Source: Punctularia strigosozonata HHB-11173 SS5 (lineage: Eukaryota > Basidiomycota > Agaricomycetes > Corticiales > Punctulariaceae). From it: a DNA stretch of 64,000 bases. The stretch is from positions 2,477,323 to 2,541,322 of the forward strand of contig NW_006767434.1 in NCBI RefSeq assembly GCF_000264995.1, read 5' to 3'. Both the position numbers and the translations under genes were made by a program. Shown here one piece after another: positions 1-64,000 of this stretch (its first letter is position 1; each line of letters opens with the position of its first letter). The notes beneath the pieces were generated by a model. That model was not told the DNA's origin and ran no database searches. It worked only from the letters and a program-made list of their open reading frames with translations.

Positions 1-285
1 GCCTGGAAGAGGGCTGGGCTACTCGCACCCGAGCGGCGAGATCCATATCTTGAGCTCCGGTACCGCCGTCTCGTGCCCGGGCGAGGACGACGCGACCGAC
101 TCACAATGCACCATCGAGTCCGTACCCAACATCCTCGTGGGTAACATCGTGGACCATCTCGGACCCTACATTGACGGTGAGCATTCCTTGTGCCAACCCG
201 GCGTTAAGTGACGAATGAACATTGATTGCCGGTTCGCTTGTCGAACAGATATTTGGATGGGCACGGCGCTCGGGCAATGTTTGTA
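1..285 (+). CDS. C-terminal end of a class 3 lipase (5' part outside window)
   Basis: This is the last part of a gene that begins before the window. Reading frame 2 gives LGYSHPSGEIHILSSG, then CPGEDD, then SVPNILVGNIVDHLGPY. That order (LGY-H-SGE, CPG, SVP, DHLGPY) is the usual C-terminal end of secreted fungal class 3 lipases and feruloyl-esterase-like enzymes. A 72-nt intron (177-248, GTGAGC...CAG) joins DG to DIWMGTALGQCL and a TAG stop. The final His of the lipase triad is probably the H of DHLGPY. That follows from the family pattern; the nucleophile Ser and the Asp are not in the window. An extracellular esterase of another subfamily is possible. Confidence 0.55.
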
Positions 286-511
286 GAGATAGCATACAGG
301 CCCTTACTCATCGTGTATGAATATTTATGACCTGCATGTTTGTTCCGCACTTGACCTATTATATCTCTATCGTGGAAGTCCGGACAGAGGTTGTTAGATG
401 GCGATTGAATGAGAATGGAAAAGTGAGGTGATGATTATACGCAAATAACAGACGGCGACAGCGTGCGCTGCAAAGTAACCCGGGAATCACAGACGTGAGG
501 AGTGACACCGT
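286..511. other. Convergent 3' region between lipase and mS41 genes
   Basis: The two flanking genes converge on these 226 bp. I see no coding signal. The AT-rich stretch just after the lipase stop presumably carries both poly(A) signals. Confidence 0.4.
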
Positions 512-1078
512 CTATTGCTTTCGCCTTGACCGGATACGTTTGCCAAGTTGCACCGCTGGGCCCCATCTATGCGATACAAACGCTTCAATATCTGGCGGCT
601 AGCATATGGGAATGGGACATACCCTCTAATCTTTTTCTTGGGCTTGGGAGGGTACGCGAAGTCTTTCGGGTCATATCCCTGTCGAAACTTCTCCATGGCC
701 CACAGAATGTACCTAAAGTATACATCAAGTCGACAGTAAGGCGTGAGCAGGAGTGAGACGTCCGGAGATATATTGCACGAACTTGCGATCCTTGGTATCG
801 ACGTTGGCTGCGCGAAGCTCCGATCCTCCCATTCGCCAGAACTGCCTCCAGTCTCCAACATCCAGCTTCTCCTCTGCACCGCGTCCAATGCACTTCAGAA
901 AGGCCGCCGGGGAGGTGATGTTGCCTGCAGCAGACGTGTCGGATGTGTTGCAGTCGACCGTTGGAGGAGGCATACCTCGTACTGCCGGCACGGGTCGGAG
1001 AGAGGCCTGGCTTTTGTACGTCCTAACTAATGTTGCGAGTGCACGGTCCAACCGCCGCCAGTGGTTCAACAGCGACAT
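512..1078 (-). CDS. FYV4: Mitochondrial small-subunit ribosomal protein mS41 (Fyv4/IGR-motif family)
   Basis: This is a small three-exon gene (exons 1078-783, 712-623, 566-512; introns 70 and 56 nt) encoding 146 residues. The N-terminus MSLLNHWRRLDRALATLVRT is basic and hydroxylated like a mitochondrial presequence. The body carries SPAAFLKCIGRGAEEKL, the IGR motif that defines the family, followed after the first splice by DRKYILWAMEKFRQG and, after the second, by KKIRGWGPAVQLGKR. These are the conserved blocks of Fyv4/mS41, a subunit of the mitochondrial 37S ribosomal particle. The first donor reads GTTCGT and restores DRKYIL, which decides the splice. The second donor GTATGT replaces a run-on reading by the conserved RGWG end. 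The start ATG lies 175 bp from the divergent Mlp1/TPR start, so the two probably share a promoter. Confidence 0.8.
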
Positions 1079-1253
1079 CTAGGGGAAGGAACCGAGTCCC
1101 GCGGTTGACCGACAGCCAAGGACCTTTTCGTGGTCACGGTAGCGCGAAGCGAACTACAGCCACGCGCTTGGGCTCAACACCATTGTCCGATCACCACATT
1201 AGGCAGGCTGAGACGGACCGCGTCTTCGTCCAGCGCCCTACACCACCACGAAC
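1079..1253. promoter_or_regulatory. Bidirectional promoter, mS41 / Mlp1-TPR
   Basis: This 175-bp gap separates two divergent start codons. It must hold both 5' leaders and core promoters. I see no clear TATA box, as expected for housekeeping genes. Confidence 0.45.
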
Positions 1254-4200
1254 ATGAAGACGAGACGACGGACCAAGGCCGCTGCAGCTGCAGCAGGCGA
1301 CGACGATGACAACGCGTCTCAGGCCGGCACCGACGACGGCCAGGGGGTACTCAACATTACACTGCCGAACGACGTCGACATTGACTCTTTGGCAACACTT
1401 CTGCCTGATGTCTCCTTCACGTCGCTTACGCCCAGCGGCGCCGTGGCGCTGATGAAGCTCATTCAAACGCAAGCCATGATGGTGGACAACACTCAGCGTG
1501 AACTGGAGGAATGCAAGGCCGAGGGCGAGAAGAAGGACGTGGAACTCGATCAGGCTCTTCAAGACAAGGAAAATACCGCTCAAGAGCTTGAGACTGCTCT
1601 GCAGCTGGCGAATGACGAGTTGAAAACGGTGAAGGAGGAACGCGACAGACTCGGTGAGCCACCTTTTCCAGCTCCTGTCCGGTGACGGCACTAACAGACA
1701 ACCCCAGCCGCGTCCCAACACACCTTGCAATCCCAGGTTGCTTCCTACAACGCATCTCAGACCAGCTCGTCGACCGAGCTTGACACACTTCGGCATCGGC
1801 TGGACGACTCGGAACGTGAAAAGCGTGATCTTGTCGCGGTCATAACGCGTCTAAAAGAGGACATCACACAACGGGATGGTGAGCAGACACGTCACTGCCT
1901 TCGCAGCACTTGGGATCTCACACAGAGCACAGAGGAAATTCAGACGCTCCGCAGCAACCTCAAGCAAGCGCGTCAAGACCACCAGGCTCTTGAGAGCCAA
2001 GTTCGTGAATTACGGTCTACCGAGACTTCCACGAAGGTGAATTACCGCGACCTTTTTCCTAGATTCATACACTTACTGGTTTGTTCTCCAGTTCAAAATC
2101 GATTCTTTGGCGCAACAGCTGCAACTTGCCCAGTCCGAAGTCCAGCGCACTTCAACCGAGCTCAGCTCCAAGACGGAAGAGTTCGCCAAGTATCGTCGCG
2201 CGCGCCATGCAGAGATTACTCAGCTGCAGGCCAAGTATGATGCGCTACAACAAACTCACGGCCGCACAGAGAGCACGCTGAAGTCGCTCCAGACATCACA
2301 CGCCTCTCAGACCCACCAGCTTACTGCCGCACTTGCTCAGGTCGAGGACCTCAAAGTCAAGGTCGCCGAGCAGGACGCTCGCTACTCGAGCGAGGCCGCA
2401 GGGCTGAGAAGACTCGTAACGATGATGGAAGAGCGCGAGGCTGGTATGAAGATCATCGTCGACAACTACGAGGCTGAGTGGAGGAAGGTGGGCGACGCGC
2501 AAGAGAGGAAGGAAGCTTTGTTACGCGACGACATCGAGAGAGAAAGGCGACGGGCAGATGATGCCGAAAAGCGCCTTGAGCAAATGGAGAAGGTATTCGA
2601 GAAGATGGACCGCGGCGAACTGCCATTCCCCAGTGTCGCCAGCGGTGTGCCGCAGACACCGGGTACACCCGCAACACCGAGATATGCCGGGTCGCCCGAC
2701 GTTTTCATGCAGGGCATCATGGGTCTCAGCCCGACTGTCGCGATGGCTAGCAGGGCGCAGAGAAGCGGCAGGACCTTCACGGAAGTGTATGCGGAATACA
2801 TCAAGCTCCAAGAGGATTTCGCGAAGAAAACCTTCGAGTACGATCAGATGGAACGCACCCTTACCCAGGTGTTAGCACAAATTGAGGAACGGGTACGCAT
2901 CTGTGGCTCGTCTTCCTTCTACCGAGCTGATAGTTACTAGGCCCCGACTCTCGCTCAACAACGTGCCGAGCATGATCGCGCTATGGCCGAAGCCTCCCAG
3001 CTGGCTTCCCAGCTTGCTGACGCTCTAGCGGAGCGTGATAAGCAGACTGCTGCCGCCAAGGATTCCACTCAGAAGCTGAAGCAAAGCGTTCAGGAGAACG
3101 AGATCCTTCAACAACAACTAGATGACCTTGGGCGTCAAGTCCGGACGCTGCTCAGAGAGCTCGGTCGGCTACAAGACCCGACTATTCCACCAGATGAAGA
3201 ACTCGCCCAAGATGAATCCACCGCGCCTGCTGAGAACATTGAGCAGGTCATCACCAACAACCTTGTTCTCTTCCGATCCATCAGCGGACTGCAGGAACAG
3301 AATCAGAAGCTGCTCAAGATCGTCCGCGAGCTTGGTTACAAGATGGAAAACGAAGAGAAGGAGTATCGTGAACGCATGGAGCAGGAGCAGAACGAAGCGG
3401 TGGTCGAAGCCATGGAGATGATCCAGACCCTCGAAGCACGGTTGGAGGCGCAGAGGAAGAGCCACGAGACGACTCTGCAGGCCTACATCAAGGAACGGGA
3501 TTCGTTGAAGGCAATGCTTGGTCGATCGTCACATGTCGGTCCTTCGTTGCCAAACGGCGAAGCTGCTCAGATAAACGGCGTTGTCCCCGATTCCTCCGAT
3601 CACGCCAGGGAACTGGCAGAGATGAGGGAGCGTTATGAGTCTACACAGACGGACCTTGTTGCTGACGCGGAGCGCAATCGTGAGCAACTGGCTGTTGTTG
3701 AGCGCGATGCTGACCGAGCCCGTGCCGAACTCGCTCGGCTGAGCGCGCGTGCTGAGATTTTGGAAGGTATGTGACTCTTTGTGCTCGGCATGGTTAGATT
3801 TTCATAGCGTGTTATCCGCAGAACGTCTGCGTATCTCCAACGACCAATATCAGCAAAAGGTTCATGAGCTCGATGCCCTGTCTGATCGTCATCAGCGCCT
3901 GTACGAGCAATGCACCCGCTATGACATCGAGTGCAATAGGGCTACAGAGGATCTTGCGCTCGTTGCGTCCAAGCTCGAAGAAATGCGCAATGAGAACGCC
4001 AATCTCCGCGCTGAGAAGGCTATCTTGCAGGTGATTGACATGCACAGCGTCGTCAACTTGATGCTGAAGCATCCCAAACAGGACATTCAAGACAGACTTT
4101 CTGAAGAAAATAAGACCTTGTCACTCAATGTTGACCATTTCTCCAAACTTGTGACAAACATTCAGAAAATGCAGAATGACCTGGAGCGCTCCGGAGAGAA

Positions 4201-7200
4201 CGATCGTCGTCGACTGGAGGCACAGATCCAGATGATGGAGACCCAAGTGTGAGTGCTTTCCGCGTCTCGCGCGTCACACAATTGAACGAACCGGGTTATA
4301 GACTCGATCTACGTACTCAGCTCACCCAGGAACGGGACACTGTTCGCCATCTGACACTGCAGAAGGACCTTGAGCTTCGCGACCTACATGCGAAGGTTGA
4401 AAAGGCGGTAAGCCGAACTCGTGAAGTTCGCTGTCGGCAAGATTTTGATTCGTCTCGCAGCACCAAGAACTGAGTAAAACTCGGGAATCATTGATCGGTG
4501 CTGAGACGAGCAAGAAGCACCTTGAGGAGCGCGTGGAAGATTTGAGCAAACAACTCCAGGGCAACCAAGAGAAGCTTGCTGTGTACGAGCGTCGAAGTGA
4601 CGGAGTTCCCGCACAACAAATGCATGCAGGAATGAGCCGGGAGGAGCAACTTGAAGCTGAAGTGGCAGAGCTCCGGTGCGCATGACTATAGGATTGATCT
4701 CGTAGCTGCCGTACTGATGACCTAATCTCAGATCTTCATTGAAGGTAGCGCAAGTTGAGTTGACAAATGCCCGCAACCATGTGCAACAGTTCCAGGAGAT
4801 CAGCCAAGCCAGCGAGTCTGCGCTGGCGTCTCTGAGCTCCACGTTTGACGAGTACAAGACGTCTTCTGAGGCTCAAATAGCCAAGCATGAGGTAAAATCT
4901 CAGTATCATTATCTGCTCAGAGTTCTCATGAAACTATCGTAGGCGGAGTATACAGCAATGAACGAGAAGCTGCACGCCGTACAACAGGAGCTTGCGCAAG
5001 CCTCTCAGAAGTATACTGAACTCAAGTCCTCTTACGATTCGGATCGAGCGGCATGGGCCTCGGATAAGAAGACGCTCGAGGACACCATTGTCGATATGAG
5101 CACTTCTGAGAAACACTCCGAGAGCGACCGGGTGCTCTTCGAAGCGGAGCTCCGTCAACAGCAGGATCGTGTCAAGGCATGTCGGTACAATCGACCCCAT
5201 GTGGCGAGATGCTGACGGCTGCTGTAGGCTGCCGAAGATCGGTACTCTAGGGAAGTGATCGCTCACGCAGAAACCATCAAGGCACTAGAAACTGCCAAAG
5301 CTCAGCTTTCGACAGCTCAGAACAAGGCTACAGAAGGTGTCGCTGCCGCTGAGACCGCAAAAGCAAATCTCATTGCGTCGGAGAATAGCTGGAAGCAACA
5401 GAAGGCGGCGCTGGAGAAGGAGATTGCGGACCTCGCTGCTCGGTAAGGCTTTGTGATCTTTCGCTATTGCTCTAGCGCATACTCAATGCTATTCAGCTGC
5501 AAGGACCTCACTAGTCAGAATGACACCCTCCATCATCATCTTGAGTCAGTTAGCACGCAGGCCACGCGCATCAGGCAAGCCGCGGACGCCTCGGCTCCAG
5601 TCTCGGAAGACGATCAATCCGACGACACCGATTCGAAATTGTCCGAATTGCGATCTGTGGTCGCATACCTTCGGAAGGAGAAGGAGATAGTGGATCTACA
5701 GCTTGAACTCAGCAAGCAGGAATGTCTGAGACTGAAGTCCCAGATTGAGCATCTCTCTCAGACACTTCAAGAAACTAGGCAGGCGTTATCGGAGGTATGG
5801 TGGATGGTTGATCATGATACATGCATGCTAACCGTTTGCCCCAGGAACGCGAACGGGCGGTTGATGCAGCAGCGTCGCAAGCTCAGCACGCGGAGCTACT
5901 AGAAAAGATCAATCAGTTGACTATTCTTCGCGAGAGCAATGCAACATTAAGAGCTGAATCGGAAGCCAACGCTCGACGCGCACGCGATCTGGATTTGAAA
6001 CTTCAACGACTCACAACAGAGTTGGAGCCCGCTAAGGAGGAAGCTCGCCTTGCTCAAGCGGAACTGTCGGCTCGAGATGCTCAGCTACAACGTCTTCAGG
6101 AAGAGAACAAGAAATGGCAGGAACGCAATTCGCAGTTACTGACTAAGGTGAGTGTTACGTTCTGGAAGTTAGCTAATGTTTACCTGGCAACGCAGTACGA
6201 TCGTATCGATCCTGCCGAAGTACAATCTCTGAAGGAGGAGATTGAACAGCTGAAAAAGGAGAAAGAACAGGCAGTATCCGAGCAGGAGCAGCGATTAGCA
6301 CAGGTAGGCCGTCAGGGAGTCCCGAAACGACTCCGTATTAACCCAATGACCACAGTTGAGCAAGATCCAGGAAAGCTACACGAAGCTCAAAGATGCCGCG
6401 CAGCACAACAACGGAGTATTCAAGAAGAGGATGGCTGCCGCTCAGGAGAAGGAGGTCCAACTCACCAAGACCATATCTGATCTACAGACTCAGGTTGAGG
6501 CATTGACTTCTCGCTACAATGACGAGCAGGCCGGCGGCGCTGAAGAACTAAAACGACTTCAAGATCAGATATCTAAGATCAATCAAGAGAAGGCGGCCTT
6601 AGAAGCCGCTCTCAACGAGGCTAAGAACGCTGCCTCGGGTCCTATCGGTGATTCCGCAGAACTTCAGTCAACCATTGTGGGTTTAATTCTCGTCTGGTTT
6701 TGTGACACGATTTGACTCAATTGCAGGCTGAGCTCCGGGAGGAACGCGATCGTTTGCTCAAGGAGAAGGAAACGTGGCTATCACATGCGCCTAGTGAACC
6801 CAGTGGAGATATCGCTGGTTCTGGACAGCAGTGGCAGGCCGAGAGAGATGAACTGATCAAAGCTCGTGATGAGGCTGTCTCGCAAGCACAAGTGAGAGAC
6901 AATGTTGTTTATTTCGAAGTGTTCTCAATCGCGTCCGCTAGGTGGCGCAAGCGAATGCGCAGAAAGCGCTTGAAGAGATAAAAAATGTCAAATCTCAGAG
7001 CGTATGTGATGCATCTAGAGCCTATGTCGAATACTTACGCTTGTTCCAGGATAAGTTCCAGGCTCGGATCAGAGAGTTGATGAAGCACCGGCAAGCAGAC
7101 TCCGAAAAAGCTGCGTCGCAGCAGGAAGCGGCGGTCGCAGCGGCGGTCCAGCAGGCAAGAGCGGAAGCCCAAGCATCAACACCGGCTCCACCTGTCGAAG

Positions 7201-7961
7201 CACTTCTTGCGAAGCACGCAGAAGAGTTAAAAGCCCTGGAGAGCCGTCTCAACGAGAAACATGCCGCGGAACTCAAGACTGCAGTCGACAATGCTGTCGC
7301 CGAAGCCAAGAAACATTCGCCACCGACTGCCACAGACGGCGACCGCGACGCTGCTATAGCCCAAGCACTTGCCAAGGCTTCCGAGGAATTCGAGGCGAAA
7401 CTCAAGGCCGAGATCGAGTCCGCCACTGAACGTGGGCGCTTGGAATCTGCAGCGAAATCCAGGCTGAAGGACCAGCAGCTGACGAAGGTGCAATCCAAGG
7501 TGAAGGAGCTGGAAGCCCGCATCGTAGAATGGAAAAACGCCGGAATTTTACCCGAGGATGCGACGGTGTCTCCGACCAAGCCGAACACCGCTACGGCACC
7601 TGCTACCAAGCCACCGACAGCGACAGCGCCAGCTGCAACCCGCAAGCAATCCGTGAACGCTGCCGCCGGAGGATCCGCTCCAGCAGCGCCCCCAGCAGCC
7701 GGTAGGGGTCGAGGTGCGGCGCCTGGGCGTGGAGCTCGTGGGGCCGCGCGTGGTGGAGCGGCCGGCAGAGGGGCATCCGCGGCGGCGGCGGCAGCAGCAG
7801 CAGCAGCCACTCCTACATCGGGGTTGGCGATCGCTGGCGCTGCGGGTAAACGGGCGCGGGAGGATGGAGAAGCATCTGATGATTCCGGCACTAAACGGTT
7901 GAAACCTGCTGATGGCGCCGCCGCCAAACCTGTAACTTTACGCAGACCACCAGCAACATAG
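1254..7961 (+). CDS. MLP1: Nuclear pore basket protein, Mlp1/Mlp2/TPR family
   Basis: A 19-exon gene encodes about 1924 residues, the usual size for TPR/Mlp proteins of the nuclear basket, which help mRNA quality control and export. Exons: 1254-1653, 1708-1878, 1933-2036, 2092-2892, 2941-3766, 3822-4030, 4082-4248, 4302-4407, 4461-4675, 4732-4891, 4943-5176, 5228-5442, 5497-5794, 5845-6147, 6196-6303, 6356-6676, 6727-6891, 6942-7001, 7050-7961. Almost the whole protein is heptad coiled coil. Family blocks are visible, such as AQIEERAPTLAQQR (made by the exon 4/5 splice), RCKDLTSQNDTLHHHLES and YDRIDPAEVQSL. The intron at 5177-5227 appears to use a GC donor. The C-terminus is an RG/Ala-rich, disordered tail followed by a KR-type basic patch (AAGKRAREDGE) that may be a nuclear localisation signal. 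Start: first ATG of a short N-terminal Lys/Arg-rich region. Confidence 0.9.
7778..7808 (+). repeat. GCG/GCA microsatellite encoding poly-Ala
   Basis: A pure Ala-codon run (GCG then GCA repeats) in the last exon of the Mlp1/TPR gene encodes about ten Ala residues next to an RG-rich segment. Its length is likely to vary between strains. Confidence 0.7.
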
Positions 7962-8222
7962 CATATCCATCCACGCATGTATTCATAGCTGTTTTCAGAT
8001 TTGTGTTATATAATGTGACTGCATGGTAGATCCTGTAATCCGCTCGTAAATCGCGTTCGACGTGAAGTACATGAGCATCGTTAAAGCAAACCGATAGCGT
8101 TCAAATAGATAGATAACATGTAAGATGACCAGAGCGATGAGATGGCAGGAAAAAAACAGAGCAAAGCATCGGGCAGTACAATGAGAACTCGACGGGTACG
8201 GGAAGGAAAGCGATGCAAAGGT

Positions 8223-11200
8223 TTAATCAATCCGAGATAATCTGCGAGAAATGGTCTTACCGTTCACGGCAGCTTTCAAAGCTCGCCGCACAACGGCGAA
8301 GGAGTTACGTCCTTCTTCGTCTTCTGCTCGGGCATCCACCCCCGGAGGGGACATGATGCCCAACTCGTCCACAGAGACGGCCTTCAAATAGTCATCACTT
8401 GACACTGGCGGGGGCATAGGGCGCCGAGAAGAGTTAACATTGAAACGTTTGCCGTGTCTCTTGGGGGGGATTGGAACGGTCAGGTGGTTATGCCCGGTAG
8501 GAGCGGTATTGTTGGATTGATATCCAGCACCAACGCGTTTCACGCCCGACGTTGCCATGAGGAATCGATCATAGACCGTCTCGAGCTGTCGACGAGCGGG
8601 TGTGTCCGGTATGGGTGGACGTTCGGTAGCTGGTCTGGGAGGATAAGGGTCGACATGCAGGGGTGATGCGGTTAGACTGTTCATCTCCTTGAGCATTGAA
8701 CTATCTGGAGTGAACGTGTCTTGGGCTCCGGGGGTTCGAGGTTCCGCGACGAATAGTTTCCGATCCACAACGGCCGACAATGGCAGGGAAGGTTTGGCCG
8801 GAGATGTAGATACTATAACAGAATGAGCGTGCGCAGGAATGGAACATTGTACAAGTTGCGCTTCTTACCTCGTTCGAGTTCCAAATTCAGCCATTCCTTA
8901 GGTGCTATATGCTTTTGCAGTAGATCACCCTGAGACCGCCAACGATCCTTGCGTTTCGATGGGGACTCCAAGTCAATCTCCGTAGAACGCGACACCTCGG
9001 AAGGTTTGGGAGAACGCGTGACGATGGTGTATCTGCGAGGCCGAGGCGGCGTTGCGGTTGTATTGGGTGAAGCGAAGTGCACGCTGCTCTCCTCCAGGAT
9101 AGTTGATGGTTCAGGGGTAGCAAGGTCCGATGACCGAGGCGAAGCCGTTGAGGGGAAGTAGGATGTGTTGAATGAGCCGTCCTCATAACCGTCCACAAAA
9201 ATCTGATTTGCAGCCAGGGGTTTGCGTGGAAGTCGCGAGGAACGGTTTGAACGCGTTTGAGATCGTGAGAGAGACAATTGCCTGGAAGGTGGAGCGACAG
9301 GCAGTACAGGAGCCGCGTGCGTGCTGCTCAAGACGAAATTCTGCGACGCATCCTGTACTACCCCTGACGTAGCCTGTATCAGCGTTCATCCCAGAAAAAA
9401 AGGCAATCTACTTACTCTCAATATTTTGCATCCATGCTGTCATGCGGTCCTCCACCGTGGCTGCGTCAGACTCTGCGTCAACGGGAGCACCCGCTAGTGC
9501 ACCCAGTGCGGCTCGAGACGTCGCTGAGCTTCACGTCAGTACTCAGCTTCAGTTCAGTATGACATAGCTTTACCATGACGGATGACTGCATCACCCCAGT
9601 CCTCATCATCACTGGTCCCCACAGAAAGTCTTGGATTGGGTCGTTTTGCGACGTGACTGATCTGATTCAAGGAAGACTTGTACGATCGCGCAGTCTTCTC
9701 AGCCAGTTGACCTATGGATGCCTTGAAACTCTGCTTGAACATATTCAGAGAGGTGTCAACATTTGGCCGCGGAAGGACGCCGGTGGTATCGTCCATATGG
9801 ATAAAGCTGGAATCTGATAGGGTATAAGGTTAACTCATGGATCGAATCCGTGGAATTACGTTGACTTACCCCCCGAGTTCACATCCTGAGGCAAATCGCC
9901 TTTCGCGAGTTTCTCCTGACCGGAGAGCAGGAAAGCTTGCAGGCACCTCTGCGTCTCCTTCTCCTGTCGAAGAGATCCCAATCCCGTGTTCACCGTCGAG
10001 GGGGTCGACGGTTTGGAAGCATCCTGTTCGGGAGCGACGATCTCCGTCGTGGCATCCTCTTCAGAATGCTCCCGTCCAAATTCAATCTCGCTCTCCACTT
10101 CGAGCTCAATCGACATTTCCCGTAGTCGCTCCCTAGCGTTAGCCCATTCTGCGATGCGCGATCGGACTGAGTCCGAGACGCTGACATTAGGATTAGAACG
10201 TGAATGGGAAAACGAGCTGCTGGGTAACTCGGCCGGAGCGTCGCCATCTTCATCTTCCATGACCTTCGAAGACACTGCTATCTTCTTCCCCTTCGTCGTT
10301 GGGTCCGCAACACCATGCCTTCGCGACGTCCGGCCAGCTTTCTTCCTGTCGGCTGTCTTCGGTGAGGAGTTCGCACTCATATTCTCCTTGTTTCGCATCG
10401 ATCTTTGGTCTGATCTGGAGGCGAGTATATCCACCGAGGAGTCGGCCGCGCTGGATGGTGACGTCGCTATCCTTGGACCCAGCGGTCTACGAAGAACATC
10501 TCGACTCTTCGTTGTGAGGAGGACAGCATTCTCCTTCTGTGTACTTGATTGCGTGAGGATTGATCTTTCCTCTTTGATGGGTGTAGGAATAACTGGCGGC
10601 AGTTTCTTGAACACAGACACGGCTTCGCGTCTCACGTGGCCTCCCAATTCCTGGGTAGAGGTCATGGGCTTCAACTGATTCTTATACCCATCATGCAGAG
10701 CGGCATTGGAACGGGTAGCAGAAAGGACGGGTATTCCCGATCGTTTGGGTCGTAAGGATGGTTTCGGTTTGAGCGCAGGGCGCAGGACAGCAAGGAGGGC
10801 TGCATCATCTTCGTTGCTCTCTGCGTATTTCCGCTTCGCTTGTTCTGATAGTACATCGCATGAGCATTTGCCGGCGAAAGCATGATTGGTCTAACCTTTC
10901 ACAGCAAGAACTTTCGATTGTGTCGCACCAAGAGCAAGCCCGCCCCCATGCTCGGCACTGGCCCGGGACCTCTCAGGTTGCGACACGGGCTTTGCGGTCG
11001 CAGGAAGAGCTCCGTCTACGTCACGGGAACCAGGTAACATGTCGTTCAGCTTGGATGGCGATTCTCGTTCTCTGACGGGACCGGATAACATGTAGTTCTC
11101 CTTGCGTTCCCTGGGCTTGGTGCGCGCGCCTCGTCCACGGGTGGACCACGGTGATATGATGTCCACAACACTCGGCGAACCAGCACCTTTGCCTGACAGT

Positions 11201-12549
11201 CCCATGACACGGGAGATGCTCTCGGATTTCTCTGATAATCCGATCAGTATGGCAGTTCGTGTAGTGCGTATAAATTACTTGCTGTGTGCCACTTTATTCG
11301 TTGTTCTTTGACTAACATCCTGGAGTTCTTGAGACCAGTAAGGATCTTGGAATGCGCCGACGGCCGTGCAACGGAGATCCGCATTGGGTGCAAGCATACG
11401 TCGGAGCATGCTCTCAACACCGGAACTGATGTTCCATTGTCCAACCCACTTTCCGCGTATCTGCGTCGTCAAACATCGTGAGCGTGATGCAGATAGGCTA
11501 CGCGAAGCATACTCACAGTACGTCCCCAATAGGCTTCAAGCTCAGTCTTCGTACTAAATTGCTCCCCTTCTTCGTACTCGAAGGGAGTCCGGCCCACCAG
11601 GAGCTCAAAAAATGTTATCCCGAGTGACCAGACGTCGGACTTGCGTGTATCATGCTTAAGGCCTCGCGCGCGTTCGGGGGATAAATACTGAGATATGAAC
11701 GGCAAGACAATCAGTCATGCTCAGTGTGAAGATGATCCGAAAACAACCTCTGGTGTGCCATAGCTCACGGAGCTGATGAACGCTTCCGAAGATTTGGGGT
11801 TATACTGCTCTGCAAAGCCGAAGTCGACAAGTGTTGGCACGTTAGTCTCAGAAAGAAGAATATTGGCTGGCCTGCGATTGGGACAAGTGTCAGTATTAGT
11901 TCATGCATATGCGCTATGAATCCTACTTGATATCATTGTGAACCACGCCCCGTTTATGCAGATAGACGATGCCTGACAGAAGCGACTGCATCCAGGGCTT
12001 AGCACGTGACTCGGGCAATTCCACGGGTATAAGCCGAGGCAAGTACGCCCTAAATGTATGTTCAACGATGTCAAACCAGAATAGTTGGAGGAAGGAGCGC
12101 ACATGGTTATCAATGCGTAAGATGGGGTGATAATAAATGAGTAAAAAGGAACGATAGATGGATGGGGGTCGTCATTGAAGGAGCGGACGATCTTCATCTC
12201 ATTCCATCTTAGAGGGCGCGGGCGTTAGCTTTGTCCGCAGAGAATCACGGACATAGAGCACATACAAGGATCCTACGCGAGCGGATGCTGTCTTACTCTT
12301 GTTGCGATGGACGAGCTTGACCGCGACTTTCGCGTCCGATAACTTGTCGTGGCCGCTTCGTGGCCGGCACAACCATACACTCCCCCAATTTCCAAAGCCG
12401 ATCTTGGCCACCGAGTCAGTTGTTGTACTACGAAGCTCAGCCAGGCATCCAGAGCCCACCTCGTTGACAAAGTGCAGTTTCTGCGCCAGAGTCTGGTCGG
12501 AGATGGAGAAGACGTCCGTTGCGCCGGGAGGGGGCAGCGGGGGGTCCAT
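8223..12549 (-). CDS. Long-tailed Ser/Thr protein kinase, fungal
   Basis: Thirteen exons give about 1211 residues: 12549-12460, 12402-12266, 12207-12103, 12049-11927, 11871-11748, 11687-11517, 11460-11317, 11229-10896, 10844-9870, 9813-9574, 9523-9416, 9363-8869, 8812-8223. The kinase domain fills residues 25-297: GFGNWGSVW (P-loop), VAVKLV (ATP-binding Lys), LWNEMKIVRSF (alpha-C Glu), HNDIKPANILL (catalytic loop, HND in place of HRD), DFGFAE and GTPEYLSPER (activation/APE segment). All catalytic residues are present. The remaining 900 residues are low-complexity, Ser/Pro/basic and probably regulatory. Intron 7 (11316-11230, 87 nt) has the least certain acceptor. The ATG at 12549 starts MDPPLPPPG. 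An in-frame upstream non-ATG extension was not used. I cannot place it in a named yeast kinase family. Confidence 0.82.
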
Positions 12550-15500
12550 CTCGGGGCGGTAGAGGAGGGCGTGAGGGGAGACGAGGGTAACACGGCAGAC
12601 GACGGCCAGGAGACGAGAGAGAGGCCATGTGGGAGCGTCCCCGCCGAGGGTTGGACATTGGACAAACATTGCTCAAAGAACGCGTACCGGACGCCCCCAC
12701 AAACTCTCCTCACCCCAGTCACATGACCGCCTGTTACTTCCGCTTTCCTTTCCAGGAAATCGCTTTACTGTCTCCGGCCCCAGCGTACCCGCGTTCGAGT
12801 ATGACCGCGCTTGACGTTTGCCAGAGGTTCATGCGATACGGCCCGCCGGCGACCATTTTCAGCTACGCATTGACGGTGGTCCGCAGTTATGTTCGTTGTC
12901 AGCTACGGCGGGGTCATCCTCTTGTACTGCCTCAAAGCAACTTCCCGAGCTGACTGCCGATCCTCAAAACAAGCGCGCCTGGCCGATGGAGCGACATTTA
13001 TTCCGCAAACCACGCGAATACTACCGATAACGGTGGATGCAAAGCTCAGCACGGCGGGGTGTGCGTCATATCAAGGCATTTGTCCTTCCTATCCCAAGGA
13101 GTCGAGATAGCAGCATGGGACCGCGGGTGCATTGCAGTCAGGGTCACCTTCTGCATACAATGCGGCGGAACCACCATTGCGGCAACATATGTCATAGAGC
13201 CAGAAGCCATGTACGTATCAGCGCCTCCCCTACGGGTTTATGCCACTGAAATTGACACCTACAGTCGGCGGTTCTGCCGCCTGCATGAATTTGAATATAT
13301 TCCCGCAAAGCATAACTGACAAAACCTTGATGGATAACCAGAACCGCGACAAATAACGCGAGCGTACCGCTTTCCCCCTGTCTCATGTTATACTGGCTTA
13401 CTCACAGTACATGATTTCGCCCGTCAGATATTGCTCCGCGTATTCGCAATCGTCATCGGTCACTTTCCTCCAAGCTACCGATACAGCACATGCAGGTATC
13501 GATATGTTGTTGCTTGCTTGAAAACCAAGAGTCACCCGCCCGGAAATGACCCGCAGTCTTCATGCACATGCAACCGTATCCCACCCATCAGGTCGGTGTC
13601 AGCCGAGACTTCCGAACAATAATCGTATGGGATAAGTCTGGACGTACCACTATCTGTGTCGAAAGGAACCACCCGCATGTTGCATTGAAAGTTAATCTTC
13701 CTCTCCGAAAGCGTCACGTCCCCCCTTGCGGCAGCCATTGCACGATGCCGCGCGGCCATCGACAGCACTGATACCATGCGCGATGTAATCCCTTTTCCGA
13801 TCCCGCAGTGTGGAGTTACATCTAAATGGTTTGGTCACCGCTATCCCCGAGGCTTCGGGACATGAACACGCGAAATTGGTGGCCAAGACAGCATGAAGCC
13901 ATCCGTACACGCCGACGCGTCGTGTCAATACAGACGTGCTAATGCGGAGACTAATCCCCATTTCCCTTACACCGTCCAAATATACACAGTAAGTTCAGCG
14001 TCATCTGGCGCATGTGTCTGATGGTCCTATGAGAGCCTTCCTTTGGTCCTGTTCAGAAATCAGTCACGATGCGACTTCCCTGTGTGTCCTAATCTGGCTG
14101 AAATAACTTACTGTCTGTGTCCAGGCTGGATGCCCGTCTTACGGGTCGAATCATGGGACAACGGTTCTCTGTCTTGTCTATGTTGCAGATCCGTACGGTA
14201 CGATGCATGCGTTCGAAGACGATGGCTGCAAGAGCGAGCCTGCAACAAGAAAAGTGATGAGTAAATCGCTCGTTGCTGCGCAGCGCGAGGCGTGGTTGAG
14301 GCCATGACCGGGATTCGTGTGTGACTGCAAGTAGCCGCCGTATCAGAAGCATGACTTGTGCGTAAGCTATCGTTCCAAGGGAGTTTCATCTCAATGGCTT
14401 GCAGCGTTCCAGAAGAGGTGAAAATTGCCGGCGGACGCCCCACCGTGCGCGAGCGGTACCCTCACTGTCTCCTATCCCAGAAGTCTTGCAGGCATAACAT
14501 CTCATAGGTCCGCAAGCGCGGCGTGACGCTATTGAGTACCATGTAAGTTAGTGAGCTCTCATGACGGTAGCCTATGCTTTTGATGGGGCTTCGAAGTCAT
14601 GTACATTCCATGCATACCATTGTAATGCGGATCGTTGTGGGTCGAAATAACTCGTGTTCGATCGTCCGTGTCTCAGACGGCCACTGACATGTTTTGCTGT
14701 AAGGCGAATGTGAAGGAGGCCACACATCCACCCAAACTTCACTGTGCTCTATATTCAACAATTGTCGGTACCGCGATAATTCGCGGTTTACACCGCAGAA
14801 AGGACCGGATTGCTTCGACGGATGCGCAGCACGGTGCCAGTGGTGCTATCACGATACTCAGCAGTGCTGATATTTAGCTCCGGCGTTTATATCCTCGGCT
14901 CAACGAACAGTCGATGTGTCCACAGCCTCGACCGTTTCTACTGGGACGTGATGCATCAAGTTGTATACTTTCAGCGCATGAACGCATGGAAGTAGACCTC
15001 AGCTGTGTGCATCTAATGGTGAAGTCGTATCACTCATATGGATGGGATGATGATCCAGGTCATAGCGACACGGCGCCTCTAAATTATTACGAAGTCCGAT
15101 AGCGGAACAACCGGTTGTCATGCAATGCTTCGAATCTATGTTTTACCTAACTTGAGAATGACACGACAAGTTCACCGTGTATACTCGGCATCCGTTTCAT
15201 CTTGACATGCCAAATGATACATGTAGTCTCTCGGGAGACGGTCACTGTGATAGCTGCTACCCTACCTTTCCCAGAGTTCTGGAATTCCCGTGCTATGCGT
15301 TGAACGTTAACATGATACCTATCTTAACGACTCGGGATGCACGATTTAGGATGGGATTATGCCTTATCCTTGTACTTCGTGTTGCAACTGAAAGATGCGC
15401 GGTTTCATCAAGCGGTGTAGTGGCAGCGTACTAGGAGATCAGGTTTCCAATCAATCGACGTCCAAATGGCGGTAGTTGGGGTTTTCCTTTCTCCATAACG

Positions 15501-16204
15501 AGTCAAGACGCGTATACATTTGTACGCACGTCGCACCTAAACACTAGTCCGGTTACTACTAAACTGCGTCGTGAGAATGCGGTACGCGTGACGAAGTAAC
15601 GACGGTCACACAAGGCAGCTTTTTGCGCTTAACTTTCATTATGCTACTTCCGTATCTACCACTTAAGGTGGTCACCTATATCCTACAACGACGGGCAAGG
15701 ATAGAATCAAAGACTGCTTCGTGACCATGTGACGAAACTCAAGAGCAATTCAACCAGCATAGCCAGTTACTACTTACTTGACCACGGAGCGGCTCGGTGG
15801 GGTTCGATAGCGTCGCCTTCACGTACATGCGCTGGCAGCGGATCTATCTCCGGGATCTGGAGAATAACGGAAGTCTGGCTGGTATACATACGTACCGGAC
15901 CTGGAGCTGCGCTTCTCCCGGAGACTGCGTAACTGGCATGCTTCCGAGTCGCTGCTGTTCCAGGTTCCACGCATCTCGGGACCAATGCCAGCACAGCCAT
16001 CCTCAACGACTTTGTGCGCGCGCCCTCATGAACTTGAACCTCTGTGATGGCAGCAGGGGCTGTCGGGCTTCTGTGACGCAAGAGAGCTTCAGCACGACCG
16101 TGGCCGTCCTGCCCGTACCTCCGTGTCTCAGCTCATACAGGACGAGGTTAAAAGGAGCGGTATGCACACATCTTCTCGGTCATCAGAGCTGGGTACTTAA
16201 CAAG
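12550..16204. other. 3.6-kb stretch without a supportable gene
   Basis: Only short open frames occur here. None joins its neighbours through plausible introns and none shows a family motif I recognise. Composition is more AT-rich and random-looking than in the coding parts. A decayed repeat or an upstream regulatory region is possible. I see no tRNA-like clover-leaf or terminal repeats. Confidence 0.4.
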
Positions 16205-17437
16205 ATGCAAGCCGCCTTTATATACGAGGATCCAGAGGGAGAGGAAGCGCGGCAAAAGCGACCGAGGATCATCACTTCCTGTGATGCATGGTATGTTTTC
16301 CGGGATAGACAGTACATGAGATTAACCAATTCTAGTCGCCGACGGAAACACAGATGCGAACGTACTCTATCCAGCGTCAAATGTGATGCGTGTATCACTG
16401 CGAAAATATCTTGCAGCACCAACGATCGTCAGCGATATTTCGTCGAGAGGCGTCGGGTATTAGAACAAACGCGAGACGTATCCGCGATACCTCCCGCAAC
16501 CCCGACAAGCATCCCGCCCCGTTCTCAACCGTCGCAAACGAAGTGCGTCTATTTAGTACAGATGAGAGAGTGCTCTAATTCATTCATGTCTATCAGCCTT
16601 AACACGTACGACACGTCAGGCTCGCATGTCCTCCTATTCGAGCCTCAAAGACCCGGAGAACATTTCTTGAGGCCACATGCAGCCATAATGCCCACATATA
16701 TCCAAGTCTTCTTCCAACATATGGCCACCGACTATCCCTATCTTAGCTTTGAGGATGTGATGCGAGCGCATTCTCTTCAGAGATTATCGCCCCTTCTAGC
16801 CAACTGCATAGCGGCGCTAGCGGTACCGTAAGCTTCTGACTGTGCTCTCCGCATATAGGATCCCCCACTTAAATCGAAACTCCCAGATTCAGTAACCTTC
16901 CTGCGGATTTGTACAGCATCGCTGAAGGTTATGGTCATCATGCCAAGGTTGTAATTGTGACATACCGTTGTATCTGAAGGTTGACCCAATGCACAGGTAC
17001 TCCTGGACCTGATCCTGCGTGGGATGGACTCCTCGATTGACATTGTCGAAGCGTTGATCATGATAGCTTGGTTTGAGTATCGCAGTGGCAGGCATGATGG
17101 TAGACAAGATATATAGAATTGTTGTGATATGCTCATACTGTTCCACACCTCACAGGCCTTTCATTATATTATCAGGCAAGTGTTCATCACCGCTCTGATA
17201 TGTGGCGACTAACGGACGTCCTCAGCTTGCGATAGAGATGGCTGTCCAGCTTGGTTTATGCGACGAACCGCAGTATGCTGGTTCTCCTCCCCAGACGAAT
17301 CCTGCGTACCTTGTATGGGCTGCTATCTTGAGCCTGAATCATGCGATGTCGCAAAGTAAGTAGTCAGCCTTTCGCTACTGCAGGTCTTGACATGGATGAT
17401 ATTCGCTTCAGTACGGGTCGTCAATCCATATACGTAG
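16205..17437 (+). CDS. Truncated Zn(2)-Cys(6) fungal transcription factor (possible pseudogene)
   Basis: The first splice (intron 16291-16335) builds a complete Zn2Cys6 cluster, SCDACRRRKHRCERT followed by KCDACITAKISC, with spacing C-x2-C-x6-C-x8-C-x2-C-x6-C. Downstream is the start of the fungal transcription-factor middle-homology region: MPTYIQVFFQHMATDYPYL, RLSPLLANCIAALAV, VEALIMIAWFEYRSG and LAIEMAVQLGLCDE. Exons as read: 16205-16290, 16336-16827, 16887-16947, 16997-17099, 17156-17175, 17226-17355, 17412-17437, about 305 residues. Family members are usually around twice as long. After AMSQ the expected TGR motif is present (STGRQSIYV) but in another frame, so the protein stops almost at once. 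The intron at 17176-17225 seems to have a GC donor. Either a frameshifted remnant or a short regulator. Its neighbour is a decayed retroelement. Confidence 0.55.
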
Positions 17438-17885
17438 TAAAAGCGCGTTCCTAAGGATGGCAACGGCATACAATGCGCATACACGCATCAGCAGGGGGGG
17501 CACTTTACTTACGTGAACGGAAAAGGGTTTGAATCGTCGGGGACGAGCTAGTTATATATGTAGTAGAGGGCAGTTTTGCAAATACACAGTGGGCTACGCA
17601 GGTTCGTGGACCTCAAACCCTTTTCTGTCATCTGCGAACGATTGGGGCACGAAGTGCAAGACCTAATCTTACATCGCAGGAGCGCAACCCAACCCATTTG
17701 GCGCAACAAGCCGCAAGCGCCGTGCCGGATATCGAACGAAGATAGTCAAAGCCTGTCGGTGAGCTAACTGGCCGCGTACCCGGAACTATCCAAATCAAGA
17801 ACGAGGCGATGAGGCGCCAACATGCAATGTGGCCATGCCATTCAGCTTCAGAATTAGGGGTGCATGATTACTATGAGCCCGTTCC

Positions 17886-18690
17886 ATCGGATCTTCCAGA
17901 TATTTAGACGAAAAGAGGTGAATTTTCCGACGATCCGCACATCATGGGTTTCGCGCCTCGTTTCAACCACTCAGCCCATCCCGATTCATCCTCCAATAGC
18001 TTCTTATCGACGAGCGCATAGGCTACTCTGGCACAATCAGAGTACTGGGGTTTCCTACATGATTCTTTTGTCAATACGGAGGAGAGTTGCATAATCGTCT
18101 ACTCACCAGGTGCAAACCAGCTATACGCCTTTCTGCGTCCGTGTATCCAACGGAAAACATCCACCAGACCTAATGACGGGATAAACCGTTCATTGAAGCA
18201 GACGCGAGGCGAGTGCCAGTCTATCGACGCCAAGGATATGTTGAAATCGTCGACGAGAACGAGCATCATGCCTCGGTCCTGCATGTGCTGGCATTCCTGT
18301 TGTATGAGTTAGTTGATTTCACGTACGAGTCGGGTCTTCGGCGACGGTTTATCTAATTTTTTCGCTGAGCTCCGTGGGGTTACGCACGTAGCTCGTCATA
18401 CTAACCTGGGGGATTGGTACTAAGGTCTTTCCACAGAGCGTCGCTGCCGTTGAGCGCGTACACATTGACAAGCGCGTGGCCACTACGCATTTCCAGGATG
18501 ATTACCTCCCATCCCGGATCCCGGTCATCTTCCCGAGTCGGACAGAAGCTTTCCCTTCACATACATGGCAACCCAAAGCGCCGGTGCCCTCGCCTGTTCC
18601 TGATCAAGGAGTGGTACATCTTGTATGATTCACGGGGGTGGAGATCAGAGCTGGGCGATCCTCCAGGAGGATGAGCTGCAGCTTCCAGCG
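17886..18690 (-). mobile_element. Decayed LINE-type endonuclease (EEP domain) fragment
   Basis: On the minus strand, pieces in different frames line up in the order of an endonuclease/exonuclease/phosphatase domain of fungal non-LTR retrotransposons. They are LILLEDRPALIST (QEP-like block), EVIILEMRSGHALVNVYAL, VLVDDFNISLASIDWHSPR (the GDFN block, here DDFN), HGRRKAYSWFAPG, and SDCARVAYALVDKKLL (the SRIDYIL-type block). The order is right, but stops and frame changes lie between the blocks, and no reverse transcriptase follows. I read this as the dead remnant of one element. An old domesticated copy is less likely because the frame is broken. Confidence 0.5.
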
Positions 18691-19340
18691 CCCTGATCCT
18701 TTCCGTATATGTATGGGCGTCCTGATCCGGTCCGTATATGTATGTCGTACTCTGACCTCCTAGAGACCAATGAAGTCGGGAAAGCTGTGATGCTCAATCA
18801 GTGCTCAGAGAGGGTTCGGGGCCGCCGTGCACTGCTCTGGTGTACTCCGTGAGCTGGCGGTTGATGTGGATGAAGGACGGAATTTCAACATTCCAAGAAT
18901 TATATGCGCAATAGAGTCATCGGGCGACGGGATGAGACTAGACGGTACGGCAAGAGTGGATGGATCGAGATTCACGTTTCGTCCATTGGGAAGACGTCGT
19001 ATTTGCCAGGACTGCAACGGCGTTTGGGCATCTTCAATGCTTGAGTATTGGATTTAGGGTGTCGAATATTTTGTGTTTCGCTCGCCTTTGTAGTTTATAC
19101 AGGAAGGAATGGCATAAATACAGATCCACATACAACGAAGATAATGAAAGCAATAACCATATATGCCTGCTTACATCCCGTCACGGCTCTGAAATGACGT
19201 CAAATCCGATGAACGAGACTTCACCGAGGAATAAGCTCGAGGGGTGCCTGATGCAAGTACGCGTTGCATGTAGTTGATGTTGTTTGCATGCACCACAGTT
19301 AGCCAAATGAATAACTACTACTAGACATCCACGCATGTGA
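18691..19340. other. Intergenic region without clear features
   Basis: About 650 bp between the retroelement remnant and the 3' end of the CNNM-type gene. No coding or RNA signal is visible. A short imperfect direct repeat of 'cctgatccdttccgtatatgtatg' type occurs near 18693-18744. Confidence 0.35.
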
Positions 19341-21710
19341 CTACGACGGGCCATGCTTTTCTCCCTTGCTTTCATCCACGAGGGCCTCCGTTTTCACCAT
19401 TTCTGTAGGTTCCTGAGCAGTCGTTTCACTGGCATTTCCGTCTATGGGAACGCTTTTGAAAAGCCTCCCTTTCCCGACGATTTTGGGCGAGCCACCAGCA
19501 TTTGTCCTTGTGACGGACGGCTGCCTGTATTTCGCCCGCTCGTGCAATACCGCTCCCAGCGGCGCCGCGGTTGCGGGAGTTACAACGGTGGGGATTGCAG
19601 GAGACTGGGATCCCGGCTCCGTCGTGTCATTTCCTGCCGGGCCTCCTTCGGAGACGTCCATAGGCATCGGCGACGCTGAACGACCAGCAGGCGTGAAGCT
19701 GCCCCCGACTTGGGGACTGCCTGGCGCCGTAGTTGAAACATCAGCGGGTGCGGGTGCAGCTTCCTCGGAAGAAGGTAGACTCCTCGCTTTCTTCGGCGCA
19801 GAAGGCGTAAGCTTGATTGACCTGGGTATTCTGAATGATGGCCGGCGAGAGGCAGGAGGGGATGACAGGTTGGTTTTGGCGCCGGGTTCAGAGTTCGGCG
19901 TACTCTCCGGAGCTTTGGATGGCTTCTTTTCGGGACGGGCGAAGTGGTAATCCGGCTTGACACCTTCCTGGTCGAATTCATCGTAGATCTCTTCACCAAT
20001 GAGTTCTGTGCAGCGACATGAGCGTCATCATACTGCGGTTCGATAAACGCTACAAACCTTCGAGCACATCTTCCAATGTAATGATGCCGAGTGGCATCAC
20101 ACCGGGCTCTATGCTTTGCGTTATCTCGTTTCGGCCAGATCTGGGTAGGACGGCGTCCGCAGGCATGTTCTGCTCTAAGCCACTGCCAAAAACAGACAGC
20201 TGATGCGGCTGGCCGTTTTCCTTTGATTTCTTGCCATCTTTCGTGTCGTCTTCATCATCGGTGGTGTCACTATCGCTCGAGTCCGTCATGCCAACCTTGT
20301 CCTTCAATCGCTGTGAAAAACCTTTCTTGACCTCTTGCTTAACACTAGCAGCCACCGCCTTGCTGAATCGCGTGACAACAGCTATGTGACTCCGGCCTTC
20401 TTGGAACTTGTCAAGGATCCCGAGAAGAAGTTCATTCTGAGGCACGAAAACAACGCGGTTGAGCGGCATTTCACGGAGGGGCTTCGCATCCTTCGGATCG
20501 AGCAAAACACACTGACGATAGCAACATAAAGACTGTCAATGACTGTAGAGAAGGTTGCTACGCAAAACCTACGTTTTTGACCAACAATATCCCGATCACT
20601 TTCTTGACCTTTTCCTTCCTGACTTCGACGTCATTCGTGAACATCGGGACCTCGACCCAGTCATATACAGGTATACGACTGTGTCCAGTGCTGACTACGT
20701 TGTGGAGCGTATCATGATCGAGTTTCGCGGACAAGGGCAGCATGAAAACGCTGTCGATCGGTGTCATCGCCTACATGAATTGTCAGGACCGGATAAGAAC
20801 GCTACCATGGGAAGGTCCTACATCTTTCGCCGTTTTCTCTTCGAGATCAAGGGCAGCACCTATGATGGTGACGGTGTCACGTTTGAGATCACCACCGTGA
20901 GCTTCGGTTGCCGCGTGCATATTGACGAGTTCCTTGAGTTCGGACCGGCGATACATGATTCCATGGTGTGAGCCGAGGACGAACTCGAGAAGTTTGGCCA
21001 CTGGCCAAGCGACAATGCCCTGTGAAGTGAGTCAAGAGCGATGGCTACCCGACGTGATGTGCTGCATACAAGAGTCCAAATGAGCACGCGTGTGAACGGC
21101 GCCATGATCGCGCCGACCGCCAAACCATACCGAGTGCATACAGACTGCGGGATGATTTCCGAAAAGCTGCAGAGAACAATTGATCATCGGAATCGGGAAG
21201 AAAGGGAGGGATTCTCACATGACGATCAAAACCGTACTGACTACGACACTCTGTACCCCACCCCCCAAGACGGGGTCAGAAATGACGGGGAGGGTTTCAT
21301 TCACGACCATGTTGGCGAGTAGTAGCGTGACCAACAGGAGATGCCCGTTTTTTCGTATGGGTTGAATTTTCCTAGCGTAAGCTTGCTGCTTTCTAGTGGA
21401 CAGTGAGACGACGAGCAACATGAACAACAAGAGCAACATACGGCGTTCCACTGACACTCAGGACGTTGAGTTGCGTCTCGTCCAAGCTCATATAGCCCAG
21501 GGTCAGCCCGGCAAACAAGCCGGACAGAAGGACGAGGACGGGTATGAGGACGATAAAGACAATCCTCTGAGCTCCGTGTATTTCACGCTTGGCGAAATGG
21601 TGGTTGTGCGTTCGTGCATCGTTGAAGTAGCCTCGAACCAAGCGCAGGAGCGCGGGTACAACAGATACTATTGAAGCATGATTGCGAGAGCCGAGATGTA
21701 TAGGGGCCAT
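19341..21710 (-). CDS. MAM3: CNNM/Mam3-type membrane protein (DUF21 + CBS pair)
   Basis: Seven exons (21710-21442, 21392-21219, 21166-21070, 21019-20822, 20770-20573, 20511-20058, 20005-19341) encode about 684 residues. The N-terminal 240 residues form a DUF21/CNNM transmembrane domain: FIVLIPVLVLLSGLFAGL, GYMSLDETQLNVL, LLANMVVNETLPVISD, FSEIIPQSVCTRYGL and LIWTLGIVAWPVAKLLE. It is followed by GIMYRRSELKELVNMH and a Bateman (CBS) pair starting at MTPIDSVFMLP and ending at LGIITLEDVLEGL, then ELIGEEIYDEFDQEG as in yeast Mam3 and animal CNNMs. The long acidic/Ser insert between the CBS halves and the Pro/Ser tail are probably disordered. Homologues act in vacuolar or plasma-membrane Mg/Mn handling. 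Every splice is phase-consistent. Confidence 0.88.
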
Positions 21711-22541
21711 TAAAGGCGTGGGGGTGAATGGAGAGGGGGACGTTTGCTGGTGTCAGATTCAGAAGCTCAGAGCAATCAATGCCGAGCCTGTGTGGCGGGC
21801 GGACGCCCCTATGCCCCAACGGGACTTGCTGCTTACATACTCCGACATCGACCGCGTCACGGCGCGTCATCGTGTCTACGTAGCTGCTGTATCTAATCTT
21901 CTCCCTCTCTGATGCGAGCTATAGATGGACGACGTCAAACCTCACGTACGGCTGTGGGTCAGATACGACTCGGAGTTAACTTCTGACAACCGCGCATAAT
22001 AGCTCACAGCAAGAAAACCTCTCCATGTACTATTTCTTCACCCCCAGAATCAGCCTGATACATCCAGTGCACCTGATTGGCAGTCTTGCGTATATGTCGA
22101 TCATCCGGCTGCTTACAGTCAAGGCAATAATGCAATCGGCGCACGCAAGGTTTGAGATTCGCACTTCGGAAGTTCCGCAAGATATATGGATGGAAGCCGT
22201 TAGAATACAGCATCAACAGTATAGATACAGTCTACGTACAGTCACTGGACATAGCGAGCAGTGGAAGCAGTCTCGAGCGCCGTTCGCGCTCTCATAATCT
22301 TCATATCCCACGAGGAGCCGAACATTCGATGAGCATATATGCGAAACAATGGACCAATAAGGAATTTCCGCAGAATTTGCCCCTTCCTTTTCCGTGCTGT
22401 GTGCTTCGAGTATGAAAACGGCGCGCGTACTTACCGAGTCAAGCTAGCTATTTCCGTCGCAGCACAACGCTATCCATCTACCGACGACTGGATTCTGCTT
22501 AACTTCAGGATCTCTCGTCAGGGTTTAATGCACAACTTACA
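21711..22541. other. Intergenic region between CNNM-type and velvet genes
   Basis: About 830 bp containing the promoter of the minus-strand CNNM-type gene and the 3' end of the minus-strand velvet gene. No further gene was recognised. Confidence 0.35.
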
Positions 22542-23992
22542 CTAGTCATCAGCTGAAGCGCGCACTCGCGGACGGGAACCGTTGGTTTGACGTGCAATTG
22601 CCTGAGCACGGGGAGCGGGTCAGCTGGCCATTCGAAGCACGATACGGTGCCATACTTGCCTCAGTGAGAGGCGTTGACCTGACCAGCCCCGGGAAAGTTT
22701 TCGTATCCCAGACTTTCACGGGCCTCTGCGAGTAGCATTCGGCGAGTACGGGGATCGTCGAGTGCTGCTCTCCGGGGCCGAGGCGTTGTGCCGAGGATCG
22801 AATGTCGAACATCTTGTAACGTAAGACATATTCGCCCGTCTGCTTGATGGATAAATCCTAATGGGTTGATGACAGTATTTAGCATGACGTCTTTCGCCAG
22901 ATGCGAGGGCCGTCTTGTTCACCGAGAACGGAAAAACAACCATGTTCGTACCGCCATAGTACACAATCGTCGCCTCGACCGCTCGCGCACCCTGATCGTG
23001 TTATATCAGCAGTTGACCGTATGTGGAGCGCACTCACCACCATCTCGGACGTCATCACGCTAGACTCTGGGATCCAGCTCCAATCTCCGCTGCGAACAGT
23101 CCCTGGAGTGGCTTGCGGAGGTGCCTCGGTATGTCCTCTTTGATCTAACACCATGGCGTCGGCGGCGACGGATGGGATGCGATTCTCGAGGGTGACGCCT
23201 TGCATCGGGTCTAAGGCACTACCTCCGTATGCGGTCCCAGCAAAACCAGCCGCGCTCATCTGAAAAGGCATCGCCCCACCTGTCGAGACTGAACTTTGTT
23301 GCCACTCCGACATGCCAGAAGTCGTGCTCGTCGCACTTGACGAGGCTGCCCATGATGGTCCGATGGTCACGTACTGTTGTTCGTGGAACATGTACTGCGG
23401 CGAGCCAATGGTCGATGTCCCCGGAGTAGGCCCCATCGGTGTAGACCCGGTTTTCTGGTCGCTTTTCTTGCCGTCTTTGGGACTCAGGACGGGGAAAAGA
23501 TCGGCGAAGCACATCAGGCCCGATGTACGGACTTGCCTGGCAACAAAAGGTTGCCCAGATGAGGTGGCCATTGCAGGTCGAGGGGATCATCTGCGGCATA
23601 CCTATAATCCTCGATTTCTTGCTCGCTACTATACGGCGTATCACTATTCCATACCTCAAAAAGGCGAAGCTGTACTACGGGAGGCTAGCAGCCGAATGCC
23701 TCGTCAACGCCAAGTACTTTGTAGGGTGTCAGTGCCCTCACTGGATCGATCGGGCGACGGTCCTTGACACCAAATCTTCGTTCATAAGCATCGTTCTGGT
23801 CGGTGGCGCCGAAAATGACGAGAAAACGTACTTTCTGCCTCGGTCAGCTCCCTGTATCTCCGTCAACGATGCTCTGATAGTCCTTCCGGCGAACTGGCCA
23901 GAACTGAAATAACCGGTATAACTGATGCCAGACATCCCAAAGGGCAGAGGATGGGAGGATCCACGGTGAGCTACATGATCCCACTGGGTCAT
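22542..23992 (-). CDS. Velvet-domain transcription factor
   Basis: No single frame shows this gene; it appears once seven exons are joined: 23992-23832, 23775-23742, 23684-23602, 23536-23038, 22991-22923, 22857-22660, 22601-22542 (about 367 residues). The first three splices make IQGADRGRKFGVKDRRPIDP, then PPPVVQLRLFEVWNSD, then TSGLMCFADLFPV, the N-terminal half of a velvet domain. The second half reads GARAVEATIVYYGG, DLSIKQTGEYVLRYKMFDIR and VLAECYSQRPVKVWDTKTFP, ending in STPLTEAIARQ. Some 150 Ser/Gly/Gln-rich residues split the two halves. Velvet proteins are NF-kB-like DNA-binding regulators of development and secondary metabolism, mostly acting as dimers in the nucleus. The last intron (22659-22602) uses a GC donor with a CTGAC branch site. 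The start is the least certain part and an upstream exon may exist. Which velvet subfamily is not clear. Confidence 0.8.
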
Positions 23993-26704
23993 ATAACTAA
24001 TACTCGAATCAGCGATAGCCAATGCGACGACGTCGTTGAATACGCCTAGTTCCCGCACACTGGCGATGCGGCATGGCTCCGGATTTGTCTCATCCGAGCT
24101 CTCTCCTCAATGTCGCGACGAGGCGCGAGGACATGAAGGAAAATTTTGATGATTATATGCACGTCTAACCCCCCCCGCGGGGTGTTTGCGTGCATATGCC
24201 ACGCTGGGATGCCGTACCCGTTCTGAGTCCACCATTTTGCTCGCGCTCGGCGCTCGGTGCGGTCGCCAAACCTCCGGGTTCTGGTCGCATGCTCCTTACC
24301 GCGGTCGCAACATGAACCGCGTCCTATTCATCTCATTGGCTATTCGCTTTGAGCAGGTACGAACCCTTATTCACGCACGCCGAGTGCGAGAGTACAAACC
24401 GGCCGTCCCCTTGCTAACGGATTCGCCCACTGCTCATGGATATGCTCTCATCGCGCTCTAGCTTCGTTCTGAAAGTGACGTGCCCGGACGAGTCGCAAAT
24501 CCCACATGTTTTTGAAGACCACAACCCCTGCCTTTCGAGCGCGCAAGGCGACCCTGTTCGAAGCTGTGCAGCTTCCACGGAGGTTCAAAAGGGAACGCGG
24601 CCGCCGGCGGTAGGGAAGTCATGATTGTGGATGCTATGTCTCATCAGGTCCGCATGAAGCTGTTCAAGTAACAAGGATGTAGCCGCACTCCATGTTTACT
24701 CCAAAGCCTTTGCTTCGTGAAGCGTCGGTGTTACCTGGAAGTTAGCGACGTTAGGTCCACAGTTATTCCATCGACTGAACGTTCATCTGAGATGAGTGGG
24801 GGATTGCCTGCGCGCGCCGAATTCGTCGACGGATCTGAACCACTCAATGTTCCAAGCGCGCTACCCACCGAAGAAAATGGCGTCACAGCCTCCTCGGAGT
24901 CGCAGCAGTCAACTCCTGGTTCGCCATAATCTCGTTGCATCAACATCACATGACCCGTCCGCTAGGTGCCCCGTTTTATATCTAGCAACATCCCACCCAC
25001 AGTTACAGACTGCTGGTATGGCTGAGATTCACAAGGCGCACTAGTGGAAGCACGCGTATGCGTCACTACAGACTGGGTGCTTAAGCGTCTCGAGCCTGCT
25101 TTACACGCGGAAAACTAGCGTCGGCCAGGAGCTCTCCTCGACGGCAGAACGACACCTATTTAAACAGTAGGCAAATCACGGACGGGCGGAGCAGGTGGAG
25201 AAGCGGCAGGCATCAGGAAGGCAACGATTGTTAGCTACCTTTTCAGTCTTCAGGTCAGCGTGGTCGTATATAACGTAGCCCATGACCGCTGTAACTTTCA
25301 GGCACGACCCCGAAGACATGCTCACTTCGGTGCCTACTTGAGCGTGCCGCTATCTCGCGGCCATAGCACCGGTGCTCTCAGACGTTTCGTTATGGTACGC
25401 AGTTGTCCAAAGTGAAGGCGAGTGCCGATCGCCGTGGTGCAATACGGGCATGCGGTGCGGGCGGGCTGCTGCTATTCGGCCACCGCCTTTGTTCCTGTTG
25501 GGCCTCGACATGGCTGGTACTCGGAAAAGCAACCCCCGGTGCGTGTGGACGTCGGGCATGCCGGTCAGGTAAAAGCGGCATGAATAGACGACGCGCAAGC
25601 GTAAAGCGTCTTTGTCTTCGGATTGTGGAGCGGGCGATGGACAAACGGATCAAGGGCGTTCGAGAACCACATTGGACTCGTACGACTTGTCGACCGAAAC
25701 AGAGCCAGCACCGAAAGATCGGCGGTCTGACTATGCGGCAAGCGGCAAATGCATTCAGTCCGTCTGCTGCCGTGATCACATGTGGACGAGTGCGGGAGGA
25801 TAAGGACGTACCACGGCCGGAGAGTAGTGGTCCGGGAAGGGGCGGCTGGGTGGGTGGAGTGGAGCAGCGCTTGATCTAGGGCTCGATAAGCCGGGAAGAC
25901 GGCATACATCGCCTCGCAAGGCGTGTTTGGAGCAGCGACGCGGAGAACGCCATCGCGGTGGGGTGGGGATGCGGACGAGTACGGAGGATGACGGTGATGG
26001 ACTGCGAGCGTCGGTCGCCGCGACCTGGCGCCTGTGCGTTTGACTCTCCTACACTCCGCGACTCCGACTCTAGACGGCGCTCGGTCCCGTCGGAGAGGAG
26101 GTGCGATTCCCACACCGGCAACTGGGCGTAAAGCCCTCCGCGTCTGTCTGGGAGCGATGTCGTCATTGCTCTGGGGGATATGGTACTAAGTGGATGGACG
26201 AGTCTTGCCACCCGCAACTCCAGAGAAACATATCCAATATTCGCACTAATGTCCACCACGCCCGACCGAACCACCACGCCCCGCCCGCGCTATGCACAGC
26301 TCGCAGGTAGGTACCCCGGTGGATTTAGCCTAATCTGGATTGCATGCACTCCGGACGTGCGCACGTGGCGGTGTAATATGTCCTGCATTTTCTGCCGGGC
26401 GTATGTTTCCTGCCAGTTGGCGCGGGTGCTTGGGCTCGTCCCCCGTCCGCAATCTACCGTCCCGATGTTGTTCTGACAATCCACGTTCTTTAAGATCCTT
26501 CCGCTAGGCCCATTTACTCTACCCAAAACGCTTCTGGTAAGTTCCAGGCCGCCCACCGCTGTCCGTTCCGTTCCTGGCCTCACCGAGCGTCCCACAGGCT
26601 TTCATGAACCCGTCCCACTCGACGTGAATAGATTGGCATTATCGGGCGACTCCCAAGAAGCGCACGCAGACGCCCTCCGACCCCTGGACACAGGCCCCGC
26701 GCAC
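23993..26704. other. 2.7-kb intergenic region with GC-rich short frames
   Basis: This separates the divergent velvet and RRM-YTH genes and must contain both promoters and 5' leaders. Several GC-rich open frames (for example 25403-25879 plus and 25565-26113 minus) overlap each other on opposite strands and show no motif, so I treat them as non-coding. A run of C residues lies near 24169-24177. Confidence 0.35.
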
Positions 26705-29666
26705 ATGGCAGACGATGGCCGACGTGAACATCGTCCCCCCGGTTCGCGCGTCGACGCGCGTAGGCAACCTCGTAATCCAACCTCCGCCGGTGTGAGCCCC
26801 TCAGTCTGGCAGTCCTTCAGCTCTTTTTCCGATGGCAGTCAGAATATGGCCATGTCTCCGGGCGCGCAACGCCTGCCCTCTCAGTACTCTGCTGCTGCTG
26901 GCAGTCCTTACGGCCAACCGCCAGGCTACATGGGCCCGTATTCCATGTCCCAAGCCCCGCCGCCGATGAACATCCTCTCGCCCTCGATGCCGTACTCGCA
27001 CGGCTTTGCTCCTCCGGCTGCCTTGCACGTCCCAGATGCCGGCATCGCACCTCAGAATCCGTACGGCTCGCCACCTCTAGTGCCCCCGCACATGCAGCCG
27101 CATCCTCCAATATACCAGCTGCAACGTCACCCCTCGGAGACCTTGACCCCGGGCAGCAGCCACTCGTTCCCAAATTCGCCCGGGCTTGCCGGAGTCATGA
27201 ACCAGCCGCTTCCATCACCGCGTTCGGCGTCCCCTTCCACGTCACAGGCGCCCACTCCTTCGCATAACGTTCCGCCAGCGTCGTACGGTCCGCATACGCC
27301 GTATTATCCGCAGGTATCCGGCGCGCCATACACGTACTCGATCCCCGCCTACACGCAATCTCCGGTTTACCAGACGGGGCACTACCCAGTGTCCCCGTTC
27401 GGAAGGTACCCTTCCTCGTCTGAGCCGGAAAGCCCCGGGCAATGGTGGTTCGTCGGAGCACCTCCGGGCTCCAACGTCGGCGCCTCCTACCCGAGCCCGT
27501 ACCCTGGCTCGTACTCGTCGACCGGCGGCGGTCGCGACGACTCGTTCCTTCGTCAGGAGACTCCGCCAACGGCGTCCGCCGGGTACCCAAGCCAACCTCT
27601 TCGCCCACAAGGCACGACCGCAACCGTGAGAAACATGGAAGGCGCCTCCGTGCCTGGGCGGCCGACGAGTGCGCCACTGTCACCCCGATCTGGACATAGC
27701 TCAGCTGCATCTGGCCCGCCGCCGTCCGCGACCGATCGCGCAGTGATCCGCCGCCCGTATCACCCGAGCCCGCCATCGCACCGGTCGGAATGGGTCATGT
27801 GGGTCGGCAACGTCCCCTCGGACACCACGCACGACGAGTTGTGGCGCTTCTTCACTCAGTCGGGCGCCACCATCCCCGTCTCTCCCGGCTCGCTGACCGG
27901 CCCGCCTCAGCTCATCGGCGCCGGCGTCCAGTCCATCTTCCTCATCGCCCGCTCCAGCTGCGCCTTCGTCAACCTGGCATCCGAGGCGCACCTGCAAGCC
28001 GCCATCGCGTACTTTGACGGTCGCCCGGTGCGACCGGACGACCCACGATGTCCGCGCCTCGTGTGTCGCGTGCGAAGGAAGGAGGACGACCTCAAGGCCG
28101 GCGTGGGTGGCCAACGCGGCACGGGTATTCACATGCGTTACGTAAAGGAACAGAGGGCGAAGGACCTTGCGGCGCGGGCATTATCGTCCTCCGATGAAAA
28201 CTCGGCGGAAGTCCCGGACACGCCTTCAACAGTCGACAGCGAATCCGCCACCGACCCGGGTGCGCACCATGGCCCACATCCGCCACCCAAACACGGCAGC
28301 TCAGGTTCGGGGTCGTTCGCCTCGACCAGCTCCAGCGTCCTCTCCCGATACTTCCCCCAGCGGTACTTTATCCTCAAGTCCCTCACGCAGGCAAGTTCGC
28401 TCACGAGAACAATTCACAACCTTCGCTCATGTTGATACAGTACGACCTCGATCTAAGCGTCGAACGGGGTCTCTGGGCGACGCAGAAGCACAACGAGGAC
28501 ATTCTCGACAAGGCGTACCGGACGAGCAAAGACGTCTTCCTCATTTTTGGTGTAAACAAAAGCGGCGAATTCTATGGATACGCCAGGTGAGATCCTACCT
28601 ATCATACCATCTGTCTCGATCTCAATCATGTTACTGCAGAATGGCCGGTCCCATACATGGTGAAGGTCGAACATCCTGGGCCTCCGGTACCGACGCATCG
28701 TCCATCTCCTCGCGGTCTTCTCGCAGTCGCAGATCTGGGGTTGCTAAGGAGGAAGGTGGCTCAGCGTTCCAGCCCGAGCGCACACACGAAGCACAGATCT
28801 TCTTCTCGCCCGGAGAATACAGGCTCATCGAGGAATCACCAATGTCCATGAGTCCTGACCCCGCCAACCCGCAAGCCGTCACCCCAGGCGCTAAGATGGA
28901 ACATCTTCTCGGTGTGGGACGGGTTTCGTACCCTGACCGAGTGAGCCCGTCGTTCACCGAGGTGGGGCGGGACACGCTATCTGCCCCTGGTCAGATCGAA
29001 CGACCCCATCACACCTTCAGCTCTGAATTACGAGAACCGGAGCGCCTCCGAGCGAACGCGGCCACGCTACTCGCTGCCGCCGCGCCTGCTCAGACGATCG
29101 AGCTGGACGAGGAAGCACCCATCCGAGCTTTGCGCGACAAACAAGCGGCACGTCAAGGCACCGCTCGCCGCCCTGACGGGGCATCCTCCTTGGGCCCCGT
29201 TTCGGAGGAAGATGAGAAAGCAGATGCCGATGGCGTCACTCGCAGGGATCATGCCCTCCGGCGACCTCCAACAGACGCGCGGCCAGACGCCACCACGCCA
29301 GGGGCAACGCCAGACGGCGACGCGGAAAAGAGCGCAGTGCAGGAAGCGGCGGACCACCCATGGGGCGGTTCGTTCAAGGTCGAGTGGATCCGCACGGAGC
29401 GCCTCCCATTTTGGCGCACCCGTCATCTACGAAACCCCTGGAACCAGGATCGGGAGGTGAAGGTATCTCGAGACGGCACAGAACTCGAGCCCGGCGTCGG
29501 CCAAGCGCTGTTGGAGGAGTGGGACCGAGAAGAAGCGCCTACGCAACCATTGACAGGCGTCAGGCCGCGGCGTTCACCTAGCCAAAAGCCGCCCAGCAGC
29601 ACCCCCCTCACACCAATACCGTCCAGCTCTCACGAAACACAAGAAATAGAACCATCGACAACATAG
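26705..29666 (+). CDS. RRM-YTH protein, putative m6A reader with split YTH domain
   Basis: Three exons (26705-28390, 28441-28586, 28640-29666) encode about 952 residues. Residues 1-350 are Pro/Ser/Gln-rich and probably disordered. An RRM follows (EWVMWVGNVPSDTTHDELW ... SSCAFVNLASEAHLQAAIAY). The YTH domain starts near residue 545: YFPQRYFILKSLTQYDLDLS, GLWATQKHNEDILDKA, FLIFGVNKSGEFYGYARMAG. After about 230 low-complexity residues the domain resumes as FKVEWIRTERLPFWRTRHLR and NPWNQDREVKVSRDGTELEP. The Trp of GLWATQ is the expected m6A cage residue. YTH proteins bind N6-methyladenosine in RNA, so this is likely a post-transcriptional regulator. Intron 1 (28391-28440) has a GC donor. The ATG at 26705 is the first in frame; the frame upstream lacks ATG. 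Confidence 0.88.
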
Positions 29667-30298
29667 TTATCCCCATACACGACAATTACGTTGGACACAC
29701 GCTCACTTTAACGCCATACACGAACACGCTAAAGCACAACACCTCACTACAGCTATCCTACAATCGACTATATCGGGTCCTTGTCATTCACGACACAAGG
29801 CCTCGCTATTGCTACCTTTTTACTGGGACATCGGCGTCGCTATTCATTTCCACACATCGCGCTCTAATGTTACCATCAAGTTATCCACAGTGCTCTCTGT
29901 TGTCGGGCCCATGTAGCAATAGGCACCAAATCGCATCTGTAACCCTAGTACAACGGCTATATACACGTCCCGCCTTGCGCTGGGTTTTCAACAATGAAGT
30001 CGGAATCATCAGTTCGACGTGACACGAAGAACGTTGGGGATCTCAATTAGAACTTAGGCAGATTTACAAGGTGAACACATTCATATATTCGTCAGTACTA
30101 TTGCATGGACCCATAATGACATACAAATTAATTTGGCTCGAAGAGGATCAAGATGAAAGAAGGTTAAGGAAGGAGGGAAGAACTAAGGTGTCCATAGGAG
30201 AGAAAGGAAGTCAATAAATAGGACGAATTTTGCTAGAAGCAGGAACACGATTGGTATAGAAGGGTCAGAAGAAGATTTGATTACGTGGCCATGATGGG
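29667..30298. other. Convergent 3' region, RRM-YTH and Ser-rich genes
   Basis: About 630 AT-rich bases between two converging genes. Presumably 3' UTRs and poly(A) signals. No coding signal. Confidence 0.4.
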
Positions 30299-33200
30299 TC
30301 ACGAACGAGAGAAGATTTCCGTCACTGTTCGTCGTCTCTCTCTTCGCTGGGATACCGTACGACTCAGTGCAGCGGATTCAGCGCCTTCAGCGCTGTCCGG
30401 AGGCGACTTCTGTGACTGATAGCCGACAGTCCGATGGCGAGCACTTCGATCTGCGTGCTGAGCGTTCGCAGAATCGACGGGGGAGTCGTCATCGAGCGAA
30501 GTCCCGGATATCGTTCGCTGCCTCTCCTGAAGCTCGCTTAGCGCAGTCGTGGTGGGGCGTGAGAATGCGACCACGGGACTATCCCGCATCGAACTCGACG
30601 AGGACTGGCTGCGGTTCAAGGGGGAAGACGTCATGACCGGTGATTGATGTACGCTGTGCGGAGTTACCGCAGTGGTTGCGCCAGACGTTTTCAAGACGGG
30701 GAACCTCAGACCACCGGCACGGATAGTGGCGGTGGAAGTCGTGGAGGGCTTCGAGCGATGAGTGCGTTCCGCGGCCCGTTCAAGTCGACTTTCAGAGTGG
30801 ACGGTGGGTAGAGGGGTTGGCCGGGAAGGGGGTATCGCAAGTGATGATAGCCGGGTATGCGATGGTGGGTGTCGTGAGTTCGGCGTCGGTGAAGGTTCAG
30901 CAGCTCGGATTGTCTCAAGGGAGTCGGATGCCACTAGGGGGCCCGCCGAGGCGTTTCTGAGGGCACGATCACGGTGCTCGAGTGGGGAGAATAGTCGTTG
31001 GGCTGCCGGCTGAGGGGGGTTGGTGGTAGTGGGTGCTCGCGTGCTGGAGCGCAACACATCTTCAAAACTGATCTTGCGTGTCCGTGGTTGACTTGAGCTT
31101 GTAGAGGGTGACGGTCTCATGGTAGTCGTTTCCAGGCGGCTGCTAGCTCTGGGAGCGGGCTCCCAGCTCCGGCGCGAACCTGTACTGCGACTGTCGTCCG
31201 TGCCTTGCCGAGTGCCGTTGACGCCGATACTTCTCTCGGGAGTTAGTCTCCTTACAGCATCATCGTCCAGACTGACCGTCCGGAGGTGCTGCGCAGGACT
31301 CCCTTCGCCAGAGCCGGTCAGGTCCCGCAGAGCCTTCCCTACGCCCAAGAGAAACTCGGTCATCATACGAACAAGCTCGTCGCTGACCCGAAGACTCTCC
31401 CGGAATTCCCCGCCAATCTGCTGCCATATGTCTGCCAGTTCTGCGCCGCCCTCCACGTTGTCGTCCACCGAGGCTTGTATGTGCTCATTCATCGCCTTAT
31501 TTGTGCTGTCCCGGAGCAGAATGTTCAGCTTTTCTGTCTCCTGGGCCATGGCCTTGGCGGATCTGAACACCTCGGGTATCGTCGTCGTCCCTGTACTGCC
31601 GACCGAAGGGATGTGCGTAAGGCGATCTTCGAACATGCTCAAGGCATGGAACAGTAATCGAGTATGTTCGGTGGATTGCGTTATTGCCATTGCAGATGCT
31701 CGGGATAATGTGCCAGAACGAAGGGGCGTTTCGATCTGTCGCCTTTCGAGAACGGTCCCAGCCGCGCTTTCCGGTCGTAAGGATATACTGGGAGGTGATG
31801 TTCGTTCTCGAGTCTCTAGGACAGTCCTCGATCTGGCGAGCGATGAATCGAGCGGTCTTTCCCTTGCCCGTTCCGGGAGTGCATACGCAGATTTGTACGT
31901 CCGAAGTGCAGGAGGGGCTGTCCTGGGAGGGTTTCCGGCATCATCATAGCCGGTCATAGAACTGGATGGTCTGCTTTGCTGTCCCGCATGAACGCTGAGG
32001 CGGTTAGCCGGCGTTCGCGGGCTGTTGAGGGTGGTAGACATTACGAGGGCATGCGGCAAATCAGACTCGCGATCCGCAAGTCTACCCTTTCCTTTGCCGT
32101 TAACGGACTCGGTTGTCCTCCTGATGGAGCCAAGGTTGGCCGCAGTTAGCTTTTTCCTCCCAAGAGCACCAATATCGCCAACAAATACGTCGTCGCCCGT
32201 GTCACGTCTTCTTGCGCCTATGCCGGCAGCCCGTAAACCTTCGCCAACCAAACTCCGTTCGCCCACGGCGAACGCCGCCAGCGGACTTTCCGCGCTGCCG
32301 CCCCTCAATATCTGGCGTCTACCGGAGCGAGCTGCTCCACCAGAGTGGGCGATTTCGTCAGCATCCGCGTCAACAGACGCAGATGAGGAGAGGTCCTCCG
32401 AAAACCATCTTGTTTGATGCTTCCGCGCCAACTCTCTCACTGTCGAGGAACGAGCGGCAAGGTTCGTTGCGCGCGGCGGGCGTGCGTGATGAGGCGTCGA
32501 GGTAGGACTCAGTGATGCAGCAGCGACTCGCGGTGACGGCGATCCGCGCGCAACTAGCACGCCTTCTTCGTGTACCTGAAGGACTCGGGGGTCAAAACGA
32601 AATATGGGGTCAAAGGCAACGCTCACCAGTTCATCTGAATTCGAGCTGGCGAGGAATTCTCGCGGTAACGGCTGTCGGGAGCGTCTGCTGGAAGTGGAAG
32701 CAACTGCTTCTCGTTGAAGGTAATCGTCGGCATTGTCCACGAGCGGTAAGGCAACAGACGCCCGTTTTCGCGGAGTGAGAGACGGCCCCGGAGAGCTTGT
32801 ACGACCGGACGTAGATCTGGATAGCTTGAGGACATGTTTACCGGGCGACGGCGCAGATATACGTCGTTGGCGGACAGCGTCGGATAAGGGAGATTCGATC
32901 GCAGGCGGCGTGGCATCAAACTCATCGTCGCTAGGAGGGTGGAAATGGTTGGATCCATTGTGTTCATCGCGTTCTGTTTCGGACCCAGAAAGAGCCGTGT
33001 CGTGAGAGCGAGAGGCATGTACTGAATGATGAGAGGACGACGAGGCTGAGGAAGATGACGATGACAGAGGCGGGAGTGAATGGCGAGCAACGGATGATGC
33101 GCGTGAGGATGTGGCAGAAGGAGCAGGGCTGTTGACTCGTGAGCGTGATGTGAGCTTGTCCATGACCTGCGAGATAGCAGCCAATGAGCATATATGCACT

Positions 33201-33666
33201 TGATGCGATATCGCGCGATTCAAAGCAAGGAGCAAAGACAACTCACGGCACGACTCCGCTGGTTGAGGTTTTTGATACGCTGCAGGGCGGCAGCATTGTC
33301 GTTGATCCCACCTAACGACCGACGACGATCGACCCCGAAACGAGCGGTATGATCCTCGCCGTCGTCCTCTTCGTCAGATTCCATCACAGAGCTAGTTCTG
33401 CCGTTGTATGCTTTGCCATTGGACATATCTCCTTGGGTGAAAGACGCGGAACGATGGCGGACACTGCCCACGTCGCCGTTGCTACCACTGCCTGTAGAAT
33501 TGGTGGCCGGCGGGGACGGTAGACCAGAGCGAGAGTCGGTAGAAGATGCACCAGGGCTGGGCGGTTCAGGTAAATCGGGCACGTTTTCAGGCAAGCCAGC
33601 CCCTATGAAGATTGCGGAGGATGGACGACGAGTGCTGGAGATCGAAGGTCTGGGTCGAGCGGTCAT
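30299..33666 (-). CDS. Large Ser/Arg-rich protein of unknown function
   Basis: Two exons (33666-33247 and 33166-30299; 80-nt intron) encode about 1095 residues. The splice joins NLNQRSRA to VMDKLTSRSRVNSPAPS in phase. Most of the sequence is Ser/Thr/Arg/Pro low complexity with many potential phosphorylation sites. The only part that looks folded is near residues 660-780, read as helices: EHTRLLFHALSMFEDRLTHI, FRSAKAMAQETEKLNILLRD, and ELADIWQQIGGEFRESL followed by MMTEFLLGVGKALRDL. The N-terminus has SSAIFIGAGLPENVPDLPEP. I do not recognise the family. The composition would suit a scaffold or cytoskeleton-associated protein, but that is a guess. It is unlikely to be spurious: nearly 3 kb is open in one frame with strong amino-acid bias. 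Confidence 0.75.
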
Positions 33667-34290
33667 CGCATTCGTCTAGCACCGACAGCCGCCGAGGGTC
33701 ATGAACGAAAAGGCTGGCCGAAAATGAAAAAAAAGGCGGAGTGACCGCCGTCGCCACCCTCGTCGTCGGCGATGAGCGGGACTGGGTCGTCGAAGTTGAG
33801 AACAAAGCAATGCACGTTTTGACCGCGTGTAAAAGTTGATAAGTATCGATGTCGCGCGTCACTCCCGTTTCAGTTTCACCGGGCGCACTGGCGTCGCCTG
33901 TTTGACTCTCATTCCAACCCGTATGATCACCTCTGCATCCCTGGCCAAGGTCTACAAAACCGTGCGGACTCTCGTTCAGGACACGCAGCTAGTGACGCGG
34001 TATTTCAGGGCTTACCTGCACTACATGACGGCCGCGGATCTGGACATATCAGCACACCGTCGTATACCCGGCTAGTGCTCATTATGGCATCGCAATGCCG
34101 AACGGGTATATACTCAACGAGGGTTTTGTCCCGGGGACTGATACGTTACGTTTGCCAACACCCGAGGAGACAGCGAAGAGTATGATTATTGGCATATGCA
34201 AATGATTATAATGATTACACTAGCGCTCTCCAGGAGTTCGCAGGACTGGAGGTAAATGCAAAGAATGTCGACACAGAACCGTTGTTGGGC
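33667..34290. other. Intergenic region upstream of the Ser-rich gene
   Basis: About 620 bp upstream of the minus-strand Ser-rich gene, containing a poly-A-like run near 33722-33735. No gene seen. Confidence 0.35.
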
Positions 34291-34803
34291 CTACACGTAG
34301 CTAGGGGAGAGGGATGCTTCTGCTATGGCCTCGTTGATCATGGCTTCAATCGTTAACATATGAGCACAGATCAACATGCCATCGACTCCGGCATTACGGT
34401 TCATGCCAGAGCACTGAGGAAGCATCGTTGATGACGGCACACCTCCATCCGAGGGAGGACCACGAGGCGTGTGAGGGATTTTGGGGCGGATGCGCAAGGG
34501 AGTCGTCGGTATTAGCATTGTAGCGTCGAGCAGAGGACCGTCCAGCGGCCGGGAAGACATGTCCTTGGCAGTAGTTTCAACAGAGCGCCTCTTCCAGAGT
34601 CGTAGCGGGGTGATAGGAGCTAAGATGGTGGTTTCGCCGCCTGAACCCGTAGTTGTTGACGATGAGATGAAGGACGCCGTTTGAAAACGCACTTTCCGAG
34701 GCAGCCGCGTCGGAGGCTGTGGTTCTCGTGCAGCATCCTCGCGCGCACGCTGTGAAACCAATCCGGAGGCCACGGCGATGGATACGTCGAGAATCGTAGC
34801 CAT
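34291..34803 (-). CDS. Hypothetical 170-residue protein
   Basis: A single open frame starts at a clear ATG and encodes 170 residues. I recognise no family. It contains two similar short motifs, ILAPITPLRLWKRR and MLIPTTPLRIRPKIP, about 40 residues apart, and ends in a predicted helix (AHMLTIEAMINEAIAEAS). Such repeated TPLR(L/I) peptides suggest a real coding sequence with short linear motifs. An upstream non-coding exon is possible because AG/GT signals occur just before the ATG. It could still be a chance frame. Confidence 0.4.
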   Translation of the reverse strand: MATILDVSIAVASGLVSQRAREDAAREPQPPTRLPRKVRFQTASFISSSTTTGSGGETTILAPITPLRLWKRRSVETTAKDMSSRPLDGPLLDATMLIPTTPLRIRPKIPHTPRGPPSDGGVPSSTMLPQCSGMNRNAGVDGMLICAHMLTIEAMINEAIAEASLSPSYV

Positions 34804-35427
34804 GCCGTTCTACGACGAGCAATTAGAAACAGATCACGAGTTACAAAAGTGAGGGAGCGGCAGTGATCTTACCGTCTAGAAGAGCTCAGAGTCCGAGGGG
34901 CCTATGAGTAAAGTCCCCATGCCCTTTATAGACGATCCCAGGTGGCCTTCGTAACATCTGCTGATGCGTGGCCACGGCGCGGTCTTCACTCCAACCAGGT
35001 TTGATACGTTCAAGCAAGTTTATGTGCGTAGTCCTTCTCTTCTCCTCTGTGACCTCGCAGCAGGAGTCGGGCCGCGGATGCGGGCGGGCGGAGGCGACGG
35101 TGATTAGGATGAATCGGAGCGTCGGGCCTCATCGAGACGTCGAATGTGCGGCCCCGTGCCGCTATCGCCGCACGTGATGGTGTTTCGCGATGAGCCTCTC
35201 CGACTCGGAGCTCTCGCTTCAAGCAGTCCACGCGATTGCCCTCCGCCAGCCATCGTCGTATGCATAGCTCGCCCGCATCCTCCCGCTCTGTGAGATTAGC
35301 TCCAGGGTAAAATACACTGTTGCTTTCCCCGACAACTTTCTGGCAAAGGCCAACCTTCCACGGGTAGCACAAATCACGAGTCACATCAACGCATTGCCTC
35401 GGTGTTCAGAAACGCGGCAATTACGAT
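34804..35427. other. Divergent intergenic region before the BIR gene
   Basis: This contains the promoter of the BIR-domain gene. A minus-strand frame at 35010-35384 lacks a recognisable motif and lies in the expected 5' leader, so it is not called. Confidence 0.35.
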
Positions 35428-38400
35428 ATGGAGGCATTCAAAGCACGGCTCGCATCCTTCGAGAAGTCAAAACGCGTCAAATATACCACAGAAGCTGGCA
35501 AGACAGCAACCGTCACGCTCAAGTGGCCGCATAAGGACGGCATCCGCGCGACCCCTCACGCTTTAGCCCAGGCGGGCTTTTACTGGAACCCGAGCGCTGA
35601 GGACGGGGAAAAGGATAACGTGCGGTGCTTCCTCTGCGACAAGGAGCTCGCCGAATGGGGCAGACGAGATGATCCCTTCGATCTGCATTTCGCGAAGTGT
35701 GGACAAGGCGAGTCTGCGTGCCCGTGGGCGGTCGCGCGGTGTGGAATTGAACATGACATGGATGACGACGGGAAGTGAGTATTTCGGTCCATGCTCCAAC
35801 CACTCGCCGTTGATTTATAAGACAGCTTCATCTTCGACTCTTCGGAGCGATTACCGCGGGGTAAGATCATGGAGAAGGCCCGGCTGGAGACGTTCACGAA
35901 AACAGGCATATGGCCTCATGACAAGGGCAAGAATCACGGCGCCAATTCCAAGAAGGTACGCGATCCGTCTTTTATGGAGGATAACGATCTGATTGGCCGC
36001 AGATGGCGCAAGCAGGCTTCGTGTTCTCCCCGCAGACAGCGGGAGACGATACAGCAACGTGTTTCTACTGTAACATCTCCCTCAGTGGCTGGGAATCTGA
36101 CGACGATCCGATGTGAGTTCACGCTGAACGACCATGCTTGTCAGCCTCACAGGTATTTTGCAGGGTCGAGCACCGTAAACGAGAAAAGAAATCCGGGCCC
36201 TGCCCATTCTTCTCATCTCCCGCTCCTGCGCTTGCCAAATCCACGTCAAAGAGCCAATCGTCTCGGAAGTCCACCGCTCTAAGCTCTAGAGCCGGTTCTG
36301 CAGCGCCAAGCACGAAAACGCAGTCCCGCTCCTCCCGACGTCCTACAACAGTAGAACCGGACATAGAGGAGGAGGGCACTTCTCCTGATGAATTGGCGCC
36401 TTCAACCCGATCCTCGCGCAAGGCTCAAGGTTACGCCGCCCTCGTAACCAAAACTCCAGCGACTAAAAGCAGAACCGCCAGCCGATCGACGAAGCAGGCT
36501 CCTTCCGATTCAGAGCGGGAAGGAGACGAGCTCATCCTACAGGATGGCAAGGGCAAGGGTGAAGTCGAGAGGAAAGCCTCCACTGCAAAAGCGAAAACGC
36601 CCAAAGAAACGCAAAAGCGTAAGGGCAAAGCGTCGAAGGCATCGGATTCAACCGCAGAGGAAGAAGACAACATCAGGGTTCTGCGGAAGTCCACACGTGG
36701 ACTGTCAAATACCGCCCGAGGCAGAGTTGCAGAATCGGACCTTGAGAGTGTGCGTGAGGAAGAAGACATCGAGCCGGCTCAAGGACGTGCATCAAGATCG
36801 CGGACCGCCAAAGGGCGCGTCTACGTTGACGCGCCGGATGAGGAGGTCGCGCCTGTAGAGCCTAAGCCCAGGAAGGCTAGGGGCAAGTCGCTGGCGCGTT
36901 CCAAGTCGAAGGCCAAACTCAAGGACGAGGAAGAGGAAGAGGAAGAGGAAGGGCAAGTCGTCGTTCAGGAGAACGGAAAGGCAGGTACCAGAAAGGCCGG
37001 GAGCAAGTCGCTTGCACGTTCAAAGTCGAAGTCCAAAATGAAGGAGGAGGAGGAGGAGGAGGAGGAGGAGGAGGAGGAAGACGTGGTTCAGGATAGCGGA
37101 AAGGCCGCACGATTGAAAAAGTCTACTCGTGCTAAACCGCGGGCCGCGTCTGATCGACCTTCCGAGCCCGAAGAACCCCCTCCGAGAGCAAGTGTTCCTC
37201 CAAAAGCCAAGGCCAAGACTATCTCTCGCACAAAATCCCGCGCGAACCTGCGACACGAGTCAGAGGACGAGACCAATGAGGTTGACCACAGCGAACGAAC
37301 GATGCAAAAACCGAAGAAGAAAACAACTAAGGCTACGCGCGGCCGGTCTCCATCGCCTGAGTCCCAGGAAGCAGAAAGACCGCTCAAGGTCGGCCCACCG
37401 AAAGTATCTTCCCGGATAATGTCAAAGGACCATCAGGTTTCTGAGCCCGAGTCGGCAGTTATCTCAGCAGCTGAAGACGCGGACGAAACCATCGTCCTGG
37501 CGAAGTCCACTCGGGAGTTGCCTATGCCTAGGAAAGCTGTTGAAGAAGCTGGAAACCATGCACCGGTGCCTTTGCCCGCCAAGGGCTTGTCAACGCGATC
37601 CAGCACCGAAGCCGCTGCGGCCTCTGTTCGTGCTCCATCAATGAACATCGATGATCTGGACGAGGCGTTCCAGTTCAACGCTGCTGCAGCACCCCAGGAG
37701 CCTGCTGCGGAAGTGCAACGCAAGGAGAGAGGGACCAAGCCGAGATCGCTCATGGTTGGGGGCAGGGTCGAGCAGCCCCCTGCACCCAAGCAACACGAGA
37801 GCACTGAGCGCTCCAATGCTGCTTTGCTTGCCTACACGATATCGCAATCGATGAACCGGAGCGTCAATTCCAGCCGCGCGAGTTCTAATGAGCCGTTGTC
37901 CACAGCTACGCCCCCTGCTGAGACGGAATCCGATATATTGCAAGAATCGGGCGACGACCAGGATGGCGCAACGGAGGCCCTGAAAGAACGCGTCGAAACG
38001 GGAGCTGAAACCCGAGAATTCTTCCCTGCCTCCTTTGCACACCAACCGACCCAGGCTGACGTCGGCGTTGCCCGGAAAATGGTCCTTCCACCCGCCAATC
38101 CAACTGTGATCAGAGTCAAACCAGCCCCCAGCCAAGTCGGTGATGGACCGCCCAGAGAAGAGGCCATACCCGCCAATGTAGGGGCCACCCTACCTGCGCC
38201 TGAGATCCCTGCACCGCGGCCGACGATCGAGAAAGATACACATCCGTTGGTAGAGGATATGATCGACCTTTCGATCCCGCCACTGGCAAAGGTCGCTCCT
38301 TCCAGGATAGCTGTGTTGACGGAGTCGGAACGTAATATGACGGTCGAAGAGTGGATACGCAAAGAAATTGAGAGGGAGTATGGACTCCTCAAAGCAGATG

Positions 38401-38468
38401 GCGAGCGACGAATAGCAGATTTCAAGCGACGTGCCAGGGAAGCCCGAAGTATCATCGAGTCGCTATAG
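35428..38468 (+). CDS. bir1: BIR-domain protein, Bir1/survivin type
   Basis: Four exons (35428-35774, 35826-35955, 36003-36112, 36164-38468) encode about 963 residues with two N-terminal BIR zinc domains. BIR1: AGFYWNPSAEDGEKDNVRC, then CFLCDKELAEWGRRDDPFDL followed by H and later Cys residues. BIR2, assembled by two splices: MAQAGFVFSPQTAGDDTATC, CFYCNISLSGWESDDDP, EHRKREKKSGPCPFF. The rest is highly charged and Ser/Lys-rich, and ends in a helix, MTVEEWIRKEIEREYGLL and RRIADFKRRAREARSIIESL. This architecture is that of fungal Bir1, the survivin-like subunit of the chromosomal passenger complex (with Aurora kinase, INCENP and borealin) at centromeres. The His-to-last-Cys spacing is a few residues longer than usual in both BIRs. 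An internal acidic repeat lies at 36882-37118. Confidence 0.88.
36882..37118 (+). repeat. In-frame duplication with (GAG)n acidic tracts in bir1
   Basis: Two copies of a roughly 120-bp unit lie head to tail. Both read KSLARSKSK, then a Glu run, then VVQ, then GKA. The second Glu run (37041-37080) is a nearly pure GAG microsatellite. The copies differ mainly in Glu-run length, which points to slippage after a recent duplication. Confidence 0.7.
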
Positions 38469-39046
38469 CTTTCAGCAGGGTGGGACCGGTGAGGAGACAG
38501 ACCCCTTCGCTTCTGTCAATGCTGTTGGTTATTGCAGACGGACTTGACGCAATCACGCATGATTATATCCGCCCCTTATCTATAGATGGACTTCGAAACG
38601 AATCCTGAACATGGACTCCAATTCATTCAATGCGCATGTTTTCACTCGCGTCTGTACCGATACCAGATGTGTTTCAACGCCATTCATTTATGTACTGTAC
38701 GTACTTTTCCGACCGTAAGTTCAGCCGGCCGAGGGGGACCTGGGGACGCGTGCTTATCATGGTCAGATTATATTGTCTCACGGTCAGATATCATAATTCT
38801 CGCGGTTAGAGGTTCGGAGTGCCAAGGGACAGGGGTACAACAGGTTAGGGTGGCCCTGGGGACGCGGACCAACTCACGGTCGTAAAAGTACAGTAATGGC
38901 ACCCGCTGAATTCGAAGACTCGAGTCGAACGTGGTTTCGCCCGATGGGCGCTTGATCAACTCTGATTCACAACACTGCGCAGCTTGGCGAATCGCGATCT
39001 TCGACTTCAACGTCGACCTCTCTCGTTCAACGTTTCACTTGAGATC
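38469..39046. other. Intergenic region bir1 to Dicer-like
   Basis: About 580 bp holding the bir1 3' end and the Dicer-like promoter. No additional gene recognised. Confidence 0.4.
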
Positions 39047-42000
39047 ATGAAGGACGAAGAGCCGAATACGACGACCGATAATGGCGCTTTGCCTGTATCC
39101 AGAAGCTATCAGCGAGAGATGCTCGCGGAGAGCTTGCACAGGAACATTGTGATCGCCATGGACACGGGTAGCGGGAAAACACACATCGCGGTATTGAGGA
39201 TCAAGTACGAATCCGAGCGGGAGTCCAAAAAGGTATGACCACGGCACGGAGTTCAAGTGTCTGAAACCGACGTGGCATCTTTCAGGTTTCCTGGTTCGTA
39301 GCACCTACCGTTGCGCTGTGCGAGCAGCAAAGAGAAGTGCTCGCCACCGCGCTACCCGTGTCCGTGGGGATTATTTCAGGATCCCTGGAACCCGACCAAT
39401 GGAAGGATGCCAGGATATGGCAAAGAGTGATTGAAACCAACCGAGTCATAGTCAGTACTCCTCAGGTCCTTCTCGATGCTATGCGCCATGGCTACGTTGA
39501 CATGGGCCAACACATAAACCTCCTGATATTTGACGAAGCACATCATGCAGCAGATAAGCATCCTTACAACTTGATCATGAAAGAATTCTACTTTCGTCTC
39601 CCGCCTCGGGGTACGGGGGAAACGCCTTTGTCGGCTAACAGCAGTATCAATCGAGAAAGACCTATGATACTGGGACTCACTGCTAGTCCAAGTTTCGGCG
39701 GAAATCTTGAGAAGGCTTTTGCGTGCGTTGGTTGTGATCCCTTAGTCCTCTATCATTTGACCATTTCCCAGGATCATCGAAGCAAATCTGGACAGTACGA
39801 TCAGAGCGCCGCGGATCTTCCGCGAGGAGCTCGCAGCTCATGTCCATCGTCCCACCTTCAAACATGTCCTTTATCCTTTACCTACAGAAGACTACGGCCG
39901 ACCGAGCTCCAGGAATGCTCAAGCGCTCAATGCTGTGGTCGCGTCACTAGACATCGGCCAAGACCCATATGTGATCTCTCTGCGCCAACAACTTCAGCGA
40001 GCACTTCCTGGCCCTGAGAGAAATCGCATCGACCAAAAGCTCAGTAAAACGATCCAGAAAAAAGATTCATACTCTCACAAGGGCTTACGGGAATTCGCTC
40101 GTGCTGCTCTCGACATCTGCTATGATCTCGGCCCATGGCCTGCCGATTGGTATGTTCGCAAGGTCATCGAGCGCGCACAAGCGTCCGGCGAATCGTTCAA
40201 CACAACGGGTATGTCATCTTGGCATAATCGGTGGCGTGGAACGGAGAAAACATACCTTCTCGAACTCTTGGGTCGTGTTAACCTGGACGATCCGGTGGAC
40301 TTGGACGACGAGGCTACACTGGTGAACGGTTGTTCCGAGAAGGTAAATCTGCTCATAAGCTCCCTCCTATCGGAGAAGTTGGCCGCAGAGGAGGACCACG
40401 AGCTGTTTACCGGCCTTGTCTTTGTGACCAGGAGGGACAGCGTCTTAGCGCTCGCGGAGATTTTGTCGAGACACCCTCGCACAAGGGGCGCCTTCAAGGT
40501 TGGATGCCTTCTTGGCAGTTCCGATAGTGTGAAACGCCGCGCATTCCTGGACATTACTCGGGAACTGTTAGTGCAATCTCAAACGGAAACACTAGAGGAC
40601 CTCAAAATCGGGGAGAAGAATTTGATCATATCTACGGCGGTTGCTGAAGAAGGCATAGATATTCAAGCTTGCGGAGCCGTTTTCAGGTGGGATCCTCCTC
40701 CCAACATGGTCAGCTGGGCCCAGAGCCGAGGAAGAGCGAGAAAGAAGAAGAGCACTTTCACTCTCATGTTCGATGACTCCGGCGCGCACGCTAAAATGGT
40801 GGAACAGTGGGAACGCTTGGAGAGGGAAATGATGAATATGTATTATGATCCGAGTCGAGATATGCGAGAACCGGAAGACGGAATGGGCGAGCACATCGGC
40901 GTCGACGAGGTCCTCGAGTTCAAGGTGCCCTCCACCGGGTAAGTCTTGTTTATGAACTTGCTCATCCTTCCTGACACCCACTCGTCTAGTGCATTGTTGA
41001 CTTTGCAGTCTGCTGTCACCCACCTCAACCATTTCTGCGCATGTATTCCTGGAGGACAGCATGCACCGATCTACGACATAGACCCCCCGGACCTTCCCGA
41101 GGGATGGCACGCTACGCAAACGACGTTCACGCCCTATCAAGGTCCTTGGGGATGCGTGGTGATCCTCCCTCGTCTCCTACCTCGCCACCTGCGCGAGTTT
41201 CGGGTGGGGCGAGAGTACACCAGCAAGGCATCCGCTCGCAACCACGCTGCTTTCTTCGCCTATCGCTCGCTCTACGAAGCTGGGTTGCTTAATGATCATT
41301 TGCTGCCCATCACGAGCGTCATAGAACCAGAGTTAGTGGAGGAGATCAAGCAGCTACTATCCGATATAGAGAAACGTGCTGGTACCGCAACCGTCTCATC
41401 GCAGATGGATCCCTGGGCTCCGCTTCCTAATGCGAAGGGGTTATGGAAGATGACCTGTCAAGTTGACGGTTTGCCCCCACTCCAGTTGCTCACTTACAGT
41501 CGTCCGCGTCTCTATTCAGAAGACCCTCCATCGAATCTGTATCCGGGATATCGTCCACCCATTTCCATGCGGTTCTTCGAACCCGAGCGAATGGATGCGT
41601 CTGCCCACGAGATCGACAGCGCCCGACGTTTCACAAGGCGCCTCTTCTGGGCGATCCATCATGGAAGGATGGCCTGGAATGAACTCAACTTCGCGTATAT
41701 AATCCTGCCCCTTCCTGGCATCGATCCCCAGTGGCATGCACGTCGCTCGTTTGGGCTGGAACCGGACGCAGATGATCGGGAAGTTATTCGCTTGAACGCG
41801 GCCATCGCAGGGGAACAATTCGGCTATCCAAACGACCTCAACTTGGTCGTAGAAGAATCGTCCAAAGGCCGCCCTACGCATTGGTTCATGCAATGGCATT
41901 TTGATCAGTTGTCCACCGTGGAAGAAGAGGCAATGCGCTCCCGAAACCCTGAGAAATACTCCGATATGCCCATTAAATACCCTTTGTTGTTATTGAAGCC

Positions 42001-43774
42001 AGGATCCCGTCGACACAATATGCTCATTCCAAGAACGCTGGACGAGGTCCCATCTTCGGATGCCAAGCCTATTCTTCTCCCCGCGGACGCAGCGACAGCC
42101 ATACTCCTATCTCAGGCCGAATCAGAATATGCACTCCTCCTGCCCTCTATCTTGCGACGCTTGACCGTGACCATGACCGCTGCATCGTTGCGCGAGATGC
42201 TGTTTCTATCACCCAGATTGAGGAGTATCCCTCTCGATCTGCTCACCGCGGCGATCACGGCTCCAGTCTCGGGTGAGATAAGGAATTATCAGCGTCTAGA
42301 GACCCTTGGGGACACCGCGCTCAAGTTCATGGCGTCCATCAGCCTCCTGACGGACTACCCCCTATGGCATGAGGGATACCTGAGCAAGAAGAAAGACCAC
42401 GCGGTAGCGAACGTAAGACTAGCCAAGATCGCACTATCCAAGGAACTATATCGTTGGATGATACGGGATCGTTTCATAGTCAAGAAATGGCGCCCAAAGC
42501 TTGCAGAGTGGCAGAAATCTTCGGGTGACGAGAAGAAGATGCCGGAGTCAGAAGTAGACACCAACGCCGAGAAAGGGCGAGGGCAGCCTCAACTATCCAT
42601 GAAGATGCTAGCGGATATCGTTGAAGCAATCATAGGCGCCGCCTATCTCCATGGCAGCTTCGACTTGGCCGTTGAAGTTACGCGGTTGTTTGACATTGGA
42701 ATTGACATCAAAACACCTCCGACATGCATCGAGCGCATACTTGTCCGGGCACAGGCGTCCGTAGATGATCTCCGGGAAATACCTTCACAGATCGACGTTG
42801 TGGAACGCATGCTCGGCTACAGCTTCAACAACAAAGTGCTCCTCGTCGAAGCCCTGACTCATGCGAGTCTTCAAGGCACTGAGGGGACGATATCCTACGA
42901 GAGAATGGAATTCCTGGGGGATGCGGTTCTCGACATGGTGGTTACCGACTACTTATACCGGAGGTCCGACAAGAACTACGGACCTGGACACATGCATCTT
43001 CGTAAGCAAGCGGTCGTCAACATGCACTTCCTTGCCTACGTCTGCTTTGGCATCTCGACCGAGCTCGAAGCAGCTATGGGCTCGTCCGACGGCGTGGGAA
43101 ATACATCGATTCGCAACAGTAGCCAGAGAGTGTATCTCTGGCAATGCCTCCTTCATTCGAGCCACAGAATTCTCGATGATCAATCAAATGCTTTCACTCG
43201 CTACCAGCGCAACCGGAAGGCTTTCGATCGTGCCTTTCAGCATGACACTCTATTTCCTTGGACCGCGTTGACGCAGTTGCAAGCGCCGAAGGCGCTTAGC
43301 GATGTAGTCGAAAGCACCATCGGCGCCGTCTTCCTGGATAGCGGAGGGAGCTTCGAAGTCATCCAGAATCTCCTCCGCAGGTACAGGATCCTTCCAACGC
43401 TGGAGCGGATCGTTGACTGCGACGTTGACGTCCAACATCCTGTTTCGAGATTGTCGATATGGGCAGCGAAAGAAAAGAAGAAGGTCAAATATGATTTTGA
43501 CAAGGCCGACGGACGTATTAGCTGCGCCATATACATCGACGAGCAGGAGGAAGTCAGGGTGACTGAGCCATACCGCGGACGTATCAGCCAAGCCGAAGTC
43601 AAGTTCATGGCGGCAGAACAAGCGATTAGAAAGTTCAGAGTCATATCGGCGGATAGTATGCTCTGGGAGATGGAGGGCGTTGGGCACGATAACGAAGGTG
43701 ATGAGGAAGAGTCAAACGATGAGGAGGGACGCTATGATTCCGGATATGATGCTTCGGTATTGGATGTGTTCTAA
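39047..43774 (+). CDS. DCL: Dicer-like ribonuclease III
   Basis: Four exons (39047-39232, 39286-39722, 39772-40938, 40990-43774) encode about 1524 residues, a typical fungal Dicer size. In order: DExD/H helicase ([13 protein letters not shown] near residue 40, [17 protein letters not shown] near 145, [13 protein letters not shown]); helicase C-terminal domain ([48 protein letters not shown]); Dicer dimerisation domain (residues 600-690); RNase IIIa ([18 protein letters not shown] near 1030); RNase IIIb ([16 protein letters not shown] near 1235, and [13 protein letters not shown]); and a short dsRBD-like C-terminus ([17 protein letters not shown]). No PAZ domain is recognisable, as in many fungal Dicers. 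RNase IIIa has Gln where IIIb has the first Glu of ERxE. It should cut dsRNA into small RNAs for silencing. Confidence 0.93.
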
Positions 43775-44084
43775 GCTTGACTCACAAAGCAGATGCGAGA
43801 ATACCAGTAAACTTAGTCGGAGCGCTCCAAATATTGTCAATTGCCAACGCCGATACTCTTGTTTGGTGTGGGATCGATTTTCAGCGTACGGGCACTCGAT
43901 GCCGGCGCTAAGTTCATTCAAGAGCACCGCAGTGTCATCGGAGCTAGTGACAGTAGGGAGATACTTACATACACAGGGATCATTCCATTCATATGGACAC
44001 GTCCCGTGGCAGCCTCTGCGCAGACACCAAGCCCCCGTCTTTTGCCTTGATCAGGCGGCTAAGCCGTACGGGAGGACTCGCAGG
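43775..44084. other. Intergenic region Dicer-like to PL14-like
   Basis: About 310 bp. The frame of the next gene stays open upstream of its chosen ATG, so an N-terminal extension or upstream exon could lie here. Confidence 0.35.
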
Positions 44085-45442
44085 ATGTCCTTGGCTTCCT
44101 TTACATCGCTAACTCACAATACCACCGTCGTTCGTTCAGCATATTCATCCTACTCCCCAGCACCTACTATCAGCATTCTGAGCAAGGAACGACCTCCGGT
44201 GGCATGGACAGGTTCATTCAATTCAACTGACCTCGCCGCGTTCAACATCTCTCGGATCTCCTCCGGCAAACATAACCTGCAAGTCGCGAAGGCGGACCCA
44301 AGCAATTCCACCGCGTCCGAGCGTCTTGAAGGGGGACCGAAGACGTTCTACGATGCGTCCGTCATCTCCGTCCTCTACCCTGCGGGCTCCGTCAACCCAG
44401 GCGCTTCGGACACGCCGGTCGGCGGCGCTCAGTTCTACTCTAATCCTCTCGGTGTCGACCTACTCTCTGCGAAGAATGTCTCTTTAGAATACAGCGTCTA
44501 CTTTCCAGCCGAGTTTGACTTCGTCCTAGGCGGCAAGCTTCCTGGTATTTATGGCGGACACGAGAGCTGCTCTGGCGGAGACGACGCGCTCGATTGTTTC
44601 AGCACGCGCATGATGTGGAGGAAGGACGGAATGGGCGAACTATATCTGGTACGTCCTGCGGTCTATTTCACTTCTTGGTTTGTCGCCGAATCCGATCTAT
44701 ATAGTACGCACCGAAGAACAAGCAAACGGAAGGTCTCTGCTCTCTTCCTCCCAAGTCCATCTGTGCGTCGTCGTACGGCCTGTCCATAGCGCGGGGCATA
44801 TTCTCGTTTCCTCCGGGCCAGTGGACTCGGCTTCGGCAGACGGTCGTCTTGAATACCCCGGGACAGCAAGACGGCGGCTTCAAGCTCGAGGTGAACGATC
44901 GCGTCGTGCTGGAACGGGATGACGTCTACTACCGTGGACCCGTGGACGAAGACGAGGAAAGTCTTGAGGAATGCAACGAGGGAGAGAGCGAGGCCGAAAT
45001 CGTGAATGCGCTGGACAGCGATGTCAACTTATCCGTGTTCATGACCGCGGATGGACTCGTCGTGCTAGGCGATCCCTCCCGTGCGGCTGCTGACAGCCGG
45101 ACCGATCTGGACGTCCCGGACGGTGGATCGGATGAGAAAGCGGTTCCTGATGCGACGAGCTCCGTTTGGTTCACTCCGGAGGGACTGGTCGTACTCGGTG
45201 ATTCACAGGTTTTGGGTCTTGCAGCGGAGGACGGCGGAGATTCCGATCCCGACAACGGCGCGTCACCCATCGGGTTCTCGGGATTGTTTTTCAGGTAGCC
45301 TCTTGTGCTTAGGGATATTCACGACGTGCTCGACTCACTCATCACATATAGCACATTCTTCGGGGGCCAAGGTTCGCAATGGGCAACGCCGAAGGATCAG
45401 TACGTCTCATTCAGGGATTTTTATATGACGATACACGCGTAA
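44085..45442 (+). CDS. Polysaccharide lyase family 14-like protein
   Basis: Three exons (44085-44648, 44705-45294, 45352-45442) encode about 414 residues. The core reads EYSVYFPAEFDFVLGGKLPG, IYGGHESCSGGDDALDCF, STRMMWRKDGMGELYLYAPK, ASSYGLSIARGIFSFPPGQW, TRLRQTVVLNTPGQQDGG, and at the end STFFGGQGSQWATPKDQYVS. This is the beta-jelly-roll pattern of fungal PL14-like (glucuronan/alginate lyase-type) proteins. Between YYRGP and GFSGLFF is an insert of about 110 acidic residues with an internal repeat. I see no signal peptide at the chosen ATG. An upstream exon is likely if the enzyme is secreted. Family assignment rests on remembered motifs; substrate is unknown. Confidence 0.75.
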
Positions 45443-45559
45443 TTCTAGACCACTGTGCATCTATCGTACACCTGGAATCTATCTTCCCTTGCTACTCGAC
45501 TTGTGATACATGAAGTGTGGTTCATCGTGCGACTGGTCTCAGCGGCCCGCTACTGGTCA

Positions 45560-47282
45560 TCACGTTGATAGAACCCGCGGTGAACGTTGCTGTTCGTGCC
45601 GTGAGCTGAACGCACGGCGGTGAACGTAATTCAAACCGCACCTTGCATTAGGGTCGATAGCTTTCAAGCTAATGCAGCTAGAGACGTGAATGAGATGACC
45701 TCTCCTACGCCTCACGAACGCAGCGTAGAGGCTGGCAGCAAGTAGAACTACGCCCGCGCTGACGAACGTAGGGATATGGAACTGAGAGGGTCTGGAGAAG
45801 ACGGCCGTTAACGCGTAGGATAGTAGCTCGGCCATGTTTTGGAACGATGCTTCCACGGACGAGAAGGAGCCGCGAGCCTCGGGTTCAACCTCCTGTATAG
45901 GTGATGTGAGGATCTCGAATGACTGCAAGCGGCGCGCCGTACCTCCTGAACGATAATCTGCACGCAGAGGTCGAAGCCCCAAAGGCCAACGCGGCTGAAG
46001 ATGACACCGACGACGAGCCCGAGCGCGCCGGAGAGAGGACCAAGGCGAGAGCCGCGGTACCAGCTTAGCGCCGCCACGAGGCAGACCGCCTGCCAGGTGA
46101 CGAACCAGAGCCCGGCGCGGATCGGGCCCACCTTGCGCATGGCGCGCGGTGCAAGCCAGGTCGCGGACATCTCGAACCCGACGGAAACGGCGCGCATGAG
46201 GCCGATATGCGTGGGCGTGAAGCCGGCGCTGAGGAGGTAGGTGACCATCTGCCCGCCGAAGGAGAGCACGGTGAGGTAGAGGAGCGAGAGCGCGAAGGAC
46301 GGCAGGAAGTCGCGGTGCTTGACGTAGGCGACTATCGAACTACCTAGAGCGCCCACTCGGGATGCGACGGTCCTCTGCTCGGACCCATCCACGTGTGCGG
46401 CTATGAGCTTAGGTTGTTGGAGTGCTGGCACGATGTCGTAAACCTAGATCTGTTCGTCAGAGCCAGGGCGGATGGCACACGAAGGACAAACGAACCTTTG
46501 CTACAGCGAAGTACTCCATTCCGACCGAAATGATGTTCAGGATGAGTGTAGTCAGCAGCGCTACGTGTATAGATATCCCGGATAACAGGGCTATGCAGAG
46601 CGGACCGACCAACTTGCAGAAGAGGTCGATGCGACGCATCTGCGAGTTAAGCGCTGCGCGGCTGGATAAGCCGACGTTTCGCATACAGACTGTCGGTATG
46701 GGCCCTCACTCTGCAAGCTGCAAGATGACGCCTCGGCAACCACGATGACCTGGTATGTGAAGTCAACGACGGCGTGGAGGACAGGGGCGGTGATAGCATA
46801 TAGCATACCCAATCCCGTTCGACCGATACGGTGTTCATGATTGAACATAACTTCTCTACACAGGCGAGGGGTGCCAGGATGATCAGTAAAACGATCTGTA
46901 GTTTCGCACTTGCGAGGCCCGACACGAGCAAGAGAAAACCCAAGCAAGAGAGTATAGTAGATGCGCGCTGTCCTAAAATCGAGAACCGCACGACCTGCAG
47001 CCGGTCTCCTGTATCCACGTAACGTCCTAAGACAGGGCAGATGATGATGGCGGCGCCTGCCCGGACGAGAGCGTAGATCGACGCCGGAAGGAGGGTATCG
47101 GGGTATACGGCTGCTAGGAAGAGCACCGCGCCAAACTCAAATAGACGAGAGTTCCACGTCGAGAAGAAATGGGAGATATAAAGCCTGCGAGCGATGTGCT
47201 GCGACTGTTGGCTGGACGAATTGAAGTTGGCGGGGTTGGAAGACGTGTCAAGGAAAGGGGCTTGCTCTGCGTCGGCCTCCAT
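45560..47282 (-). CDS. Ferroportin (SLC40-type) metal exporter
   Basis: Five exons (47282-46809, 46749-46710, 46653-46496, 46443-45943, 45892-45560) encode about 501 residues with around ten hydrophobic segments. Conserved ferroportin blocks: ISHFFSTWNSRLFEFGAVLF, LGRYVDTGDRLQVVR, NTVSVERDW, SLQTLNSQMRRIDLFCKLVG (built by splicing a 40-nt exon), GFTPTHIGLMRAVSVGFEMS, RVGLWGFDLCVQIIVQE, and EARGSFSSVEASFQNMAELL. Ferroportins export Fe2+ and other divalent metals; fungal members are thought to act at the vacuolar or plasma membrane. The tail after GHLIH is poorly conserved and could contain another intron. The gene is divergent from the zinc-finger gene, 222 bp between start codons. Confidence 0.88.
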
Positions 47283-47504
47283 AGTCAGGGCAAAACTCGA
47301 AGGACGAGGCTGCCGTCGATATATAGACCGATCATCACCGCCGTCTGCTCTGGACGAGTCGTAAGATGATGATGCATTCGAGGACCGTCCGTGCCGAGAG
47401 CGTGGGAAGCATGGTCGACGGGCAGAGTTGCCTTTTCGGGGAGCTTTGGTGCGATTGCTTCGTCACTGTCGCTACTGCCCACGACGTCCATAGTGCGCAG
47501 TGCG
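47283..47504. promoter_or_regulatory. Bidirectional promoter, ferroportin / zinc-finger gene
   Basis: A 222-bp gap separates two divergent ATGs. No canonical TATA box was identified. The shared promoter allows co-regulation of the metal exporter and the zinc-finger protein, which is inference only. Confidence 0.4.
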
Positions 47505-49506
47505 ATGGCCCTCTCCGACGCCGTCTCATGGCCCACCGCCGACGTCCCCGCCGACGCGCCCCTCATCAAGAAGCCCACCGGACGCGCCCGCCATGACTAC
47601 TCGACCGCCACCGCCATGGGCTTCGATCTCCAGAACGCCGCCCAGAAGGCCGAGTACGAGAGCATAGCGGTGCGTGCACCCGATCGTCCGCAGGGATTCC
47701 CTCGTGACATCGCCACCAGAAATCCGTCCGGGCACACGCCGCGGTGCTCCTCGACAGGAACAGACCGTTCGGCCAGCAGGACTTTACCGCCCTGCAGGGC
47801 CTCAGAGCCCAAGTGAGCGAGTCCCTGTGCAAGACCATTCCGCCGACCGATCTCTGACTGCTCCCGCACACCCAAGGTCGAGAACGAACACCCAATATTG
47901 AAGAGATACGAAGCACTATGGCCCGTGGACGATCTCGCGCGGCAGTATTGGGAGAACTATCGCAGCCACGAAACTTCCAAGGTAAATCCGCCAACACCGT
48001 CGAGCGCGTTCCTGTGTGCTTAAACTTCCTCACAGCGCAAGAGAGGCAAAAGCGGTAATGCTCCCAAGCGGTCCTCTTCACGCAGCGGCCAATGCTCATG
48101 CTGCACGACAGATGCCAACGGCGCCCCTCCCCCGGAAGCGTCTATCGAACCTCCAAGAGATGGGGGGCCATCACAGAACGCGACGGCTCCGGATCTGAAC
48201 ATCGATCCAGATCTCGTACACACCCCACCTCCCGTGCACACCGACTCAGCTGAACCCCCACTCAAGCGCATCTCAAAATCAAGCGCGAACTCCAGCGTAT
48301 GAGCGGCCCACCTTCCGTATCGCTGCCGTCTGACTCTTGCATTCAGGAACTGCGACGCGTCAAATCTGCCCGATTCGAGTGCCATATCTGCGGCGCTACA
48401 TTTACTACGCGAACGAACTGGCAAGGTCTGCTCTCCGAAACTTTCGGTCCTTGCCCCTCCCGCTTATCTCGTCTCAGGGCACCTCGACGCTCACACCGGA
48501 CACAAGCCTTACGTCTGCGCCCACAATTGCGGAAAGACCTTCACGCGCAAATCTGACTGCAAACGGCACGAACAGACGGTGCATGACCCTGACCCCCATT
48601 TCGTCTGCGAGACATGTAAGCGCAGCTTTGCCCGACGAGATCACTTCCAGAAACACTGTAGGTCTCATAGAACAATCTCCGACCTCGTCGCTGATAACAT
48701 TTCCTCATCAGCTCGGGAATGTGATTCATCGGCCCCCAGTCAGGCTGGCCCGTCCACCGCTGGCCCGTCGAGCTTACCATCGGAAGGACCCCCAGCGCCT
48801 ATACCGTCAGGCCCGCCGATCGCCGGCGGAGTGCCCCCTGGCTCCCAGGTTCCGCCCGATGTTTCAATGTTCCCGCAACCTCCGGGCGGCATTATGGTCG
48901 CTGCAGCGGTACGCCCTGACGTCGGCGTTGACGCCGCCTCGACGACGCAGCCTGCTGTGGATCCAAGTTCAGACCCCTCGTCGTCTCTCTTACCAAAACC
49001 ACCAGGCCGAGCGCGACGTGACTACAAGATAGCGGAAGCAATGGGACTGAACTCCGACAATAGTATGGAGTACAAACAGATATTGGTCCGTGTTACCGGC
49101 GACGGCGTGCACCAGGTGGCTGATTCGTTGTTGTCCCTCTCAGAACAGTGTCAGGAACCTATGTAACGAGCATCTGGACATGAGCAAGACGGCGAACAAC
49201 CAAGAAAAGGCTCGCATCAGCAGAGTCAAAGAAGAGGTGTGTGTCCGTCTTCCACAAAGGCTAGCGATCCTGACGACGCCGCTTTCAGGCCATTAGAACA
49301 CATCCACTGCTCGCTACTTTCAAAGACGTATGGCCAGTGGATGACCTTATCCACCAATACATCGAAAATCACCGCTCACACCAGCTGCGCAAGGTCAGTG
49401 TTCGTATATATACTGCGACGGCCCATGGTGATCCATTCTACGATAGAGCATGCAAGTCACCTCCACCGATGCGAAGGCCCGAGCTAGCAGTGTTACCCAG
49501 GTATGA
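47505..49506 (+). CDS. C2H2 zinc-finger protein with duplicated uncharacterised module (may continue into the kinase domain)
   Basis: Exons as read: 47505-47669, 47720-47812, 47877-47981, 48036-48296, 48347-48425, 48478-49085, 49144-49236, 49289-49393, 49447-. Module 1 reads GRARHDYSTATAMGFD, AKSVRAHAAVLLDR, EHPILKRYEALWPVDDLARQ and ENYRSHETSK. Three C2H2 fingers follow (CHICGATFTTRTNWQGHLDAH; CAHNC...H-x4-H; CETCKRSF...H-x3-H), then a Pro/Ser linker and module 2: GRARRDYKIAEAMGLN, LNSVRNLCNEHLDM, HPLLATFKDVWPVDDLIHQY, ENHRSHQLRK. The 50-nt intron 48297-48346, with a CTGAC branch site, links module 1 to the fingers in phase. If the frame runs past 49500 the protein ends at the TGA 49504-49506 (522 residues). 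If the intron there is used, it continues into the kinase below. DNA binding is likely; the module's role is unknown. Confidence 0.68.
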
Positions 49507-49678
49507 CCAATGATCTGCCTCAGCAAGCAGGCGTCAATACGACTCTCTTCATAGGATTCTATATCTTCTTCCGTGCCCATAGGAGGCCCTTTGGCACAGC
49601 TCAGTGGTCCTGTCCCCGTAGGTCTCATTCCAGGGCTACTGCCACGGGTGACCGTGCTTATACATTCCGTAGGCGCTT

Positions 49679-50871
49679 ATGCACAGGATCAGTCCATTTC
49701 CACAGCCTTCGCCTCCCTTACCCGAATTTGTGCATCTGTCCTTGACCGGGGTGCAAGTGAACCTCATAGGGCCGTTCAACGGCGGAGCATATGCGGATAT
49801 ATATACGGGCACGTGGCAAAACGGCCAGGTTGCCCTGAAGCGTATTCGCACTTTCGTCGCGGACACCCATCATGAGGTAGTCTGAATATTACGTGGGTAC
49901 AGCGATCGACGACGCTCATGTCTTCGCTAGTATCAACACAGGGTGAAACGGGAGCTTTCGGTATGGCAACAGATTATGAACCATCCTCGGATCCTGCCGC
50001 TCTTCGGGATAGATTACACGTCGGTGCAGGGATTGCCCTTTCTGGTGTCTCCGTGGATGCATCGTGGAACGCTCCTGCATTACCTCTCCTTGTCCGATCG
50101 CATGAAAGCACCCATAGAATCCCTAGTACGTACTCGTTTGGGTGGACCAGAGCAGCTCTAGTATTGACCATCCATATTCCATCAGCTCTTCGAGATAGCC
50201 GATGCGGTCGCTTTCATACACTCTAGAGGCTTCGTCCACAATGACCTAACAGCCGTGAGCCTCCCTCTCAGGTGAAACAAGGACGACTAATCTCACCTCC
50301 ATGAAGTCCAACGTTCTCCTTGACCACGAAGAACACGTCCGTCTGGCCGGTTTCAGCCTGGCCGATTTACCAGGACAAGCCCACGGCGAGAGCATGAGGT
50401 CGCCCAGGCGTCTCGCACCGGAGCTCCTCCACCCGGAGAAGTACCCAGTAGAGGGCCCGACCCCTTCGTTTGCGACGGACGTCTACGCCTTTGCTTCTCT
50501 TTGTCTGGAGGTACGTCGAATGCGCGACCGCTCGGGGGGCGCAACGTATCGAAACGTACTCATCGCGCCTGCAGGTATACACCCTTCGAATGCCTTTTGC
50601 GGATTTCCGCCTCGATGCCCAGGCTTTGTACGAGGTTGTCCAAGGTCGTTATCCGCGCCGGCCGACACCGGAGGAGTGCGGCGGTCGGGCGATCCCTGAC
50701 GCTATCTGGGCCCTCATGGAAGCATGCTGGGCGGCGGCGGCCGCGAGACCCAGCATGTCGGACGTGGTGCAACTGTTGGCTACCTCCACTCAGCAAGTGC
50801 CAGTGGTGCCTGCACCGACACTGGCTGCACCGACACTACCTGAACCAACCCCGCCTACACCGACGGGTTGA
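49679..50871 (+). CDS. TKL-type kinase domain with degenerate DFG (probable pseudokinase; perhaps C-terminal half of the zinc-finger protein)
   Basis: Exons: 49706-49876 (or from ATG 49679), 49931-50125, 50186-50254, 50307-50510, 50575-50871. Kinase landmarks: LIGPFNGGAYADIYTG (Gly-rich loop), VALKRIR (ATP Lys), VKRELSVWQQIMNHPRILPL (alpha-C Glu), FVHNDLTASNVLLD (catalytic loop, Asp and Asn kept), then VRLAGFSLAD, where the DFG motif is GFS. After that come LAPELLHPEKYP (APE), SFATDVYAFASLCLE and RPSMSDVVQLL. Loss of the Mg-binding Asp suggests a pseudokinase. The type resembles the Tyr-kinase-like families expanded in Agaricomycetes. Three phase-0 introns (49394-49446, 49501-49554, 49648-49705) join it in frame to the upstream zinc-finger gene, giving one 863-residue protein. 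The alternative is a separate gene starting at 49679. Confidence 0.72.
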
Positions 50872-51292
50872 TCCTCTCACAATGTCCCAGAGCTCTCTCT
50901 GGAGCCTACGATCATGCCAGGCAAACCTGTTGTACATATATGTGACACTAACTTCCATACGTAGTAATGCGTTGTATTCCTCTTCAGACCGTAATCCCCC
51001 TTTCCTGAAGCCTTTGAGCAATCAGGCTGTGAGCTGCGATTGCGCTCCTGGTCCAGCGACCCGGGATACTTGGGTCGTCGCGCGACTGATCAGACTCATA
51101 GAACACCTAAATAGAGAACGTTAGCAGAGTATTCGCCTGGAAACTTGGCTGGGTAAGGCATGTCGGACCTCGTAGCTCATCGGACCTCTCCAACCGCTCC
51201 GCAGTACGGCCTCAACCACGTCGACGACCGGAAGGTAACCGCCGTATGACGTCTCTTTCCCTTTGCCTACACAGGATCATATATCAGAGACA
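50872..51292. other. Convergent 3' region
   Basis: About 420 bp between the kinase-like gene and the minus-strand TIM-barrel gene. No gene seen. Confidence 0.4.
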
Positions 51293-52497
51293 CTACATGA
51301 TATATGGCAGCGCAGTCTTGCCTTCGACTGCGTCCTGGTAGGGTATTGGCCTCCAGCTATTGCTCCACGCATACAGCGGCGGCAAGCCCTGCTCCTTGGC
51401 GGACTTGACCAGATCTTGGGGTGACACGTTCAACGAGCCATCCGAGATCTGAAAATAGAACACTTTGTCGCGCATCCTGCCACCGTCCGCCTCGAGTGCT
51501 GCGACGAGGTCCTTGAGCGAGCTCGCAAGCTGTAGGGGCGCCATGGATGAGATTTGGCGGTTGGGCGCAGTCGGGTCCGCATAGGCGCGCGCGCAGATCT
51601 GAAAGGTGTCGAAGCAGACGCCGAAGTTGGGCCGGTCGACGGCGGCGCAGATCGCGAGGACGTCCTGCCAGGTGTTGTTGTGCACGCCCCAGGCCCACAT
51701 CTCATAGGCTCTACGTGGCACTCGCGTCAGGTTTGCGATGCCAATATAAGAAGGCGAAACAGACTCAACGCACATTTTGACATTGACCTTGGCGGCTTCT
51801 TCCGCAAGGTCTCGGAAGTCTTTGACTATGACATCCCTGTCCGGGCTTGACTCCGGGTCGTTCGAAGAGCCCACTTGCAGCATCTCTGCGCCTAGGGTCT
51901 GAAGGCTCATATATATAAGTACGCGCGACCGAGCACCAGCTCTCACTGGCTCACCTGAGCTACCTGCAGCCACGTCCTCGCTCTCGATAGACTCTCTGCA
52001 TGTTTCGAAGGATCCGGGTAGCCTTCAAACTGGGAGAAACTGAAGATGCAAGTCAGAACGTTTCACATGCAGAGAATAGCGGATGTGTCCACTCACGGCA
52101 TTAAGGTCAAGACCGATAGTCGCATCGAGCGGCAAAGGTCCCGCACGCGATTTGCGGCTTTCAGAAGCGTATCAACGTCACCCTTTCGATCCATGAGCAG
52201 GTTGTTCCAACGAAGTATTGCATCGTCATAATTGCGTACATCACCGTTCTTGCTGTCCCCAACTTTTCCTCCGCGATCTGCGCTACCGTAATCGGGGTAT
52301 TCGCTCTGCGCGAACGCTTCGAGGTCAGGAAACGCAATTTCTACCGAATTGAACCTATTCAACCGACTTCACGGTGAGTACGCGTGCCAAGAGCGGCGCT
52401 AGGTGAACCATCACCCAGCGTCAGCGATCACCCTCAATTTCAGAGCCAATGTATGAGATGGGTGCATCCCTGCGGACGCGGTCGCGTATGCAAGCAT
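51293..52497 (-). CDS. TIM-barrel sugar isomerase/epimerase family (3-dehydroshikimate dehydratase-like)
   Basis: Four exons (52497-52415, 52366-52097, 52039-51955, 51898-51293) encode about 347 residues of the xylose-isomerase-like/AP-endonuclease-2 superfamily. The N-terminus MLAYATASAGMHPSHTLALK, KLRVIADAG and SVEIAFPDLEAFAQ is the usual first beta-alpha unit. Then come LMPFSQFEGYPDPSK, QTLGAEMLQVGSSNDPESSP, VKMCVESV (possible metal-binding Glu), NFGVCFDTFQICARAYADP (metal-binding Asp region) and VFYFQISDGSLNVSP. Fungal members include 3-dehydroshikimate dehydratases of the quinate pathway and many enzymes of unknown substrate, so the reaction is not certain. The second intron donor (GTGATG at 52414) was chosen because it restores KLRVIADAG-RLN in frame. 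No signal peptide, so cytosolic. Confidence 0.8.
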
Positions 52498-53624
52498 AAT
52501 TTTCTGAGCCATCGTGCAGACGAGTGAAGACGTTGAGCAATTTGAAGCCAACTTTGGCGCTGGTATAACGCGCCATGGTCGAGCTCAACGTCATCGACGT
52601 TTACGTCGCAGCTTGGCGGAAGGAATGGAGTGGTACAGCCACGTGGTTCCGGGAGAGGGAACACCGAAGCGCGCTGCCCCACGGTCCTCGATGATCCTCG
52701 ACAGCGAGACCGAGGCTTCGTACTGAGGCAGCCCGCATGGAAGCCAAGGCCGTACATGGATACTCGTCTCAGATCGCTCGTCAACAGTCGACTGTCATCC
52801 TATTCACATCCACTCGCCCGCACGTTAATACCGGGAAAGCCCTCCATCTCGTAGTCATTCAAGTTGCCGGTATCGGAAGGGGCGCCGGCAGGCAAGGCTC
52901 ATCTCGGAAAGGCCAGAATCTCATTCTATCGACTCTGAACATGCTTCAGTGAGACCAGCTGGGTTAATATACCGGGATGTTCATCATTGCATGCTAGCTC
53001 GAAGGCATTGCAGGCGCCCACCCTGTCAATTTCGGTGGTGTCAGCGACAAGAATAGCTTTCTCATCACCAGAGCGTCTGCAAAACACTTCTGATCTCCAT
53101 TCCGCAGCCTGTGTCTTTGTTGCCTCTGACAGACCCGGCAGTCCGAATCTTCGCATGAATTTTCGCGATGCAAAACGGCGTGCAGGCTGTTCTAGCGTTG
53201 CCCAATCGCGGAATACCCGAGAGCTTCCAGATGATCTACGGATGCGAGACTCGCGCATGGCTGTTGCGCTGCACGGCTTAATCGAAAATCGAACTCGAAC
53301 ATGTTCTTGTCCTCTGTCCAGTCGTTCCTTCGATATCCCGTCAATTTATCGTGCGCCACGGGAAACTCATCCATATTTTTTGCTTGAACGGTGAAGTCCA
53401 TATGCGTTTCCTTCAGGAGGTGGCGCCGTCTCTGAAACCACTTCTCAGTAATCGTCTGTGCTTGGAATTTCTGAGACCACTTCTCAGTAATCGTCTGCGC
53501 TTGGAAATGTTCGAGTGCTGACGTAAAGCGACCATCGGTGGACCATAAAACGAGGCGAGAATGCAGTCGTCCGGAGCAGTGCACTAGTCCAGCACGTCTA
53601 CCAAGAGGTCGTTCATCAAACACC
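52498..53624. other. Unresolved region with minus-strand coding-like fragments
   Basis: Minus-strand pieces such as EKAILVADTTEIDRVGACNA (in frame 53258-52926) and SLSRIIEDRGAARFGVPSPG (near 52700) look more protein-like than chance. I could not join them into one gene without internal stops. A decayed gene, possibly nucleoside-hydrolase-like, is a weak guess. The end of the region is the promoter of the small secreted protein gene, with a CATAAAA element at 53544-53550. Confidence 0.25.
53434..53511. repeat. Tandem duplication, 2 x 39 bp
   Basis: Two adjacent 39-bp copies, each containing CCACTTCTCAGTAATCGTCT, differ at a few positions. They lie about 115-190 bp upstream of the secreted-protein ATG, so they may be part of its promoter. 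Confidence 0.75.
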
Positions 53625-54170
53625 ATGCAGCTCTCTCGCATTGCCTCCTTCTTCTTCGTACTCTTGACATTCGCTGTCTTTGCCCTCGCAACCCCGGCGA
53701 AGAGGGCGGCGTCTTCTGCCGAGATTGAGTCTATCCTCACCAACCTGCAGTCGGAGCTTTCTTCCATCGGTCCGTGGTGGCCCCTAATGTGTCTGGCTTT
53801 TGCTCATTGCGCCGTGATCTCGAACAGGGTCCAAGGTCACCAACGGCCAAGCGTCCAATGCCGCGATCGCCCCTCTTATCGACGAGATGATTGCGGGCTT
53901 CCAAAAGGCCTCCTCGTCGGTCGCTGGACACACGACGGAGCGCTCTGAGGAGATAGTTGAAAGGCGCGACCTCGGCTCCGACCTCAACGATGTGATCAAG
54001 CAGCTCCTCGACGTAAGCTCAGATTGCAGCCCACATACTACTCATGTTCTGACGCTGTCCCATAGGCAATCACCATGCTCTTGGACAACATCGCTAACGC
54101 CATTCCAGACCTCGGCCCGGTCATCACCGACATTGAAAATCTCCTGGATCAATTGTTGGGCGACCTCTGA
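53625..54170 (+). CDS. Small secreted protein, hydrophobic-surface-binding-protein-like
   Basis: Three exons (53625-53769, 53828-54012, 54066-54170) encode 144 residues. A clear signal peptide, MQLSRIASFFFVLLTFAVFA followed by LATPAKR, suggests secretion and perhaps KR processing. The mature part is helical and Cys-free: SSAEIESILTNLQSELSSIG, AIAPLIDEMIAGFQKASSSV, LGSDLNDVIKQLLDAITMLL, ending in IENLLDQLLGDL. The pattern of long amphipathic helices resembles HsbA-type proteins that coat hydrophobic surfaces, but I am not certain of the family. Introns are 58 and 53 nt and in phase. Confidence 0.75.
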
Positions 54171-55198
54171 GGTATATCATACCTCTTCTTCGCCGGCTCA
54201 ACTTGCGACGCGCCCATACACTTGGCGGACACAGCGAGGGTTGATATATACAGGGCGATGTGAAAACTTGTTTTGCCGCGGACTCGTGAAATGATGACTA
54301 TGTCTTCTTGTCAACTTCAGAAAATTTGCAGTATATGTTCGTCATGCGTTTACTGTTGACGGCACGCACCTGGGACACACTGCCAGGAGAATTATGAATG
54401 AACGATACGGTGGACACTTGTCCCGTCCACCCTCCTAAAGGGCGTGCCAAGGCTCAGTGTCGACCGAAGTGGCGGACTTTAAGCATGCTGTAGATTTGAA
54501 TCATGAGGATACGTACAAAGATACTTCAAAACCCGCGTTGACTCTGCATTCCGCTACCCTCGTAGTATGAACAAACAGCAAAGTAAGCGGAAGAGCTCGC
54601 TGTGATGGGCGCCGATACCCACATTGTTAAACAAACATCAGGAAAAACCGGATTTGCTAAAAACCTCCTAAAACGTACTCAAACGTGCTCATTTAGTAGC
54701 TTTAGAGGGTTTCGGTACCCAATAAGCGACTCTTTCGATAGTCCGATTTTTCCTGATGAAAAATGGTCGCTTGCCGGGCCGTCGGATTCGCGCTCGATCA
54801 GCGACAAATGCAGAAGGCGTGGGCTGTTAGATCGACAGTCACGATGTGTATCGAATAGTCTGCTGTTGTGCCAGGTACAGGATCTACATGTAGTGGTACA
54901 ACGTGCAAGCATCCCCGTACTAGCGGAGAGCATCGTCGGCTGTCTATCTAATGCTACATCTCGACAGTCTCATCGTCGCTCTATGATGACAAAAATACAG
55001 CTGCGATGTGCGATGTTGTCACAACAAGATGGCGCCTCTAAGTATCCCGACCGAGCGGGCGGCGTCAAAACGACTCCAGTAGGAAGGCGCTCTGCACCCA
55101 GACGGAGTCATAAATATGCGCGGACATGCAGAACGCGAGCAAGGGTTCGCTCTGGTGGAGCGTTTTCTGGCTGTGGCGGAAGGCGGCTGAGCAAGCGC
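54171..55198. other. Intergenic region with a foldback repeat
   Basis: About 1 kb. A plus-strand open frame (54602-55288) crosses the inverted repeat and the antisense of the next gene and has no motif, so it is not called. Confidence 0.4.
54636..54758. repeat. Inverted repeat (17-bp arms), MITE- or hairpin-like
   Basis: CATCAGGAAAAACCGGA at 54636-54652 is matched by its reverse complement at 54742-54758 with one mismatch. The 89-nt spacer is AT-rich. A short non-autonomous element or a structured transcript end could give this. Confidence 0.5.
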
Positions 55199-55722
55199 TC
55201 AGTTCGACCACTCCTTGGACATGAAGTGCCACTTGATGGGGAGGACACCGTCGTCGAGATCGCCGAGCTGCTTGAACAAGCTGGGTGACAGGTCTGGCGT
55301 ATCGATGTCAGCGGACTACTCAGGTCGCTGGTCGAAAGCGAGGATGGCTTACCGAGGCTGGTCGAGTCGCAACCGGGGCAAGAGTCACGAGTCTTGCCGT
55401 ACGCGACGTTGCCGTTGTCGGTGTTGGTGATCTTGATCCACTGGTTGCAGTTGCCACCGGAGCCATAGATGTCAGACGAGATGGCGATGATGGCATCGTC
55501 GTCCGTGTCGGTATAGCCGCAGGCGCCGAGACCGACGTAGAAGTAGGTGGCCTGGCATTGCGTGATCAACATACAATTTCTGGGACCATCGGATGCAAAA
55601 GTGCTTACTTGGCCAGTATGGGTGGTGCGCTTGTCAAGCACCTCGGTCTCGTTAGAGGCGGTGGGGGCAGCCGAGACGGCAGCGCAAAGCGCGAGGGTAG
55701 CGAGGAAGAGACGGCCGAACAT
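55199..55722 (-). CDS. Secreted RlpA/expansin-like double-psi beta-barrel protein
   Basis: Three exons (55722-55609, 55551-55353, 55293-55199) encode 135 residues. Signal peptide: MFGRLFLATLALCAAVSAAP, followed by a KR site (VLDKRTTHTGQ). The mature domain reads ATYFYVGLGACGYTDTDDDA, IAISSDIYGSGGNCNQWIKI, GKTRDSCPGCDSTSLDLSPS and LFKQLGDLDDGVLPIKWHFM. These are the RlpA-like/barwin-expansin marks: GACG, NC, DSCPGC, DLSPSLF, and the final W. Such single-domain proteins are common in basidiomycete secretomes; roles proposed include wall loosening and protease inhibition. The acceptor at 55294 rather than the later AG keeps DLSPSLF complete. A TATATAAA lies 180 bp upstream of the ATG. Confidence 0.9.
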
Positions 55723-55900
55723 GTTTGTTGCTTTTTGGTCGAAGCAAAGAGTGTGAAAGATGCCGATCAATAAAGAAGGCAGGAAGCTTCTCGAGGGGGT
55801 ACGATATACCAGCAAAGAGCGGTTTTCGAGAAGAGAGTATGCGGTGCCGACGGAAAGCAAGAGACTTCGAGGCTGGTCTTGCAACGTCGAGCTGAGGCGG

Positions 55901-55908
55901 TTTATATA
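55901..55908 (-). promoter_or_regulatory. TATA box of the expansin-like gene
   Basis: TATATAAA on the minus strand, about 180 bp before the ATG at 55722. This implies a 5' leader of roughly 150 nt. Confidence 0.5.
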
Positions 55909-57018
55909 CATCGAGATCTTGCAGTTCTAGACCTGCTGCGTTGGCGAGGCGAACATGTGCCACCGCTGCAGCGACACCCTCGAAAATTGGTGCAAATGGA
56001 GGCGGAGCATCAATGACGCAGAACGAGACGTTACGGGGTACAGGAACCAATCGTTGCCGTCGGTCCCCGCTGAGATTTAGCATCGTGTCGGCCGCTCCAG
56101 ACCCCGAAGCCCGAGTCTGTCCAAATCGTTTCGCCGACGCGCCTTTTTCGTCAGTGCCTTTTTCTCGGGCTGCGGTGCCTGGAGCTGCCAAGTGCCGGAA
56201 GGCGGGCGCACGCGATCGCCGAGACATCAGGAGCCGAGAGCCCAAATAGGCAATAGCCCCTCACCGTCCCCGCTTGCAGTGTTCAACTCGGCGGTTATCT
56301 GTAACGGCAACACGGAGTCAGCTTCATGTATACCAGAAGTTGTATTGCCCACATATAACATGATGCTTATCATGCTTGGCCTTTGACCAGAACGCTCGAT
56401 TATGATCGTAGTCTGTAAACGATCGGTAATTCAATGCGAGAAACGCTACGTGCCATGTGTGGCTTGACATGTATCGAGCTGAAGAGCATTGAAGACAGCA
56501 GATGGTATCACCATGGCCGCACAGAACACATCTATGTCGTCCAAGAAACGAGGTTAATCCTGCCATGGTCCGGTTCATGTGCGGTTCATGACGTCAACAG
56601 ACGTACACTTCTCCGGGACACAAGCTGTTGCCCGTAACAGGGACGTATTTCTGAAAGCCGATGGCGCACAACATGGAGGCCCGTGACCGGAAAAGAACCA
56701 TTGTTTGCACACAAAGTCCGCGCTTCCGGAACGAGACACTATCAAGAACAAATAGGAGATTTGCTTATCAGCATTCAATGCGATTGAATCAGGCGTATGA
56801 TAGTCGGGTGTCTTACCTCGCTCTTAAGGCGGGCGCGCCTATGTGCAGACTCAATCAGCTATTCCTTGACCAGTGATGTGCGCGATGAGTCTGGGCGTGA
56901 TCTTCTGCGGTCCGGTTCCTCCATGCGGATACTCGCATTCGTTACGTACGGATACAAAAGCCGATGAGCGAAGGCCTTGCGTTGGCAGAGTTTCCTCCTC
57001 CAAGCTGCCACACTGCGA
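55909..57018. other. Divergent intergenic region
   Basis: About 1.1 kb between the expansin-like and dehydrogenase genes. Short frames only, none with a motif. Confidence 0.4.
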
Positions 57019-58102
57019 ATGCTTGCCAGAGTTTGGTTCAGTAAGTTCAGCATAGCAACGACTGTGCGATGCTTATAACAACACAACTTATGGCCACCAC
57101 CAGTTACCGGCACGTCCTCAGGCCTGGGCAGAGCCCTCACAGAACATGCCCTAGCGTGTGGAGACATCGTGGTCGCCACCCTACGCAAGCCTGAAGCCCT
57201 GGCGGACCTCTCGTCCAGGTACGGCTCGGAGGCTTTGCTCGTCCTCCGTTTGGACGTCACCAAAATGGACGAGCTCCAAGCTGCTTTCGGTAGAGCGAGA
57301 GAAACGTTCGGTAGACTAGACGTGGTCGTGAGCAATGCTGGCTACTGCGTACTGTCGGAGGTTGAGGGCACACCTTTGGACGTCGCGCGGTCGCTATTTG
57401 AAGTCAATTTCTGGGGAGCCGTGAACACTACCCGCGAAGCGGTCAAGTTTTTCCGCGAGGTGAACAACCCACCCGGCGGCAGACTCGTGCATATATCGTC
57501 GATGACGGGCGTCAATCCTAGTCCCTCTGCCTCCTACTACAGTGCAAGGTAAGATGCGTCTCAAGATCAACCAAGCGCTTATCGCTGATATCTACGCAGT
57601 AAACACGGTCAGACGCTATTATACAGCCAAGTGGTTGACGACTCACACACACTCCCATCCAACAGCGGGCGAGGGGCTTATGGAAGCAATGTCTGGGGAG
57701 CTCAATCCTGCTTGGAACATCAAGGTGAGTCGAACGAGATGGTTCCATTGGATCGTGCACAGGCTGAGGAGAGGCTAGGTCACCATCATCACGCTCGGTG
57801 CTTTCGAGACACGCGTGATGAAGGAATCACTCGTGCGCGTGCCCCAACATCCTGCGTACGCATACGAAGGCAGCTTCACGTCTATGGCGCGCCAGTGGAC
57901 CGAGACGGTCACCTTACCGGGTGATATCACGAAGGCAGCCCGAGCTATTCATCAGATATCCGGCGACGACGACGTGCCCTTGCGGGTAGCACTGGGTGAA
58001 GACGCCATCGAAGCTGTCCTCACGAAGAGTGCAAGGCTCAAGGAAGAAGTCGAGAGGTCGAAACACTATTCCAGTGACCTGAAGGCAGACACCAGCCTTT
58101 GA
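57019..58102 (+). CDS. Short-chain dehydrogenase/reductase
   Basis: Five exons (57019-57040, 57104-57548, 57600-57607, 57666-57724, 57779-58102) encode about 285 residues of a classical SDR. The first splice makes WFITGTSSGLGRAL, the Rossmann TGxxxGxG motif. Then come LRLDVTKMDELQAAFGRARE, LDVVVSNAGY (NAG motif), RLVHISSMTGV (catalytic Ser) and SYYSASKHAGEGLMEAM (YxxxK). The end has VTIITLGAFETRVMKESLVR. Exon 3 is only 8 nt; it supplies the end of YSASK plus H and is required to keep the active-site Lys in frame. Substrate unknown; the class uses NAD(P)H. Close relatives in fungi act on ketones and alcohols. Confidence 0.88.
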
Positions 58103-58319
58103 AGATCGCCGCGCGCGGTGATACAAGTGGCTCCTGCCCATACCAGGCATTGAACCCGTACAACTAGATGTCGACCGTGTCGTACATAAACATGTCGGTC
58201 CCCATGTGAGACAGTTGCTTTGAGCCAGACTGCAGCCAAGTTCGACTGTGGTTTTGGACAAGAGACGCGTTCTTGCGATGGTCTGCCGGTTCGGCAAGCG
58301 CCGATCACTTAGGCGCTCG
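58103..58319. other. Short intergenic region
   Basis: About 217 bp between two plus-strand genes. No separate features seen. Confidence 0.4.
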
Positions 58320-58878
58320 ATGTTGCCACCTCCTCTTTCCATGTTTTTTCAGCCACCACTCCTATCCCTCCGCCCTCCTGTTTCCAGTTCTCGGAGATAT
58401 GCATCTGGCACCCCGAAACCGAGTCCACCGTTAGGATCGCGTGCTGCTGTCAGCCCGGCTGCAGAACCGCCGACGGAGCGTTTCCGCTCACCGAGGGTTT
58501 ACACTTTCCGCCGAATAGCGTTGGCGACCGCTATACCTGGTGAGTGCGCTTGTGCATGGCATGGATGTCTGCGAATACGCAGTTGACCGTGAGCTTTCCT
58601 AGCCGCAATTGTGTACCAGGTGTTCTTCGCAAAGTATGACCAAGAGGAACATGTCTTTACCCCTGTACGCTCGCCCGTCCCGTCGCCGGGTTCACACGTT
58701 GACTGTCATTTTTCTGTGCCTTGCACAGGCTCGGCGGTGGCTAGCGAGGCAGAAGGCCGCCTTTTTTGCCTTGAGTCCTGAAGAGCGTCGCATGTTGGAA
58801 CGGCAGGCAGAGGTGGCCGCCTCTTCTCGATCAGAGCCAAGCAACTCTGTTCCGAATTCCGATACGAGGGTCCCGTAG
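58320..58878 (+). CDS. Small mitochondrial-looking membrane protein, unknown function
   Basis: Three exons (58320-58539, 58603-58664, 58729-58878; introns 63 and 64 nt) encode 143 residues. The N-terminus is rich in Ser/Arg/Pro with PPVSSSRRYASG, like a cleavable mitochondrial targeting sequence. A single hydrophobic segment follows (RIALATAIPAAIVYQVFFAK), then a charged stretch with YDQEEHVFTP and a helix ARRWLARQKAAFFALSPEER. The splices join in phase and restore the membrane segment, which supports a real gene. I do not recognise the family; a small inner-membrane or assembly factor would fit the layout. Confidence 0.6.
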
Positions 58879-59461
58879 TGTCTCCTAAACCACTTCGAAC
58901 CGGAGGTCGTTCCGCGACAGGGCGGTCCCGGCGGATCCACCACTCGGACATGCCATCAAAGATTCCGAACACTCGCCTGAGTGTGCTCCGCAGTTTCTAT
59001 GGTGCTTATTCGTGTGCTGAACCCATGCGACGTACTGGACCCTGCGCGCCGCGGTTCAGCGAGCACATCGTGTCGGGTTGCTCCCCCGTTGATCACGGCG
59101 GTTAGTCAACATATGTAACGCACGTACACATCGCTTCAGAGCATTGGGAATGGATGATTGTAACCGTCAATGTTAAGATAAGATGAGCTGGTATGTATGT
59201 TACAACTGTTCGATACGACTGAGAATGTCGACGACAGACCAAATGGCCCAGACAGGTATGGTACAGGAAATCGAAGGGGACCGCGTAAGAATTCATAAAC
59301 TAGCTTGTGCGAACGAAAGCAAGTAATGTCGGAAATGCTGGATGAAGCGAAGAGGTCATGAACATCAAGATGAGGGTTCATTAAGAATGCTCGTAAGAGG
59401 GTCCTACTGTCCGTGAAAGGGGGTTTTAATGCGCTACTAAACGATGTGGAAAACATGCTGT
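58879..59461. other. Convergent intergenic region
   Basis: About 580 bp between converging genes. No coding signal recognised. Confidence 0.4.
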
Positions 59462-60485
59462 TTACGCCATGACCGCCAAGGCAGCGATGGACATGGCGAA
59501 GGCGGTCATGAGAGTCGATTTAGCTGATCCTTGCCTCGCAGCACTGGTCACCTGAGTCACGGCGGCGGCTGAAGGCGACGCGGGAGTGGACGAAGACGCA
59601 GAGGAGACAAGTGATACCGAAGATGTTGCGACAGTGACAACTTGCGTGGAAGTTGCTGGGACTATCGTGGTAGATACCACCGGGGAGGTAGCCGTAGTCT
59701 GATCGGTGGTGGAAACAGAGGAGTCCGTTGAGCTGGCCGAATCGGATGAGGAGGTGCTGTCCGGATCCGATGCCGATGCCGATGTCGATGTGACAGCGGT
59801 GGAAGCCGGTGAAGAGGCTACGGACGTGGAACTGGCGACCGTCGAACTTAAAGGGGAGGACGATGCGGTAGTAGAGCTACTCGAAGTGGCTGATCCGCCG
59901 GTGATAGTAAACTTAGGACTGAGATTGCCAGAATCACCGAATACTGGAGCCGTTGTTCAAGCTCGGGTCGTTCCACTATAGAAGTCAAGGTTACTCACAG
60001 ACGATGATGTAGTCATCTTTGGCTGGAACGTTAGGGACGGTGAGCTGCACGGACCCAGTCGTGATGTTGAAACCCTGAGCCAACGGCGAGTCCACATCGA
60101 GATGCTCGCTGTCATCGCCATCATCAAGGAAACCCAGAAGAATCTTCCCACTGATGTTAGTGATATTCTGGGGAGGAGGCAGCTCCGACGTGTCCCTGCA
60201 CCGAGGAGATTCAAGCATCAGCACCTCAGACGATAACGGTGAGGTATCATGAGCTTAGTCCTCTACTTACCACGTCACCGTCACTGTCTGACCGACGGTC
60301 CACACCGTTCCCGTAGTCGGACTCGTAATTGGCGGAGCCACGACTTCCCTCTTGCCCACGTTCATGCGCATTACACCATTCCCGTTCATGTTCACTTGAG
60401 CCAACGGAGCCGAGGTCACTGACGAGACCATCGACAGCGCCAATGCAGAGAACAGGGCCATAGCGGATGACTGGGACACGAACAT
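59462..60485 (-). CDS. Ser/Thr-rich GPI-anchored protein with Kre9/Knh1-like domain
   Basis: Three exons (60485-60271, 60195-59999, 59943-59462) encode about 297 residues. A signal peptide (MALFSALALSMVSSVTSAPL region) is followed by a beta-sandwich domain: VAPPITSPTTGTVWTVGQTV, TWDTSELPPPQNITNISGKI, LGFLDDGDDSEHLDVDSPLA, VPNVPAKDDYIIVLFGDSGN, LSPKFTIT. This is the Kre9/Knh1-type (Ser-Thr-rich GPI membrane family) domain found in fungal wall proteins. The rest is a Ser/Thr/Ala stalk with an ending typical of GPI addition: a small-residue site (RQGSAKS) and a hydrophobic tail (TLMTAFAMSIAALAVMA). Probably a cell-surface protein linked to beta-glucan. A TATATAAG sits 76-83 bp upstream of the ATG. 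Confidence 0.88.
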
Positions 60486-60560
60486 GATGGTGGGTGAAAC
60501 AAGACGAGTGGAACGGTGCGCGAGGCGAACGACCCGAAGATGCAAGGCAGCTAACCCCGC

Positions 60561-60568
60561 CTTATATA
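60561..60568 (-). promoter_or_regulatory. TATA box of the Kre9-like gene
   Basis: TATATAAG on the minus strand, about 80 bp upstream of the start codon at 60485. This suits a strongly expressed secreted-protein gene. Confidence 0.55.
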
Positions 60569-61665
60569 GGGTTCGGCTCCCAAATGGCGCGATTTCCATT
60601 TTCAGGAGATTCCCACAATTGGCATAACGTGGCGCTCTCAAGATGAGACAACTCGTGTTCCATTATTGATGCCTGAAACTGGTGGACTTGACTTTCAAGA
60701 CTATTATTGAGTAGGAAAAGTGGCTCATATCATGCGTACAAGGCTCGTTTAAATCGCGCTACGGCGTGCACCTCCTTAGCCTCCTCAGAGACTTCAAAAA
60801 CATTGGGGCCTGGCAGTCAGCAAGAAGCGTGAGCAGTTGAGTGTACATATGGTCACTGAGTACTGAATCTTCAGGGTTTATACCCTGAATTCACGCGGGC
60901 TGACGTTTCATCGCGAACGCTGTGACATTCACCTACCGCATCGCCTTCCTCGCTAACCCTCTTTTATGCATGAGAGTCAGGAAAGTCCTGTGTACAAAGG
61001 CGAGGAACCAAGACGTCAATAATGGGGTGAAAACACCATCATCATGTTACTACATAAAGCTGCTGGTGCTTTCGGGAAGGTCTTGTGAATGCAATACCGG
61101 CGATCCGAGGCGAGTTGTTCTGCCTTCTTGGACTGCTGCCATCTCCAGCATATGAAATCACCTCTTCATTCCAAACGTTCAAGCTGGTCTACCAAGCGTT
61201 ACTATGAGTACTGTTTATGCGACCCCGCATGCTCACGCGGTTGGGAAAGTTGACTTGATGGCGAACACCGCCACAGATATCGATCTCGCTCATTGACCCA
61301 CGCTGATGTTGACGGTCTCGACGCCAAAGCAACCCTAAAGGGTCCTTCCGATGCCATTGCGCTGAGCATCGCGACACCATAATAAAGCGCCGTTAATCAA
61401 TAGCGTGAAAGGGCAGGTGAGCTGATGACAGCTTGCTCATGCGCTCAAACGGCGGTCCAAAGACTCGGAACTGCTGCGGCTATCCCACCAGATAGATCTA
61501 CAAACAACACAGTATCGGGACAGCCACACTCGGTCCAATCACTAGCACGGCATTTTATCTTCAAGGAATCGACCTTCGAGGTCGCGGCGGCGGCATCCAC
61601 CTTGATTGGACTTGACCTCCGCAGATACACAGTGAAGACGATGACGTACCACCAAAGACTCCTCC
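60569..61665. other. Intergenic region
   Basis: About 1.1 kb upstream of the Kre9-like gene and downstream of the DSLGxFQQ-domain gene. Short frames only. Confidence 0.4.
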
Positions 61666-62694
61666 TCAAAAGTCCCCTCCACCAACATCTCCACCCTCGT
61701 CGCCCTCAAGGCCGCCCTCGTCATCATCTCCTCCAAAATCCCCGTCATTGGATTCTCCATCCTCGTCCACGTCGTCGGCCTGGTGATACAGATCAATGCA
61801 CTCGCTACGTGATTTAAAATGACATGACATACTTCACTGTCATTGTCCGCGTCATCAACTGTGAGCAAGCGATTGTGGCTTGAACGTATTCTGACTGAAG
61901 ATACAAGAGCTAGTGACTTACCAAGCTAGTCGTCGTCATTTATTGAACGATGCTGTCATGAGCAACCATGACATAGAGAATATGATGTAAAGGCATACCT
62001 TCATCGTCGTTTTTGTTGCCATCTGGATCGTTGTTCTGGACATCCTGACGAATCTTTATCGCGCGATCCGCCGCCACATTGTAACTGAATTATATATGGA
62101 GACTAGGTTCTTACGACACCGATTGATAGCGAAAACATCATCGACTGACCGATCAGGGTGAGCAGAACGCTGAGTCTGTTAGGCTATGGCGGGCATTCAG
62201 TCCAGGACTACAGCAACGACATTGATGATTCATCACCGAAAGATCCCGGGTATAGGGAAGGTGTCTTGTTGTATACCTTCATGGCCTGAATGATGTGGGT
62301 CATACCTCCGGCAAATGCAATGATTTGTCACCACGAACCTGATCGAAGAACGTGTTTGTTGCGTGGGTCGGATCCTGCACCTCGGCGGCCGTGCCACATC
62401 CTTTGCTAGGGCACTGCTGGAAAACGCCTACCTAAGACTTGTGTAAGTGGCCACAACCAGCAAAAACTGCACGATATACCTAGACTATCCGCAGTGCTGA
62501 AATCAATGTTGTCTGCATGAGAGAAATACGATTATCGCTGTATGATCTGTAGCTTGCGAGTGAATTCATACTGCTGTGGCTTTCGACCTCAACATCGGTA
62601 AAGGTGTCACACTTCACGCATTATGCTCACTGACCCAGGCGGTTTCGAAGGCAGCTTGCAAAACTGAATCAGGGACTCCAGATTGCGTTCTGAT
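61666..62694 (-). CDS. DSLGxFQQ-domain (lysozyme/NlpC-P60-associated type) protein with acidic tail, 5' end not found
   Basis: Joined exons 62694-62631, 62512-62480, 62427-62306, 62175-62150, 62084-61999, 61858-61833 and 61779-61666 read SGVPDSVLQAAFETAWVNN, IDFSTADSLGVFQQCPSKG, CGTAAEVQDPTHATNTFFDQ, TQRSAHPDRYNVAADRAIK, then a very acidic Asp/Gly tail ending GGDVGGGDF. The block DSLGxFQQxPSxGxGTxxxxxDPxxAxxxF, followed by VQRSAxPDRY, is a signature I know mainly from actinobacterial cell-wall-associated proteins and some fungal NlpC/P60-like proteins. Here RPSQGWG is changed to CPSKGCG. Introns of 118, 130 and 140 nt are longer than elsewhere, so small exons may be missing. The start codon and a signal peptide lie upstream and were not identified. 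Confidence 0.5.
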
Positions 62695-63613
62695 CTGGTA
62701 GCTGGGACGTGCAGGGTAAATGAGGTGTACAATTACTAAGCATAGTTTCTCACATGAGAGACGCAATGGAGGGGTTGTGGGTTCTGTAAGAAACACATTG
62801 GGGTTGGCAGGACAGTATAGACAAAGACTGCACTGACGAGGGTAGGACATTTTGGCGCTTATCACTTGTAGACGGAAGAGTCTACGCGCCCATGACAGCT
62901 AGAAGATGAACAAGAGGGTATACACACATTTTCATCTGCCACGAGGACTGAGCTCTGTGGGCTGTTAAGATATTGTTGTTGCTAGTGACGCCTCAACACT
63001 TCCCACGCAGCAACGGCCGTGCCTGCCAATCACTTCGATGTATTGCTCTGCGGAATCGTGAATTTGAGGGGCCGTGAACAGCATGGAACGGCTCGAAATC
63101 GGTGATGTGGGCGCGCTTCTACAGGGAGCCTACTGTTGGCTGACAGTCAATGCGAGGATTCAATGAGGACGTTCATGAGATAGAATCGGATCCTGAAGCC
63201 TTGCGAAATGTAGCGTTTTCTGAATACCCGTCGAACAAACAGGATCGGCGAATCTAGCATCAAGCATAGAAATGATGAGATTACTACAAAAATGCTGTAC
63301 ATACAAGGTTCCACGATCGCTAGTAGTGTACAGAGAATACACGAGTTGCTTGCTTGTGCCTCAGCCTAGTTTGAATCGAAGGTGACAATTTTGCCGAAGG
63401 TTGAGCCGGTTCCCCAGATGCCGCGACGGAGGCAGGCAAGCTGGACGATCTATGTGAAAGGAGAGATGAGCCATCTGATAATCAGGTTAAAATAGATAGC
63501 TTTGCCTGTGAATGATCAATGAACAGGTTGGCTCGCGCGCTGTCCCGCCCCTAAAGTGAATAGGTGCGGAACTACTCGAAAACCTCCATTTTTTATTCAT
63601 TCTGCAGCCTCTC
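62695..63613. other. Region upstream of the DSLGxFQQ-domain gene
   Basis: About 900 bp that should hold the missing 5' exon(s) of that minus-strand gene. One candidate exon end (62754 donor GTGAGA) precedes the exon at 62694 with a 59-nt intron. No signal peptide is recognised. Confidence 0.3.
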
Positions 63614-64000
63614 TGTTATGTAGTAGTATAGAATCTAAGTAGAATAGACCAATCATGTACCTTAAACTGGCCCAGGAAAGTTTGACCATATTAGGAAAAG
63701 GGATTACCAAGCGGTGCCCAAGCTTAGTCAGCACATGACAAATCATGACTCGGCTGAGTCAGAAGCTGACTCAGCACTGCTAGGATTACTAATATGACTC
63801 AGAAAGCTGGCCTAGCTAAGGAGTATAAAATGTAGCCGAATCGGCATGAATGAGCAATCAATCAGTTCCCCCGAAAGTACTCAGCAGTCGTCTGCTAAAC
63901 TCTCTCTCTGTCAGGACTCGAGTGCCTGGACAGCTTCCCTATCGACTCTATATCGACTCTATCGACTCTACACAGCCACCGTAGGCTGTTCGAAACCGTT
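63614..64000. mobile_element. LTR-like or promoter-like stretch cut by window end
   Basis: Starting at TGTTATGTAGTAG, this AT-rich block contains three perfect TGA(C/G)TCA sites (63755-63761, 63767-63773, 63795-63801), a near match at 63747, a TATAAAA at 63824-63830, a CT-rich run, and a short ATCGACTCT triplicate near 63943-63971. Dense regulatory sites, TATA and pyrimidine-rich downstream sequence are what a fungal retrotransposon LTR looks like, but a normal gene promoter is equally possible without the second LTR or coding region. Confidence 0.3.
63824..63830 (+). promoter_or_regulatory. TATA box with upstream Gcn4/AP-1-type sites
   Basis: TATAAAA follows three TGASTCA heptamers by 23-75 bp on the plus strand, the arrangement of a bZIP-activated core promoter that would drive transcription out of the window. 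Confidence 0.5.

Follow-up and report, generated by a model that had tools for sequence, protein, structure and literature searches.

The window, a 64,000-nucleotide stretch of the Punctularia strigosozonata genome (contig C2, positions 2477323–2541322, of a genome of 33.6 Mb in 32 contigs), contains at 47505–50871, on the forward strand, what is most probably one gene whose product carries a degenerate kinase-like domain. From N- to C-terminus, this putative nuclear regulator would consist of a module with invariant W-P-V-D-D residues (hereafter referred to as the WPVDD module), three C2H2 zinc fingers, a second WPVDD module, and a kinase-like domain of the TK/TKL class that lacks the DFG aspartate. 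A diverged paralogue on another contig (C4:2148732–2150821, locus L012), found by searching the same genome with the module, possesses the same core order. Literature searches covering kinases of fungi, zinc fingers and protein fusions found no described protein with this domain order.

Direct reading of the frames and splice sites gives a join of 15 exons (47505..50871, +), in which 2592 nt translate to 863 residues without internal stops. The introns are short (50–64 nt), and 13 of the 14 are in phase 0, the sole phase 1 intron being 48426–48477. The first-pass annotation had placed exons 9, 10 and 11 at 49447–49500, 49555–49647 and 49706–49876, all in phase 0 and preceded by introns of 53, 54 and 58 nt, and had proposed the same protein length; the join reproduces all of these values, and the profile matches described below bear out the three C2H2 fingers and the kinase fold that it had recognised. 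The start of exon 12 was fixed with the C4 copy in view, and the remaining boundaries are those of the first-pass annotation or follow the likeness of one module to another.

The zinc fingers are encoded by exons 5 and 6 (48374..48668, +). Pfam zf-C2H2 matches three stretches of the protein, the best at residues 218–240 (35.2 bits, against a cut-off of 25.2), and the pattern C-x2-4-C-x12-H-x3-5-H is present. The first cysteines of the fingers are found near residues 220, 248 and 278, and finger 1 is split by the phase 1 intron. With their canonical spacing, and the linker TGHKP between fingers 1 and 2, the three fingers resemble those of C2H2 regulators (PF00096), in which the inter-finger consensus is TGEKP, but differ in being joined to a kinase-like domain and an unnamed module. 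They are predicted to place the protein on DNA. Helix positions −1 and 3 of fingers 2 and 3 read R/D and R/H, respectively, in both copies, which by the Zif268 code presumably corresponds to a preference for NGG-GCG. An optional in-frame intron of 54 nt (48658..48711, +; donor 4.0, acceptor 6.7) extends across the end of finger 3, which would be altered by keeping it or splicing it out; the C4 copy has an intron nearby, just after its last finger (3396–3450 of L012).

WPVDD module 1, at the N-terminus (residues 23–121, exons 1–3, 47571..47981, +), shows 41% identity to module 2, and was also matched by tblastn within the same genome. Module 2 (residues 408–503, 48996..49393, +), encoded by the end of exon 6 and by exons 7 and 8, is 48% identical to the module of the C4 copy. 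Five copies of the module can be aligned, and the W-P-V-D-D residues are invariant in these. No Pfam family matches it above the cut-off (DUF2524 gives a weak match, 17.6 bits vs 25), and no NCBIfam family does at E 0.01. In the PDB, a single-sequence search returned no match at E 10, and a profile search returned two that are not significant (E 1.4 and 8.2); among viral contigs, none of 24 pattern matches was confirmed as a module.

Within this genome, the module looks like a dispersed domain that is not special to the window gene, because copies of it, or matches to it, occur on C26, C1, C5, C27, C9 and C13. The C26 and C1 copies (L013, L015) have no fingers or kinase within 6–7 kb, as judged by tblastn. 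Further matches are located at C5:1129 kb and, more weakly, on C27, C9, C13 and at C5:2225 kb, the C9 match being the one for which sequence was read (1.4 kb, L049). That the module family is mobile or subtelomeric is a guess. Protein matches of the form RP..GGY...W-P-x-DD are likewise dispersed (L049 510–960, C27:3110, C13:765058 and C5:2225297), three of them with near-equal scores, and two more divergent module copies are found on C2, 3 kb apart (L014 3055–3228 and 6108–6325).

The paralogue on C4 reads as ten open exons that encode 535 residues from the first clear finger. A pair of C2H2 fingers is followed by a single module, a linker exon and a kinase-like domain; Pfam recognises zf-C2H2 and Pkinase in the translated protein. 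Fingers, module, linker and kinase follow in the same order and on the same strand as in the window gene, and a single blastp alignment spans residues 246–834 of the window protein and 2–531 of the C4 protein (33% identity, E 1e-99). Six of the nine C4 introns coincide with window introns in both alignment column and phase, three in the module and three in the kinase part, and the last shared module intron leads into the linker in both copies. The other three are a post-finger intron with no counterpart in the first-pass model, a linker intron 12 columns off and a kinase intron 4 columns off. The simple reading of the C4 locus is a single gene.

In a kinase tree of 28 rows, each assembled from tblastn pieces (rows with less than 55% coverage were dropped, and none was obtained for L024, L031 or L032), the window and C4 copies are neither grouped nor separated, a single clade of the two not being rejected (p-AU 0.449). 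The kinase with the highest identity to that of the window is L021 (43%); for the C4 kinase it is that of the window (40%). The case for common descent thus rests on the order, the introns and the long alignment, and not on the kinase tree.

The kinase-like domain and the C-terminal tail are encoded by exons 11–15 (49706..50871, +). Pfam PK_Tyr_Ser-Thr (PF07714) matches residues 578–832 over profile positions 9–257 of 258 (E 2.1e-29), and among solved structures those of ABL1 kinases are nearest in sequence (E 1.1e-21), with the DFG motif aligned to GFS. The Gly-loop is found at 49769, HND at 50237, GFS in place of DFG at 50349, and APE at 50415. In the window copy the lysine, the alpha-C glutamate, the aspartate of HND, the asparagine and APE are retained; the C4 copy reads HGN and GFG, has a lysine for the asparagine and a weak Gly-loop, and keeps APE. 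The column of the DFG aspartate is G in both copies, and among the 23 of 26 control rows in which it can be read there are 21 D, one G and one T, the two exceptions both coming from L025. This locus (1158–3379) holds adjoining kinase-like genes, of which one reads HGN and GFD and the other has no recognisable DFG; they form a second degenerate pair, near which tblastn found no fingers or module.

PMC4718504 defines a pseudokinase by sequence as one that has lost at least one of the Lys, the HRD Asp and the DFG Asp; both copies have lost the last of these. Neither copy has the full set of beta-3 Lys, HxD Asp and DFG Asp of a canonical active kinase. Activity as a kinase is doubtful because the DFG reads GFS in the window copy and GFG, together with HGN, in the paralogue.

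VRK3 and CASK, to which the two copies can be compared, belong to kinase groups other than that of the window kinase, and neither is known to possess zinc fingers. In these proteins, as in the window and C4 copies, GFG or GFS replaces DFG, and the C4 copy has HGN and GFG as in VRK3, which is described as inactive and unable to bind ATP (PMC2639636). CASK, in which GFG is combined with an intact Gly-loop, is described there as atypically active, and CASK and titin as active kinases that have lost the DFG aspartate and kept the G-loop and beta-3 motif (PMC2639636); the activity of CASK is reported to be inhibited by cations, and STRAD-alpha to bind ATP and to serve in LKB1 activation (PMC4718504). 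Analogy with these proteins suggests that the C4 copy is probably dead as a kinase and that nucleotide binding may persist in the window copy.

The precedents of CASK and titin also allow a reading in which this domain of the window gene has an atypical, CASK-like activity that does not depend on magnesium, which would make the protein a DNA-tethered kinase. In its favour, the window copy retains the lysine, the alpha-C glutamate, the aspartate of HxD, the asparagine and APE, and has a Gly-loop similar to that of paralogues with DFG. Against it, the C4 paralogue shows the VRK3 pattern, the HxD aspartate and much of the Gly-loop being lost as well, so that activity would not be a trait of the family. 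I consider this reading unlikely.

A TK/TKL-type lineage of fungal kinases, FslK, is reported to be expanded in Agaricomycetes, with 16 of 241 members carrying additional domains (PMC3937382). The window and C4 copies resemble it in the kinase fold, in a GXRP-like motif (GRYP and GQRP, respectively, by eye) and in their many relatives in this genome, but differ in the fused fingers and module and in the loss of DFG. For the FslK signature, a P at the fourth place of GXR and no AARN, the window and C4 copies read GRYP/GQRP and TASN/KAAK by eye, motifs that are too short to decide the assignment.

Between module 2 and the kinase-like domain, the linker is made of exon 9 (49447..49500, +), open in phase 0 with strong flanking donors, and exon 10 (49555..49647, +), for which the enumerated splice models leave three candidate 3' ends (49617, 49647 and 49653). 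The splice-site profiles were trained on the 18 introns that lie outside the linker in the window gene and in its C4 copy. Donors 49394 and 49501 score 8.0 and 7.8, values reached by 1.1% and 1.4% of GT sites at 40–56 kb, but donor 49648 (CGG/GTGACC) scores 0.3, and 59% of GT sites in the same region score as high. An enumeration of in-frame bridges with introns of 45–80 nt, at most three introns and score floors gave 53 models, among which the first-pass model ranks third; the top-scoring one uses a third intron at 49618–49672, giving a possible exon 11 start at 49673 and a protein of 864 residues. The first two donors proposed earlier are hence strong, whereas the position of the third linker intron is uncertain.

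An open linker is suggestive and not proof of one gene, because shuffled linkers often bridge too. First-order Markov shuffles of 49394–49705 permit an in-frame bridge in 144 of 200 cases and equal the best real score in 8 of 200; for the C4 linker, 115 of 200 shuffles permit a bridge and 67 of 200 equal the real score. The open frame was rejected as proof on these counts. Codon usage, considered for the same purpose, is not decisive either, with values of 0.11 for exon 9 and −0.08 for exon 10, compared to 0.06 to 0.35 for the other exons and an intron mean of −0.17.

In principle, the locus could be divided here into two adjoining genes, one encoding module, fingers and module and ending at 49504–49506, and a kinase gene beginning at the ATG at 49679, the pair having been duplicated together to C4. 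A stop after exon 9 at 49504, an in-frame ATG at 49679, the weak third donor of the first-pass model and the lack of fingers at the 20 kinase stretches sampled elsewhere would all fit this arrangement. However, the −3 and +4 positions of the ATG at 49679 are both C, which is a poor start-codon context, and the intergenic gap would be only 172 nt. In the C4 copy, the kinase frame has no ATG back to a stop at 4095 (L012 numbering), and any separate kinase gene would have to begin within the linker exon, at 4036 or 4075, and inside the frame of the upstream gene, which, if unspliced, stays open through that exon to 4166. Two genes are therefore improbable. One gene is likely because the C4 copy repeats the order and the introns and lacks an ATG in the kinase frame, and because control loci show neither fingers nor module.

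These controls were drawn from the same genome. The window kinase has 132 exon-level matches, five of which are the window gene itself and two the C4 copy. At 20 other kinase stretches (L017–L036, chosen mostly from the top of the 132), tblastn at E 0.01 identified no fingers and no module, although in the crowded stretches L033 and L034 some kinases had only 1–2 kb of upstream sequence included. A finger-like regular-expression match at L024 2119 (+) was not counted, the kinase there being on the − strand. Conversely, no module was found by tblastn at ten stretches around other C2H2 matches (L038–L047), which cover 14 of the 33 C2H2 matches outside the window and C4; one of these, L046, has a kinase 3.8 kb from the C2H2 match, on the opposite strand. 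If the number of kinases is assumed to be 70, chance alone would place 0.075 of the 36 C2H2 matches within 2 kb upstream of a kinase (P ~0.003 for at least two). The combination of domains goes beyond chance because the C4 paralogue repeats it. A local array of C2H2 genes was also observed, with 12 of the 36 matches within 170 kb (C5:1532620–1699280), two of them 1.2 kb apart and with equal scores.

The single gene proposed in the first-pass annotation is thus upheld from fingers to kinase by the C4 order, the introns and the controls, but the join to module 1 is seen in the window alone, no N-terminal module having been found in C4. Module 1 could accordingly belong to a separate gene A (47505–48302), with a gene B, from the ATG at 48299, running from fingers to kinase. 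Exon 4 (48036..48296, +), between module 1 and the fingers, is open and, if the next intron is retained, runs into a stop at 48300; finger 1 can be read in frame from the ATG at 48299, and tblastn revealed no module upstream of the C4 fingers within L012. However, the stop and the start before finger 1 would overlap (ATGA, 48299–48302), and a 50-nt GT–AG intron removes both. Monocistronic fungal genes are not known to be arranged with such an overlap, and a separate module 1 gene is quite improbable.

It is very unlikely that the gene is a decaying, functionless chimera of duplicated pieces, as the degenerate kinase motifs and the lack of a firm place for either copy in the kinase tree might suggest, since all 15 window exons, 2.6 kb in total, are free of stops, as are the ten exons of the paralogue at 33% identity; neutral decay would presumably have introduced stops.

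For a single gene with a degenerate kinase-like domain, a tentative mechanism, somewhat less likely than not, is a switch on DNA. The fingers would hold the protein on DNA, and the kinase-like part, probably not an ordinary Mg-dependent kinase, would bind nucleotide and/or a partner kinase and pass its bound state to the DNA-bound complex. It would act as a switch or dock for the expanded relatives that keep DFG, that is as a signalling or scaffold pseudokinase, with the WPVDD modules as possible interaction or contact parts. Also speculative, and on balance rather unlikely, is the idea that these proteins represent a family of transcription regulators in fungi whose DNA-binding members contain an integral pseudokinase that senses nucleotide or a partner. 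Kinase-type allostery would then be exerted directly on the promoter-bound factor, and the WPVDD modules would dimerise or recruit active members of the expanded group of kinases. Signalling and transcription usually reside in separate proteins linked by phosphorylation, and a factor with its own kinase-like domain would shorten this path. Mushroom-forming fungi possess very many kinases of this class, the outputs of which are largely unknown; a finger-bearing family would offer a direct handle, as its DNA sites would reveal genes touched by the class, and its motif losses make it a test of pseudokinase roles in fungi.

The divergent neighbour of the window gene indeed matches ferroportin (PF06963); its start codon (CAT) begins at 47280, and the gap between the two starts, 47283–47504, is the 222 bases previously given. 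Metal-linked control, proposed on the basis of this arrangement, finds no support, and the iron link was rejected: the 222-bp gap contains no HGATAR site, and the neighbours differ at C4, where ferroportin was not recognised in three scanned pieces and two pieces of the upstream gene matched no Pfam family. A TIM-barrel gene also adjoins the window copy, and an aldehyde dehydrogenase gene lies downstream of the C4 paralogue.
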